NCBI GenBank assembly: GCA_028598975.1
Contig: JAQRMU010000072.1
Span: forward strand, 1 to 52,629
Length of the DNA: 52,629 nucleotides
Direction: 5' to 3'
Source: Gammaproteobacteria bacterium
Lineage (GTDB): Bacteria; Pseudomonadota; Gammaproteobacteria; Nitrosococcales; Methylophagaceae
Of this stretch, positions 1 to 52,629 are shown in pieces; position 1 is the first letter of the stretch, and each line of letters begins with the position of its first letter. The notes beneath the pieces were generated by a model. The model was not told the origin of the DNA. It ran no database searches and saw nothing but the letters and a program-made list of their open reading frames with translations. Made by a program: the position numbers and the translations under genes.

Positions 1-176
1 CGTTTGTGTGGAATGTGCATATCTCGCATTACTCTCTTACTTATTAAAAAAAGTAAAAGTGCAATTTATACGCCAAAAATGACTACTTTATTTTTCAGAT
101 ACTTAGCTAAAAAGACCACAGCTACGAACACCAATCTGGTTATTAACAACCATCGTGAACGGCTGCATTGAGCCAA

Positions 177-1556
177 TTAAAACCAAGATAATGTTTTCTG
201 AAGTTTTACGACATCACCAATGATGACTAAAGTAGGTGCTACGGGTTGTTCTTGCTCAGCAATCTCAGGTAATTTAGCAATCGTACTTACCCATACTTTC
301 TGGTGTTCAGTTGTACCTTGTTGGACTAATGCTGCAGGTGTATCTGCTGCCAAACCATGTTCTTGTAACTGTTGAGATAAAACTGGTAAACCTGCTAAGC
401 CCATATAAACAACGACTGTTTGCCTTGGTTGGATTAAGGCTTGCCAGTTTAGATCCAATTCTCCTTCTTTAAGTTGCCCAGTAACAAAGGTACAGCTTTG
501 TGAATAGTCACGGTGTGTTAATGGAATACCAGCGTATGAAGAACACCCTGAAGCAGCGGTAATACCGGGTACAACTTGAAAAGGAATATTCTCGGCGGCT
601 AATGTTTCAATCTCTTCGCCACCTCGACCAAAGATAAATGGATCTCCACCTTTTAGCCTTAATACTCGCTTACCTTGTTGTGCATGTTTCAATAATAATT
701 GATTAATTTCTTCTTGTCGTACAGCATGCCAATCACGTTGTTTACCAACATAAACCTGCTCGGCTTCTTTACGAACTAATCCCAATACTTCTTTGCTAAC
801 AAGGCGATCATAAAACACTACATCAGCTTGTTGCATTAAACGTAATGCTTTAAATGTTAAAAGTTCAGGGTCGCCTGGTCCAGCACCTACTAAGTAAACT
901 TCACCTTGCTGATGATCGTCTGCTTGAGTTTCATTAAGAATAGCTTCTAATGTTTGTTCACCAATATCATCTCGACCTGCTAAGACATGATCAGCTACTT
1001 TTCCTTGTAATACAGACTCCCAAAAACGTCGACGTATTGAAAGCTTAGGTAATTTATCTTGTACAGCTTGACGATAACGGCCAACTAAATCAGCCAGTCG
1101 TCCATAGCTTGGTGGAATTAATGTTTCTAAGCGTGCACGTAACTGCCTTGCCAAGATGGGTGATTTACCACCACTCGATACAGCAACGACGATAGGTGAA
1201 CGGTCAAGTATAGAAGGAAGAATGAAGTCACATAGTTCAGGACAATCTGCCACATTTACTAATATATTTTGTGCTTTAGCCTGACGGTGAACGTCTCGGT
1301 TTACAGCTTCATTATCCGTTGCTGCAATCACTAGCAGTCTGTCTTTTAAGTGATCTATAGCAAATTCTGCATTTAGCCATGTAACTTCACCAGCATCAAT
1401 CAAAGCCTGTGTTGTTGCTGAAACTTTGGGGGCAACCACAATAACCTCAGCCTGTGCTTTTAATAATAACCCTGATTTTCTGGCAGCAATATCGCCACCA
1501 CCCACAACAAGACATGTTCGACCTTTTAGATCGACAAATATAGGCAAATATTCCAT
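177..1556 (-). CDS. cysG: Siroheme synthase CysG (trifunctional)
   Basis: The 459-residue product has both halves of CysG. The N-terminal precorrin-2 dehydrogenase/sirohydrochlorin ferrochelatase half carries the nucleotide-binding motif VGGGDIAARK (about residues 18-27) and the segment VSSGGKSPILARQLR (about 124-138). The C-terminal half is the SAM-dependent uroporphyrinogen-III methyltransferase, with VGAGPGDPELLT (about 221-232) and GGDPFIFGRGGEE (about 303-315). Together they convert uroporphyrinogen III to siroheme, the cofactor of sulfite and nitrite reductases, in the cytoplasm. Length matches the E. coli enzyme. Its ATG directly follows the TAG stop of the upstream DUF1223 gene (TAGATG), so the two are probably co-transcribed and coupled. 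Nothing recognisable lies in the 176 bases to the left. Confidence 0.97.
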   Translation of the reverse strand: MEYLPIFVDLKGRTCLVVGGGDIAARKSGLLLKAQAEVIVVAPKVSATTQALIDAGEVTWLNAEFAIDHLKDRLLVIAATDNEAVNRDVHRQAKAQNILVNVADCPELCDFILPSILDRSPIVVAVSSGGKSPILARQLRARLETLIPPSYGRLADLVGRYRQAVQDKLPKLSIRRRFWESVLQGKVADHVLAGRDDIGEQTLEAILNETQADDHQQGEVYLVGAGPGDPELLTFKALRLMQQADVVFYDRLVSKEVLGLVRKEAEQVYVGKQRDWHAVRQEEINQLLLKHAQQGKRVLRLKGGDPFIFGRGGEEIETLAAENIPFQVVPGITAASGCSSYAGIPLTHRDYSQSCTFVTGQLKEGELDLNWQALIQPRQTVVVYMGLAGLPVLSQQLQEHGLAADTPAALVQQGTTEHQKVWVSTIAKLPEIAEQEQPVAPTLVIIGDVVKLQKTLSWF

Positions 1557-2342
1557 CTATTCTTCTTTTTTATCCAATGCTAATTTTAAACCTTGTAGCA
1601 CAAAACCATCTTCTAAGTTTTGCACTACAGCAATAATACTCACTTTATCCATATTCCATTCATCATTACGCGGAATGATGGTATCTAGTTTGGTTTCACC
1701 ATTATCATTCAGATCAAATGGGCCTAACCATGTTCGCACTAAGTTCTGATGATTAAATGTTGCGCCGGCATTATCCCCACCATTCACTTTATTAATTATG
1801 TCATTTTCACTAATTGCTAAATATAATTTTGAATACTGACGGTTATCATCACCTTGAATCGACACTTTGCTGTTAACAATAAGTTCATTGTCTTGTTCTG
1901 TAATATTTAATTTAATCTGGGCTTCTGGTTCAAAACCGTTTACTGCGTGGACAACATCTTTAACATGCTTTCTCCAGTTATGAATCACTTCACCACTGAC
2001 GATGAACTCTGGTGTGTAAACGGTTTGATATAAATTTAATCGTGCTTGTTGACGTTGACGGTCTGAAAATACTGGGCTAGAAAAACGATCAACCCACCCT
2101 TTTGAGTCGTTCAAATAATCAATATGGAAACCTAAGACAATAAGCTGTTCATCGCTAACACCTTGATCTGAAAGTTTATGAACCCAACGGTCAGCTGCAG
2201 GGCATAATCCGCAACCTTCGGAGGTAAATAATTCAAGTACGGCTATTTGTTTATCCCCACTTTCAGCTTGCCAAGTTTGAGCAAATAAGAGTGTTGGTAA
2301 TAATGTTATTAACCATGCTAGTTTTTTTACTGTTATCGACAT
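1557..2342 (-). CDS. Secreted DUF1223 thioredoxin-fold protein
   Basis: This is a 261-residue protein with an N-terminal signal peptide (charged start, hydrophobic core ending near AQTWQA). The motif LFTSEGCGLCPAAD (about residues 38-51) gives a CxxC pair in the position of a thioredoxin-like active site, which is characteristic of the DUF1223 family. It is expected to act in the periplasm, but no substrate is known to me. Its stop codon abuts the cysG start, so it shares that transcript. The link to siroheme synthesis is positional only. Confidence 0.85.
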   Translation of the reverse strand: MSITVKKLAWLITLLPTLLFAQTWQAESGDKQIAVLELFTSEGCGLCPAADRWVHKLSDQGVSDEQLIVLGFHIDYLNDSKGWVDRFSSPVFSDRQRQQARLNLYQTVYTPEFIVSGEVIHNWRKHVKDVVHAVNGFEPEAQIKLNITEQDNELIVNSKVSIQGDDNRQYSKLYLAISENDIINKVNGGDNAGATFNHQNLVRTWLGPFDLNDNGETKLDTIIPRNDEWNMDKVSIIAVVQNLEDGFVLQGLKLALDKKEE

Positions 2343-2354
2343 GATATTGACACC

Positions 2355-3455
2355 TTAAAGGGTTACATCCTTGCTATCTTGGAGCGCTTCCTTATTATGA
2401 AAGTTCCGTTGATAAGCATCTGTAATCACAGCTAATTCTCTCATAACAGCAGTAGCATAACACCCTGCTGGTAGGAAAAATTCTAATTCCAACTGATTTT
2501 CCGTCATGAATTTCCATTTAAAGTCGGAGGGAAATAACCTCAATGAACGACGCTCCTGACTTAAACCCGCCTTTTCCAAACCCTGTTGCCAGTCTTGCCA
2601 GTCGGTCAACACACGCTCTTCTAGAAGCAAACTATCAGAAGAAACCGAGCTTCGCCCCTTCCCCCATAGTGGTCCAGTTGTATGAATATCCATCGTCTTT
2701 AAACGTACTAATACATCTTCATCAACATGATCCACATTAAATGAGCTAGCTTTTGTTCCCGCTAAGAGCATGACATCACCCACCAAGGCTTGATTCCAAT
2801 TTCCTTGTCGGATTCTTTCAGCCAAGACTAAGTTAAATAACCATGATCGTGCTGCAGATAAATACATACTTTTTTGATTTCGTTTACGTGGCGCCTTTCC
2901 TGTTGAGAACCAATGTTCAACCCGGTATAAATTACCCAGTTGATGACCAAAGCGTTGTTCAGCAAAGTAGTTTGGCACTCCGTATTGTTTTATCTGCTCT
3001 AGGTTAGCCTGCCACGCAGCCTGTTCACCCTGTAAATCCGTTAAACGTAATTTAAAATAATTACCCGCTAAAACCCCACGTTTTAACTTCTTGCCATGGC
3101 GAGTTTGCTCAATGAGCTTTATATTATCTGTTTCAAATTCTGACCAGTTTGGTTCAGAGTGTCCTTCTAAATTAATACTAAACCACTGCGTCGTCATTGC
3201 ATGACGATCTTTTAAGCCAGCATAGCCAACAGCGACTTGAGGAACACCAGAAAATGTAGCGAGTTCTCCCGCCAACCAATCTGTATTAATGCCCTGCTTC
3301 TGTATCTTTAACCAAACATGTCCACCTAAACCATCAGGTTCAAAAGGTAGCTTTTCATCTACTTGGAAGAATGCTGTTTGGCTACGACTATCTGCTGAGC
3401 ACTGTGTTGCAGATGTACTTAGCCTAGGCAGTGATGAGAAATCAAAGTGTTTCAA
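2355..3455 (-). CDS. truD: tRNA pseudouridine(13) synthase TruD
   Basis: TruD isomerises uridine 13 of tRNA-Glu to pseudouridine. The 366-residue product has the family signature GYAGLKDRHAMTTQWFS (about residues 77-93), which includes the catalytic aspartate in LKDRHA. Motifs such as PNYFAEQRFG (about 161-170) are also typical. Length is slightly above the roughly 350 residues of E. coli TruD. It lies 3 bases downstream of ispF on the same strand, matching the common gammaproteobacterial order ispD-ispF-truD. Confidence 0.96.
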   Translation of the reverse strand: MKHFDFSSLPRLSTSATQCSADSRSQTAFFQVDEKLPFEPDGLGGHVWLKIQKQGINTDWLAGELATFSGVPQVAVGYAGLKDRHAMTTQWFSINLEGHSEPNWSEFETDNIKLIEQTRHGKKLKRGVLAGNYFKLRLTDLQGEQAAWQANLEQIKQYGVPNYFAEQRFGHQLGNLYRVEHWFSTGKAPRKRNQKSMYLSAARSWLFNLVLAERIRQGNWNQALVGDVMLLAGTKASSFNVDHVDEDVLVRLKTMDIHTTGPLWGKGRSSVSSDSLLLEERVLTDWQDWQQGLEKAGLSQERRSLRLFPSDFKWKFMTENQLELEFFLPAGCYATAVMRELAVITDAYQRNFHNKEALQDSKDVTL

Positions 3456-3458
3456 TCG

Positions 3459-3935
3459 TTAATCAGCTTTAGTCAATAACACAACGGCATGAGCGGCCAC
3501 ACCTTCTTTTCGCCCTGCAAAACCTAATTTCTCGGTTGTTGTCGCTTTAATATTCACGGCATCAACATCAATATTAAGATCATCTGCAAGTAATTCACGC
3601 ATAAGTGGAATATAAGGTGCTAATTTAGGTGCTTGGGCAATAATCGTACTATCAATATTATTTACATTCCAACCTCGTTCTGCGAGGTCCAATACAACGC
3701 TTCGTAGCAAAATGCGGCTATCAATATCTTTAAACTCATCACTAGTGTCAGGAAAGTGATGGCCAATATCCCATAACCCCGCAGCACCTAATAATGCATC
3801 ACAAAGCGCATGAATAAGCACATCACCATCTGAATGGGCTTCTAAACCATGTGTATGAGGAATGTTTACTCCACCAATAATAAGTGGCAAATCATCACTA
3901 AATTTATGAACATCATAACCGTGACCTATTCTCAT
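3459..3935 (-). CDS. ispF: 2-C-methyl-D-erythritol 2,4-cyclodiphosphate synthase IspF
   Basis: IspF catalyses the cyclising step of the non-mevalonate isoprenoid pathway. The start [12 protein letters not shown] carries the metal-binding D-x-H (DVH), and the body has [18 protein letters not shown] and the C-terminal [18 protein letters not shown] place the start at the ATG at 3935, giving 158 residues, as in the family. That ATG overlaps the ispD stop in an ATGA arrangement. A second ATG two codons upstream is possible but adds residues the family lacks. Confidence 0.96.
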
Positions 3936-4639
3936 AAACATTCTCTTTGTTGCTGTAAATATAGACTCGCTAATGCTAAATCTTGAGGTAAAGTAATTTT
4001 AATATTATCGGCATGTCCTTCAACCATCATGGGGTGTAAGCCCGCCAACTCCATTGCACTTGCTTCATCTGTCACAACTAATTGCTGTTCTTTTGCTGCA
4101 TGTAATGCATTACTTAATGCATGCAAATGAAACATTTGTGGCGTTGATGCTCGCCATAGGCCTTGCCGTGACACCGTTTCAGTAATTTCTTGTTCTGAAT
4201 TTGTTCGCTTCACCGTATCGTTGACAGGAATACCTAAAATCCCACCTACCGAATGTTCAGAAAGCTTAAACAACATGGCATCAATATCTTGATGGCGTAA
4301 ACATGGACGTGCTGCATCGTGCACTAATACCCACGGATCATCATCAACGTTCGTTATTAATTCTGTCAGTGCATTTAATACCGAATCTGCTCTTTCAGTA
4401 CCGCCAGACACAATATAAAGTGGGCAGTCGTACGTTTGTGAACAGTGTGACCACCATAGATCATCTTCAGCAATAGAGAGTACGATCCCTTTTATATTTG
4501 GATGTGATGCCAAGCGTTGCAATGTATGCTCAATAACCGTCTTTCCATCTAAGTCTAGATACTGCTTAGGACGATCTGCCTGCATTCTTGAGCCAATACC
4601 AGCTGCAGGAACAACTGCCCATACATTTTCTTTATTCAC
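3932..4639 (-). CDS. ispD: 2-C-methyl-D-erythritol 4-phosphate cytidylyltransferase IspD
   Basis: IspD couples CTP to MEP in the non-mevalonate isoprenoid pathway. The N-terminal nucleotide-binding motif is [19 protein letters not shown] (about residues 9-27), followed by [10 protein letters not shown] (about 103-112) and a C-terminal [12 protein letters not shown] segment. Length (235 residues) is normal. It overlaps the 3' end of ftsB by 8 bases and the ispF start by 4, so ftsB-ispD-ispF is a coupled unit. Confidence 0.96.
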
Positions 4640-4916
4640 GCCTTGGCTCTTCTAAAATTTGGAAAAATGTTTCTCCGGGTTTTATCATGCCTAATTCACT
4701 ACGAGCACGTTCTTCTAAAGCATCAAGATCACTTTTAAGATCCTGTACTTCAGCTGTTAAGACCTGATTCCGTTCTTCTAAAACAGCGTTATCTTGCCGT
4801 TGAAGTTCAACTGCACGATGAAGGTGTAATACCGATGGCAAACCATCATGACTAAACCACAATCGGTACTGCAATAAAAGCAATAGTACGAGGAGTAAAA
4901 TCATTATGGGCTTCAT
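4632..4916 (-). CDS. ftsB: Cell division protein FtsB
   Basis: This is a small bitopic membrane protein of 94 residues. It has one N-terminal transmembrane helix rich in leucine (residues 4-16), then a coiled coil rich in E, L and Q (about 28-75), and a conserved C-terminal patch around SELGMIKPGETFFQILEE. FtsB joins FtsL and FtsQ in the divisome. The position between eno and ispD is the standard gammaproteobacterial context and supports the call strongly. Confidence 0.94.
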   Translation of the reverse strand: MKPIMILLLVLLLLLQYRLWFSHDGLPSVLHLHRAVELQRQDNAVLEERNQVLTAEVQDLKSDLDALEERARSELGMIKPGETFFQILEEPRRE

Positions 4917-4917
4917 A

Positions 4918-6219
<1,302 letters not shown>

Positions 6220-6240
6220 TCAATATCGCCTACGCTATCA

Positions 6241-7079
6241 TTATTTTAATAACGAATCTTCGATGAAATCATGTTGTTTAACCGTACTATCAATGGCTTG
6301 CAGTGTCACTAAAAGTTCTTCCATTCTATCCAGTGGCCATGAGTTTGCACCGTCACTTAATGCTTTTTCTGGTTCTGGATGTGTCTCCATAAATACGCCT
6401 GCAACACCTACAGCAGTCGCTGCACGGGCTAGAACAGGTACAAACTCACGCTGACCACCTGAAGAACCACCCATACCACCCGGTTGTTGAACAGAGTGTG
6501 TCGCATCAAATACAACAGGACAATCCATTGCTCTCATTTGTGGCAAACCACGCATATCTGAAATCAAGGTGTTATAACCAAATGATGTGCCACGATCACA
6601 CAGCATGATTTGATTATTGCCCGTTGATTTCGCTTTTTCAGCAACGTGTTGCATATCCCAAGGTGCTAGGAATTGACCCTTTTTGATATTCACCGGTAAA
6701 CCTTGACTACAAACGTCAACAATAAAGCTTGTTTGGCGACATAAAAATGCAGGTGTCTGTAACACATCCACCACACTTGCTACTTCGGCTAGTGGTGAGT
6801 ATTCATGCACATCTGTGAGCACAGGAATACCGTATTCTTTTTTAACTTTCTCTAAAATAGCTAGGCCTTTTTCAATACCAGGACCACGGTAGCTATTTAC
6901 AGATGTTCTATTCGCTTTATCAAATGATGACTTATAAATGAAGTGAATGCCTAAACGGTCAGTCACTTCTTTTAGTTTACCAGCCACATCCATTGTCATT
7001 TGTTCACTTTCGACAACACATGTTCCTGCAATTAAAAATAATGGCTGTTTACCACCGACTTCTTTACCGCATAAATCCA

Positions 7080-7080
<1 letters not shown>
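6241..7080 (-). CDS. kdsA: 3-deoxy-D-manno-octulosonate-8-phosphate synthase KdsA
   Basis: KdsA condenses arabinose-5-phosphate with PEP for lipopolysaccharide core synthesis. Motifs include [13 protein letters not shown] (about 15-27), [11 protein letters not shown] (about 50-60), [17 protein letters not shown] and [12 protein letters not shown]. Length (279) is typical. Its ATG shares a base with the pyrG stop (TAATG), and eno follows. The pyrG-kdsA-eno order is widespread in proteobacteria and implies one transcript. Confidence 0.97.
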
Positions 7081-8810
<1,730 letters not shown>

Positions 8811-8821
8811 TCAATGAAAAT

Positions 8822-10132
8822 CTAGAGTTTTAACTGTGCTATATAGCCGCTCTGCTTATTGTTAATACTGATTAAATCACTTGTGCAATAGCCAACAATA
8901 GCCACTAACTCATCGTCACGGAAGATCAAAGGAATTCGTTCACGTTGCCATGGTGGAACGGACCATTGCTGGAATAAGTGCTTTACCGTCTTATGATGAG
9001 GTTCACCTTGCGGCTTTATTCGCTCTCCACCTTGTCGAAAACGAACGGTAACTTCACCCAAAAGTGCATTTTTAGAAAGGCCTTGCCCTTCAGTTTCTAC
9101 CCACTTTATCCTACGTCCATCATCTAAAGAAAGATCATCGAAAGAGTCCACTTTTACCACATATTTATTATCATGATCTGTTAATGGCGGCATAAAGTAG
9201 AGTTGGTCTTGATAACGACGAATTTCAACCCCAGACCAACTTACCAAGGGCGCACTATCTTGCTTTGCTAAACAGACTTCATCAATTATTCGCTGTAAAT
9301 TAACGGTTGATGGTAAAGGGAGTCTTTGCCAAAGAAGAATATGGCGCAATACATTGTGACACCGTGCAGTAGAAAGTGCTAATAATGCTGTAATTGGTAG
9401 TGAAGTGCTGGTCTTTTCAATACCAAGAAGAGCACAGTCTTGCTCCGCTAAGTCATCTAATAACTCACTCGTTTCAGCACAATGTGCTGCACTACGGCTA
9501 ATTGTTTGTGCTGCACTCGGCCAACGTTCAACAATATCAGGCCATAATTTATGGCGAATATAATTTCTATTCCAACGTGTTTCTACATTGCTGGGGTCGT
9601 CAATCCAGTGTAATTGATGCGTTTGAGCATATGCCAGAATATCAGCTTTCGAAGTAGTTAATAATGGACGAATAGTGTGAACGTCACCTAAGCTAAAATG
9701 ACGCGCCATTGCTGACAGTCCTTTAGGTCCTGCTCCACGAAACAATTGTAATAACACTGTTTCCGCTTGATCCTGCTGATGTTGGGCGGTGAGTAATATA
9801 TCGTTCTTGCTTAAAGCCTTTTGTAAGGCAAGGTACCGAGCTTCTCTTGCAGCCGCTTCTACTCCCAAGGAGTCAATATTCTTTACTTTCACCTTTAAAG
9901 CAACAAAATGAACATCTAGCGCTTCAGCAATATCGGCACAATGATTTGTCCACTGAGGCGAATCATTATCTAAACCATGATCAACATGAATTGCCGCTAG
10001 ATTTTTTAGCTGAGGGTGGTTTGATTGCGCTAATACATGCAACAAAACATGTGAATCAACGCCACCACTATAAGCAAGCCAAACTCGCTTTCCCGATGTT
10101 AATGCAACCACCTCATCTATAACTGTTTGCAC
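8822..10132 (-). CDS. tilS: tRNA(Ile)-lysidine synthetase TilS
   Basis: TilS forms lysidine at position 34 of tRNA-Ile2, which switches its codon reading from AUG to AUA. The PP-loop ATPase motif AYSGGVDSHVLL lies near the N-terminus, with RGAGPKGLSAM and the C-terminal TilS domains (VRFRQGGERIKP, QQWSVPPWQRERIPLIF) following. Length is that of E. coli TilS. I prefer the GTG at 10132 because a GAGG sits 8 bases upstream. A TTG two codons earlier is too close to that Shine-Dalgarno. accA ends only about 20 bases upstream. Confidence 0.94.
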   Translation of the reverse strand: MQTVIDEVVALTSGKRVWLAYSGGVDSHVLLHVLAQSNHPQLKNLAAIHVDHGLDNDSPQWTNHCADIAEALDVHFVALKVKVKNIDSLGVEAAAREARYLALQKALSKNDILLTAQHQQDQAETVLLQLFRGAGPKGLSAMARHFSLGDVHTIRPLLTTSKADILAYAQTHQLHWIDDPSNVETRWNRNYIRHKLWPDIVERWPSAAQTISRSAAHCAETSELLDDLAEQDCALLGIEKTSTSLPITALLALSTARCHNVLRHILLWQRLPLPSTVNLQRIIDEVCLAKQDSAPLVSWSGVEIRRYQDQLYFMPPLTDHDNKYVVKVDSFDDLSLDDGRRIKWVETEGQGLSKNALLGEVTVRFRQGGERIKPQGEPHHKTVKHLFQQWSVPPWQRERIPLIFRDDELVAIVGYCTSDLISINNKQSGYIAQLKL

Positions 10133-10153
10133 AGACAATGCCTCGGTTAGTAT

Positions 10154-11110
10154 TTAACCCTCAAATTCACCGTAACTAAGTAAACGTTGTTGGCGTTGCT
10201 CTACCAAAGTATCAAGTGGTAAATTGTCTAATTTTTTCAATTTCGCTTCAATCGCATTTCTTACTTTTTCCGCCATATTATCCATATCGCGATGCGCGCC
10301 ACCCAAAGGTTCAGAAATAACTTGATCAACTAAACCTAAACCTAATAAACGTTCAGAAGTCACACCTAATGTTGTTGCCGCTTCTGGTGCTTTATCTGCA
10401 CTTTTCCATAAAATAGAAGCACAACCTTCAGGAGAAATAACAGAATAAATGCTGTATTCAAGCATCATCAAATGATCAGCTACACCCACTGCTAATGCTC
10501 CTCCAGATCCACCTTCACCAATAACAGTGCTAATAATGGGCGTTTTAAGTTGCGACATTTCAAATAAATTACGAGCAATAGCTTCACTTTGACCGCGTTC
10601 TTCAGCACCAATACCTGGATAAGCACCTGGCGTATCAATAAATGTAATGACCGGTAAACCAAAACGTTCTGCCATTTTCATAACACGTAAGGCTTTACGG
10701 TAACCTTCTGGGCGCGGCATACCGAAATTACGTGCCACTTTTTCTTTTGTATCCCGACCTTTTTGATGACCAATTACCATAACTGGTCGTCCATTTAAAC
10801 GGCCCATTCCTGTTACCAAGGCAGCGTCGTCACCATAAGCTCGATCGCCATGTAACTCTTCAAAATCAGTAATAATTCGATGGATATAATCTAGCGTATA
10901 AGGACGTTGTGGATGACGAGCCATTTGAGTCGTCTGCCATGGCGTTAATGATGAGAAAATTGATTCCGTGAGTTCTTTGCTTTTATCTTGCAACTTTTGA
11001 ATTTCCTCAGTGATATTTAATCCACTGTCGCTACTCATATGACGCAACTCATCAATTTTTGCTTCTAACTCAGCGATAGGTTGTTCGTAGTCTAGGAAAT
11101 TCAATTGCAT
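10154..11110 (-). CDS. accA: Acetyl-CoA carboxylase carboxyltransferase subunit alpha
   Basis: AccA pairs with AccD to transfer carboxyl from biotin to acetyl-CoA, the first committed step of fatty acid synthesis. The 318-residue product begins [16 protein letters not shown] and contains [51 protein letters not shown] and [12 protein letters not shown], all hallmark AccA segments. The zinc-finger subunit AccD is not in this window. Downstream tilS is in the usual gammaproteobacterial position. Confidence 0.97.
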
Positions 11111-11170
11111 TGTTGTTACCTTAAATTCAAATCTTAAGCGAATTATACACGCTTGTTTTGTTCTATGGGG

Positions 11171-12271
11171 TTATCCCAGTATCAATTCTGAAGTATCATC
11201 ATCATCCTCAGCCCCTTCTCCCATCCGAATGGCGAGACCAAGATCATTTTTAGAGTCAGCATTTTGGAGTGCCTCGTCTAATGTGATCTGACCTTTTCGA
11301 TAGAGTGTCAGTAATGCTTGGTCAAATGACACCATATCTTCCTCAGCGCTTTCTTTCATTGCTTCTTTAATTTCACCTATATGCCCCTTAGAAATTAATT
11401 CCGCGACATAAGGAGAATTCAATAACACTTCCACTGCTGGAACTAAAGTACTCTCAATACCTCGTAATAAACGTTGCGAAACAATTGAACGTAAATTAAG
11501 TGATAAATCTGTTAACAGTTGACGATGATAGACTTCTGGGAAAAAATTAAGAATGCGATCAATAGCCTGATTAGCATTATTGGCGTGTAATGTCGCTAAA
11601 CACAAATGTCCAGTTTCAGCATAGTTAATTGCATGTTTCATTGTGTCCATATCACGAATTTCACCAATTAAAATAACATCTGGTGCCTCACGCAAGGCAT
11701 TTTTAAGTGCACTTTCATAGCTAATGGTATCAATGCCCACTTCACGCTGTTGTACGATCGACTTTTCATGATGATGAATAAATTCTAAGGGATCTTCTAT
11801 CGTTAAAATATGCGATGCAGAGTTACGGTTTCGGTGACCAATCATCGCCGCCAAGGTCGTTGATTTACCGGATCCTGTTGCACCAACAACTAAAATTAGC
11901 CCTCGCTTCTCCATAATAATATGTTCAAGCGCATTAGGCAGGTTCATTTCAGAAATATGAGGAATATGACTTTGAATAAAGCGAATAACAATGGACACTT
12001 CGCCTCGTTGACGAAAAATATTGACCCTAAAACGTCCAACCCCTTTAAGAGGAATGGCAAAGTTACATTCTAATGTTTCTTCAAACTCAGTCCGCTGTTC
12101 ATCACTCATCATTGCCTGAGCTATTTTATGCACTTCACCTGGTTTTAACTTAGCTTGTCCAACAGGGCGAATATTTCCTTCAATTTTAAGGTGAGGTTCA
12201 GTACCTGTACAAAAAAACAAATCGGAGGCTTTTTTCTCCGCCATTAAATTTAGGTAGGGAGTTACTTCCAC
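11171..12271 (-). CDS. pilU: Type IV pilus retraction ATPase, PilU-like
   Basis: This is a 366-residue hexameric secretion-type ATPase. Walker A is VVGATGSGKSTTLA (about 128-141), the Asp box/Walker B region is APDVILIGEIRD (about 193-204), and the His box is GHLCLATLHANNANQA. The opening MEVTPYLNLMAEKKASDLFF and the acidic, non-conserved tail (EDDDDTSELILG) fit PilU better than PilT. PilU powers or assists pilus retraction together with PilT, which is not seen here. The start is a GTG with AGAGGA eight bases upstream. pilB-like follows immediately upstream. Confidence 0.85.
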   Translation of the reverse strand: MEVTPYLNLMAEKKASDLFFCTGTEPHLKIEGNIRPVGQAKLKPGEVHKIAQAMMSDEQRTEFEETLECNFAIPLKGVGRFRVNIFRQRGEVSIVIRFIQSHIPHISEMNLPNALEHIIMEKRGLILVVGATGSGKSTTLAAMIGHRNRNSASHILTIEDPLEFIHHHEKSIVQQREVGIDTISYESALKNALREAPDVILIGEIRDMDTMKHAINYAETGHLCLATLHANNANQAIDRILNFFPEVYHRQLLTDLSLNLRSIVSQRLLRGIESTLVPAVEVLLNSPYVAELISKGHIGEIKEAMKESAEEDMVSFDQALLTLYRKGQITLDEALQNADSKNDLGLAIRMGEGAEDDDDTSELILG

Positions 12272-12305
12272 TAATTGAATCCTCTCATTATTAATATCTT
12301 CATTA

Positions 12306-13823
12306 TTAATCCAATCGTATACGATACACTTCTGCTAAAGAAATCTCTTTATTTTTAGCACGTGTCAATGCATTTGCAGTTAAAGGTACCATTCCAATAT
12401 CTAGCCCTTTTTGGTGAATTTCTGTTGTTGTCACGTCTGCTTTAATAATATCTCTAATTTCATCCGTTACTTGTAATAGTTCATACACGGCAATACGCCC
12501 ACCCACACCTGTTTGATTGCATCGTTCACAACCCACACTATGGTAATAGCTGTCTTCAGCAGGGATTTTTAATGACTGCCTGACAAGCTTATCAACAGGT
12601 TCAAGTTTTAAACAATGAGGACAGTTTTTCTTAACCAACCGTTGCGCTAAAACACCTAATAAAGAGCCATTTAACAAATAGGGTTCAACGCCCATTTCAA
12701 TTAAACGCGTTATAGCACCTGCCGCATCATTAGTATGTAATGTACTTAGCACTAAATGGCCAGTCAAAGCACTTTCAACGGCAATTTTTCCCGTTTCTTG
12801 GTCACGTATTTCCCCTACTAAAATCACATCAGGGTCATGGCGTAAAATATTTCTTAATGCTCTGGAAAAGGTGTAACCGGTACCATGATTAATCTGTATC
12901 TGCTCAATCCCATCCATATGATATTCAACAGGATCTTCAACCGTAATAATATTAACGTTTTGTTTTTTTACTTCATCTAAAGCTGCATATAATGTCGTCG
13001 ACTTACCTGAACCAGTTGGCCCTGTCACCAAAAAAATACCATTACTTTTATGTAATAAATCTATAAAGATATCTTCATCATGCTTATTAAAGCCAAGTTC
13101 CGCAATTGATTTCAAACCTACTTTAGCATTGAGCAAACGAATAACAACACTTTCGCCTTCAACCGTTGGCATAATCGAAATTCGTAAATCAACCATACTC
13201 TTACTGGTTCGAACACAACTTCGTCCATCTTGAGGAATTCGTCGCTCAGCAATATTCATACTGCCCAATATTTTTATCCGACTCACAACCGCAGGTAATA
13301 ATGATTTACTTAAAAAGCGTATTGTCGTTAATGTGCCATTTAAACGGTAGATAAGTTCCACATTCTTTTCACGAGGACGCAAATGAATATCAGATGCTTG
13401 GCGATCGATCGCATCCCGAATAATATTACTCACGAGCCTAACGATTGGTTGCTCACTTCCTAAGCGCTCAAGCTCCCCCTCAACCTCATGAATGGGGTGT
13501 TCTTCGATAGACTCCAAAGCAAGCTCATCATCTTGTACACCATAGTATTGACGAACGGCCCATTGCACATCTTTTAAAACAGCGACTGATGCATCAATCT
13601 TTAACCCCGTAATAAAGGCTAAGATTTGATAAATATCTTGTTGTAATGGATTGGCTATAGCAACCGCTAAATTGGAATGATCAGAGCTTAACGGGATAAC
13701 ATTATTTTCTCGTGCAAATTCTGCAGGAATCAAGGCAAGAACAGCCTCACTAAAGTCGTAGTCTCGCAATTCAATAAAAGGTAGTCCTAAGCGATCAGCT
13801 AATGCTTTTTCAGCACCTTTCAC
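12306..13823 (-). CDS. pilB: Type IV pilus/type II secretion ATPase, PilB/GspE family (short N-terminus)
   Basis: This 505-residue protein has a partial MshEN-type N-terminal region (RLGLPFIEL, then LIPAEFARENNVIPLS), the PilB/GspE core with Walker A VTGPTGSGKSTTLYA and Walker B DPDVILVGEIRDQET, and a tetracysteine zinc motif CPHC...CERC near the C-terminus. It should drive pilus extension or pseudopilus assembly at the inner membrane. The start is a GTG overlapping the stop of a small upstream frame (GTGA). The protein begins inside the usual MshEN domain, so it is N-terminally short for the family. Whether it is PilB or GspE cannot be settled without the rest of the machinery. Confidence 0.88.
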   Translation of the reverse strand: MKGAEKALADRLGLPFIELRDYDFSEAVLALIPAEFARENNVIPLSSDHSNLAVAIANPLQQDIYQILAFITGLKIDASVAVLKDVQWAVRQYYGVQDDELALESIEEHPIHEVEGELERLGSEQPIVRLVSNIIRDAIDRQASDIHLRPREKNVELIYRLNGTLTTIRFLSKSLLPAVVSRIKILGSMNIAERRIPQDGRSCVRTSKSMVDLRISIMPTVEGESVVIRLLNAKVGLKSIAELGFNKHDEDIFIDLLHKSNGIFLVTGPTGSGKSTTLYAALDEVKKQNVNIITVEDPVEYHMDGIEQIQINHGTGYTFSRALRNILRHDPDVILVGEIRDQETGKIAVESALTGHLVLSTLHTNDAAGAITRLIEMGVEPYLLNGSLLGVLAQRLVKKNCPHCLKLEPVDKLVRQSLKIPAEDSYYHSVGCERCNQTGVGGRIAVYELLQVTDEIRDIIKADVTTTEIHQKGLDIGMVPLTANALTRAKNKEISLAEVYRIRLD

Positions 13824-13945
13824 CGTAACTTTTTTACTGAATTCTTTTCCCCTTTTGGCAGCGCATCTTTTTCCATTAGCTCTAATGCATCTAATGAAAG
13901 AGGACCATTATGTTCAAGGGACTGCTTGTCATCATTAATCGACAC
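13820..13945 (-). CDS. Small hypothetical ORF between dnaE and pilB (41 aa)
   Basis: A 41-codon frame starts at a GTG (13945) preceded by a perfect AGGAG that overlaps the dnaE TAG stop. It ends in a TGA overlapping the pilB GTG (GTGA). The product is hydrophilic, with GPLSLDALELMEKDALPKGE in its middle. I recognise no family. The Shine-Dalgarno, compact junctions and coupling suggest it is translated. The alternative is that it is the displaced N-terminus of the short pilB gene, separated by a frameshift. Confidence 0.5.
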   Translation of the reverse strand: MSINDDKQSLEHNGPLSLDALELMEKDALPKGEKNSVKKLR

Positions 13946-13953
13946 ATCAACTC

Positions 13954-16900
13954 CTATGCTTGCACGTTGTACTTCATTCTAACAGCACTCACCATTGGTA
14001 GTGCCGCTAAGTCAGATAATAATGCATCTGTCGGTACAACTTTCCAATTTTCTCCTAACCGAATAAGCGTTCTAGCTGTACTATTTTTATAGTCTATTTC
14101 TAATGCCGTCAACCCTTCTCGATAAGGCGTTATAGTATGTTGCAGTGACTCAACCCACTCATTACCATCGGTATCACTCTCAACATTTACTACTAAGGCT
14201 TTACCACACATTTCACGTGCCCTAGCCATATCATAAACACTTTCTGCCGTAGCCGCCAAACCACCGGTAAAATTATCCTGACCAATTTTGCCTTGAATAA
14301 CAACCAGTTTATCGGGTTGTAACAATGTTTGGTACTGCTCATACACCTCTGAAAAAACACGTACTTCTAGGCGAGCCGTCTGATCATCCAATGTAATAAA
14401 GGCCATTCGACCACCATTTTTACCCTTCATGGTGCGAATAGCCACAATCAAGCCCGCAGTAATAACTGAGATTTCATTACGCTGGTAGCCTTTTGATTCT
14501 GGCGCATCCAAGTCACTGATTCTTTTAGGAATGAATCGACTTAATTCATCAACATAACGATCAATAGGATGCCCACTTAAATACAAGCCAAGCGTTTCTT
14601 TCTCTGCAATCAATAGTTGTTCTTCCGACCATTCTGGTGCTTGCAATAATGGCTCTTCAACATGCTCAGTTTCATCAACAGTCAGTAAGCCAAACATGTC
14701 GTTTTGGCCACTTACGCTATTATCTCGATGCTGACCAGCTATTTGTAAAGCCTTCGTAATACTGGCTTCCAAGCTTGCTCGATGCCCACCTAATGAATCA
14801 AAAGCACCTGACTTAGTTAAAGAGTCCATCACTCGGCGGTTGACCTTTTTCATATCAACCCGCTGGCAAAAATCATATAGGCTGGTAAATGCTTCACCCT
14901 GCGCACGCTCCGACACAATACCTGCTAATGCCGCTTCCCCCACACCTTTAATAGCACCTAAGCCATAACGAATAGACTTTTCATCAGCGACAGTAAACTG
15001 AATCTTACTATTATTCACATCGGGAGGTAATACACTCAAACCAAGATCACGGCAGTCATCAATCAAGCCAACAACTTTATCCGTATTATCCATATCAGCA
15101 GACAATACAGCGGCCATAAATGCAGCGGGGTAATGTGCTTTTAACCATGCTGTTTGATAGGCAACCAAAGCATAGGCTGCTGAGTGAGATTTATTAAAGC
15201 CATACTCAGCAAATTTTTCCATCAAATCAAAGATGGGGCCTGCCGTCTTTTCATCAATATCTCGGTTTTTAGCACCTTCTAAGAATAGTTCTCGTTGTTT
15301 TGCCATTTCTTCTGGCTTTTTCTTACCCATAGCGCGACGTAGCATGTCGGCACCACCGAGGCTATATCCCGCCAGCACTTGGGCAATTTGCATTACTTGT
15401 TCTTGATAAACGATAACCCCATAAGTCGGCTTTAATACTGGCTCAAGATCAGGGTGCGGGTAATCTACTTTTGCACGACCATGTTTTCGGTTTACAAAGT
15501 CATCTACCATGCCCGACTGCAAAGGCCCGGGTCGGAACAAGGCTACTAGAGCAACAATATCTTCAAAGGTATCAGGTTGAAGACGTTTAATTAACTCCTT
15601 CATACCACGAGATTCAAGCTGGAATACAGCGGTTGTTTCAGCCCGTTTTAAAAGGTCATAACTGGGTTTATCATCAAGCGGTAATAGTGCAATATCAATC
15701 TTAGCGGCTTCATCTGCTGGCAGCATTTCTTTAACATTCTTCACAGCCCAGTCAATAACCGTTAATGTTTTAAGCCCCAAGAAATCGAACTTAACCAAAC
15801 CGACATCTTCGACATCATCTTTATCATATTGAGCAACTAAACTCGCGCCATTTTGCTCACAATAAATCGGGGTATATTCCGTTAATGCTTTAGGGGCAAT
15901 AACAACACCACCCGCATGTTTACCAACGTTTCGAGTTAAGCCTTCCAACTGCAAAGCCAAGTCAATTAAGGTTTTAACATCGTCTTCTTTATCATAGCGC
16001 TCTTGTAATAAAGGCTCTTGCTCTAATGCTTTTGTTAGTGTCATCTTTATTTCGAAGGGCACCAATTTAGCTAAACCATCAACCAAGCCAAAGGGGAAGC
16101 CTAATACCCGTCCAACGTCACGTATAACCGCTTTTGCTGCCATCGTACCGAAGGTAATGATTTGCGACACATGATCTCGACCATAATGCTGAGATACATA
16201 TTCAATAACACGATCACGCCCTTCCATACAAAAGTCGATATCAAAATCGGGCAATGATACCCGTTCAGGGTTTAGAAAACGCTCAAAAAGCAAATCATAT
16301 TGCAGAGGATCAATATCAGTAATCTTTAATGCGTAAGCTACCAAAGAACCCGCACCAGACCCACGCCCCGGCCCTACTGGGACTTCATTATTTTTTGACC
16401 ATTTTATAAAGTCGGCAACGATCAGAAAATAACCAGGAAAGCCCATTTCATTGATTACATCTAATTCAATTTGTAGGCGGTCTTCATATTCTTTTCGGTT
16501 TTCTTCTAAGTCAGTAGCATCAGGAAAAAGTACTGGTAAACGTTCTTCCAAACCTTCGAACGATTCTTGACTAAAGAACTCTTCAATAGTCATACCTTCA
16601 GGAACAGGGAAGTCTGGTAAATAATGTTCGCCTAGTGTTAACTGAGCATTACATCGTTTCGCGATTTCAATCGTATTTTCAATCGCTTCAGGGATGTCAC
16701 TAAACAGCTCAATCATTTCATTCGCTGATTTTAAGTATTGCTGTTCAGAATAATTTCGTGCTCGTCGCGGATCATCTAACAAGCGACCTTCACTCACACA
16801 GACCTTAGCTTCATGTGCTTCAAACTGTTCAGGCTGCAGAAACCTCACATCATTTGTGGCAACAACAGGTAAGTTATGGCTAACGGCTAAATCTAATGCA

Positions 16901-17448
16901 GCTTGAATATAACGCTCTTCATCTTCTCGACCTGTACGAATCAACTCCAAATAAAAGCGATCTGGGAACAAATTCATCCAATGGCGAGTAATACGCTCTA
17001 CATCAGCATGTAAATTGTTTAATAAGGCTTTACCCAAAAGCCCCTCTCGACCACCAGCTAAACAAATCAAACCTTCCGTTTGCCCATCTAACCACTCAAG
17101 CTCAAGCATTGGTACGCCCAGATGCTGCCCTTCTATATAAGCACGTGATAATAAGCGTGATAAATTGAGATAGCCCTCTGTATTTTGACATAAGACCACA
17201 AACCGACTGCTTTTCTTCGGGTCGTCAGGATCACGTAAACGCAAATCCGCAGCAAGAATAGGTTTCACACCAGACTGTTGTGCTGTTTTATAGACTTTTA
17301 CTGCTGCGAATAAATTATGTTGATCGGTAACGGCAAGGGCTGGCATTCCTGCATCAGCCACCGCCTTTATAAGAGGTTTTACGCGAACTAAACCATCGAC
17401 TAAAGAATAGTCGGTATGGAGGTGTAAATGGACAAACTGCTCAGACAT
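13954..17448 (-). CDS. dnaE: DNA polymerase III subunit alpha DnaE
   Basis: This is the replicative polymerase catalytic subunit, 1164 residues as in E. coli. It opens with the PHP domain motif HLHLHTDYSLVDG. The polymerase catalytic segment is LPDFDIDFCMEGRDRVIEYV (about 401-420), preceded by VGPGRGSGAGSLVAYAL. A helix-hairpin-helix region (IKGVGEAAL) and an OB-fold (about residues 995-1080) follow in the expected order. It acts with the DnaQ exonuclease and beta clamp, which are elsewhere. The gene lies in the same co-directional run as the pilus ATPases and ends directly before a small frame. Confidence 0.98.
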   Translation of the reverse strand: MSEQFVHLHLHTDYSLVDGLVRVKPLIKAVADAGMPALAVTDQHNLFAAVKVYKTAQQSGVKPILAADLRLRDPDDPKKSSRFVVLCQNTEGYLNLSRLLSRAYIEGQHLGVPMLELEWLDGQTEGLICLAGGREGLLGKALLNNLHADVERITRHWMNLFPDRFYLELIRTGREDEERYIQAALDLAVSHNLPVVATNDVRFLQPEQFEAHEAKVCVSEGRLLDDPRRARNYSEQQYLKSANEMIELFSDIPEAIENTIEIAKRCNAQLTLGEHYLPDFPVPEGMTIEEFFSQESFEGLEERLPVLFPDATDLEENRKEYEDRLQIELDVINEMGFPGYFLIVADFIKWSKNNEVPVGPGRGSGAGSLVAYALKITDIDPLQYDLLFERFLNPERVSLPDFDIDFCMEGRDRVIEYVSQHYGRDHVSQIITFGTMAAKAVIRDVGRVLGFPFGLVDGLAKLVPFEIKMTLTKALEQEPLLQERYDKEDDVKTLIDLALQLEGLTRNVGKHAGGVVIAPKALTEYTPIYCEQNGASLVAQYDKDDVEDVGLVKFDFLGLKTLTVIDWAVKNVKEMLPADEAAKIDIALLPLDDKPSYDLLKRAETTAVFQLESRGMKELIKRLQPDTFEDIVALVALFRPGPLQSGMVDDFVNRKHGRAKVDYPHPDLEPVLKPTYGVIVYQEQVMQIAQVLAGYSLGGADMLRRAMGKKKPEEMAKQRELFLEGAKNRDIDEKTAGPIFDLMEKFAEYGFNKSHSAAYALVAYQTAWLKAHYPAAFMAAVLSADMDNTDKVVGLIDDCRDLGLSVLPPDVNNSKIQFTVADEKSIRYGLGAIKGVGEAALAGIVSERAQGEAFTSLYDFCQRVDMKKVNRRVMDSLTKSGAFDSLGGHRASLEASITKALQIAGQHRDNSVSGQNDMFGLLTVDETEHVEEPLLQAPEWSEEQLLIAEKETLGLYLSGHPIDRYVDELSRFIPKRISDLDAPESKGYQRNEISVITAGLIVAIRTMKGKNGGRMAFITLDDQTARLEVRVFSEVYEQYQTLLQPDKLVVIQGKIGQDNFTGGLAATAESVYDMARAREMCGKALVVNVESDTDGNEWVESLQHTITPYREGLTALEIDYKNSTARTLIRLGENWKVVPTDALLSDLAALPMVSAVRMKYNVQA

Positions 17449-17475
17449 ATAAACTTAAATGCTCAATGATTACTT

Positions 17476-19212
17476 TTATGGAAAGCGAACAGGCTCAGGC
17501 TTCACGCCCTGCCCAAGTGTCGCATCAACAATTGCTTCTGCTTCTTTTTTCCCCATTGCAAATGCATCAGACTCGCTCATAGCGGGTTGAAATGCTTGCA
17601 TCACATTTGGGGTAGCATCCATATCTTGTTTTAAATATAAAGTCTGAGTTGGGTAGGCAAACTCCACATCTAACTGCTTTGCCAACCTTAGAACATCTAA
17701 TAAAAAGCGGTGTCGTTCGCGTAGCTCAGTATTCCAATCCGGCGTTTCCCAAAACACATAAACAAGAATATCTAAAGACGCGGCATTATATTGATTAAAG
17801 TACACTTGGTAATAATCTTTACGCATATAAGGGTGAAGCTGAATTAACGACCGTACTCCTTCACAAAAAGCATCAATCTTCTCAGGTGGCGTGTCATAGG
17901 TTAGCCCCAACATCGTTTTCATACGACGATAACGTCGCGCACCCATATTATCGATTTTAGTTGTCGTTAATAAGGCATTTGGCAATGTAATCAATGAATT
18001 ATAAAATGTTCTTATTCTTGTACTTCTAAAGCCAACCTGCTCTACCGAACCTTCAACATCGCCAATAATCACCCAATCACCAATATGGAAAGGACGATCT
18101 AATAACACCGTTAGAGATCCAAAGAAGTTGCCCAATAAGTCTTTTGCAGCCAAGGCAAAGGCCAAGCCACCAAGCCCTAGTCCAGCAAGCAGACTGGTCA
18201 CATCTACATTCAAATTATCAGCAGAAAAGATAATACCGATAACAACAACAAATACTTTCATACTCTTACTGATCATTGGCACCAGTAGATCATCAAACTT
18301 ATTATCTGTCGCATTCGCTTTTTTCATCAACAAGGCATGCACAACATCAACAAGGCGGAACGCACTCCAAATTGCAGATAAACTTACTAACAATTTCACC
18401 GCAACAGATAAAATAATTAGTGCCGTATCAGGCAATGCTAAAAGCCCTAAACCAAACCACCAAATAAGTGCCATAGCCATCAAACCAAGCGGCCTTAAAA
18501 CCGTATTATCTAGGTCTTGATAGCCTGTATTTTTTCTCTGCCAGAGTGTGACATTTCTAGCTAAAAACCACGCTAAGGTTTTATCTGCAACCATACCAAT
18601 AAGAATCACAATTAGAATGCCGATCCACTGCCAATACTCTAATAAAAACTCTTCTTTTAATACTTCCGGCATCAGTGCACGAACCTTAATATAAAAAGGC
18701 AATGACACTTGAGGATCGCTCGCCCCATGCTTTGCAGGTTCCTCTAATAAACCTTCTAATATTGCCGGTAATGCCTCTATAGTGTTTTGACTAAATAACC
18801 AACGTCCATCCACGTGTTTAATAATCTCAACTTGGCCTTGAGAATATTTACCAAACACATAGCTACCGCTTACAGGATTAGTTGAGATAGAACCTAGAAC
18901 GACCTTCTTACTTCGTTCAATAACAGATGATAATGTCTGGGCCAACTCTTTCCCTTTCGCAGGTCGAATAAGTTCACTAATACCCGATAAATCTAATGTC
19001 GATACCGCATCATTAATCTTTTGTTTTTGCCCATTATTAACTGCTTGCATTGCTGTCAGAAAAGTAGCCATCGTTTTACGAGGATTACTTAATGATTCCG
19101 GTATTTCCACAACCGCTTCAGTATGACTATCTTCAATAACATCAGCACTCATTGCCGGAATATAAAACAATAAACTAAAAGCAATCAGTAGCGTATGAAT
19201 TAGGATTCTCAT
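17476..19212 (-). CDS. MscS-family mechanosensitive channel with periplasmic N-terminal domain
   Basis: The 578-residue protein has a signal peptide (about 1-22), a long soluble region (about 23-185) expected in the periplasm, several transmembrane helices, and the MscS pore/beta domain. Pore helix features are LLAGLGLGGLAFALAAKDLL (about residues 340-359), followed by FFGSLTVLLDRPFHIGDWV and GSVEQVGFRSTRIRTFYNSL. It resembles mid-sized MscS relatives such as YbdG/YnaI-like proteins with an added exported domain. It should release solutes on hypo-osmotic shock. Its ATG overlaps the nagZ stop (ATGA), so the two are coupled. Confidence 0.9.
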   Translation of the reverse strand: MRILIHTLLIAFSLLFYIPAMSADVIEDSHTEAVVEIPESLSNPRKTMATFLTAMQAVNNGQKQKINDAVSTLDLSGISELIRPAKGKELAQTLSSVIERSKKVVLGSISTNPVSGSYVFGKYSQGQVEIIKHVDGRWLFSQNTIEALPAILEGLLEEPAKHGASDPQVSLPFYIKVRALMPEVLKEEFLLEYWQWIGILIVILIGMVADKTLAWFLARNVTLWQRKNTGYQDLDNTVLRPLGLMAMALIWWFGLGLLALPDTALIILSVAVKLLVSLSAIWSAFRLVDVVHALLMKKANATDNKFDDLLVPMISKSMKVFVVVIGIIFSADNLNVDVTSLLAGLGLGGLAFALAAKDLLGNFFGSLTVLLDRPFHIGDWVIIGDVEGSVEQVGFRSTRIRTFYNSLITLPNALLTTTKIDNMGARRYRRMKTMLGLTYDTPPEKIDAFCEGVRSLIQLHPYMRKDYYQVYFNQYNAASLDILVYVFWETPDWNTELRERHRFLLDVLRLAKQLDVEFAYPTQTLYLKQDMDATPNVMQAFQPAMSESDAFAMGKKEAEAIVDATLGQGVKPEPVRFP

Positions 19213-20258
19213 GATAAATTTAACTCCAGTTCTGGATCAGGTGCATAACTTAAAACCATTTTCGCAGCGTCTTTCCACTCTTGACTAGCAAATAAATCTT
19301 CACGATTCATAGCATGACGACCATGCAATCGAATTAAACGCATATGTCGGAGTGGGTCATCGGCAAGCTTAAGTCCATCAATCACTTGTACTGCACTGTC
19401 AGGATTATTACAGACTAAGACCATATCACAGCCAGCATCTAATGCGGCCTCTGCTCGCTCTAAAGGCCCACCAATGATAGCGGCACCTTCCATACTCAAA
19501 TCATCACTCAGAACAGCACCTTGAAAGCCGAGACGATCTCGTAAAACGTCTTTAATCCAGAAAGGGGAAAAGCCAGCAGGTAAACTATCACTTTGTTCAT
19601 AGACAATATGTGCAGGCATAATTCCGGCTAACTCTGTCTGACATAGTCGACTGAAAGGTAATATATCTGCCTGAATCATATCTTCGAAATGTCGCGTATC
19701 TACGGGCAAGCCGAGATGGGAATCGACCTCTACTGCTCCATGGCCGGGGAAATGCTTACCCACCGCTGACATTTTCGCTCGCTTCATACCTTGAATATAC
19801 GCATGCGCCATTGATGCAACGGCTTCAGGATCTCGGTGAAAAGATCGGTCACCGATAATGTCACTAACACCATAATCAAGATCTAAAACTGGAGCAAAAC
19901 TAAAGTCAACACCGACAGCACGCAGTTCTGCCGCCATCAACCACCCCGTTTTCTCAGCACGTTCACGTGTTAATTCCGGATGTTGCATAAAATGCTTACC
20001 CAATGAACCGACCGGTGGTAATCGAGTAAAGCCTTTTCTAAAACGTTGAACACGACCGCCCTCATGATCAACCGAAATAAGTAAATGGGGATCTCGTAAT
20101 GCTCTAATACTTTCTGTCAGCGCAGTGACTTGCTCTGGAGACTCATAATTGCGGCTAAATAGAATAACTCCACCGACAAGTGGATGCTGCAAAATATCGC
20201 GTTCTACGTCACTTAGCTCCAAGCCAACCAAGTCGACCATCAACGGGCCTAATGTCAT
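19209..20258 (-). CDS. nagZ: Beta-N-acetylhexosaminidase NagZ
   Basis: This is a glycoside hydrolase family 3 enzyme of 349 residues that removes GlcNAc from anhydromuropeptides during cytoplasmic peptidoglycan recycling. The catalytic-loop signature KHFPGHGAVEVDSH (about 168-181) carries the D/H dyad, and the nucleophile motif is LSDDLSMEGA. No signal peptide is present, which fits a cytosolic enzyme. It is slightly longer at the C-terminus than E. coli NagZ. The adjacent L,D-transpeptidase gene makes a small cell-wall cluster. Confidence 0.95.
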   Translation of the reverse strand: MTLGPLMVDLVGLELSDVERDILQHPLVGGVILFSRNYESPEQVTALTESIRALRDPHLLISVDHEGGRVQRFRKGFTRLPPVGSLGKHFMQHPELTRERAEKTGWLMAAELRAVGVDFSFAPVLDLDYGVSDIIGDRSFHRDPEAVASMAHAYIQGMKRAKMSAVGKHFPGHGAVEVDSHLGLPVDTRHFEDMIQADILPFSRLCQTELAGIMPAHIVYEQSDSLPAGFSPFWIKDVLRDRLGFQGAVLSDDLSMEGAAIIGGPLERAEAALDAGCDMVLVCNNPDSAVQVIDGLKLADDPLRHMRLIRLHGRHAMNREDLFASQEWKDAAKMVLSYAPDPELELNLS

Positions 20259-20269
20259 CAGTCATCACC

Positions 20270-20743
20270 TTATTCATGGATCATCACCCGAGTACCTGGA
20301 GACACCAGATCAAATAGAGTTAATAAATCCTTATTATGCATACGAATACAGCCATGAGATAAAGGCTCGCCCATAGGCAAAGCATCAGGACAACCATGGA
20401 TGTAGATATAACGTTGCATTGTATCAACATTTGCCAATCTGTTTTGTCCCAATTCAAGTCCACTGAGCCATAAAATACGCGTTAAAATCCAATCTCGCTC
20501 AGGAAATGTCAAACCCAGTTCAGGCGTATACACTTCCCCCGTAGGTCTGCGACCGACAAAAACCGTATTTTCAGGTTCATTAGCACCGATACAAGCACGA
20601 ATTTGGTGTAAACCTCGTGGGGTACACCCACTGTCCTTTTTCTCTCCAGCACCATTTAAAGCCGTTGAGATCGAAGACTCAAATTTTAAGTCATCACCGC
20701 CAAAGAAATAACATCGTTGGTCTTTAATAGAAATAGTTAGCAT
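20270..20743 (-). CDS. L,D-transpeptidase family (YkuD domain) protein
   Basis: A 157-residue YkuD-domain protein. The catalytic motif is HGCPDALPMGEPLSHGCIRM, with the conserved SHGCIRM holding the catalytic cysteine near residue 130. No signal peptide or membrane segment is visible at MLTISIKDQRCYFF, which is unusual for an enzyme that cross-links peptidoglycan or attaches lipoprotein in the periplasm. Either a further upstream start is missed, though none is evident, or it belongs to the leaderless short subfamily. It sits 11 bases upstream of nagZ on the same strand. Confidence 0.88.
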   Translation of the reverse strand: MLTISIKDQRCYFFGGDDLKFESSISTALNGAGEKKDSGCTPRGLHQIRACIGANEPENTVFVGRRPTGEVYTPELGLTFPERDWILTRILWLSGLELGQNRLANVDTMQRYIYIHGCPDALPMGEPLSHGCIRMHNKDLLTLFDLVSPGTRVMIHE

Positions 20744-20805
20744 AGCGTTAACTATACCCGTAACTATTAAAAATACAGTTTTTTTTACTTTTCATTCCAG
20801 CTCCC

Positions 20806-20875
20806 TGTCATCCCAGCATGCTTTTAGCTGGGATCTACTTAAAATAGTAGCTCCAGCTAAAATGCGGGAGTACCG
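20806..20875. repeat. Degenerate long palindrome (REP/MITE-like)
   Basis: The left arm reads TCATCCCAGCATGCTTTTAG, followed by CTGGGATCTACTT. The right arm, AGTAGCTCCAGCTAAAA followed by TGCGGGAGTA, is its reverse complement with several mismatches and gaps. An inner stem CCCAGC...GCTGGG is also possible. This is the pattern of dispersed extragenic palindromes in proteobacteria. Copies elsewhere in the genome cannot be seen from this window. Confidence 0.6.
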
Positions 20876-21013
20876 CTTTAACATCTGCATCTCCAATTAA
20901 ATTGAGTCTATAACTAATTTCAGATTAATATTGAACAGCCCCGAAGAACATAAAATATTGATAAAAAACCCAGTGATTGAAAATCAACATTGACTATGCC
21001 ATTATCCCCTCTC

Positions 21014-21031
21014 AAATACATGGATGTATTT
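21014..21031. repeat. Perfect inverted repeat AAATACAT-GG-ATGTATTT
   Basis: Two 8-base arms are separated by two bases, about 108 bases upstream of the HEPN-like gene start. It could be an operator or part of a repeat element; nothing decides between these. Confidence 0.5.
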
Positions 21032-21138
21032 ATTTCCCCGCTTAACCTTGCATCCAGATTACAGGGAAAGCATGTCCATCTATGTATAGAAATCATAGGG
21101 AAACACTCTTCCCGTTAATGACAAGTTAGGGATAATAT

Positions 21139-21657
21139 ATGCCTCGTAAAACACTACCAAAGATGGCTGTTGTAAGGGCCGCTGATGCTTTTGCGACCAC
21201 TGGCGAAATACTTATAGATATAAGACCCTATGGCATTGAGTGGCCATATCCATTTGTAGTCAATATTGCATTATCAATTGAGCTTTATTTAAAGTCATAC
21301 CTCACTGAAGATGACTTAGTTCCATACTTTACCAAAAATGATGGAACTGTCATATATCAAGGGTTTTCGAAATGCCTCTCAAAAGAGCATAAGCTCGAAA
21401 AACTTTATTCTCAAATTCCAGCAAAGATTAAAGACTGTATTGAAGATGAATTTAACAAAAGCTCCCTAGCTTCTAGGTTTAGTTCCTTTGATGAAGCGTT
21501 AGAAAAGTTTTCTAATTCATTTATTAGTGCCAGATATCCATATGAGAAGACTGGTTTCAAGTTTGGATGCATTTCAGATCTAATGGATATTTCTCAATTT
21601 TTGAAAGCTACAATTTATAAGATAGGTGAAATTAGAGATCCCGATGAAAATTCCTAA
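21139..21657 (+). CDS. HEPN-like hypothetical protein
   Basis: A 172-residue soluble, probably helical protein. The segment VNIALSIELYLKSYL (about 41-55), then KEHKLEKLYSQIP (about 82-94), and a late F-x-x-ARYPYE (about 131-137) follow the layout of HEPN-type proteins. I see no R-x4-6-H nuclease motif, so RNase activity is not supported. No partner nucleotidyltransferase gene is adjacent. It is the only plus-strand gene before 28.9 kb and is flanked by palindromic repeats, which suggests acquired DNA. Function is unknown. Confidence 0.6.
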   Translation: MPRKTLPKMAVVRAADAFATTGEILIDIRPYGIEWPYPFVVNIALSIELYLKSYLTEDDLVPYFTKNDGTVIYQGFSKCLSKEHKLEKLYSQIPAKIKDCIEDEFNKSSLASRFSSFDEALEKFSNSFISARYPYEKTGFKFGCISDLMDISQFLKATIYKIGEIRDPDENS

Positions 21658-21908
21658 GCTTGTTCGCTGTCATCCAATGGGGCGGTAGCTTTATTCTCAT
21701 TTTCCATTAAAAGGACTATTGGACTACATGATGAAAAAAGAAATTTATACCTAAACACTGCCGAAAGAACTTAGCATTATGTTTCTCATCGATCCTGTAG
21801 CGTTGTTAGCATTTTCAATTATTTTTATTTAAAACAGTCTTATATCGCTTCTGTCATATTTTTTTATTGGCACAGTCACTTTGGCAATTAGCTTTATTAA
21901 GATTATCA

Positions 21909-22020
21909 CCCTCATCCCAACCTTCTCCCTCAAGGGAGAAGGAGCCAAGATGTAAACTCCCTCAAGAGAAAGGCTTAGCTCTTAGCTCCCTCTCCTGCTG
22001 GAGAGGGCTGGGGTGAGGAG
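21909..22020. repeat. Complex palindromic repeat with two inner hairpins
   Basis: Outer arms CCCTCATCCCAACC and CTGGGGTGAGG are complementary with mismatches. Inside are two hairpins, CTTCTCCCTCAAGGGAGAAGG and CCCTCTCCTGCTGGAGAGGG. Folded, this is a cloverleaf-like element of the CCCTCAYCCCAACC type that recurs in many gammaproteobacterial intergenic regions. Copy number in this genome is unknown. Confidence 0.65.
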
Positions 22021-22116
22021 AGATACAATTAAGGATTGAAACGAGTGTTAATATCTATGCCAAAAAGATACAGAAAGCACATGATTTATCATTCAAACTG
22101 TAAGATTTTCCACCTC

Positions 22117-22194
22117 GTCATTCCCGTGAAAATAGGGAGCCAAGGATAGTGAGGAGATTCACTGCCCATGGATTCCTATTTTCATGGGAATGAC
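22117..22194. repeat. 78-bp near-perfect palindromic element
   Basis: The left arm (22117-22136) and right arm (22175-22194, CCTATTTTCATGGGAATGAC) match as reverse complements at 19 of 20 positions. The central 38 bases also pair imperfectly (AGTGA...TCACT at the apex). This resembles the GTCATTCCCG-type extragenic palindromes/MITEs. Located just after the mxaL end, it could also stabilise or terminate the mxa transcript. Confidence 0.7.
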
Positions 22195-22227
22195 TGACTT
22201 TTACTGTTTTTTTTACTGCTTGAATGA

Positions 22228-23157
22228 TCAGCTACGAATAAACCTAAATGGTAAGTAGAGTAAGACTAAGAGTAATAAGGCAATACTTGCAAACCATGGT
22301 GCCCAATTGTAATTAACAATTTGATCACGTGTTTCTACTTTGTTTTCCAATGCATCAATCACTACATTTGATTCTTCTGGTGATAAAACAGCATCAAAAT
22401 CCAACATCTTTGCAAGTCGTTGTATATGCGCCTTTTTCTGTGCTGATAAATGTTCAGTTTTAGGTCGAGCGGCTCGCATTTCTGCTGAGTCACTTCGCAG
22501 TGAGGCATAAACATCTTCATGTAATACTTCACCTTGTTTCCAGAAACCATCAGCTGTGCCATCAAACTTATGTTTAGGAATAGGTAATAGTTCATCCCCG
22601 CCCACACCAACAAAGATCCCAGTGACTCCATCAAATTTCTTTTTGTATTTAGGGTATAGCGTCTCATGCAATGGCGGTGCTTCATGTCCATCGGTAATGA
22701 ACACGACATCAGGACTAGGATCCATAAGTTTTGCTTGATCAATAGCACCAAATGCCGCTTTCGATACTTCACTTGATAATGCCCATGCTATCGAGCCATG
22801 AATTTTTGACAACATTTGCGTTAGATCGTTATAGCTTGCACACACTTCTACAGGGTTCATTAACACTAAGCTACGTGACTCACTAAATGCAGCTAAGCCC
22901 ACATGTGAACCACAGGGCAGTTTTTGTAAGGTTTTCTTAGTGTAGTCTTTTGCCCATGTCAAGCGACTCACTGTTTCACCATTTAATTCAACATCACTTA
23001 CATCCATACTTTGAGTGATATCAAGTACAAACAGTAAATCCATTACTTTTACGCTGCGTTCTGTACGAGGAAATACTAATGCTAATAGGATCAATACCAT
23101 GATTATCAGCATTAAAAATGCTGAAGCTGTGATACGTGATTGATAGGATAGTTTCAT
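22228..23157 (-). CDS. mxaL: MxaL, VWA-domain methanol dehydrogenase accessory protein
   Basis: A 309-residue membrane-anchored von Willebrand A protein. One transmembrane helix (about 11-29) is followed by the MIDAS motif FVLDITQSMDV (D46, T48, S50), and a second helix lies at the C-terminus (about 290-305). It is last in the run mxaR-S-A-C-K-L, which in methylotrophs is needed for assembling calcium-dependent methanol dehydrogenase. Its exact role, perhaps calcium insertion, is inferred from the family. Its ATG overlaps the mxaK stop. The intact D-x-T-x-S argues for metal binding. Confidence 0.85.
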   Translation of the reverse strand: MKLSYQSRITASAFLMLIIMVLILLALVFPRTERSVKVMDLLFVLDITQSMDVSDVELNGETVSRLTWAKDYTKKTLQKLPCGSHVGLAAFSESRSLVLMNPVEVCASYNDLTQMLSKIHGSIAWALSSEVSKAAFGAIDQAKLMDPSPDVVFITDGHEAPPLHETLYPKYKKKFDGVTGIFVGVGGDELLPIPKHKFDGTADGFWKQGEVLHEDVYASLRSDSAEMRAARPKTEHLSAQKKAHIQRLAKMLDFDAVLSPEESNVVIDALENKVETRDQIVNYNWAPWFASIALLLLVLLYLPFRFIRS

Positions 23158-23696
23158 GGTAAATCAACTCTAAAGCCAACTGCTTTAACAATAACCTGTG
23201 ATGAGCCCTTTTTCCCCCATTCAGATTGTCCCATTTCCCCAGCTTCTTCTGGATCTAACAATAATGCATACTCCAAGTTAAAGCGTGCATTCCAAAGGGA
23301 TGAGTCAATCAATAGTGCATTTCGGTAATCTTGTTTTGCTAGCCCAAGTAATGCTGCTCGTCCGGTATCCGCCGGTGGTAAAGAGACTACTTCTCGTAGG
23401 TGTATATTTGCTCGATTAAAGTATGCAGCGGCCTCAAGCACAGGATCAACTGTTGTGAGTGCTGTCGTTAAACGCTCTAGTGCTTTATCTGAGTGTCCAT
23501 TCTCGGCATCATCAAAGGCTTTTGCGAACTGCGCTTTTTTATGTTCAGGAACCTGTTCAATCTCACTTGGGTTACTAATAAAACTATTCAACTTATTAGT
23601 TTGCGACAATGTCCAACCTGCGTGTCCCGCGCCCAATGTACTTGCTCCTGCAATGGCAACTAAAGCCCAATGCGCTATATGTAATGAATTAATCAT
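23154..23696 (-). CDS. mxaK: MxaK, methanol dehydrogenase accessory protein
   Basis: A 180-residue protein with an N-terminal transmembrane segment (about 8-28, HWALVAIAGASTLGAGHAGW) and a helical, TPR-like periplasmic part (AYFNRANIHLREVV; DYRNALLIDSSLWNARFNLEYALLL). MxaK is poorly conserved, so the assignment rests on size, topology and position between mxaC and mxaL, both of which it overlaps by a few bases. Confidence 0.8.
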   Translation of the reverse strand: MINSLHIAHWALVAIAGASTLGAGHAGWTLSQTNKLNSFISNPSEIEQVPEHKKAQFAKAFDDAENGHSDKALERLTTALTTVDPVLEAAAYFNRANIHLREVVSLPPADTGRAALLGLAKQDYRNALLIDSSLWNARFNLEYALLLDPEEAGEMGQSEWGKKGSSQVIVKAVGFRVDLP

Positions 23697-24708
23697 GTGC
23701 TTTTCTCACTCCCCATGCTGTATAAAATTGTGCAAAAACCAATGCCAACATGGTTATCAATGCAAGCCAAAAAAACGGCTCTGTTTTATTCTCACGTGGA
23801 ACAATCTCTTCCACAATTAAGGTTTGATCTTGCTGCTCATCAATCGTATCAATTGCTTCGGAAAAGCTTTTTACTGATTCAATTTCAAATACACGATATG
23901 GGATGGCCAATTCTTTAAAGAATTTATGCAATTTCTTTTCAGGTGTATTTTTCCATGAATCATCTTCACTTTCTTCTTCAATACTTAAGCCTGTTGTTGA
24001 ACGCATATAAATCCAATAAAGTCTTAAATTTTCGACTTTATATAGCTCTGTAATCTTTTGTTTGTCTTCCTCGCTAAATTCTTGCCCACCATCAGACACG
24101 AGTAACACTGTTCGAGAACCGTGATAATCTTCTTTGCTATACATTTCTGCAGCTTTAATCATTGCTTTGGCAATATTAGTCTCGGATAAACCTTTACCTA
24201 ATGCACTGGCATTAATTGTCGCAACAACAGATTTTTTGTTATAGGTTAAAGGCAATAAATCTAATGCCTTATCACTAAACAATACAAAACCAAAACGATT
24301 ATCAGGCCGTTTATCAACAAACTCTAATAAGTATTTCTTCGCAATGCGGCGCTTACTGTCACCCTTCCCAACCGTACGGTTAACCGCTAAGGCTTTACCT
24401 CTAGTGGAAAATGGATCATCCATACTACGACTACGATCGACCAAGATCACAACTTCAGCCCCTTTACCAACACGTTCAACCTTTTTCTCTGGAACATGTG
24501 GCCCTGCAAGCGTAAAGATAAGGCTTGCGACCACCAGTGATGCAAGTATTTTGAGGCTTAAGCCAATAACATTAGAAATAGGATCGGCAGGAACAAAGTG
24601 GCTCCATGCCACTGTCTTATCTTGGTTATGTGTAAACCAAGGGAGTAAAGCCAGTGGCAATAGCAACAGTACTGTTGGTAATGCCCACTGTAATCCAAAA
24701 AATGTCAT
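23689..24708 (-). CDS. mxaC: MxaC, VWA-domain methanol dehydrogenase accessory protein
   Basis: A 339-residue VWA membrane protein. Two N-terminal helices (about 10-24 and 48-67) precede the MIDAS motif VILVDRSRSMDD (D91, S93, S95), and a C-terminal helix lies near 313-331. I start at the ATG at 24708 because it overlaps the mxaA stop in ATGA form. An alternative start 8 codons upstream would lie within mxaA. A close paralogue is encoded at 31055-32071. Role: MDH maturation, known from genetics of the family rather than biochemistry. Confidence 0.87.
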   Translation of the reverse strand: MTFFGLQWALPTVLLLLPLALLPWFTHNQDKTVAWSHFVPADPISNVIGLSLKILASLVVASLIFTLAGPHVPEKKVERVGKGAEVVILVDRSRSMDDPFSTRGKALAVNRTVGKGDSKRRIAKKYLLEFVDKRPDNRFGFVLFSDKALDLLPLTYNKKSVVATINASALGKGLSETNIAKAMIKAAEMYSKEDYHGSRTVLLVSDGGQEFSEEDKQKITELYKVENLRLYWIYMRSTTGLSIEEESEDDSWKNTPEKKLHKFFKELAIPYRVFEIESVKSFSEAIDTIDEQQDQTLIVEEIVPRENKTEPFFWLALITMLALVFAQFYTAWGVRKAHD

Positions 24709-25688
24709 GCGAGCATCTCCTTGGAACGACATGCTTTGGCTAATTTTTTAATCATATCCATATCAGGTTCTTGCCCTGACTGTCTGGCAAAGAAGTGTTG
24801 CTCTGATTGGTGATAAAACGCTTTAATGTCTTCTTGCAATGGTGCTAACCATGGATAATTTTCTAATAGTTTATCTATTTCACCGTAAACAACGATGGTG
24901 TTTGATGTCTGATTAAATGCCGTGTGCAAAATACGTGAGGCTTGATCAGGTGTCGCTGAACGTTTCCATTTTAATCGACCTAAATCATGCACAGCCTGAG
25001 AAAATGGTGCACGGTTCTTTGTTTTCCAACCAAAATGCCATGCCATCAATAATAGCCATGAAATGATGGCAATGAGTGAATAACGTTTTAAGTCACTTGT
25101 AACCTCTGTTATTGAAATAATGGTCGGTGCAATATCCTCTTTGATTTCGATATTACTCAGTCCTTCACTCGCAGCTAAAGACGGGCCTATCATCAGAGGC
25201 ATAGCTGGAATTACCAGCCAATGTTCATCATTTTGTTTAATATCAAATGTCGGTGTTTCCACTGAGGTGTTTTTAGCGGGCACATTAATAACTTGATAAT
25301 GAAACACTAACCGCTGATCTGTTACATCAATACTTTTTAGATATAGCCATAAACCATAACGTTTACCCTCTTGAGGCAAACTAGATTCATTGATGCCTGA
25401 TTCTAATGTGCTGGTATCAGCTATCACCGTTAATTCATCACCGAGCAACAAGCCCCATGCGCGATCAACACTTACCATCAGGTTTTGGGACTCTGCCTTT
25501 TTCTTAGCAGCGGCCGCTTCTGCCAGTGCTCGGTCTTCGTCAGTTGGCACTGCATCATTTGCAGATTCAAGTTCAACAAGCGCTTTAACTTCTTGCCCTG
25601 TTTGTTCTACCTTGTCTTCCGCCATACACACATTGCTAGTGATACTAACAAGAAGCAGCATTACTAGATTTATAATATAACGATTCAT
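24705..25688 (-). CDS. mxaA: MxaA, methanol dehydrogenase accessory protein
   Basis: A 327-residue exported membrane protein. It has a signal peptide (about 1-23), an alanine/lysine/glutamate-rich linker (about 52-68), a periplasmic domain, one transmembrane helix (about 200-216) and a cytoplasmic tail with ILHTAFNQTSNTIVVYG and FYHQSEQHFFARQ, which is the typical MxaA C-terminal pattern. In methylotrophs MxaA mutants make MDH lacking calcium. It lies between mxaS (1-base gap) and mxaC (4-base overlap). Confidence 0.85.
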   Translation of the reverse strand: MNRYIINLVMLLLVSITSNVCMAEDKVEQTGQEVKALVELESANDAVPTDEDRALAEAAAAKKKAESQNLMVSVDRAWGLLLGDELTVIADTSTLESGINESSLPQEGKRYGLWLYLKSIDVTDQRLVFHYQVINVPAKNTSVETPTFDIKQNDEHWLVIPAMPLMIGPSLAASEGLSNIEIKEDIAPTIISITEVTSDLKRYSLIAIISWLLLMAWHFGWKTKNRAPFSQAVHDLGRLKWKRSATPDQASRILHTAFNQTSNTIVVYGEIDKLLENYPWLAPLQEDIKAFYHQSEQHFFARQSGQEPDMDMIKKLAKACRSKEMLA

Positions 25689-25689
25689 G

Positions 25690-26562
25690 TTATTTCCTGC
25701 CTAAAAAGTAGTCTGTTAACTGTTCACCTGTCACATCACCATCTGTAAAAAGTGGCCTTACACGGTGTCGCATAAAGCAGTTTGTTAACTGTTCAAAATG
25801 GTCATCCATTGTTTGCTTCCAACGCTTCTTAATGCTTGGTCGCATCCAAATACTACGTCGCTCGCCTGTTTCTGAGTCACACATTTCTGTCCAACCAGCA
25901 TGAGAAGGTAAATGATTAACATCATCATGTTTCCAAACGATAGGAACAACCGTATAACGTGAGAGTTGTCTTAATGCCTTATCAACGGTGTCGAGATCAC
26001 AGCAAAAATCCGATGCAAGAAAAACGATGGCGTGTTTACTAGTAATCATATTTGCAGCATGAATTAAACCATCCACTCCTGCTGCTGGTGCAACCTCAGC
26101 ATCACGGATCATATCTGCCGCAATTATCGGCATGCTCCGCTGCCGCGTTGGCATCATGTAAACATCATGGCGTAAACCAGAGTCAAAACCAGCCAATGCA
26201 AAACGATCGCCCAAGCCAATTGCTGAATGTGCAACTAACTGAGTTAAGTTGGCAAGTTGCTCATGGTTAACATTTGATATGGCCATAGAACGTGATAAAT
26301 CAGCCATCATCCATAAGGTAATTGGAGAGCGCTGCTGATAACGTTTAACGAGGTAATTATCATTACCCGTTGCCATATTGTCTCGAATGCTTGCACGTAA
26401 ATCTAAACGCCTTGGATCAGGATAATCAAACAGATCAGAAAAACCTGCAAAGCTATCTCCTGTGCCTAAAGATTTACCATGGTGCACGCCAGGAAGGCTG
26501 CCATACACCTTGTGAGGATAGCGATAGCTAAACTCATCTTGTCTATTTTTATTTTCACTCAT
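25690..26562 (-). CDS. mxaS: MxaS, DUF58 family protein
   Basis: A 290-residue soluble DUF58 protein with a degenerate VWA-like fold. Characteristic segments are LDLRASIRDNMATGNDNYLV (about 55-74) and ITLWMMADLSRSMAI (about 81-95). DUF58 proteins accompany MoxR AAA+ ATPases. Here the gene follows mxaR by 91 bases, with AGG about nine bases upstream of the ATG. Position and length fit MxaS of the methanol oxidation cluster. Confidence 0.85.
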   Translation of the reverse strand: MSENKNRQDEFSYRYPHKVYGSLPGVHHGKSLGTGDSFAGFSDLFDYPDPRRLDLRASIRDNMATGNDNYLVKRYQQRSPITLWMMADLSRSMAISNVNHEQLANLTQLVAHSAIGLGDRFALAGFDSGLRHDVYMMPTRQRSMPIIAADMIRDAEVAPAAGVDGLIHAANMITSKHAIVFLASDFCCDLDTVDKALRQLSRYTVVPIVWKHDDVNHLPSHAGWTEMCDSETGERRSIWMRPSIKKRWKQTMDDHFEQLTNCFMRHRVRPLFTDGDVTGEQLTDYFLGRK

Positions 26563-26653
26563 ATTTCAGAACCTAGTAGTTAGATAAAATGAGAATTACG
26601 AGATAGTTTTTAACGCGTCATTGCAGAAAAAGTGTCTGTCTCGTAAAGTCATT

Positions 26654-27673
26654 TTATGGTGCTGAGATATGGTCACGTAAAGCAGCAATAAATAAAGGCA
26701 TAATCTGCTCACGACGACCTTCATAAATAGGAGATAAAAATACACGATGTGTTAACGAAGCAAACAATACGGTGTGAACATCATCTGGTAACACATGGTC
26801 ACGGCCTTCTAACCATGCCGATACTTTAGCGGCACGAACCATTGCAGACATACCACGAACACTGGCTCCAGCAACAACAAGGTCTTCCATAAATACATCT
26901 GGAATATCAATGCCAAAGTCTTGAGGTTTCCATGTCGCATCCCAAATTCTGATGATGTAATCTTCAATTTCTTGTGATACAAACACCGCATGTTGAATGT
27001 CTTTATCAAGATCATTTAACTCCGTGTAATCGAGTAACGGATCAGATAAACCACTTAACAACTCATCAACATCATGAAATTTAGAATCAAAGATCAATGC
27101 TTTACGATCATCTAATGCTTCTGGATTAGCAATACCTATTTCGAATAAGAAACGATCACGCGCTGCGGCACTTAATTCAAATGTTTCTTCTTTTTCAACA
27201 CCATTACGATCAGCAAATACCACCATATGAGGGAATTTATATTCTTTACCAAAGGCTTCAGCACTACGCTCAGCCATTGCTCTCAATAACAGTGATTGTA
27301 CTTGTGGACGAGCACGATTAATTTCATTGAAGAAAAACACGGCTGTATCATCGCCATGAGCAATGAGGGGACCGGGGTCTATAACAGGTTTACCTTCACC
27401 ATCAACCCATGCACTGTACAGTAAGTCACTCGGCATCAAATCAACACTACCTTCGATACGACCAAAGGCACCACCCAATGCTTTAGAAAAGGCACGAAGT
27501 AATGTTGTTTTACCAACACCAACACCACCTTCTAGTAATACATGTCCACGTGCATGCAATGCAATCAAAATTAATCGAATCGCTTTTTGCTGCCCAATAA
27601 CAACGGTATTTACTACTTTTTCTAATGCTAAGGCCTTATCTCGTGCTGCTTGCAATTGTTGCATATCTGCCAT
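26654..27673 (-). CDS. mxaR: MxaR/MoxR AAA+ ATPase
   Basis: A 339-residue MoxR-family AAA+ ATPase, first gene of mxaRSACKL. Walker A is GGVGVGKTTLL (K55). The Walker B segment reads AVFFFNEINRARPQVQ, so the usual aspartate before the catalytic glutamate is asparagine. SLTHRVFLSP lies near the C-terminus. MoxR ATPases act as chaperones with VWA partners, here probably in MDH assembly. The ATG follows a strong AGAGGA. A GATAAT at about 27751 may be the -10, with a 13-bp palindrome over the -35 region. Confidence 0.88.
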   Translation of the reverse strand: MADMQQLQAARDKALALEKVVNTVVIGQQKAIRLILIALHARGHVLLEGGVGVGKTTLLRAFSKALGGAFGRIEGSVDLMPSDLLYSAWVDGEGKPVIDPGPLIAHGDDTAVFFFNEINRARPQVQSLLLRAMAERSAEAFGKEYKFPHMVVFADRNGVEKEETFELSAAARDRFLFEIGIANPEALDDRKALIFDSKFHDVDELLSGLSDPLLDYTELNDLDKDIQHAVFVSQEIEDYIIRIWDATWKPQDFGIDIPDVFMEDLVVAGASVRGMSAMVRAAKVSAWLEGRDHVLPDDVHTVLFASLTHRVFLSPIYEGRREQIMPLFIAALRDHISAP

Positions 27674-27771
27674 GTTTTCCTCTCTCTACTTTTAGTGTTT
27701 TATTATTATATTTTTGAAATGACGATGACTTACATCCATGGAACGAGGTGGATATTATCACGAAGTTATAT

Positions 27772-27784
27772 GGGAAAATTTCCC
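27772..27784. promoter_or_regulatory. Palindrome GGGAAAATTTCCC upstream of mxaR
   Basis: A 13-base perfect palindrome (6+1+6) about 99 bases upstream of the mxaR ATG. On the minus strand a GATAAT lies 17-18 bases downstream of its centre, so it would cover a -35 region that has no consensus. A 12-of-13 match, in the opposite orientation, occurs at 32669-32681. It may be an operator for a shared activator; the binding protein is unknown. Confidence 0.5.
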
Positions 27785-27818
27785 GCTGATTTTTGTGCTG
27801 AAATAGTATTTATTTGGT

Positions 27819-28727
27819 TCAATAATGTTTGTCATCCTTGTCTGATTCTATTGACGTCATAATTTTCTTTAATGCCTGTTTTCGATCACTTGTTAGCGGT
27901 TTTAAGGGTCGTCGTGCTAGCCCCACTGATAGACCTTTAATTTCAAGTCCTGCCTTCACAGTCGATGCCAAACCTCCAGCCACAATAAACTCTAAAAGTG
28001 GTAACTGTTGTTCAAAAAGGAGTTTTGCTATTTCGGCTTTGCCATTATTCACTTCATCTAACAGACGCTTTGGTAAGCTACCGAGCAAACACGGTGCAGC
28101 GGTACACCAGCCTACTGCGCCCGCATTAAATGCATCCAGTGCTAGATAATTACAGCCATTAAAAAAAGGAACTGAACCTTTCGATAAGCGCTGTAACTTT
28201 CTCATTCTTTGAATATCACCTGAGCTCTCTTTTATCATCGTGGCATTATCAATGTCATTGACCATTGACAACATAAACTCTGGCGACATATCAACCCCAC
28301 ATGTTGCAGGATTGTTGTAAATCATGATTGGAATAGAAACCGCTTGAGAAATAGTCGCGTAATGCTCATAGATTTCATCTTCCGATAATCGGTAATAAGA
28401 AAAGGGAGAAACCATAATTGCATCAGCACCAAGCCCATTAGAAAAAATGGCACGTGATACTGCTTTTTTAGTGGTGAGTTCTGATATGCCAATAATGACA
28501 GGAACTCGACCATTCACATACTCAATAGTATGAGACGCGACTAATGCCCACTCATCATCGTCCAAATACGCACATTCACCTGCACTACCTAAGGCTGCAA
28601 TAGCATCAGCCCCCGAGTCAATCAGATCATCAATAAGTATATTTAAGGCCTCAAGGTTGACCTCTTCGTGACTTGAAAAAGGCGTTACGGTATAGGCGAT
28701 GATTCCAGTTAGCGTGCGTTTAGTCAT
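27819..28727 (-). CDS. Dihydrodipicolinate synthase family aldolase/lyase
   Basis: A 302-residue TIM-barrel class I aldolase of the DapA/NAL superfamily. The Schiff-base lysine is in MIKESSGD (K166) and the conserved tyrosine in MIYNNPATCGV (Y137). The substrate-loop motif reads GSAGECAYL rather than the GTTGE of true DapA, so a different 2-keto-acid substrate is likely. It is divergent from a LysR regulator, the usual arrangement for catabolic or paralogous members. It ends about 145 bases upstream of mxaR on the same strand. Substrate unknown. Confidence 0.82.
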   Translation of the reverse strand: MTKRTLTGIIAYTVTPFSSHEEVNLEALNILIDDLIDSGADAIAALGSAGECAYLDDDEWALVASHTIEYVNGRVPVIIGISELTTKKAVSRAIFSNGLGADAIMVSPFSYYRLSEDEIYEHYATISQAVSIPIMIYNNPATCGVDMSPEFMLSMVNDIDNATMIKESSGDIQRMRKLQRLSKGSVPFFNGCNYLALDAFNAGAVGWCTAAPCLLGSLPKRLLDEVNNGKAEIAKLLFEQQLPLLEFIVAGGLASTVKAGLEIKGLSVGLARRPLKPLTSDRKQALKKIMTSIESDKDDKHY

Positions 28728-28937
28728 TTCAATCAGAGGCCTCTAATTACACAGCTGAGAAGAAACAATGTTTCTATGCAGTTTTTTCAACATCCATCCC
28801 TTCTTTGTCTAAAATTAAATATCACACATTTATTTACTGAATACGCATACTCTCAGAGAATGAATTGAAAGTATAAGTTTTTATAACTATCATATTGATA
28901 ACTTTTACGAATCATTCATTTTGCATGAGGCATAATA

Positions 28938-29825
28938 ATGGAACTTCGACATTTAAGATATTTCAAGGTAGTTGCAGAGCTACAGCACTTTCACAAGGCG
29001 GCAGACAAGCTACATATCAGCCAGCCCGCATTATCCAATCAAATTAAACAATTAGAGCAAGAGCTAAACTCAAATTTATTTGAACGCGTCGGACGTGGCG
29101 TAAAACTCTCTGAAAGTGGCGAGCTTGTTTTATCCTCCACCATAAAGATACTTAATGAAGTTGAGTTACTTAAAGAATCCGTTTCCGATATAGAATTGGG
29201 TCAAGCAGGTACACTCAAAATTGGCGTTTTACAGTCTATCAATTCTTTATACCTTCGTAGTTTGGTGGCTGAATTTGATCGCAACAACCCCAATATTTCT
29301 CTACAAATTGAAGAAATGACGAACCATAATATTGAGAAAAAAGTGGCCCGTGGTGATATTGATATTGGTATCGGGTTTATCTTACAAAAAGACTACCCTG
29401 ATATTGAGTTTGAACGGTTATTTGATGAGAACTGGAAGCTTATCCTATCCTTAAGTCATGCCGGTCTTGCTCAAGATATAATGACCGGCAAGCCCCATCC
29501 TCTCAAGGCTATTCTACTCTCAGAGTATTTTGAAACTCGAAAAATAGTTGATAAATATTTCACCGATAATCAGATTAAATACACTAATGTTACCGAGGTG
29601 AACACCATCTCATCTATCCTTGACCTCGTTGAAGGTGGTACCTCTTTCAGTATTCTCCCTGAAGCTTTTTCAGCCTTAAAGGCACAATATAGATTGGAGA
29701 TCTGCGATCTCAACCCCAGCCTCCCACCAAGAACGATAGGACTGTTAGTTGCAAAAAATAGAAGCCGAAAAAAAACAGTGGAAAAATTCTGTGATTTAGT
29801 TAGAGAACAACTGAGCCAAGTGTAA
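28938..29825 (+). CDS. LysR-family transcriptional regulator
   Basis: A 295-residue LTTR. The N-terminal winged HTH is MELRHLRYFKVVAELQHFHK followed by AADKLHISQPALSNQIKQLE, and an effector-binding domain (from about residue 90) follows. It is transcribed divergently from the DapA-family gene across 210 bases, so by the usual LysR logic it probably controls that gene in response to its substrate or a related metabolite. The spacer has an A+T-rich dyad (TATAAGTTTTTATA) near 28871. It resembles CynR/CbbR-type members in length. Confidence 0.88.
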   Translation: MELRHLRYFKVVAELQHFHKAADKLHISQPALSNQIKQLEQELNSNLFERVGRGVKLSESGELVLSSTIKILNEVELLKESVSDIELGQAGTLKIGVLQSINSLYLRSLVAEFDRNNPNISLQIEEMTNHNIEKKVARGDIDIGIGFILQKDYPDIEFERLFDENWKLILSLSHAGLAQDIMTGKPHPLKAILLSEYFETRKIVDKYFTDNQIKYTNVTEVNTISSILDLVEGGTSFSILPEAFSALKAQYRLEICDLNPSLPPRTIGLLVAKNRSRKKTVEKFCDLVREQLSQV

Positions 29826-29948
29826 ATAAGCAATAATTAAGTCTCATACTATGTTGGGTAAGTAATAATTTGTAAAAATACTGCCAAATATTTGTTTATG
29901 TCCATGATTTTTCTGCTACTATTCATTTAGCTTTTCTGGAAATACTGC

Positions 29949-31029
29949 ATGAAAAATAAACAATCATCAAAAAGCCCACTAATAATTAGATAAAGTTGCC
30001 TCATTAACGACAATTCGTGATATTGATCTCTTTGAATTTAGTTTTATGCAGACCTTAGCTGATATGCTGAAAGTTGAAGATATTTCATTCTACAAGTTCA
30101 ATAACCGCCATGAACCATGTCGATTAATCAGGTATTTATCACAAACAGTATCACATGATGGTAAGCGCAGAACAGAAGAAACTCGAGAAGTTCAGATTGA
30201 AAACATAACGATTCCTGATTCAATTAAAAAAGCGATAGATTGGAACGAATCTACAGGGAAAACATATTCCACCAACGTTGGGGCTACATGTGTAAGTATT
30301 TACCCTGTTCATGGGCTTAACAGTATCGTTGGCTACTTATCTATAACACTTAGTCATGAACTATCCGAGTCTAAAAACCTTATCACCTCTAGCTTGCTGA
30401 GTATTTCACAAAACTTTCATGGCTTATTAGAAGAAAATCAGAAAGATAAGCTAACGGGATTACTTAACCGTAAAACATTTGATGATAACATCTCCAAAAT
30501 ACAAAATATCCTTGCTACAACGTCTCATGATTCAGCATCATATTCAGGGGATGAAAATAGAGTAGATAATACTTCTGATGAATATTGGTTAACTATCATC
30601 GATATTGATTTTTTCAAGAAAATTAATGACTCCTTTGGTCATGTCTACGGCGATGAAGTTTTATTAATGCTTTCTCAAGTAATGAAGCAAAATTTTAGAC
30701 CCCATGATTTATTGTTCCGTTTTGGTGGCGAAGAGTTTGTTGTTATTGTAAAAGTAAATAACCAGAAAGAAGCGGCACTCTCCTTTGAGCGGTTCAGGAA
30801 GTCAATCGAAGACTTTACATTTCCTCAAGTTGGTCAAGTCACTATCAGTCTTGGTGCAACATTAATTATGGATCAGCATGCCATAGCAGGTGATATTATT
30901 GGTAGGGCAGATCAGGCTTTATATCATGCTAAAAACAATGGTAGAAATAAGTTATTTTTTTATGAAGACTTGATTGAAAGTGGCATCTTTGAAGAAAAAA
31001 TTGACGATGGCGAGGTTGAGTTGTTTTAG
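29949..31029 (+). pseudogene. Diguanylate cyclase (GGDEF) gene with apparent 5' frameshift
   Basis: The main frame opens at ATG 30046 (327 residues) and has an intact GGDEF domain: DKLTGLLNRKTF, an I-site RPHD, and the active-site RFGGEEFVV. It makes c-di-GMP if expressed. Upstream, the same frame continues without a stop back to 29986 and encodes LDKVASLTTIRDIDLFEFSF, which looks like the natural N-terminus. An ATG at 29949 (MKNKQSSKSPLI) with a GGA eight bases upstream is in another frame. One extra A near 29982-29985 would explain the split. A start at 30046 may still give a working, shorter enzyme. Confidence 0.65.
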
Positions 31030-31054
31030 CCGTAACACGCGTAGTCAGCCCCAC

Positions 31055-32071
31055 TTACTCTCCCGCTTTTTTCACTCCCCACACAGTATAAATCTGAGCC
31101 AGAACCAGTAGTAACATTGCTATTATTGCGGTGATATATAAAGGTTTTACTTTCATTTCCCGAGGCAGGGTTTCTTCAATAATTAATGTTTGATATTGTT
31201 GCTTATCAATAGCATCCATTGCTTCTGAAAATGTTTTTACCGATTCAATTTCAAATGCCTTATAGGGAACACCTATTGATTTAAAGAAGGTGTGTAGTTT
31301 TCTTTCAGGTGTTTCTGTCCAACGCCGGTTATCCCCAGTAGCTTCATCCAAAGTCATACCTGTAACAGACCGCATATATAACCAATATAATGAGATATTT
31401 TCACGCTGATACAAGCCTGCTATTTTCCGCTTTGCTTCTTCACTTATCTCACGACCGCCATCAGAAACCAATAACACAATTCGTGAGCCACGATAGGCTT
31501 GACCATCATACATATTTGCAGCGGTAATCAATGCCTTAGTAATATTTGTTTCAGATAAGCCTTTACCCAACGCATTAGCATTAATCGTTGCTCGTACTGC
31601 CTCTTTATTATAGGTCAAGGGTAATAAATCAACGGCCTTATCACTAAATAATACAAAGCCAAAGCGATCATCAGGGCGCTTATTAATAAACTCCAGTAAA
31701 TACTTTTTAGCCACACGACGCTTACTATCTGACTTGCCGACACTGGCCATTAATAACTGTCCTTTAATGGCAAAAGCATCATCCATACTTCGGCTACGAT
31801 CAACTAACAATACAACTTCTGAACCCGCCCCTACTCGCTCGATTTTTTGCTCTGGAATATAAGGTTGTGCAAGAGCAAGAATCAAACATGCGATGACGAG
31901 TGAAGCCAATGATTTTAAAATAAAACCAATGACATTTGACAGCGGGTCTACTGGTACAAAGTTACTCCACACTACTGTTTTTTCTTGTTGCCGAGACAAC
32001 CAAGGCAAAACAATAAGTGGGAGCAAAAATAGCACCATGGGGTATACCCACTGTAAGCTAACTAGAGTCAT
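31055..32071 (-). CDS. Second MxaC-like VWA protein (mxaC paralogue)
   Basis: A 338-residue VWA membrane protein aligned end to end with the mxaC product at 23689-24708, with long identical stretches such as GFVLFSDKA, DLLPLTYNK and ALGKGLSETN. MIDAS (VDRSRSMDD) and terminal helices are intact. The start is the ATG at 32071 with AAGGA upstream; it matches the mxaC start (MT--LQW). It is separated from the mxa operon and follows a small membrane-protein gene, divergent from a sensor kinase. Role inferred: alternative or supplementary dehydrogenase maturation factor. Confidence 0.85.
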   Translation of the reverse strand: MTLVSLQWVYPMVLFLLPLIVLPWLSRQQEKTVVWSNFVPVDPLSNVIGFILKSLASLVIACLILALAQPYIPEQKIERVGAGSEVVLLVDRSRSMDDAFAIKGQLLMASVGKSDSKRRVAKKYLLEFINKRPDDRFGFVLFSDKAVDLLPLTYNKEAVRATINANALGKGLSETNITKALITAANMYDGQAYRGSRIVLLVSDGGREISEEAKRKIAGLYQRENISLYWLYMRSVTGMTLDEATGDNRRWTETPERKLHTFFKSIGVPYKAFEIESVKTFSEAMDAIDKQQYQTLIIEETLPREMKVKPLYITAIIAMLLLVLAQIYTVWGVKKAGE

Positions 32072-32116
32072 TTTGAACAATTTCCTTGGTACTTTTTCAC
32101 GTGATTGTCCCTAAGT

Positions 32117-32143
32117 AATGGGGATAATAGGTATATCCCCATT
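32117..32143 (-). terminator. Hairpin between the small membrane gene and the mxaC paralogue
   Basis: Perfect 10-base arms AATGGGGATA and TATCCCCATT flank a 7-base loop. No T-run follows on the minus strand, so it may be an attenuator or mRNA-stabilising hairpin rather than a full terminator. Confidence 0.5.
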
Positions 32144-32181
32144 CACTCAAGATTGACGTACTTGCTTCAATAAAGCCAAGT

Positions 32182-32583
32182 TTATACTGACAAATAGTGC
32201 TGAACAAAGGTGTAAGCTATCCAAACAAAGCCTGTTGTTGTCACCAAGAAACTAATACCAGATGCCACTTTCCAAAACATTTTGTCCCAGAAGTTTTCAT
32301 CTAAAGCCGCCACAACAAAAATACTTGGGTTGGTAAAACCACCAATTGCCACACACCAACATGCAATAATCGGTAACTCAATACCACCACCCATTGCCGC
32401 ACCATAAAAACTAAAGTTAAATAAGGACATCAATGCATAGTCAACATGAGCACGAATCATTGTTGCAAAATCAAAGCTACCATCAATCCCTGGAATGGGA
32501 TACCACCTCGCAAATGTCATCAGCCACGCTGATAAAATCAATGCCATTGCTGTTGCCACACCACCTATTAATAATATTTCCAT
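32182..32583 (-). CDS. Small four-helix membrane protein, unassigned
   Basis: A 133-residue hydrophobic protein with probable transmembrane helices at about 3-23, 49-64, 70-90 and 106-128. Conserved-looking features are FARWYPIPG (24-32) and MIRAHVDYALMSLFNF (42-57), the latter with a charged/His-containing membrane stretch. I do not recognise the family. It has a good Shine-Dalgarno (GAGG), sits 110 bases upstream of the mxaC paralogue on the same strand, and shares a divergent promoter region with a sensor kinase. Association with the mxaC paralogue is inferred from position. Confidence 0.75.
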   Translation of the reverse strand: MEILLIGGVATAMALILSAWLMTFARWYPIPGIDGSFDFATMIRAHVDYALMSLFNFSFYGAAMGGGIELPIIACWCVAIGGFTNPSIFVVAALDENFWDKMFWKVASGISFLVTTTGFVWIAYTFVQHYLSV

Positions 32584-32668
32584 TCTATTTACCTCAAAGA
32601 TTTAATTTACAAAGCTCATAATACTCTGCTTAGCGACTATCTTAACCTTGATTAAGCCTTACAAACTC

Positions 32669-32681
32669 GGGCAATTTTCCC
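32669..32681. promoter_or_regulatory. Palindrome GGGCAATTTTCCC in the divergent promoter region
   Basis: In reverse complement it reads GGGAAAATTGCCC, differing at one base from the palindrome upstream of mxaR. It lies about 86 bases before the membrane-protein ATG and 78 bases before the kinase ATG. On the plus strand TATGAT follows directly and could be a -10. It may be a shared operator. Confidence 0.5.
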
Positions 32682-32758
32682 TATGATATATTTTTAACTT
32701 TATCCCTAACACCGTAAGCCATAAACTAATTAGAAATTACTGTAGCCAACCTTACTCT

Positions 32759-34135
32759 ATGAACCTAAAAGTACAACTTTTATATCGAATCATATTTATC
32801 GCACTTATTTGCTTAACTGCTAGTGCTTCTTATGTGCTTTACCAGACTGACAAACAAGCGAAATATGAAGCTAACTTTACGGCCCAACTTATTGAAAAAC
32901 AAGTTCGAACTCAATTATTAAGTATGTTCGCTCGTAATGATTTATCTAGCACCTTCCCTAATACCGAGTTATGGCCTGATATTAATGGTGTATCAGGTTC
33001 ATGCATCCAGTTTCTCTCTCGTTCAGAAAATCGCCGACGGAATATGTGTAATCAAGCAGTTGAATCCGAAAGGGCATGGCCCGAATGGTTTGGCGTGTTA
33101 TATCAACAATTTTTCTCACCAGACTTTGAGGTTAAAAAAAATATCTCATTTAATGCGATGGCCTATGGTTCAATTTTAGTTACACTCAACACTCGGATTG
33201 AAACGGCACGAGCATGGATTAATCTTCAAGCAATTATAGGCGTACTATTTGCCAGCATTTTTACCGTATGCATACTGGTTTATTTCACAATCAACCGATT
33301 ATTAAAACCTGCTCAGCTCATTATTACAGGATTAGAACACATGCGTGATGGTCATTTAAACACGCGTTTACCTCCTTTTAATATTAAGGAATGGAAACAA
33401 ACCAGTGATGCCATCAATGCCTTAGCGAGTAGCCAAGAACACGCTATTGCTGATAATAAGCGAATTGCCTTAAAATTAATGAACATTCAAGAAGAAGACC
33501 ATCGCTATATAGCGCGTGAATTACATGATGAATTTGGTCAATGCTTAGCAGGAATCAATGCTGTCACCGCATCTATCAATCAAACAGCAGTAAAGCAATG
33601 TCCAGAACTTGTCCCCGAAATTAAAACTATTGGCCCAATTACTAGCCATATGATGGATGTGCTACGAAGCATGCTAAGTCGTCTACGCCCTGCCGAGATT
33701 GATGATGTAGGTTTAAGTCAAAGTCTGACTAATTTAGTTACTAATTGGAATAAGCAATCGAATGGTAAGACAATATATCAACTCACTATCAAGGGCACTA
33801 TTGATACACTTCCCGAACCGCTTCCCGTCAATATGTACCGCATCGTACAAGAATGTTTAACCAATATAGCCAAACATGCCAATGCATCAAATGCCACTGT
33901 TCTAGTTCAATACCAAGAAGGTGGGCATATCCAACTTAACATCAGTGATGATGGCACTGCAAAACTAGGTGACTTTGATAACACCCTTGGAGTAGGTCTA
34001 CTGGGGATTCGTGAACGCGTTATAGCTCTAGGCGGTCAACTTCTTCTATCTCCGCGAGAAACAGCTGGTTTAACGATCTCAATCACGATTCCTGATATCC
34101 CTAATATCCCAGAAGAAAAGAACAGTAATGACTAA
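32759..34135 (+). CDS. NarX/UhpB-type sensor histidine kinase
   Basis: A 458-residue sensor kinase. Two transmembrane helices (about 7-27 and 157-176) bracket a periplasmic sensor of about 130 residues containing two cysteines (C82, C97). A HAMP domain follows (about 178-230). The HisKA_3 phosphorylation site is ARELHDEFGQ (H256), and the HATPase has NIAKHANASNATV and GLLGIRERV. Its stop overlaps the start of the response regulator gene by 8 bases. Next to methanol-oxidation accessory genes it may control them, like other methylotroph two-component systems, but the signal is unknown. Confidence 0.9.
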   Translation: MNLKVQLLYRIIFIALICLTASASYVLYQTDKQAKYEANFTAQLIEKQVRTQLLSMFARNDLSSTFPNTELWPDINGVSGSCIQFLSRSENRRRNMCNQAVESERAWPEWFGVLYQQFFSPDFEVKKNISFNAMAYGSILVTLNTRIETARAWINLQAIIGVLFASIFTVCILVYFTINRLLKPAQLIITGLEHMRDGHLNTRLPPFNIKEWKQTSDAINALASSQEHAIADNKRIALKLMNIQEEDHRYIARELHDEFGQCLAGINAVTASINQTAVKQCPELVPEIKTIGPITSHMMDVLRSMLSRLRPAEIDDVGLSQSLTNLVTNWNKQSNGKTIYQLTIKGTIDTLPEPLPVNMYRIVQECLTNIAKHANASNATVLVQYQEGGHIQLNISDDGTAKLGDFDNTLGVGLLGIRERVIALGGQLLLSPRETAGLTISITIPDIPNIPEEKNSND

Positions 34136-34793
34136 TTTCAATAACACCATTAAAATCATGCTGGTAGATGACCATGCCATTGTCCGAGAAGGTTATCGTT
34201 CTTTACTGCAAAAACAAGATAATATGAGCGTTATTGCTGAGGCCAGCGATGGGGCTGATGCTTATATGAAGTATAAAAAACATCAACCCGATGTGACTGT
34301 GATGGATATTTCCATGCAAGGTCAAGGGGGCTTAGAAGCAATTTCCCGAATAAAACAATTAGACTCATCAGCAAAGATTCTTGTGTTCAGTATGCATCAG
34401 AACCCAAGCTTTGCCATACAAGCCACCCGTGCTGGTGCATTAGGTTATGTCACTAAAAGTAGTGATCCTGATGTATTAATTCGAGCTATTTATGATGTCC
34501 AACAACAAAAATACACCTTAAGTGCTGATATTGCTCAGGCTTTGGCCTTAGAAAAGTTGGGAACAGATAGTTCAGCTTTAGATCAACTCACTGTTCGTGA
34601 ATTTGAAATCTTACGTATGTTGGTTGAAGCAAAATCAACGCAAGATATTGCTGAAACGTTAAACATCAGCCCCAAAACGGTGGCGAATGCTCATTACATT
34701 ATCAAACGAAAATTGAATGTAAATAGTGATATCGAACTCACTCACTTAGCGATTAAAATGAAGCTGATTAATTTACTAGACTTAGTCGGCTAG
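34128..34793 (+). CDS. NarL/LuxR-type response regulator
   Basis: A 221-residue response regulator. The receiver domain has DD14-15, phosphoacceptor D60 (VTVMDISM) and K110. The C-terminal LuxR-type HTH is LTVREFEILRMLVEAKSTQD followed by IAETLNISPKTV (about 154-186). It is the cognate partner of the overlapping kinase gene. MxaB of some methylotrophs is a regulator of this class, so an MxaB-like role is possible but not shown. Its 3' end overlaps convergent bioA by 12 bases. Confidence 0.9.
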   Translation: MTNFNNTIKIMLVDDHAIVREGYRSLLQKQDNMSVIAEASDGADAYMKYKKHQPDVTVMDISMQGQGGLEAISRIKQLDSSAKILVFSMHQNPSFAIQATRAGALGYVTKSSDPDVLIRAIYDVQQQKYTLSADIAQALALEKLGTDSSALDQLTVREFEILRMLVEAKSTQDIAETLNISPKTVANAHYIIKRKLNVNSDIELTHLAIKMKLINLLDLVG

Positions 34794-36074
34794 TTTATTG
34801 ATGATCTTGCCTATAGCGCTTGTTAGAACAGCCAAGTCTTTTGAGTTAATAATATAAGGTGGCATGACGTAAATTAGGTTTCTAAAGGGGCGAATCCACA
34901 CGCCTTGATCAACGATAAACGTTGGTAACCAGTCCATTTGTTCATCAAGAGCTTGGTGCAGTTCAACCACACCAATCGCCCCTTTTACTCGTACATCTTT
35001 CACCTGTTCCATCGTCTGATATGGCATCAATTCATTGATAAGTTGTTTTTCAATCGCTTCAACTTGGTGTTGCCAGTTTGATTCCATCAATAAATCTAAA
35101 CTTTCACAGGCAACACGACATGCTAAAGGGTTACCCATAAAGGTAGGGCCGTGCATTAATACACCGCTACCATCTGCGGCAATGCCTTTTACCACTTTGT
35201 CATTACATAAGGTTGCGGCAAGCGTCATATAGCCGCCTGTTAAGGCTTTACCCACGCATAAAATATCAGGGCAAATATCAGCTTGTTCATAAGCGAATAA
35301 GCTGCCTGTTCGGCCAAAGCCTGTGGCAATTTCGTCGAGAATAAGTAATACATTATGCTGATCACATAAGGCGCGTACTTGACGTAAATATTCTGGGCAA
35401 TAAAACCGCATGCCACCCGCACCTTGAACTAAGGGCTCAAGGATAACGGCTGCGATATCATCATTATGATCAATGATTAACTGACGAAACTCTGCGATAT
35501 CATCATCGTGCCAATCTTCATCATTTTGACATGTAGGTGCTGGTGCAAACAGGTGTTTTGCTAAGACATGTTCAAACATGCCATGCATACCATTCTCAGG
35601 ATCGCTCACTGCCATCGCGCCAAATGTATCACCATGATAACCATTACGGATGGTCAGTAAACGTTGCTTCTTAGGCTTACCTTGAGCAAACCAATATTGA
35701 ATGGCCATTTTAATCGCGACTTCAACTGAAATTGATCCGGAGTCAGCTAGAAATACATACTGTAGAGGCTCGGCCGTCATTTCAATCAGCTTTCGTGAAA
35801 GCTCAACTGCAGGCTGGTGAGTCAAACCACCAAACATCACATGTGACATTTGATCGATCTGCGCTTTGCCGGCAGCATTTAATCGAGGGTGGTTATAGCC
35901 ATGAATAGTTGACCACCATGAGGACATACCATCAATGATTTCACGACCGTCATTCAGTGTCAGACGAACACCGTTAGCGGATACAACCTCATGTATACAG
36001 GCTGGTTCGGCAACACTACTGTAAGGATGCCAAATATGTTTAGCATCGAATGTTAGATTATCTTGAGATTCCAT
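34782..36074 (-). CDS. bioA: Adenosylmethionine-8-amino-7-oxononanoate aminotransferase BioA
   Basis: BioA is a PLP enzyme that makes 7,8-diaminopelargonate in biotin synthesis. The 430 residues include HIWHPYSSV, GMSSWWSTIHGYNHPRLN (substrate-binding W/Y region), RNGYHGDTFGAMAVSD, ILDEIATGFGRTGSLFAYE and the PLP lysine in VGKALTGGYMTLAAT. Length is normal. The rest of the bio genes are elsewhere. Biotin is needed here for acetyl-CoA carboxylase and for the OadA subunit at 47.9 kb. It follows iscA by about 108 bases on the same strand. Confidence 0.96.
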   Translation of the reverse strand: MESQDNLTFDAKHIWHPYSSVAEPACIHEVVSANGVRLTLNDGREIIDGMSSWWSTIHGYNHPRLNAAGKAQIDQMSHVMFGGLTHQPAVELSRKLIEMTAEPLQYVFLADSGSISVEVAIKMAIQYWFAQGKPKKQRLLTIRNGYHGDTFGAMAVSDPENGMHGMFEHVLAKHLFAPAPTCQNDEDWHDDDIAEFRQLIIDHNDDIAAVILEPLVQGAGGMRFYCPEYLRQVRALCDQHNVLLILDEIATGFGRTGSLFAYEQADICPDILCVGKALTGGYMTLAATLCNDKVVKGIAADGSGVLMHGPTFMGNPLACRVACESLDLLMESNWQHQVEAIEKQLINELMPYQTMEQVKDVRVKGAIGVVELHQALDEQMDWLPTFIVDQGVWIRPFRNLIYVMPPYIINSKDLAVLTSAIGKIINKLAD

Positions 36075-36182
36075 AACAGAAGATCATACAGGCAATGAAA
36101 TAAATTATCTGCCGTATGCAGGGCATTAAACCTGGTAAATTGGACTAAAGGTTCCAACCTACAGTGAAATTACGAATAAGAT

Positions 36183-36509
36183 TTATTTAGTTGTGCTAAA
36201 GCTCTCGCCACAACCACATGAGGAAATAACATTAGGGTTATTAAACTTAAAGTTTTGGTTTAAACCTTGTTTAACGAAATCCAGTTCAACACCATCAAGA
36301 ATCGGCATGCTCGTTTCATCAATAATAATTTTAATGCTACCTTGGTCAATAACGATATCGTTGTCATTTACAGATTCAGCAAAGTCCATCGCATAGCTAT
36401 AGCCAGAACAACCACTTTCTGTGACACCAATACGCAAGCCGATTGCAGCCTCACGTTTAGCGACCATTTCTTCAACGCGATTTACAGCAGATTCAGTTAA
36501 GGTAATCAT
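36183..36509 (-). CDS. iscA: A-type iron-sulfur carrier IscA
   Basis: A 108-residue HesB/IscA protein with the three cluster-ligand cysteines in canonical places: C34 in ESGCSGYSY, and C98 and C100 in SSCGCGESF. It carries iron or Fe-S clusters to apoproteins. The start overlaps the iscR stop (ATGA), so the two are one unit. The genes that usually lie between them in isc operons (iscS, iscU) are absent from this window. Confidence 0.93.
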
Positions 36510-36967
36510 ACATCTCCCACCTGAATACTATCGAACTTAATCACACTATCACCATGCTTACTTTGCTCATGATTATGCACGACTTGTCCAAGAGTAATGC
36601 CTGATAAATACAGCTTAATTTGATCACTTAAGCTTTGCCATAATTCGTGACTTAGGCATGACTCACTATCATTGCAGTTACCTTTACCTTCGCAGGCGGT
36701 GCTGTCTACTTTTTCATCAACAGCAGAAATTACATCTAATACGGTAATTTTATCAGCAGTACGGCTTAAGCGGTAACCACCACCTGGACCACGTGTACTG
36801 CTTACTAGACCTTGTTTTCTTAATCGTGCAAACAACTGCTCTAGATATGACAATGAAATACCTTGGCGATCAGATATATCAGCCAGTGTAATTGCACCCA
36901 AGCCATAGTTTAAGCTTAGATCTAGCATTGCGGTCACTGCGTAACGACCTTTTGTAGTCAATCTCAT
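36506..36967 (-). CDS. iscR: Fe-S cluster regulator IscR
   Basis: A 153-residue Rrf2-family regulator. The N-terminal winged helix is [20 protein letters not shown] and [17 protein letters not shown]. The [2Fe-2S] ligands C92, C98, C104 and H107 fall at exactly the E. coli positions. Holo-IscR represses its own operon. A near-consensus type 1 IscR site lies at 37005-37029, just upstream, which supports autoregulation. The Shine-Dalgarno is AAGGG. Confidence 0.96.
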
Positions 36968-37004
36968 GAAAATACCCTTGTCTTTAATATGGCTTTATTT
37001 TCAC

Positions 37005-37029
37005 ATACCCGACTATTTTAGTCAACTAC
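37005..37029 (-). promoter_or_regulatory. Type 1 IscR operator upstream of iscR
   Basis: The 25 bases contain ATACCCGACT, TTTT-type core and AGTCAACTA. Against my recollection of the type 1 consensus (ATASYYGACT-RWWWY-AGTCRRSTAT) only the last base differs. On the minus strand TTGACT within the site is a good -35. The site overlaps the cysE stop codon, so iscR-iscA probably has its own IscR-repressed promoter separate from trmJ-cysE. Confidence 0.85.
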
Positions 37030-37805
37030 TGGTCGTCTTGCTTTTCTGCTAACTCGCACTTATCTAACTCAGGCATCTCTACATCAGATACGTCTCCACC
37101 AAGGCGCTCAATGGTTGATGACATTAAATCTATGCGCTTATCCAATGCATGAATATGCTCAATCAAACCATGGATTGCAGTAGCAACAGGATCAAGCGTT
37201 TCACTGGATGTACCATAAGCATCAAAACCAACCGATTGCGCAAGTTTCTGCTTTTGTTTTTGTTCTTCTGTTTGCTGTGTTTTGACTACGCGTCCCGGCA
37301 CACCAATTACGGTATCGCCAGCAGTAATATCTTTAACCACAACAGCATTAGAACCAACACGTGCTCCATCATGCAGGCAAATAGGCCCTAAAACTTTAGC
37401 CCCCGCACCAACAACAACATTATTGGCTAATGTTGGATGTCTCTTCCCTTCTTTCCATGAGGTTCCACCCAATGTAACGCCATGATATAAGGTGCAATCA
37501 TCACCAATTTCAGCGGTTTCACCAATCACAACGCCCATGCCATGATCAATAAAAAAACGACGACCAATTTTAACTGCTGGGTGTATTTCAATTCCCGTTA
37601 TCCAGCGACTAATCGTAGATAAAAATCGTGCTATCCACTTAAGATTATGCTTCCAGAACCAGTGGCTAACTCGGTGCCATTGAATCGCCTGAACACCGGG
37701 ATAGGTAGTAATAATTTCAAATACATTTCGAGCAGCGGGATCGCGTTCAAATACGCACAGAACGTCTTCCTTCATCTGCTGCCATAACGTGACTTTCTCT
37801 GCCAT
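37026..37805 (-). CDS. cysE: Serine O-acetyltransferase CysE
   Basis: CysE acetylates serine for cysteine synthesis. The 259-residue product has the left-handed beta-helix hexapeptide core, with [39 protein letters not shown] and [12 protein letters not shown]-terminal extension of about 80 residues includes a Q/K-rich stretch and an acidic end ([18 protein letters not shown]). Its ATG shares a base with the trmJ stop (TAATG). Cysteine supply next to iscR/iscA is a common arrangement, since cysteine is the sulfur source for Fe-S clusters. Confidence 0.95.
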
Positions 37806-38545
37806 TACTCTCCTCCCTTCCCTTCTTTCATTGTTTCTGCTGCACGCAAAATACCATGCAATATCTGTAGTTCATTTCGGTCTAAGTCTGCACGGTTAAA
37901 CAACCGGCGTAAACGACGCATTAAATTCTTCGGTTTTTCAGGATCAAGAAAACCTATTGCTATCAGCGATTGTTCAAAATGACCATAAAGGTGTTCTAAA
38001 TCTTCAGCATTAATCGCTTCACGCTCTTCGCCTATTCGTCCAACCTCAATAGTAGGATCAAAGCTCATTTTCAGTTCATAGGCTAACACTTGCACCGCGG
38101 CAGCTAAATTTAGTGAACTATAGTCTGTATTCGCAGGAATATTTACCAAATGTTGGCAACGATCTAGCTCTTCATTTGTTAAACCTGAATGTTCACGACC
38201 AAAAATAATCGCAATTTGAGCATCATCTGGCGCGTGTTGAATCTGTGCTACGGCCTCACGTGGGTTTACCACAGGAACAGGTAAGTGACGTAAGCGAGCG
38301 CTCATACCATAAACTTGTTGACAACCTTCTAAGGCAGAATCAAGGGTGTCATGAACAACGGCTCTGGCCAATACATCATCTGCACCTGAAGCACGTGCTG
38401 TCGCTTCGGCACTCGGGTAGATCTTAGGCGTGACTAAATGTAGATTCGATAAGCCCATTGTTTTCATTGCTCGTGCAGCTGCACCAATATTACCTGGATG
38501 CGTTGTTCCAACTAATACAAAGCGAATGTTATCAAGTGTTTTCAT
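37805..38545 (-). CDS. trmJ: tRNA (cytidine/uridine-2'-O-)-methyltransferase TrmJ
   Basis: This is a SPOUT methyltransferase that modifies position 32 of tRNAs. The 246 residues show [20 protein letters not shown] (about 11-30), [15 protein letters not shown] (about 113-127) and [20 protein letters not shown] (about 135-154), the knot signature. The start overlaps the queA stop by 4 bases and the end overlaps cysE, so queA-trmJ-cysE are coupled. The trmJ-cysE-iscR order is conserved in several proteobacteria. Confidence 0.96.
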
Positions 38546-39573
38546 GATTCTCTCTTGGTTAAAAACATAGCATCACCATAACTAAAAAAGCGATATCTTT
38601 GTTCAATTGCGTGACTGTAGGCCGCCATAATATTATCTCTACCCGCAAATGCCGACACCAACATCAATAAGGTTGATTCTGATGTGTGAAAATTAGTAAT
38701 CATCGCATCAACACTTTTAAATTCGTAGCCCGGGTAGATAAAAATCTCAGTTTCACCACTAAAGGATTCAATTTGTCCGGACTGTGACGCACTCTCCAAA
38801 GCACGAACACTGGTTGTACCGACGGCAATCACTCGACCACCGCGAGCATGTGTCGCTTTCACTTGATCGCAGACTTCCTGTGTCACTTCGATACGCTCAG
38901 AGTGCATTTGATGCGTTTTAATGTCATCAACACGCACAGGTTGAAATGTTCCAGCACCAACGTGCAATGTTACCTGTGCCGTTTCTATTCCCATCGCCTC
39001 AATCTTTTCTAACATTGATTGATCGAAGTGTAAGCCCGCAGTTGGTGCTGCCACCGCACCAATATGCTCAGCATAAACTGTTTGATAGCGTTCTAAATCA
39101 TCCTTATCTACATCACGTTCAATATAAGGAGGTAGCGGTAAACGACCGTATTGTTCTAGTGCTTGAGTCGCAGGCAATTCACCATGAAAATAAAGCTCAT
39201 ATAAGGCATCTTGTCGCCCTAACACTTCAATATCTAAGCTTTCTTCAAGTAATAAATGGCGACCTATTTTCAGCGACTTACTGCTACGAATATGAGCTAA
39301 TACCCGATGTTCATCGAGAACACGTTCGACTAAGACTTCAATCTTACCGCCACTGTCTTTCTGCCCCAATAAGCGGGCCGGAATAACTTTGGTGTTATTA
39401 AATACTAGTAAGTCACCTGCTCTTAATAAGCTGGGTAAATCAAGAAATTGAAGATCATTAATATCACCAGACACACCATCAAGTGACAAAAGCCGACTTG
39501 CTGTTCGCTGGTCAGATGGAAACTGAGCAATCAGCTCAGGCGGTAAATCAAATTGGAAATCGGTACGTTGCAT
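38542..39573 (-). CDS. queA: S-adenosylmethionine:tRNA ribosyltransferase-isomerase QueA
   Basis: QueA makes epoxyqueuosine at tRNA position 34. The 343-residue protein begins [20 protein letters not shown] and carries [51 protein letters not shown] and [18 protein letters not shown], all family hallmarks. It is divergent from tRNA-Leu and heads the queA-trmJ-cysE run. tgt is not downstream, unlike in E. coli. Confidence 0.97.
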
Positions 39574-39638
39574 AAGGAGATCATATCAAACTCTTTGTAA
39601 TGCTGTGGCCAATAAACACCATATTTTTGAATAAACAC

Positions 39639-39667
39639 TTCCCATAACGACGCTAGATCGTTATAAT
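39639..39667 (+). promoter_or_regulatory. Promoter of tRNA-Leu
   Basis: A perfect TATAAT at 39662-39667 is preceded, 17 bases upstream, by TTCCCA (39639-39644), a partial -35. The tRNA begins 16 bases after the -10, so the leader is short. Confidence 0.6.
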
Positions 39668-39683
39668 TTCGCTTCTTAATTTG

Positions 39684-39768
39684 GCCGGGGTGGCGGAACT
39701 GGTAGACGCGCCGGATTCAAAATCCGGTTTCTTCGGAAGTGTCGGTTCGATTCCGACCCTCGGTACCA
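39684..39768 (+). tRNA. tRNA-Leu (anticodon CAA)
   Basis: An 85-base class II tRNA. The acceptor stem is GCCGGGG/CCTCGGT with G-U pairs at 1:72 and 5:68, and the D-arm has GGTAGACGC. The anticodon arm is CCGGA-TTCAAAA-TCCGG with anticodon CAA, reading UUG. A long variable arm (TTTCTTCGGAAGT), a T-arm with GGTTCGATTCC and an encoded CCA end follow. It stands alone, with queA divergent. Confidence 0.97.
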
Positions 39769-39858
39769 ATTTAAGATACACACTGTTTTTACCTATAAAA
39801 TCAACACTTTACAGAAATCCCACTTCGACCCTGTGGACTGCGCTTGTGGACTGCATTT

Positions 39859-40185
39859 TCATTCTGAACCTTCTATAGTCAACATGCCGATCACGATGGG
39901 GATGAGCAGAAGAGGAAAGATGACTACTGCAACCAAAGTTATTACTGGATTTATCTGACGCACCGTTTGCCAAATAAAGCCTGACACATAAAATAAGCCC
40001 AGATATAAGGAGTAACCAGCTGATAACAGGGCTACAAGTAATAAGCCTACAATCAGCTGCTTTTGTTCAGGTGCGATGACGAACATCGCTATTAGAGAAA
40101 CTAAAGATACTATCGCAATAATAGTAGAAAGCTTCCACATTAGTATCGCCCCTTGTTCCTTCTCTTCGTACTCCATATCGTTCAT
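39859..40185 (-). CDS. Small membrane protein, unassigned
   Basis: A 108-residue protein with an acidic N-terminus (MNDMEYEEKEQG) and three strongly hydrophobic segments (about 17-38, 44-65 and 79-102). The ATG has AAGGTG at a good distance. I recognise no family. It is isolated, between tRNA-Leu and a recombinase remnant, and may be a neighbour-specific gene. Expression is plausible from the ribosome binding site. Confidence 0.65.
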   Translation of the reverse strand: MNDMEYEEKEQGAILMWKLSTIIAIVSLVSLIAMFVIAPEQKQLIVGLLLVALLSAGYSLYLGLFYVSGFIWQTVRQINPVITLVAVVIFPLLLIPIVIGMLTIEGSE

Positions 40186-40301
40186 CGTTCACCTTCCACC
40201 TTTATCCAAAATAAAACATCTCATCAAAAACACTAATTCTGTAACTATGAGCTTTCTTGGCGACTTATTCAACCCGTCCCCAGACACCTCTTGTCGCAAA
40301 T

Positions 40302-40710
40302 TCAGCTGCCTATCTGCTGTTTTCTAAGATGAGCTTCTGTATTGCGCTCTACTCGTCTAAGTAGATTGGAAACAGTTGATTGATGCCACTTACCACCACG
40401 GGCAGTTAGGATACCCAGATCATTCAGTTGTGAAGCGATACCTCTAGCACTGGTTACACCATTAGCAGATAAGCAATCTAGTGTCTCTCTAAGTGATTCA
40501 GCGAAAGCATCAGCCCCAGCTTTAACAGCAGACACAGCCTCAGCGTTACCACGACCCAACAAGTGTTTAGCTCCATTAGGATTGCCAAGCTTTACACCTC
40601 TAGCCTTTGCCGCTTGTAGCCCTGCCTTAGTTCTTTGGCTAATTGCTTCTCCTTCCTGCTGGGCTACTAGAGCCACACTCAATTTTGTATTTGCTGATAT
40701 GCCTTCTGAT
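40302..40710 (-). pseudogene. Serine recombinase (resolvase) remnant, C-terminal part only
   Basis: The frame encodes ALVAQQEGEAISQRTKAGLQ and AAKARGVKLGNPNGAKHLLG, then a C-terminal helix-turn-helix with GIASQLNDLGILTARGGKWH and STVSNLLRRV. This is the back half of a recombinase-family protein: end of the catalytic domain, hinge and DNA-binding tail. The N-terminal catalytic serine region is missing. Homology fades upstream of about 40710, where sequence belonging to an opposite-strand gene begins. It is a relic of a mobile or site-specific recombination element. Confidence 0.8.
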
Positions 40711-40992
40711 ACATACGACATCAAAGCGCTATTCACTACTGGTGCAAACGTCTCTGTTGATATTTGTGAAAGTGATGAAGCCTGCCTGTACGATGAAGAT
40801 GGAACAATCACTGGTAGTGCTAAAGCAATAGCCGCCATCGATAGTTACATGCTAACAGTACAAGAAGTACGTGCAGTAAAAGGTCAAATAGGCATCCTCG
40901 ACATTACCGAAACATCATCATCTTGTACGGGTGATGATGCACAATGGGTTCTCGTTGGCGATGTATATGAATGCCAATCAGTTCCTGATTAA
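40699..40992 (+). CDS. Truncated exported-type protein, unassigned
   Basis: The frame from ATG 40699 encodes 97 residues with four cysteines (ICESDEAC; SSCTGDDAQWVLVGDVYEC) and an acidic, secreted-protein composition, ending QSVPD. A strong intrinsic terminator follows at 41021. No signal peptide or Shine-Dalgarno is present, and the frame continues upstream into the antisense of the recombinase remnant. It therefore looks like the 3' end of a gene that lost its start at the junction. The paired cysteines near the end recall pilin-like or other disulfide-stabilised surface proteins, but I cannot assign a family. Confidence 0.5.
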   Translation: MPSDTYDIKALFTTGANVSVDICESDEACLYDEDGTITGSAKAIAAIDSYMLTVQEVRAVKGQIGILDITETSSSCTGDDAQWVLVGDVYECQSVPD

Positions 40993-41020
40993 TAACTTTT
41001 TTCTTTATGAAACTCATCAA

Positions 41021-41048
41021 AGCCAGCCTGCAAGGGCTGGCTTTTTTT
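41021..41048 (+). terminator. Intrinsic terminator
   Basis: Perfect 8-base arms AGCCAGCC and GGCTGGCT around a 6-base loop, followed by a run of Ts (TTTTTTT). This is a classic rho-independent terminator for the plus-strand gene fragment. Confidence 0.9.
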
Positions 41049-41108
41049 ATAATCCGCTAAATAGTTTTCGAAAAGCGATTACACGTTGTAAGAAAACATC
41101 TTCATCAG

Positions 41109-41963
41109 TTAAGACTTTTCTTTTTCCTCATCTCTTACATCTTTTTTTATAGTTGTCAGCAACAAAGATTCTATGCGTTCTAAACGTTGCTCCATCAGTG
41201 CTGAATGTTCTTTTATCCAATGAACTTCACCCGCTTCACCCTCACCTGTTTCACGGTAATGTTCATCGTGTTCACGTTGCATGACATCTAAAATGACTCC
41301 AATCATCATATTCAGGAAGACAAACGCAGTGAGAAAGATAAAGCTGAGATAGAAGATCCAACTCAATGGAAATTCTGTCATTGTTTCATACATAACATCT
41401 GTCCAATCCTCAAAGGTGGCAACACGAAATAATGTCAGCATGGCAATAGAAATATTCCCCCATAAAACGGGGTTAATATTTTCAAACATAAAACTACCTA
41501 TGGCCGCATAAATATAAAAGATAATAAACATTAACAATACGATATAGCCCATTCTAGGTAATGCTTTGATTAAAGAGCTAATTAAAATACGTAGTTCAGG
41601 AATCACGGAGATTAAACGTAGTACTCTGAAAATACGTAATAGTCTTGCGAGTAAAACACTATCGTTCCCTTCTATCGGTAATAAGCTTGCGGTAACGATT
41701 AAAAAGTCGAAGATATTCCAACCTTTTTTGAAGAAGTCGAAGAACCGTGGTTCTGCTACAAGTCTAATCAGTATTTCAACCAAAAAGAATACGGTAATGA
41801 ACATGTCTAGCCATGCGACAACATTAGCCATGGTAGAGTCAATATCATAGGTTTTAGCACCTGTTATCAATGCTGAAAACACAATGATACTAATAACTAA
41901 AAACTCAAACAGTTTGTTTTGGTGAAGGTTAAATAATTGCAGTTTTAACTGTTCAACAGCCAT
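41109..41963 (-). CDS. Voltage-gated-type cation channel (BacNav/BacCav superfamily)
   Basis: A 284-residue six-helix ion-transport protein. S4 shows arginines every third residue (R107, R110, R113, R116 in LLARLLRIFRVLRL). The pore loop reads TLFRVATFEDWTDVMYE, with filter TFEDWTD at 183-189. A cytosolic C-terminal helix with coiled-coil character (HSALMEQRLERIESLLLT) follows, typical of tetrameric bacterial channels. Bacterial sodium channels have TLESWSM-like filters. The extra acidic residues here suggest calcium or mixed cation permeation. It fits a marine, sodium-dependent lifestyle. Confidence 0.9.
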   Translation of the reverse strand: MAVEQLKLQLFNLHQNKLFEFLVISIIVFSALITGAKTYDIDSTMANVVAWLDMFITVFFLVEILIRLVAEPRFFDFFKKGWNIFDFLIVTASLLPIEGNDSVLLARLLRIFRVLRLISVIPELRILISSLIKALPRMGYIVLLMFIIFYIYAAIGSFMFENINPVLWGNISIAMLTLFRVATFEDWTDVMYETMTEFPLSWIFYLSFIFLTAFVFLNMMIGVILDVMQREHDEHYRETGEGEAGEVHWIKEHSALMEQRLERIESLLLTTIKKDVRDEEKEKS

Positions 41964-42087
41964 GATTTTCTACGCTCTTTTGGTTAACGAATTCATATTC
42001 AGCCATGAACGATACCAGAGAGTGTTCAAATATTGAATGACTCGTGTAAAAAATCTTGGATCTGCTTGTCGCCCGACCTTTGTAGCG

Positions 42088-42699
42088 CTAAGGATAGGTT
42101 CGTAGTTGACCGACTACGACACCTTGAATTGCGATTCGCTCTGCTGGCAATGTAACTGGATCATAGTTGTCATTAGCAGGCATTAAGGTAATAGTGTCAT
42201 CGTCATTCAACAGCATTGTTTTAAGGGTTGCATCATAACCGTCAACAAGGGCGACAACTATATCGCCATGACGCGCTGTTTGTTGCGATTGAATAACAAC
42301 ATAATCGCCTGACATAATCGCTTTATCAATCATCGAGTCGCCATTTACTTTCAGTACAAAGCGATCTTTACCTGAAAACATACCGCCTAAATCAATTTCT
42401 GATTCATCAGGAATCGCCTCTATCAACCGACCAGCGGCAATGCGCCCCATCAGTGGTAATTTCACAGAGACTTGTTCAGCATGCTCTGAGCTTTGTTCAA
42501 CTAACCTGAGCCCTCGAGACCGCCCTACAAGTCGCTCTATCAGTCCCTCATTCACAAGTGCTTGTATATAATTATGCACGGAACCTTGTGATGTCATACC
42601 AATCCCGTGAGCCACTTCTGATAATAAAGGTGCACGGTCATGCTCTTTAAAGTACTGACTTATAAAATCATATGTATCTTGTTGACGTTCAGTTAACAT
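42088..42699 (-). CDS. lexA: LexA-type SOS repressor
   Basis: A 203-residue LexA. The N-terminal winged HTH (MLTERQQDTYDFISQYF; GSVHNYIQALVNEGLIER) precedes the self-cleavage region A89-G90 (GRIAAGRL) and the serine/lysine dyad S122 (GDSMID) and K160 (ATLK). It should repress DNA-damage genes and be cleaved on RecA filaments. The HTH differs clearly from E. coli LexA. I see no CTGT-N8-ACAG box in the 180-base upstream region, so its operator is probably different. Another LexA could exist elsewhere. Confidence 0.88.
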   Translation of the reverse strand: MLTERQQDTYDFISQYFKEHDRAPLLSEVAHGIGMTSQGSVHNYIQALVNEGLIERLVGRSRGLRLVEQSSEHAEQVSVKLPLMGRIAAGRLIEAIPDESEIDLGGMFSGKDRFVLKVNGDSMIDKAIMSGDYVVIQSQQTARHGDIVVALVDGYDATLKTMLLNDDDTITLMPANDNYDPVTLPAERIAIQGVVVGQLRTYP

Positions 42700-42879
42700 A
42701 ATTGTCTCTCTCCATTTAATGAGAACATACTGAGAAGAAAATATAGAGAAGATTTAATAAAAAATCAACTACTCCTTTTAATAAATCTTTTTTAGTATTA
42801 ATAAACAATCCTTTTTATTTCATAAATTAAGCATTTTTTTAATTTTTAATCTTGAGCAAAAACCATTGGTATAAAGTTA

Positions 42880-43284
42880 ATGAATTCAGAACTAACTCAC
42901 TATTCATTTTTAGCTGGTGCCGCTTATTTTTTCTGCATGGCAGTTGCACATTATTTTAGTATTAAAGTTCCAGTGCTCTTTGTGTATTACGACACGCCCT
43001 TTTATGAATACCAAGATAAAATTATTTCTTTTTCAGTTTGTGCCTATATCGCCCTATTCTATTCAGCATCACAACATAGACCCGTCGCTCTAAACGCCAT
43101 TATTGTTCTTGCCATCACTGTATTCGGTTTAATTTCCGTTAACCTATCAACGTCTCTAACTTCAGTCTTACAAGAGGGGCAATCAACACTGCCTTATTGG
43201 TTACAAACAGGAGCGATTTCTGCTTACCTTGTCATACTCATTATTTTTTACCTTAAAGATGGGAAAAGAAACACATCGTCATAG
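42880..43284 (+). CDS. Four-helix membrane protein, unassigned
   Basis: A 134-residue hydrophobic protein with about four transmembrane segments (near 7-24, 48-66, 72-92 and 108-126) and a short basic tail (KDGKRNTSS). I recognise no family. It is divergent from lexA over a very A+T-rich 180-base spacer and 107 bases upstream of metG. There is no strong Shine-Dalgarno. Divergence from lexA raises the possibility of SOS control, but no operator is visible. Confidence 0.65.
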   Translation: MNSELTHYSFLAGAAYFFCMAVAHYFSIKVPVLFVYYDTPFYEYQDKIISFSVCAYIALFYSASQHRPVALNAIIVLAITVFGLISVNLSTSLTSVLQEGQSTLPYWLQTGAISAYLVILIIFYLKDGKRNTSS

Positions 43285-43391
43285 TTAAGTCTATTTCTAT
43301 AAATCATTAAAACTATTGGTTTTTAGATAGCGAAAAACACTGATTTCTGCTATCTTGCACCCACATTTTTAACGTTTTATCCGGTTTATTC

Positions 43392-45419
43392 ATGCAAAGA
43401 AAAATTCTTGTTACTAGCGCCCTTCCCTATGCAAATGGTTCTATTCACCTAGGTCACCTTGTTGAATACATTCAGACTGATATTTGGGTTCGCTTTCAAA
43501 AGATGCGCGGCCATGAATGTCACTATGTCTGTGCAGATGATGCCCATGGCACACCGATTATGTTGCGTGCTCAAAACCGAGGGATTACACCAGAAGAATT
43601 AATTGCCGGTGTAAAACAGGAACATGAAGCTGACTTTAATGACTTTAATATTGCCTTTGATAATTTTCATAGCACGCATAGTGATGAGAATAAAGCATTA
43701 GCTAGCCAGGTTTATTTAGCTAACCGTGAAGCAGGTCATATTACAACTCGTACGATTAGCCAAGCCTACGATCCTGAAAAAGAAATGTTTCTACCTGATC
43801 GTTTTATTCGTGGTGAATGCCCGAAATGCCATGCTCAAGATCAATATGGCGATAACTGTGAAGCGTGTGGTGCAACCTATGACCCAACCGATCTTATAAA
43901 CCCTGTTTCTGCTGTATCTGGTGCAACACCGGTTACTAAAGATTCTGAACACCATTTCTTTAAACTAGGTGATTTTGAAGACAGTTTAAAAGAGTGGACA
44001 CGTGGTGGTCATTTACAAAGTGAAGTGAGTCATAAATTAGATGAATGGTTTGAAGGCGGCTTACGTGACTGGGATATTTCACGTGATGCACCCTACTTTG
44101 GTTTTGAAATTCCTGATGCACCGAATAAGTTTTTCTATGTTTGGTTAGATGCCCCTATCGGTTACCTAGCAAGCTTCAAAAACTACTGTGAGCGTACTGG
44201 CGTTGATTTTGATGAATATATGAAAGCAGATAGTACTGCTGAAATGGTTCACTTCATCGGTAAAGACATTATCTACTTCCATGCTTTATTCTGGCCCGCA
44301 ATGCTACAAGGTGCAGGCTTCCGCTTGCCTAACTCAATATTTGCCCATGGTTTTTTAACCGTTGATGGCAAAAAGATGTCTAAATCTCGTGGTACATTCA
44401 TTAAAGCTCGTACTTATTTAGACCATCTAAACCCTGAATACTTACGCTATTACTATGCGGCTAAATTAAGTTCTGGTATTGATGATATCGATCTAAACTT
44501 AGAAGACTTCCAAAGTCGTATTAACTCAGACTTAGTAGGTAAATTCGTTAATATCGCCAGTCGTTGTGCTGGCTACATCAACAAAAAATGTGATGGGCAA
44601 TTATCAGCCACATTAGCTGATTCAGCACTATTTAATGAGTTCACATCTCAAGCTGACACCATTGCTGAAAAGATGGAAAACCGTGAGTTTGGTCATGCCA
44701 TGCGTGACATTATGGCCTTAGCCGACAAAGCCAACCAATATATTGATGATATGAAACCGTGGGCATTAGCAAAAGAAGAAGGCAAAGAGCAAGACGTTAA
44801 TGCCATTTACAGCATGGGTATCAACTTATTCCGTGTTTTAGCCACTTACCTGAAACCTGTGTTGCCAAAAACCGTAGAGCAAGCAGAAGCATTTTTAAAT
44901 AGTGAACCTTTGCAATGGGCTGATATTGCTACACCTCTATTGGGGCATCAAATCAATAAATTCAAACCGCTAATGACACGCATTGAAGCCGATAAGATTG
45001 AAGCAATCCAAGAAGCATCAAAAGAAAACCTTCAAGCTGAACAAGCTGTAGCAGTTAAACAAGAATCAGCATCAGATATCGACCCTATTGCCGATGAAAT
45101 CAGCTTTGATGACTTTGCCAAAATTGATCTACGCATTGCTAAAATTGCTAATGCAGAACATGTTGAAGGTGCCAAAAAGCTACTCAAACTTACTCTTGAT
45201 ATTGGCAATGGTGAGAAACAAGTATTTGCAGGTATCAAGTCTGCATACAACCCTGAAGATCTCGTTGGCAAACTCACCGTTATGGTAGCTAATTTAGCTG
45301 CAAGAAAGATGAAGTTTGGTTTATCAGAAGGCATGGTATTAGCCGCAGGACCAGGTGGAAAAGACCTATTTATTCTTAACCCTGATGACGGTGCACAACC
45401 GGGAATGCGAGTTAAATAA
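43392..45419 (+). CDS. metG: Methionyl-tRNA synthetase MetG
   Basis: MetG charges tRNA-Met. The 675-residue protein has the class I HIGH-type motif [16 protein letters not shown] (about 11-26), a zinc knuckle [18 protein letters not shown], and the KMSKS motif in [12 protein letters not shown]. The C-terminal tRNA-binding EMAP-II/Trbp111 domain (from about residue 573, [14 protein letters not shown]) makes it the dimeric E. coli-type form. A hairpin at 45434 lies between it and the convergent RNase J-type gene. Confidence 0.97.
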
Positions 45420-45433
45420 ATTTAACTATAAAA

Positions 45434-45466
45434 CATTATCACTCCCAAACCATGGGAATGATAATG
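45434..45466. terminator. Bidirectional hairpin between metG and the RNase J-type gene
   Basis: Arms CATTATCA-c-TCCCA and TGGGA-a-TGATAATG pair with one mismatch around a short loop. On the plus strand CTTATATTTTT follows, giving a reasonable intrinsic terminator between convergent genes. Confidence 0.7.
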
Positions 45467-45467
45467 C

Positions 45468-46844
45468 TTATATTTTTACAAGTTTCTTTTTATTATCAAT
45501 ACCTAAGCGCCCAGTCTTAACTACGTTTCTACGTATTCCCGAGACCGGTGAAATCATATAAAGATCACCATTCTTACCAATAATCTGTCGGTTTATTCCT
45601 TGTGACTTTGCGATGCCGGCATTGGCTTTTAGGTGGTGTAGTTCACCATGAACGGGGATGGCACAATCAGGTTTTATCCAGCTATACATTGCTTTAAGTT
45701 CATCACTTGCAGGGTGGCCTGACGCATGAATTGGTAGCGCACTATCATCTGCTGTAATTACGTCCACCTGCATGGCTTTCAAACGTTCAATCATTGTATT
45801 AATAGCAAGCTCATTTCCGGGGATCATTTTGGAGCTAAAGATAACCGTGTCTCCCGGTTCAAGATGCATATCTCGAAAGCTATTAGAACTCAAACGATTT
45901 AAGGCTGTTCTCGGTTCACCTTGGCTACCTGTTGCGACTATCAATACGGTATGTGCAGGAAGGTAACCTAAATGAGTGGGATCAACACTGGTTTCAACCG
46001 ATGTCCATAAGCCCGTCTTTTTTGCTGCTTGCATCATATTGATTAATGAGCGGCCTAATAAACCTAGATGACGATTTGTTTCTCGTGAGATTTCAGCAAT
46101 AGTATGAAGCCTTGCAAGATTACTACCAAAGCAAGCGACGATAACGCGCCCTTTTGCGTTTTCAATATGGTGTTTTAAACCTTCATATAGATTCGCTTCT
46201 GATTCTGACCAACCTTGTATATCGGCATTGGTAGAATCACAGATCATCGCGTCAATCCCTGATTCAGCTAATTTCTTATACTCATTCTCTTGGTAACGCG
46301 GTCCTAACAAAGGTTTAGGATCTAACTTCCAATCTGCTGTATGAAACACTGAGGCGGCGGGTGTAGAAATTTTTAAGCCAAAAGGTTCAGGAATGGAATG
46401 AGTTAACGCCACCCACTGAACATGAAATACGCCAATATCAATACGCGCATTTGCTTCAACAATGATAACGGGCACTTTTTTAACTAAACCTGCCTCAACT
46501 AATTTCCGGCGTAATATTTCTGCTGTAAATGCCGTGGTATAGATTGGACAACGTAACTTCTCCCATAAATAAGGCACTGCTCCAATATGATCTTCATGGG
46601 CATGTGTGATAACTAAGCCTGCAAGTTGGTCTCGTCTATCAACGATAAACTGAGGATCAGCCATTTGAACGTGGGGTCGGTTACTGGTAATTTCCTCACC
46701 ATCAACATCAGTGTTTTTATCAAAAATGACACCACAGTCGACCATTAGCCATTGTCCGTCATGGCCGTATAAATTCATATTCATGCCGATTTCACCCGTT
46801 CCGCCTAGTGGCAAAAACCAGAAATCTTTTGAATCAGGTGTCAT
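45468..46844 (-). CDS. RNase J-type metallo-beta-lactamase/beta-CASP nuclease
   Basis: A 458-residue protein beginning FLPLGGTGEIGMNMNLYGHD with metal-binding HAHEDHIGAVPYL and a beta-CASP domain (IVATGSQGEPRTALNRL; IPVHGELHHLKANAG). These are the marks of RNase J, a 5'-3' exo- and endonuclease of RNA decay. It is shorter than Bacillus RNase J (about 555 residues), lacking most of the C-terminal oligomerisation domain. Such short forms occur in some proteobacteria beside RNase E. It stands alone, convergent with metG and divergent from the FliG-C-like gene. Confidence 0.85.
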   Translation of the reverse strand: MTPDSKDFWFLPLGGTGEIGMNMNLYGHDGQWLMVDCGVIFDKNTDVDGEEITSNRPHVQMADPQFIVDRRDQLAGLVITHAHEDHIGAVPYLWEKLRCPIYTTAFTAEILRRKLVEAGLVKKVPVIIVEANARIDIGVFHVQWVALTHSIPEPFGLKISTPAASVFHTADWKLDPKPLLGPRYQENEYKKLAESGIDAMICDSTNADIQGWSESEANLYEGLKHHIENAKGRVIVACFGSNLARLHTIAEISRETNRHLGLLGRSLINMMQAAKKTGLWTSVETSVDPTHLGYLPAHTVLIVATGSQGEPRTALNRLSSNSFRDMHLEPGDTVIFSSKMIPGNELAINTMIERLKAMQVDVITADDSALPIHASGHPASDELKAMYSWIKPDCAIPVHGELHHLKANAGIAKSQGINRQIIGKNGDLYMISPVSGIRRNVVKTGRLGIDNKKKLVKI

Positions 46845-46909
46845 AGCATTCCTAAAGTGTGATAAAAATAGAACTATTATGCCAAATTAAACACAGGAAC
46901 AGCACTGTA

Positions 46910-47437
46910 ATGACTCTTAAAATAATGAGCGATACCATCGATATCGAACCTAAACTAAGCGAAACTGCTGAGAATGAATTTTTACTTGAAATTGAGTCTG
47001 ATAATATTCAATTTTCATTTCAATTAAGTAAATTACAAATTCAAACACTGGGATTAAAATGTATTCAATCTATTCCTGAGCCTGATATTAACCCTCGCTT
47101 TAATAATATTGGAGAAGAAGATGTCTATCGTATTCCTCTACAAGGACTTGTACATCTAGAAGATCGCGAGATACAAACAATTCTACGTGAAGGCGATATG
47201 AGCGAGTTGGAAATATTTTTATGGTATATGCAATCAAATGAAGAACTAATTAATCGCTTTTTAAATAACATGTCTAAACGTGCAGGCGATATGATGCGTG
47301 ACGGTCTAAAATCTTTTCCTGACGCGCATCCAGATACCGCACCAATTAGACGACTAAAACAAGCAAGAGAAGCGACAGAAAAGCTTATGAAAGTCATTAG
47401 TCGCTTACAATCTTGTGGTGAAATTGGGCCTTTTTAA
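46910..47437 (+). CDS. Orphan FliG C-domain-like protein
   Basis: A 175-residue protein whose second half (LEDREIQTILREGDMSELEI; LINRFLNNMSKRAGDMMRDG; EKLMKVISRL) follows the helix pattern of the FliG middle/C-terminal domains, where LDDRAIQ-x-ILREVD and FLxNMSKRAAEML are conserved. The N-terminal half (about 1-65) is not FliG-like. I start at ATG 46910 with AGGA upstream. A GTG 17 codons earlier lies in the rnj-side promoter area. No flagellar genes are nearby, so a motor role is doubtful. Function unknown. Confidence 0.7.
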   Translation: MTLKIMSDTIDIEPKLSETAENEFLLEIESDNIQFSFQLSKLQIQTLGLKCIQSIPEPDINPRFNNIGEEDVYRIPLQGLVHLEDREIQTILREGDMSELEIFLWYMQSNEELINRFLNNMSKRAGDMMRDGLKSFPDAHPDTAPIRRLKQAREATEKLMKVISRLQSCGEIGPF

Positions 47438-47468
47438 TACTTGTTGATACAGCCTTCTTTGTCATAGG

Positions 47469-47477
47469 TGGTATAAT
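47469..47477 (+). promoter_or_regulatory. Extended -10 promoter of oadGAB
   Basis: TGGTATAAT combines a perfect TATAAT (47472-47477) with an upstream TG. No good -35 is present at 17 bases, which fits an extended -10 promoter. Predicted leader to the oadG ATG is roughly 60 bases and contains a hairpin. Confidence 0.6.
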
Positions 47478-47493
47478 ATGCGGTCGTTTTACA

Positions 47494-47517
47494 TTAAGTT
47501 ATTGATTCATAACTTAA
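47494..47517 (+). promoter_or_regulatory. Hairpin in the oadG leader
   Basis: Perfect 9-base arms TTAAGTTAT and ATAACTTAA enclose a 6-base loop, 29 bases before the oadG ATG. On DNA it is also a dyad just downstream of the -10, so it could be an operator or an RNA element. Confidence 0.45.
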
Positions 47518-47545
47518 GTTGTTGATTGTTGTAAAGGTAGTGAAT

Positions 47546-47827
47546 ATGAATACACCAACTTTAATAGAAGAAGGCTTAAATTTAATGCTTTTTGGCATGG
47601 GATTTGTCTTTGTATTTTTGACATTATTAGTCATCGTAACGTCATTAATGTCGTGGATTATCATCAAGATTGAAAAAAACATTGGTGTCATTCCAGATGA
47701 AGGTGTTGTAGCACCCACAACCTTTATTCCTCCACATGGACCACTTGCTGAACAACCAGCAACTGATGACAAAACATTAATCTCAGTATTAACTGCAGCT
47801 GTACATAAATATCGTTCTCGAAAATAG
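47546..47827 (+). CDS. oadG: Oxaloacetate decarboxylase gamma subunit OadG
   Basis: A 93-residue bitopic protein with one transmembrane helix (about 12-38, MLFGMGFVFVFLTLLVIVTS), then a proline-rich cytoplasmic linker and C-terminal LISVLTAAVHKYRSR. OadG holds the OadA and OadB subunits together. The start at ATG 47546 is preceded by AAAGGT. An upstream TTG is less likely. oadA and oadB follow in the standard G-A-B order. Confidence 0.92.
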   Translation: MNTPTLIEEGLNLMLFGMGFVFVFLTLLVIVTSLMSWIIIKIEKNIGVIPDEGVVAPTTFIPPHGPLAEQPATDDKTLISVLTAAVHKYRSRK

Positions 47828-47880
47828 TTCACGTTAACGATTCGTATTTTGCATAAACATTAAATATCTGAAGGCCATTT

Positions 47881-49659
47881 ATGACCAATTCTAAACAAGC
47901 ACTCGGCATTACTGACGTCGTATTACGTGATGCACATCAATCATTATTCGCAACTCGCTTGCGTCTTGAGGACATGCTTCCCATTGCAGAAAAACTAGAT
48001 CAAATAGGTTACTGGTCAGTTGAAACATGGGGTGGTGCAACCTTTGATTCATGTATTCGTTATTTAGGCGAAGATCCTTGGCACCGTATTCGTAGCTTGA
48101 AAGAAGCGATGCCTAATACCCGTCAACAAATGTTGCTACGTGGTCAAAACTTATTAGGTTACCGTCACTATGCTGATGATGTAGTGCGTAAGTTTGTTGA
48201 GCGTGCAGCGATTAACGGTGTTGATGTGTTCCGTGTATTTGACGCAATGAATGACCCACGTAACCTTGAAACTGCAATTAAGGCCGTGCAAGAAAACGAT
48301 CGCCATGCTCAAGGTACTATTTCATATACATTAAGTCCTGTTCATGCTCTTGATACATGGGTCGATTTAGCCAAGAAAATTGAAGATATGGGTGCTCATT
48401 CTTTATGTATTAAAGATATGGCGGGCTTGCTTAAACCTTACTCTGGTTTTGAACTCGTTTCAGCATTGAAACACGCTATTGATATTCCTATTCAAGTTCA
48501 TTCTCATGCAACAACCGGTCTATCAACTTCAACACTTCTAAAATGTGTTGAGGCGGGTGCTGATACTGTCGATACTGCCATTTCAACTATGTCGATGACA
48601 TATGGTCATTCACCAACTGAAAGTATTGTTTCAATTTTTGAAGGTACTGATCACGATACTGGTTTAAATACAGAACTCTTAGCTGAAGTCGCTGATTATT
48701 TCCGTGAAGTTCGCAAAAAATATGCGCCTTGGGAAGGTTCATTAAGAGGTATTGATGCTCGAATTCTTGATGCACAAGTTCCAGGTGGCATGTTAACTAA
48801 TATGGAAAGTCAGCTACGTGAGCAAGGTGCCAGTGACAGGTTTGCTGATGTATTAGCTGAAATTCCACGTGTTCGTGAAGATTTAGGCTTTATCCCACTT
48901 GTTACACCAACATCGCAAATTGTAGGAACACAAGCCGTATTAAATGTATTAACTGGTGAGCGCTATAAATCAGTAACGACAGAAACTGCTGGCGTATTAA
49001 AAGGTGAATACGGTGCTGCTCCTGCCGAGTTCAATGCTGAATTACAAAACACAGTACTTGAAGGTAGCGAAGCCATCACGTGTCGCCCTGCTGACTTGAT
49101 TGAACCAGAAATGGAAAGGTTAACAGCTGAACTTCAAGAAATTGCTGAAGCAGAGAATATTCAACTTGAAGAAGGTGAGCGTGAAATTGATGATGTTCTA
49201 ACCTATGCACTCTTCACTCAAGTCGGCCTTAAATTCCTAGAAAACCGTAATAACCCAGATGTATTTGAACCCGTTCCAACATTGGAAGCGGCTGAAGCAG
49301 CCACTAGAGCACCAAGCGATGAAGAGGTTTATACCATTGCAGTCAATGGTCAAAGCTATGTTGTTCAAGTTAACGAAGGTGGTGATATTAGCAATATTAC
49401 TGCCGCGGCACCTGTAGCTTCTGCTCCTGCTGCATCACTAGCATCAGGTGAGCCTGTTACGGCACCATTAGCCGGTAATATTTGGAAAGTTGAAGTTTCG
49501 GCTGGTCAACAAGTTCAAGAAGGGGATGTACTCATTATCCTCGAAGCGATGAAAATGGAAACTCAAATTGTTGCTGAACAAGCAGGTACAATTTCATCAG
49601 TATCAGTTAAACCTGGAGACACTGTTAAAGTCGGTGATCTTCTTGCCTCAATTGCATAA
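47881..49659 (+). CDS. oadA: Oxaloacetate decarboxylase alpha subunit OadA
   Basis: OadA moves the carboxyl group from oxaloacetate to biotin. The 592-residue protein has the carboxyltransferase TIM barrel ([16 protein letters not shown] near residues 13-28; catalytic lysine region [13 protein letters not shown]; zinc ligands in QVHSHATTG), an Ala/Pro/Ser-rich linker (about 505-522) and a C-terminal biotinyl domain with EAMKMET (biotin lysine K558). It works in the cytoplasm on the OadB sodium pump. It needs biotin, and bioA lies 12 kb away. Confidence 0.97.
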
Positions 49660-49676
49660 ATAATAGAGAAGTCCAA

Positions 49677-50810
49677 ATGGAACAATTAGTAGCCTTATGG
49701 CACAACACTGGCCTATATCAAATGACACCTGGACAAGGTTTCATGATTGTGATCGGCATGTTATTACTTTACCTTGCCATCAATAAAAACTTTGAACCAT
49801 TATTACTAGTGCCAATTGGTTTTGGTGGCGTACTAGCCAATATCCCCGGTGCAGGTCTTGCTGAGGCTGGCGGTGTGTTACATATGTTTTACACTGTTGG
49901 TATCGAAAGTGGTGCATTCCCATTGATTATCTTTATGGGTGTAGGTGCTATGACCGACTTTGGTCCCCTACTCGCTAATCCTAGAACTTTATTTTTAGGT
50001 GCTGCTGCTCAATTTGGTATCTTCGCGACACTAATGGGTGCTGTTGCTTTATCCTATTTTGGCATTATGGACTTTAGTCTTGCCGATGCTGCTGCAATCG
50101 GAATTATCGGGGGTGCTGACGGGCCAACATCTATCTATGTCGCCAGTAAGCTAGCACCAGATCTATTAGGTGCAATTGCGGTAGCTTCTTACTCTTATAT
50201 GGCACTAGTACCACTGATTCAGCCGCCAATTATGCGTGCTTTAACCACTGAGTCAGAACGTAAGATCAAAATGACTCAGCAACGTGAAGTATCACATCGT
50301 GAGAAGATCATCTTCCCACTTTTATTACTGCTCTTAGTTGCATTTTTGCTTCCTGATGCAGCCCCTCTATTAGGTATGTTCTGTTTTGGTAACTTGATGA
50401 AAGAATGTGCGGTAGTTGATCGTCTCAGTAATACTACACAAAACTCACTGATTAATACGGTAACAATCTTCTTAGGTTTGGCTGTTGGTTCAAAACTAAG
50501 CGCCGATAAGTTCTTAGATATTACAACTCTAGGTATCGTAATCCTTGGTTTAGCTGCATTTTCTATTGGTACTGCTTCAGGCGTTATTATGGCTAAACTG
50601 ATGAATAAAATTGGTGGTGGCGGTATTAACCCATTAATTGGTTCTGCTGGTGTTTCTGCTGTCCCTATGGCAGCACGAGTATCGAACAAGCTCGGTTTGG
50701 AGTCAGATCCTCATAACTTCTTGTTGATGCATGCGATGGGACCCAATGTGGCTGGTGTAATCGGCTCTGCTGTTGCAGCAGGTATTATGATTAACTATGT
50801 TGGCGGCTAA
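49677..50810 (+). CDS. oadB: Oxaloacetate decarboxylase beta subunit OadB (Na+ pump)
   Basis: A 377-residue polytopic membrane protein that decarboxylates carboxybiotin and exports sodium. The signature [19 protein letters not shown] (about 142-160) carries the conserved DGPT of the sodium-binding region. [18 protein letters not shown] (about 319-336) and the C-terminal [19 protein letters not shown] are also family marks. It is slightly shorter than Klebsiella OadB. It ends the oadGAB operon at a strong hairpin. Confidence 0.97.
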
Positions 50811-50821
50811 ATAGTAGAATA

Positions 50822-50856
50822 AGGCATTAGACAGTCTGTGAGGCTGTCTAATGCCT
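50822..50856. terminator. Hairpin between oadB and the convergent small gene
   Basis: Perfect 13-base arms AGGCATTAGACAG and CTGTCTAATGCCT enclose a 9-base loop. No long T-run follows, but the stem is very stable and sits between convergent genes, overlapping the stop of the minus-strand gene. Confidence 0.7.
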
Positions 50857-51151
50857 ATACATTTTCAATCCATGCGTTAGAAACAACACCTCCATAGCCT
50901 CTTACTTTACAACTATAGCTTGTAAAGGGTGACCATGTGACAGCTGATGAATTCCACTTCCCTTTACCGTTACTTTCCCCAATAATTTTGATAGCTTGCT
51001 CATCGGCAATTTGTAAAAATGTTTGCTGACTAATGCCGGTCTCAATATCACGACAAAACTGATCGACTTTATTGATATCCCATAAATAGAACATAGGATA
51101 AATCATCGCAGCAACGACTAACATTTGAATAGAATCGACTAAAATCTTCAT
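50855..51151 (-). CDS. Small exported or membrane-anchored protein, unassigned
   Basis: A 98-residue protein with a hydrophobic N-terminal helix (about 7-25, signal anchor or uncleaved signal) and a soluble domain with two cysteines (C34, C81) that could form a disulfide in the periplasm. GGGAG stands seven bases before the ATG. I recognise no family. It is convergent with oadB, separated by a strong hairpin. Confidence 0.7.
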   Translation of the reverse strand: MKILVDSIQMLVVAAMIYPMFYLWDINKVDQFCRDIETGISQQTFLQIADEQAIKIIGESNGKGKWNSSAVTWSPFTSYSCKVRGYGGVVSNAWIENV

Positions 51152-51301
51152 TTCAATGCTCCCTCATATATTTATAAAACATGGGGATATTTTACTTTGA
51201 AGGTTTATAATTAATTGAGGATAGCATCACACCTTAGAAGCTACTTCTCTCTCAATATGAGAGTAACATCACAGTTTGGTTAACTTTATGGGGTGTTTGT
51301 C

Positions 51302-51661
51302 TTATTTTAATAAATCAGCTAAGCCAGAAAAAGGATTGTGACTTGCCGTATTTTTAGTATTTTCGCTATCGCTACTTCCATAGCGAACTTGTTCAATATA
51401 GCGTGAGTGTTCATTATCATGGCAATAAATACACAATAGTTCCCAGTTACTCCCATCTGATGGGTTATTGTCGTGATTATGGTCACGGTGATGTACCGTT
51501 AACTCTTTCAAATTACTATTAGTGAATTCACGAGAACAACGTCCACAAACCCATGGATACAGCTTTAGTGCTCGTTCTCTATACGTTCCTTCTCGTTCAG
51601 CCTGATATTTTTTAGATTGAGCCACAATATCATCAAGCCGTTTATTTTTATCTGCGCTCAT
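51302..51661 (-). CDS. yajD: HNH nuclease family protein, YajD-like
   Basis: A 119-residue HNH protein. The zinc cysteine pairs CGRC (about 39-42) and CIYC (about 77-80) flank the core LTVHHRDHNHDNNPSDGSNW (about 53-72). Order and length match E. coli YajD, an uncharacterised HNH protein. Cleavage activity is inferred from the motif only. Single gene, AGAGG upstream of the ATG. Confidence 0.88.
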   Translation of the reverse strand: MSADKNKRLDDIVAQSKKYQAEREGTYRERALKLYPWVCGRCSREFTNSNLKELTVHHRDHNHDNNPSDGSNWELLCIYCHDNEHSRYIEQVRYGSSDSENTKNTASHNPFSGLADLLK

Positions 51662-51793
51662 TTAGAAATTCGCCTCTCGCTGTTTTTAATTATTAAATAG
51701 ACCATACCAGATTGTTCGTTCTGATTCATTAATATGAATGCATCACTTAAAACGGTAAACTACCCATATATTTATATTAATCAGGTTTTCACC

Positions 51794-52012
51794 ATGTCGA
51801 ACATAATAAACGTAAAACTAAAAACATCCCCCACAGAATTGTATAAAATTTTAAAATTTGAAGGTCTAGCATCAAGTGGTGGTGAAGCAAAACAAGTGAT
51901 TGATGATGGTTTAGTAACGGTTAATGGCAAAGTAGAAACTCAAAAGCGTAAAAAAATCGTTACTGGAGATACTGTTGAATTTGATGGGAACACCTTACAC
52001 ATTGCAGAGTAA
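51794..52012 (+). CDS. S4-domain RNA-binding protein, YbcJ-like
   Basis: A 72-residue S4 RNA-binding protein. The segment LYKILKFEGLASSGGEAKQV followed by IDDGLVTVNGKVETQKRKKI is the S4 alpha-L fold pattern. Start at ATG 51794 with AGG eight bases upstream. The frame extends 20 codons upstream but without family resemblance. YbcJ-type proteins are thought to bind structured RNA; the target is unknown. Confidence 0.88.
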   Translation: MSNIINVKLKTSPTELYKILKFEGLASSGGEAKQVIDDGLVTVNGKVETQKRKKIVTGDTVEFDGNTLHIAE

Positions 52013-52089
52013 GCGGTCGTTTAACTCACTAACCGCCTTCACATTGGTATAATGCTCAGTTCAATCACATCTCAATTTAGGACATAAAC

Positions 52090-52371
52090 ATGGCTAAAGC
52101 AACAGCACGACACATTTTGGTAGACAGTGAAGAAATCTGTCTTGAGCTTAAAAAAGAAATCGAAGAAGGTGCAGATTTTGCAGCGGTAGCAAAAGAAAAC
52201 TCTTCTTGCCCATCTAGCGCATCAGGTGGTGACTTAGGTGAATTTGGCCCAGGTATGATGGTCCCAGAATTTGATAAAGTTGTTTTCTCTGCGCCTGTGA
52301 ACACAGTTCAAGGTCCAGTAAAAACTCAGTTTGGTTACCACTTATTAGAAGTAACTAGTCGCGAAGACTAA
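52090..52371 (+). CDS. ppiC: Parvulin-type peptidyl-prolyl isomerase PpiC
   Basis: A 93-residue single-domain parvulin, the same size as E. coli PpiC. Motifs are ARHILVDSEEICLELKKEIE near the N-terminus, CPSSASGGDLGEFGPGMMVP in the middle and VQGPVKTQFGYHLLEV at the end. No signal peptide, so it is cytosolic. AGGAC lies before the ATG. It follows the S4 gene by 77 bases. Confidence 0.96.
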   Translation: MAKATARHILVDSEEICLELKKEIEEGADFAAVAKENSSCPSSASGGDLGEFGPGMMVPEFDKVVFSAPVNTVQGPVKTQFGYHLLEVTSRED

Positions 52372-52390
52372 GTCTCTTATCGGTTTATGG

Positions 52391-52412
52391 TTCGGCATTT
52401 AATTATGCCGAA
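52391..52412. terminator. Palindrome between ppiC and the convergent partial gene
   Basis: Perfect 8-base arms TTCGGCAT and ATGCCGAA enclose a 6-base loop, 20 bases after the ppiC stop and overlapping the stop of the minus-strand gene. No T-run, so a weak or factor-assisted terminator. Confidence 0.55.
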
Positions 52413-52627
52413 TCAGCCTCTCCCTCTGTTAACTTAACACACGCAGAAAACGTTTTATCATACACCTCGTTTATTGATGCCTCGGTCGGCTGAAGATAAA
52501 CCATCTTTGCTATTGCCAGTAAATCAGTACGCCCCTGCCCCTCTTTATAAATTTTCTTTACCTTCTTCTCAAACTGCGACCAATCATCCCCTTCAGTTTG
52601 GCGGATTGCTTGAATTTCACGTGCAGT
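52403..52627 (-). CDS. Partial hypothetical protein, C-terminal end
   Basis: A frame enters from the right end and runs 74 codons to a TAA at 52403. It reads TAREIQAIRQTEGDDWSQFE, then KKVKKIYKEGQG, and ends LTEGEADSA. The composition is normal coding, charged and soluble. No family is recognisable from this part. Convergent with ppiC. Confidence 0.65.
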   Translation of the reverse strand, partial: TAREIQAIRQTEGDDWSQFEKKVKKIYKEGQGRTDLLAIAKMVYLQPTEASINEVYDKTFSACVKLTEGEADSA

Positions 52628-52629
52628 AC

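Follow-up and report, generated by a model that had tools for sequence, protein, structure and literature searches.

Acidic 'ancestor-like' members of the bacterial voltage-gated sodium channel (BacNav) superfamily were already described in 2020, and in the work on this AnclNav group four members were cloned, two of which gave currents (PMC7041947). NavPp from Plesiocystis pacifica, with the selectivity filter TLEDWTD, is Na+-selective (PCa/PNa 0.308), passes some Ca2+ and is blocked by external Ca2+; the block stays when the filter is changed to TLEDWSD, the TLEDWAD version has no inward current in divalents, and the D4G substitution confers divalent selectivity (PMC7041947). CavMr from Meiothermus ruber carries TLEGWVD and reaches a PCa/PNa above 200, which depends on both its Gly-4 and its Val-6, and the CavMr scaffold with TLEDWTD shows a value of 13.8 (PMC7041947). 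The same seven letters thus give 0.31 in one channel and 13.8 in the other, indicating that the scaffold matters. Selectivity was weak, with K+ and Cs+ also permeating, for TLEDWTD in CavMr and for TLEDWVD in either scaffold; channels from H. elongata and T. turnerae with NavPp-like filters were silent in insect cells (PMC7041947).

What an acidic filter implies is disputed: a 'beacon' rule predicts calcium selectivity, whereas the NavPp recordings show sodium conduction with calcium block. According to the review that formulates the rule, Asp at position 4 always produces Ca2+-selective one-domain channels, and NavAb given one Asp (TLEDWSM) is quoted as gaining about 100-fold in Ca2+ permeability; the review does not mention NavPp (PMC10120453). 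Elsewhere it is stated that selectivity can no longer be predicted from the charged letters of the filter alone (PMC8002053). Some BacNav and AnclNav channels have Phe at position 2, and NavAb L176F is described as lacking Ca2+ block (PMC10349818). The Na+ flux of NavRh is reported to be blocked by periplasmic Ca2+ (PMC4444806, citing a 2012 paper). A literature search of running text turned up TLEDWTD in two papers and FEDWTD in none.

Here we describe a channel gene with the filter TFEDWTD in the window, that is, the whole 52,629-nucleotide stretch analysed. The relevant features are as follows.

41109..41963, minus strand: complete gene (284 aa) for a one-domain voltage-gated cation channel (open reading frame, PF00520, relatives, AlphaFold2)
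41616..41645, minus strand: S4 gating charges R107, R110, R113 and R116 (residues 107-116)
41424..41426, minus strand: P1-helix Arg180, three residues ahead of filter Thr183 (alignment of homolog rows)
41397..41417, minus strand: selectivity filter TFEDWTD, residues 183-189 (sequence and alignments)
41373..41405, minus strand: P2 helix, residues 187-197, including Tyr192, with a loop one residue shorter (modelled helix, alignment, spacing)
41247..41363, minus strand: S6 and neck, residues 201-239, including conserved Asn218 (modelled helix; Asn218 in 97 of 97 TFEDWTD rows)
41115..41237, minus strand: C-terminal helix, residues 243-283 (modelled helix)
47881..50810, plus strand: Na+-pumping oxaloacetate decarboxylase alpha and beta, about 6 kb from the channel (PF02436, PF03977)

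The frame starts with ATG and is intact over its 284 residues. A Pfam search of the protein matched Ion_trans (PF00520) at residues 17-232 (3.6e-45), and no NCBIfam model matched it at 0.001. The features of a one-domain BacNav are present, namely Ion_trans, six helices, a re-entrant P1-filter-P2 segment and an S4 with Arg at every third residue, as the first-pass annotation had noted in counting four regularly spaced arginines. Its broader claim of a voltage-gated bacterial channel with an acidic filter is borne out as well: sequence and fold support an intact one-domain voltage-gated bacterial cation channel, with gating as a prediction. AlphaFold2 (25 sequences) returned a mean pLDDT of 73.7 and a pTM of 0.52, with blocks at 84-91 over residues 131-230 and at 59-73 over residues 11-120. 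Foldseek ranked NavMs first and NavRh second by E-value, whereas TMt was higher for NavRh (0.79-0.80 over its four chains) than for the listed NavMs rows (0.63-0.68); in a second structure comparison, NavRh (Z 16.9, rmsd 3.3, 209 aligned) was tied with NavMs and NavAb, and CavAb entries appeared in the same list. A PDB sequence search placed T-type calcium channels on top by summed domains and NavRh on top among bacterial chains. From family knowledge, the C-terminal helix is probably a tetramerising coiled coil.

The homolog sample comprised 195 distinct frames, counting that of the window channel; they were drawn from 210 of 217 loci, and the set leans to close kin. Their filters were TFEDWTD (97), TLESWSM (39), TLEDWTD (30), TFESWAT (6), TFEGW(T/S)(E/D) (5) and others (18). 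Because 25 aligned relatives are 57-87% identical to the window channel, pN is far below pS, and the filter letters are common to 97 of the 195 frames, the reading frame is not a chance one. In all seven pairs compared, pN was 0.07-0.18 and pS 0.72-0.82, a ratio of roughly a tenth to a quarter (with dS saturated in six of the seven), and by this measure the gene is under purifying selection. R107, R110, R113, R116, E63, N83 and D86 are each unchanged across all 97 TFEDWTD rows, among them that of the window channel; these rows were grouped by filter, so that the filter letters are invariant by construction and the other positions are not. Judged by these residues, the voltage sensor is intact. 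The invariant sensor and S6 Asn, together with the low pN, argue against an electrically silent channel or one with a non-standard trigger, a reading prompted by the two relatives that gave no current in insect cells (PMC7041947), and one that we consider very improbable. The nearest named relatives include Methylophaga MAGs. Within the window's genus, 18 of 29 genomes (own included) have a channel match and 11 lack one, some of the latter being 99% complete, and this patchy spread suggests that the gene is dispensable.

The pore departs from that of the well-known sodium channels in more than its charge. The added acidic residues that the first-pass annotation had seen relative to TLESWSM are there, but one residue is also missing after the filter Trp. 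The distance from this Trp to the S6 motif is 28 residues in 96 TFEDW, 30 TLEDW and 5 TFEGW rows and 29 residues in 42 TLESW and 7 TFESW rows; it varies among nine rare rows (e.g., TFESW with 28 in one row, TLEGW with 29 in three or 28 in one), and six rows escaped the pattern search. Three positions before the filter, Arg is found in 97 of 97 TFEDWTD and 30 of 30 TLEDWTD rows and Gln in 45 of 45 ESW-type rows, while P2 position 192 is Tyr in the acidic types (97 of 97 TFEDWTD rows) and Arg in ESW-type channels. A published comparison with Nav1.2 notes an additional residue directly above the filter in other bacterial channels, as well as an Arg (185 in NavAb) close to the filter, and regards NavRh as the nearer template (PMC6152994). 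NavAb, NavMs, NaChBac and the engineered CavAb thus share the fold, S4 and S6 Asn of the window channel but differ by a P1 Gln, a position-4 Ser (replaced by Asp in CavAb), the extra residue after Trp and a P2 Arg (traits read from homolog rows, with the NaChBac letters read directly).

These differences bear on how far engineered channels can serve as guides. CavAb has Asp at positions 3, 4 and 7 on the NavAb backbone, whereas the window channel has Glu at position 3 and one residue fewer after Trp. With the shorter loop, the placement of the gap decides whether D189 meets NavAb Met181, a residue changed in CavAb; since the last Asp of CavMr has been aligned to Met181 (PMC12919392), the comparison at position 7 could remain valid with a gap placed further along. 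Transferring CavAb logic letter by letter to the TFEDWTD channel is unsafe, if still possible.

Phylogenetic analysis places the channel in the company of NavRh. In a first tree of 158 rows with the filter columns removed, the TFEDWTD channels formed one main branch, with exceptions, apart from a TLEDWTD branch and an ESW branch. A more careful tree of 63 rows, to which NavRh and NaChBac were added (rows thinned by identity, six long-branch rows dropped, root not inferred), put NavRh within the TFEDWTD branch (100/99) and NaChBac within the ESW branch (98/91). NavRh (PDB 4DXW) is the nearest solved bacterial channel by sequence, at 45% identity over 218 residues, and shares the 28-residue spacing, as read from a homolog (L192) that is 99.5% identical to it; it differs in its filter TLSSWE, with two Ser where the window channel has E185 and D186, and in having Gln in place of Arg180. 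In these unrooted trees the window channel sits apart from the NavAb-like and Bacillus branches, and it carries TFEDWTD rather than the TLESW of the canonical Na+ BacNavs. Its place in the trees and a filter more acidic than TLESW agree with the AnclNav definition. The likeness to NavPp and CavMr is one of filter letters, and most TLEDWTD homologs lie on another branch than the TFEDWTD ones. By the same yardstick of filter letters rather than whole sequence, NavPp, likewise a one-domain voltage-gated channel, is the nearest tested native filter found, differing by a single letter (Leu where the window channel has Phe), and CavMr is of the same acidic kind but has Gly where the window channel has Asp186. 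Phe or Leu at position 2 was rejected as a clade marker: L013 and L088 (both TLEDWTD) fall in the TFEDWTD branch, and L197 (TFEDWTD) falls in the TLEDWTD branch.

Our preferred reading, to which we give about an even chance, is an acidic, 'ancestor-like' member of the BacNav superfamily on the NavRh branch, homotetrameric and opened by depolarisation, that would conduct Na+, be sensitive to Ca2+ and discriminate incompletely between the two. By analogy with the family, depolarisation would move the four S4 arginines and open the S6 gate; ions would enter through stacked acidic rings (D189, D186 and E185) that may bind Ca2+ from outside; and the loop, shorter than in NavAb and CavAb, with Arg180 behind it, may yield Na+ conduction, partial Ca2+ permeation and Ca2+ block as in NavPp. 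This reading draws on the family assignment, fold and intact voltage sensor, on the behaviour of NavPp with TLEDWTD, TLEDWSD and TLEDWAD, on the exact NavPp filter in L013 (72% identical to the window protein), on the pore differences from NavAb-type channels and on the shared branch with the Ca2+-blocked NavRh. Against it stand the Ca2+ preference of CavMr carrying TLEDWTD, the 'beacon' rule, the TLEDWSM gain in NavAb, Phe instead of Leu at position 2 (given the absence of block in L176F), the mostly separate branch of the TLEDWTD homologs and the two Ser of NavRh at E185 and D186.

The first-pass annotation had instead proposed calcium permeability from the likeness to the engineered TLDDWSD. 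A truly Ca2+-selective channel, in which the extra Asp ring would bind Ca2+ tightly and repel monovalents to give voltage-driven Ca2+ entry, is in our view unlikely. The rise in NavAb Ca2+ permeability with Asp at position 4 and the 'beacon' rule (PMC10120453), together with the value of 13.8 in CavMr (PMC7041947), speak for it, and a Na_Ca_ex-family protein in the genome would allow Ca2+ export; but NavPp with almost the same filter prefers Na+, is blocked by Ca2+ and was not rescued by CavAb-like strings, the Ca2+ determinant in the AnclNav group is Gly and not Asp (PMC7041947), and the loop is one residue shorter than in ESW-type channels. Thus, the case for a calcium channel as such is weak, and some Ca2+ permeation is nevertheless likely, judging from the leak of NavPp and from TLEDWTD in CavMr. 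Quite unlikely, too, is a poorly selective channel for Na+, Ca2+ and K+ whose role would be depolarisation and not the delivery of one ion; it would match the weak selectivity of TLEDWTD in CavMr and of TLEDWVD in either scaffold, with passage of K+ and Cs+, but not the Na+ preference kept in wild-type NavPp (PMC7041947).

Taken alone, the gene is an unexceptional representative of a group that is widespread. The earlier remark that such channels are little studied can stand, although the group is already named and includes members with recorded currents. When the class was sampled evenly, matches at E 1e-20 were found in 98 of 369 genomes, and the 92 matches read (in 82 of the 98 genomes) comprised TFEDWTD (35), ESW-type (30), TLEDWTD (20), TFESWAT (2) and other filters (5). 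None of the 17 unread matches was better than 2e-43; they are likely to be of the ESW type, which makes the TFEDWTD proportion given here somewhat too high. A phylum draw gave matches in 127 of 398 genomes. Two read channels were present in 10 of the 82 genomes (four with TFEDWTD and TLEDWTD, four with TFEDWTD and ESW-type, one with TLEDWTD and ESW-type, and one with TFEDWTD twice), and the co-occurrence of TFEDWTD with either of the other types suggests that the types are not redundant. The window's own genome (1.88 Mb, 99.64% complete) encodes one other intact Ion_trans protein, with TTVGYGD, which we take to be a potassium signature, and one remnant at a contig edge. This remnant (L003, positions 3-158 of contig 84) is open over 51 aa, comes from a second channel of the same family and covers the S2-S3 region at 42% identity over the match, being cut by the contig start with a stop soon after. 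Elsewhere among the homologs, a TFEDWTD channel (L068, 57441-58220) and a TLEDWTD channel (L134, 60702-61370) lie about 2.5 kb apart on one strand of contig C18.

The sodium pump that had been reported in the same window was confirmed as oxaloacetate decarboxylase alpha (47881-49659) and a Na+-transporting beta subunit (49677-50810), and no link between these genes and the channel was found. The genome also encodes, besides the Na_Ca_ex-family protein, MotA_ExbB-family proteins. In a cell that uses sodium, Na+ inflow driven by depolarisation and limited by external Ca2+ would make sense, though nothing connects the channel with these genes. A tblastn search at 1e-8 for eleven window neighbours (LexA, MetG, a recombinase remnant and others) gave no match in the flanks of 29 relatives (at most 5 kb per side, often less), and among genuine neighbours the most frequent family was seen in 5 of 30 flanks; with no conserved neighbourhood, gene context is silent on channel function. 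A mobile origin was considered and is unsupported: 36 of 72,556 plasmid records matched at 1e-20 (17 from Leisingera, 8 from Pseudoalteromonas), 34 of which were called non-mobilizable, and there was one weak phage match. A recombinase-like frame with a weak partial-domain PF07508 match (40302-40838) lies directly downstream of the channel gene. The window further holds a cluster with VWA and DUF58 proteins (22228-26562), reminiscent of Bat aerotolerance genes, and a 192-aa protein with a FliG C-terminal domain match (46859-47437).

Natural variation at position 4 extends the comparison beyond this locus. The TFEGW(T/S)(E/D) filters belong to five relatives (L026-L030) in Cocleimonas, Leucothrix and Thiotrichaceae MAGs, and each of the three trees places these Gly-4 rows (three of the five in the 63-row tree) among TFEDWTD rows inside the clade (support of 96 in the 158-row tree, 100/98 in the two later ones). 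Their TFEGWTE is near TFEGWPE of eukaryotic Cav1 domain III and TLEGWVD of Cav3 domain I, although eukaryotic channels combine four unequal domains in a single chain. The five are candidate native Ca2+ channels, a forecast weakened by NavAb with Gly at position 4, which is reported without Ca2+ selectivity (PCa/PNa below 0.01; PMC12919392). At L026, L027, L028 and L030, the Gly-4 channel has a lipoprotein-like frame next to it on the other strand.

Six relatives with TFESWAT (L031, L079, L080, L104, L105 and L106) combine a scaffold closest to the TFEDWTD channels with an ESW-type pore layout, in which P1 carries Gln and there is one extra residue. They form one group, which joined the TFEDWTD rows L020 and L103 in the 158-row tree (100); the single TFESWAT row of the 63-row tree, from which L020 and L103 had been thinned out, attached at the base (98/92); and the third tree gave them no resolved place inside the clade, with a long-branch warning. 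Another Ser-4 row, L185 (TFESWTS), has a separate place in the clade and retains both Arg180 and the short loop. An origin of the TFESWAT pores by gene conversion is unsupported, every segment in the four of six rows examined being nearer to TFEDWTD than to ESW-type channels, including the filter segment, which is short and leaves a small margin (61 vs 58% in L031).

It is possible, if on the doubtful side, that the TFEDWTD clade is a large family in which natural resets of selectivity have happened at least twice on a single scaffold: the Asp-4 channels would conduct Na+ with Ca2+ block; Gly-4 channels (TFEGWTE, TFEGWSE and TFEGWTD) would be native Ca2+ channels resembling one animal Cav1 domain; and Ser-4 channels (TFESWAT) would have acquired much of the canonical Na+ pore. 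With Asp, Gly and Ser occurring naturally at position 4 on related scaffolds, the 'beacon' rule becomes testable without engineered mutants, and this is the part worth pursuing.
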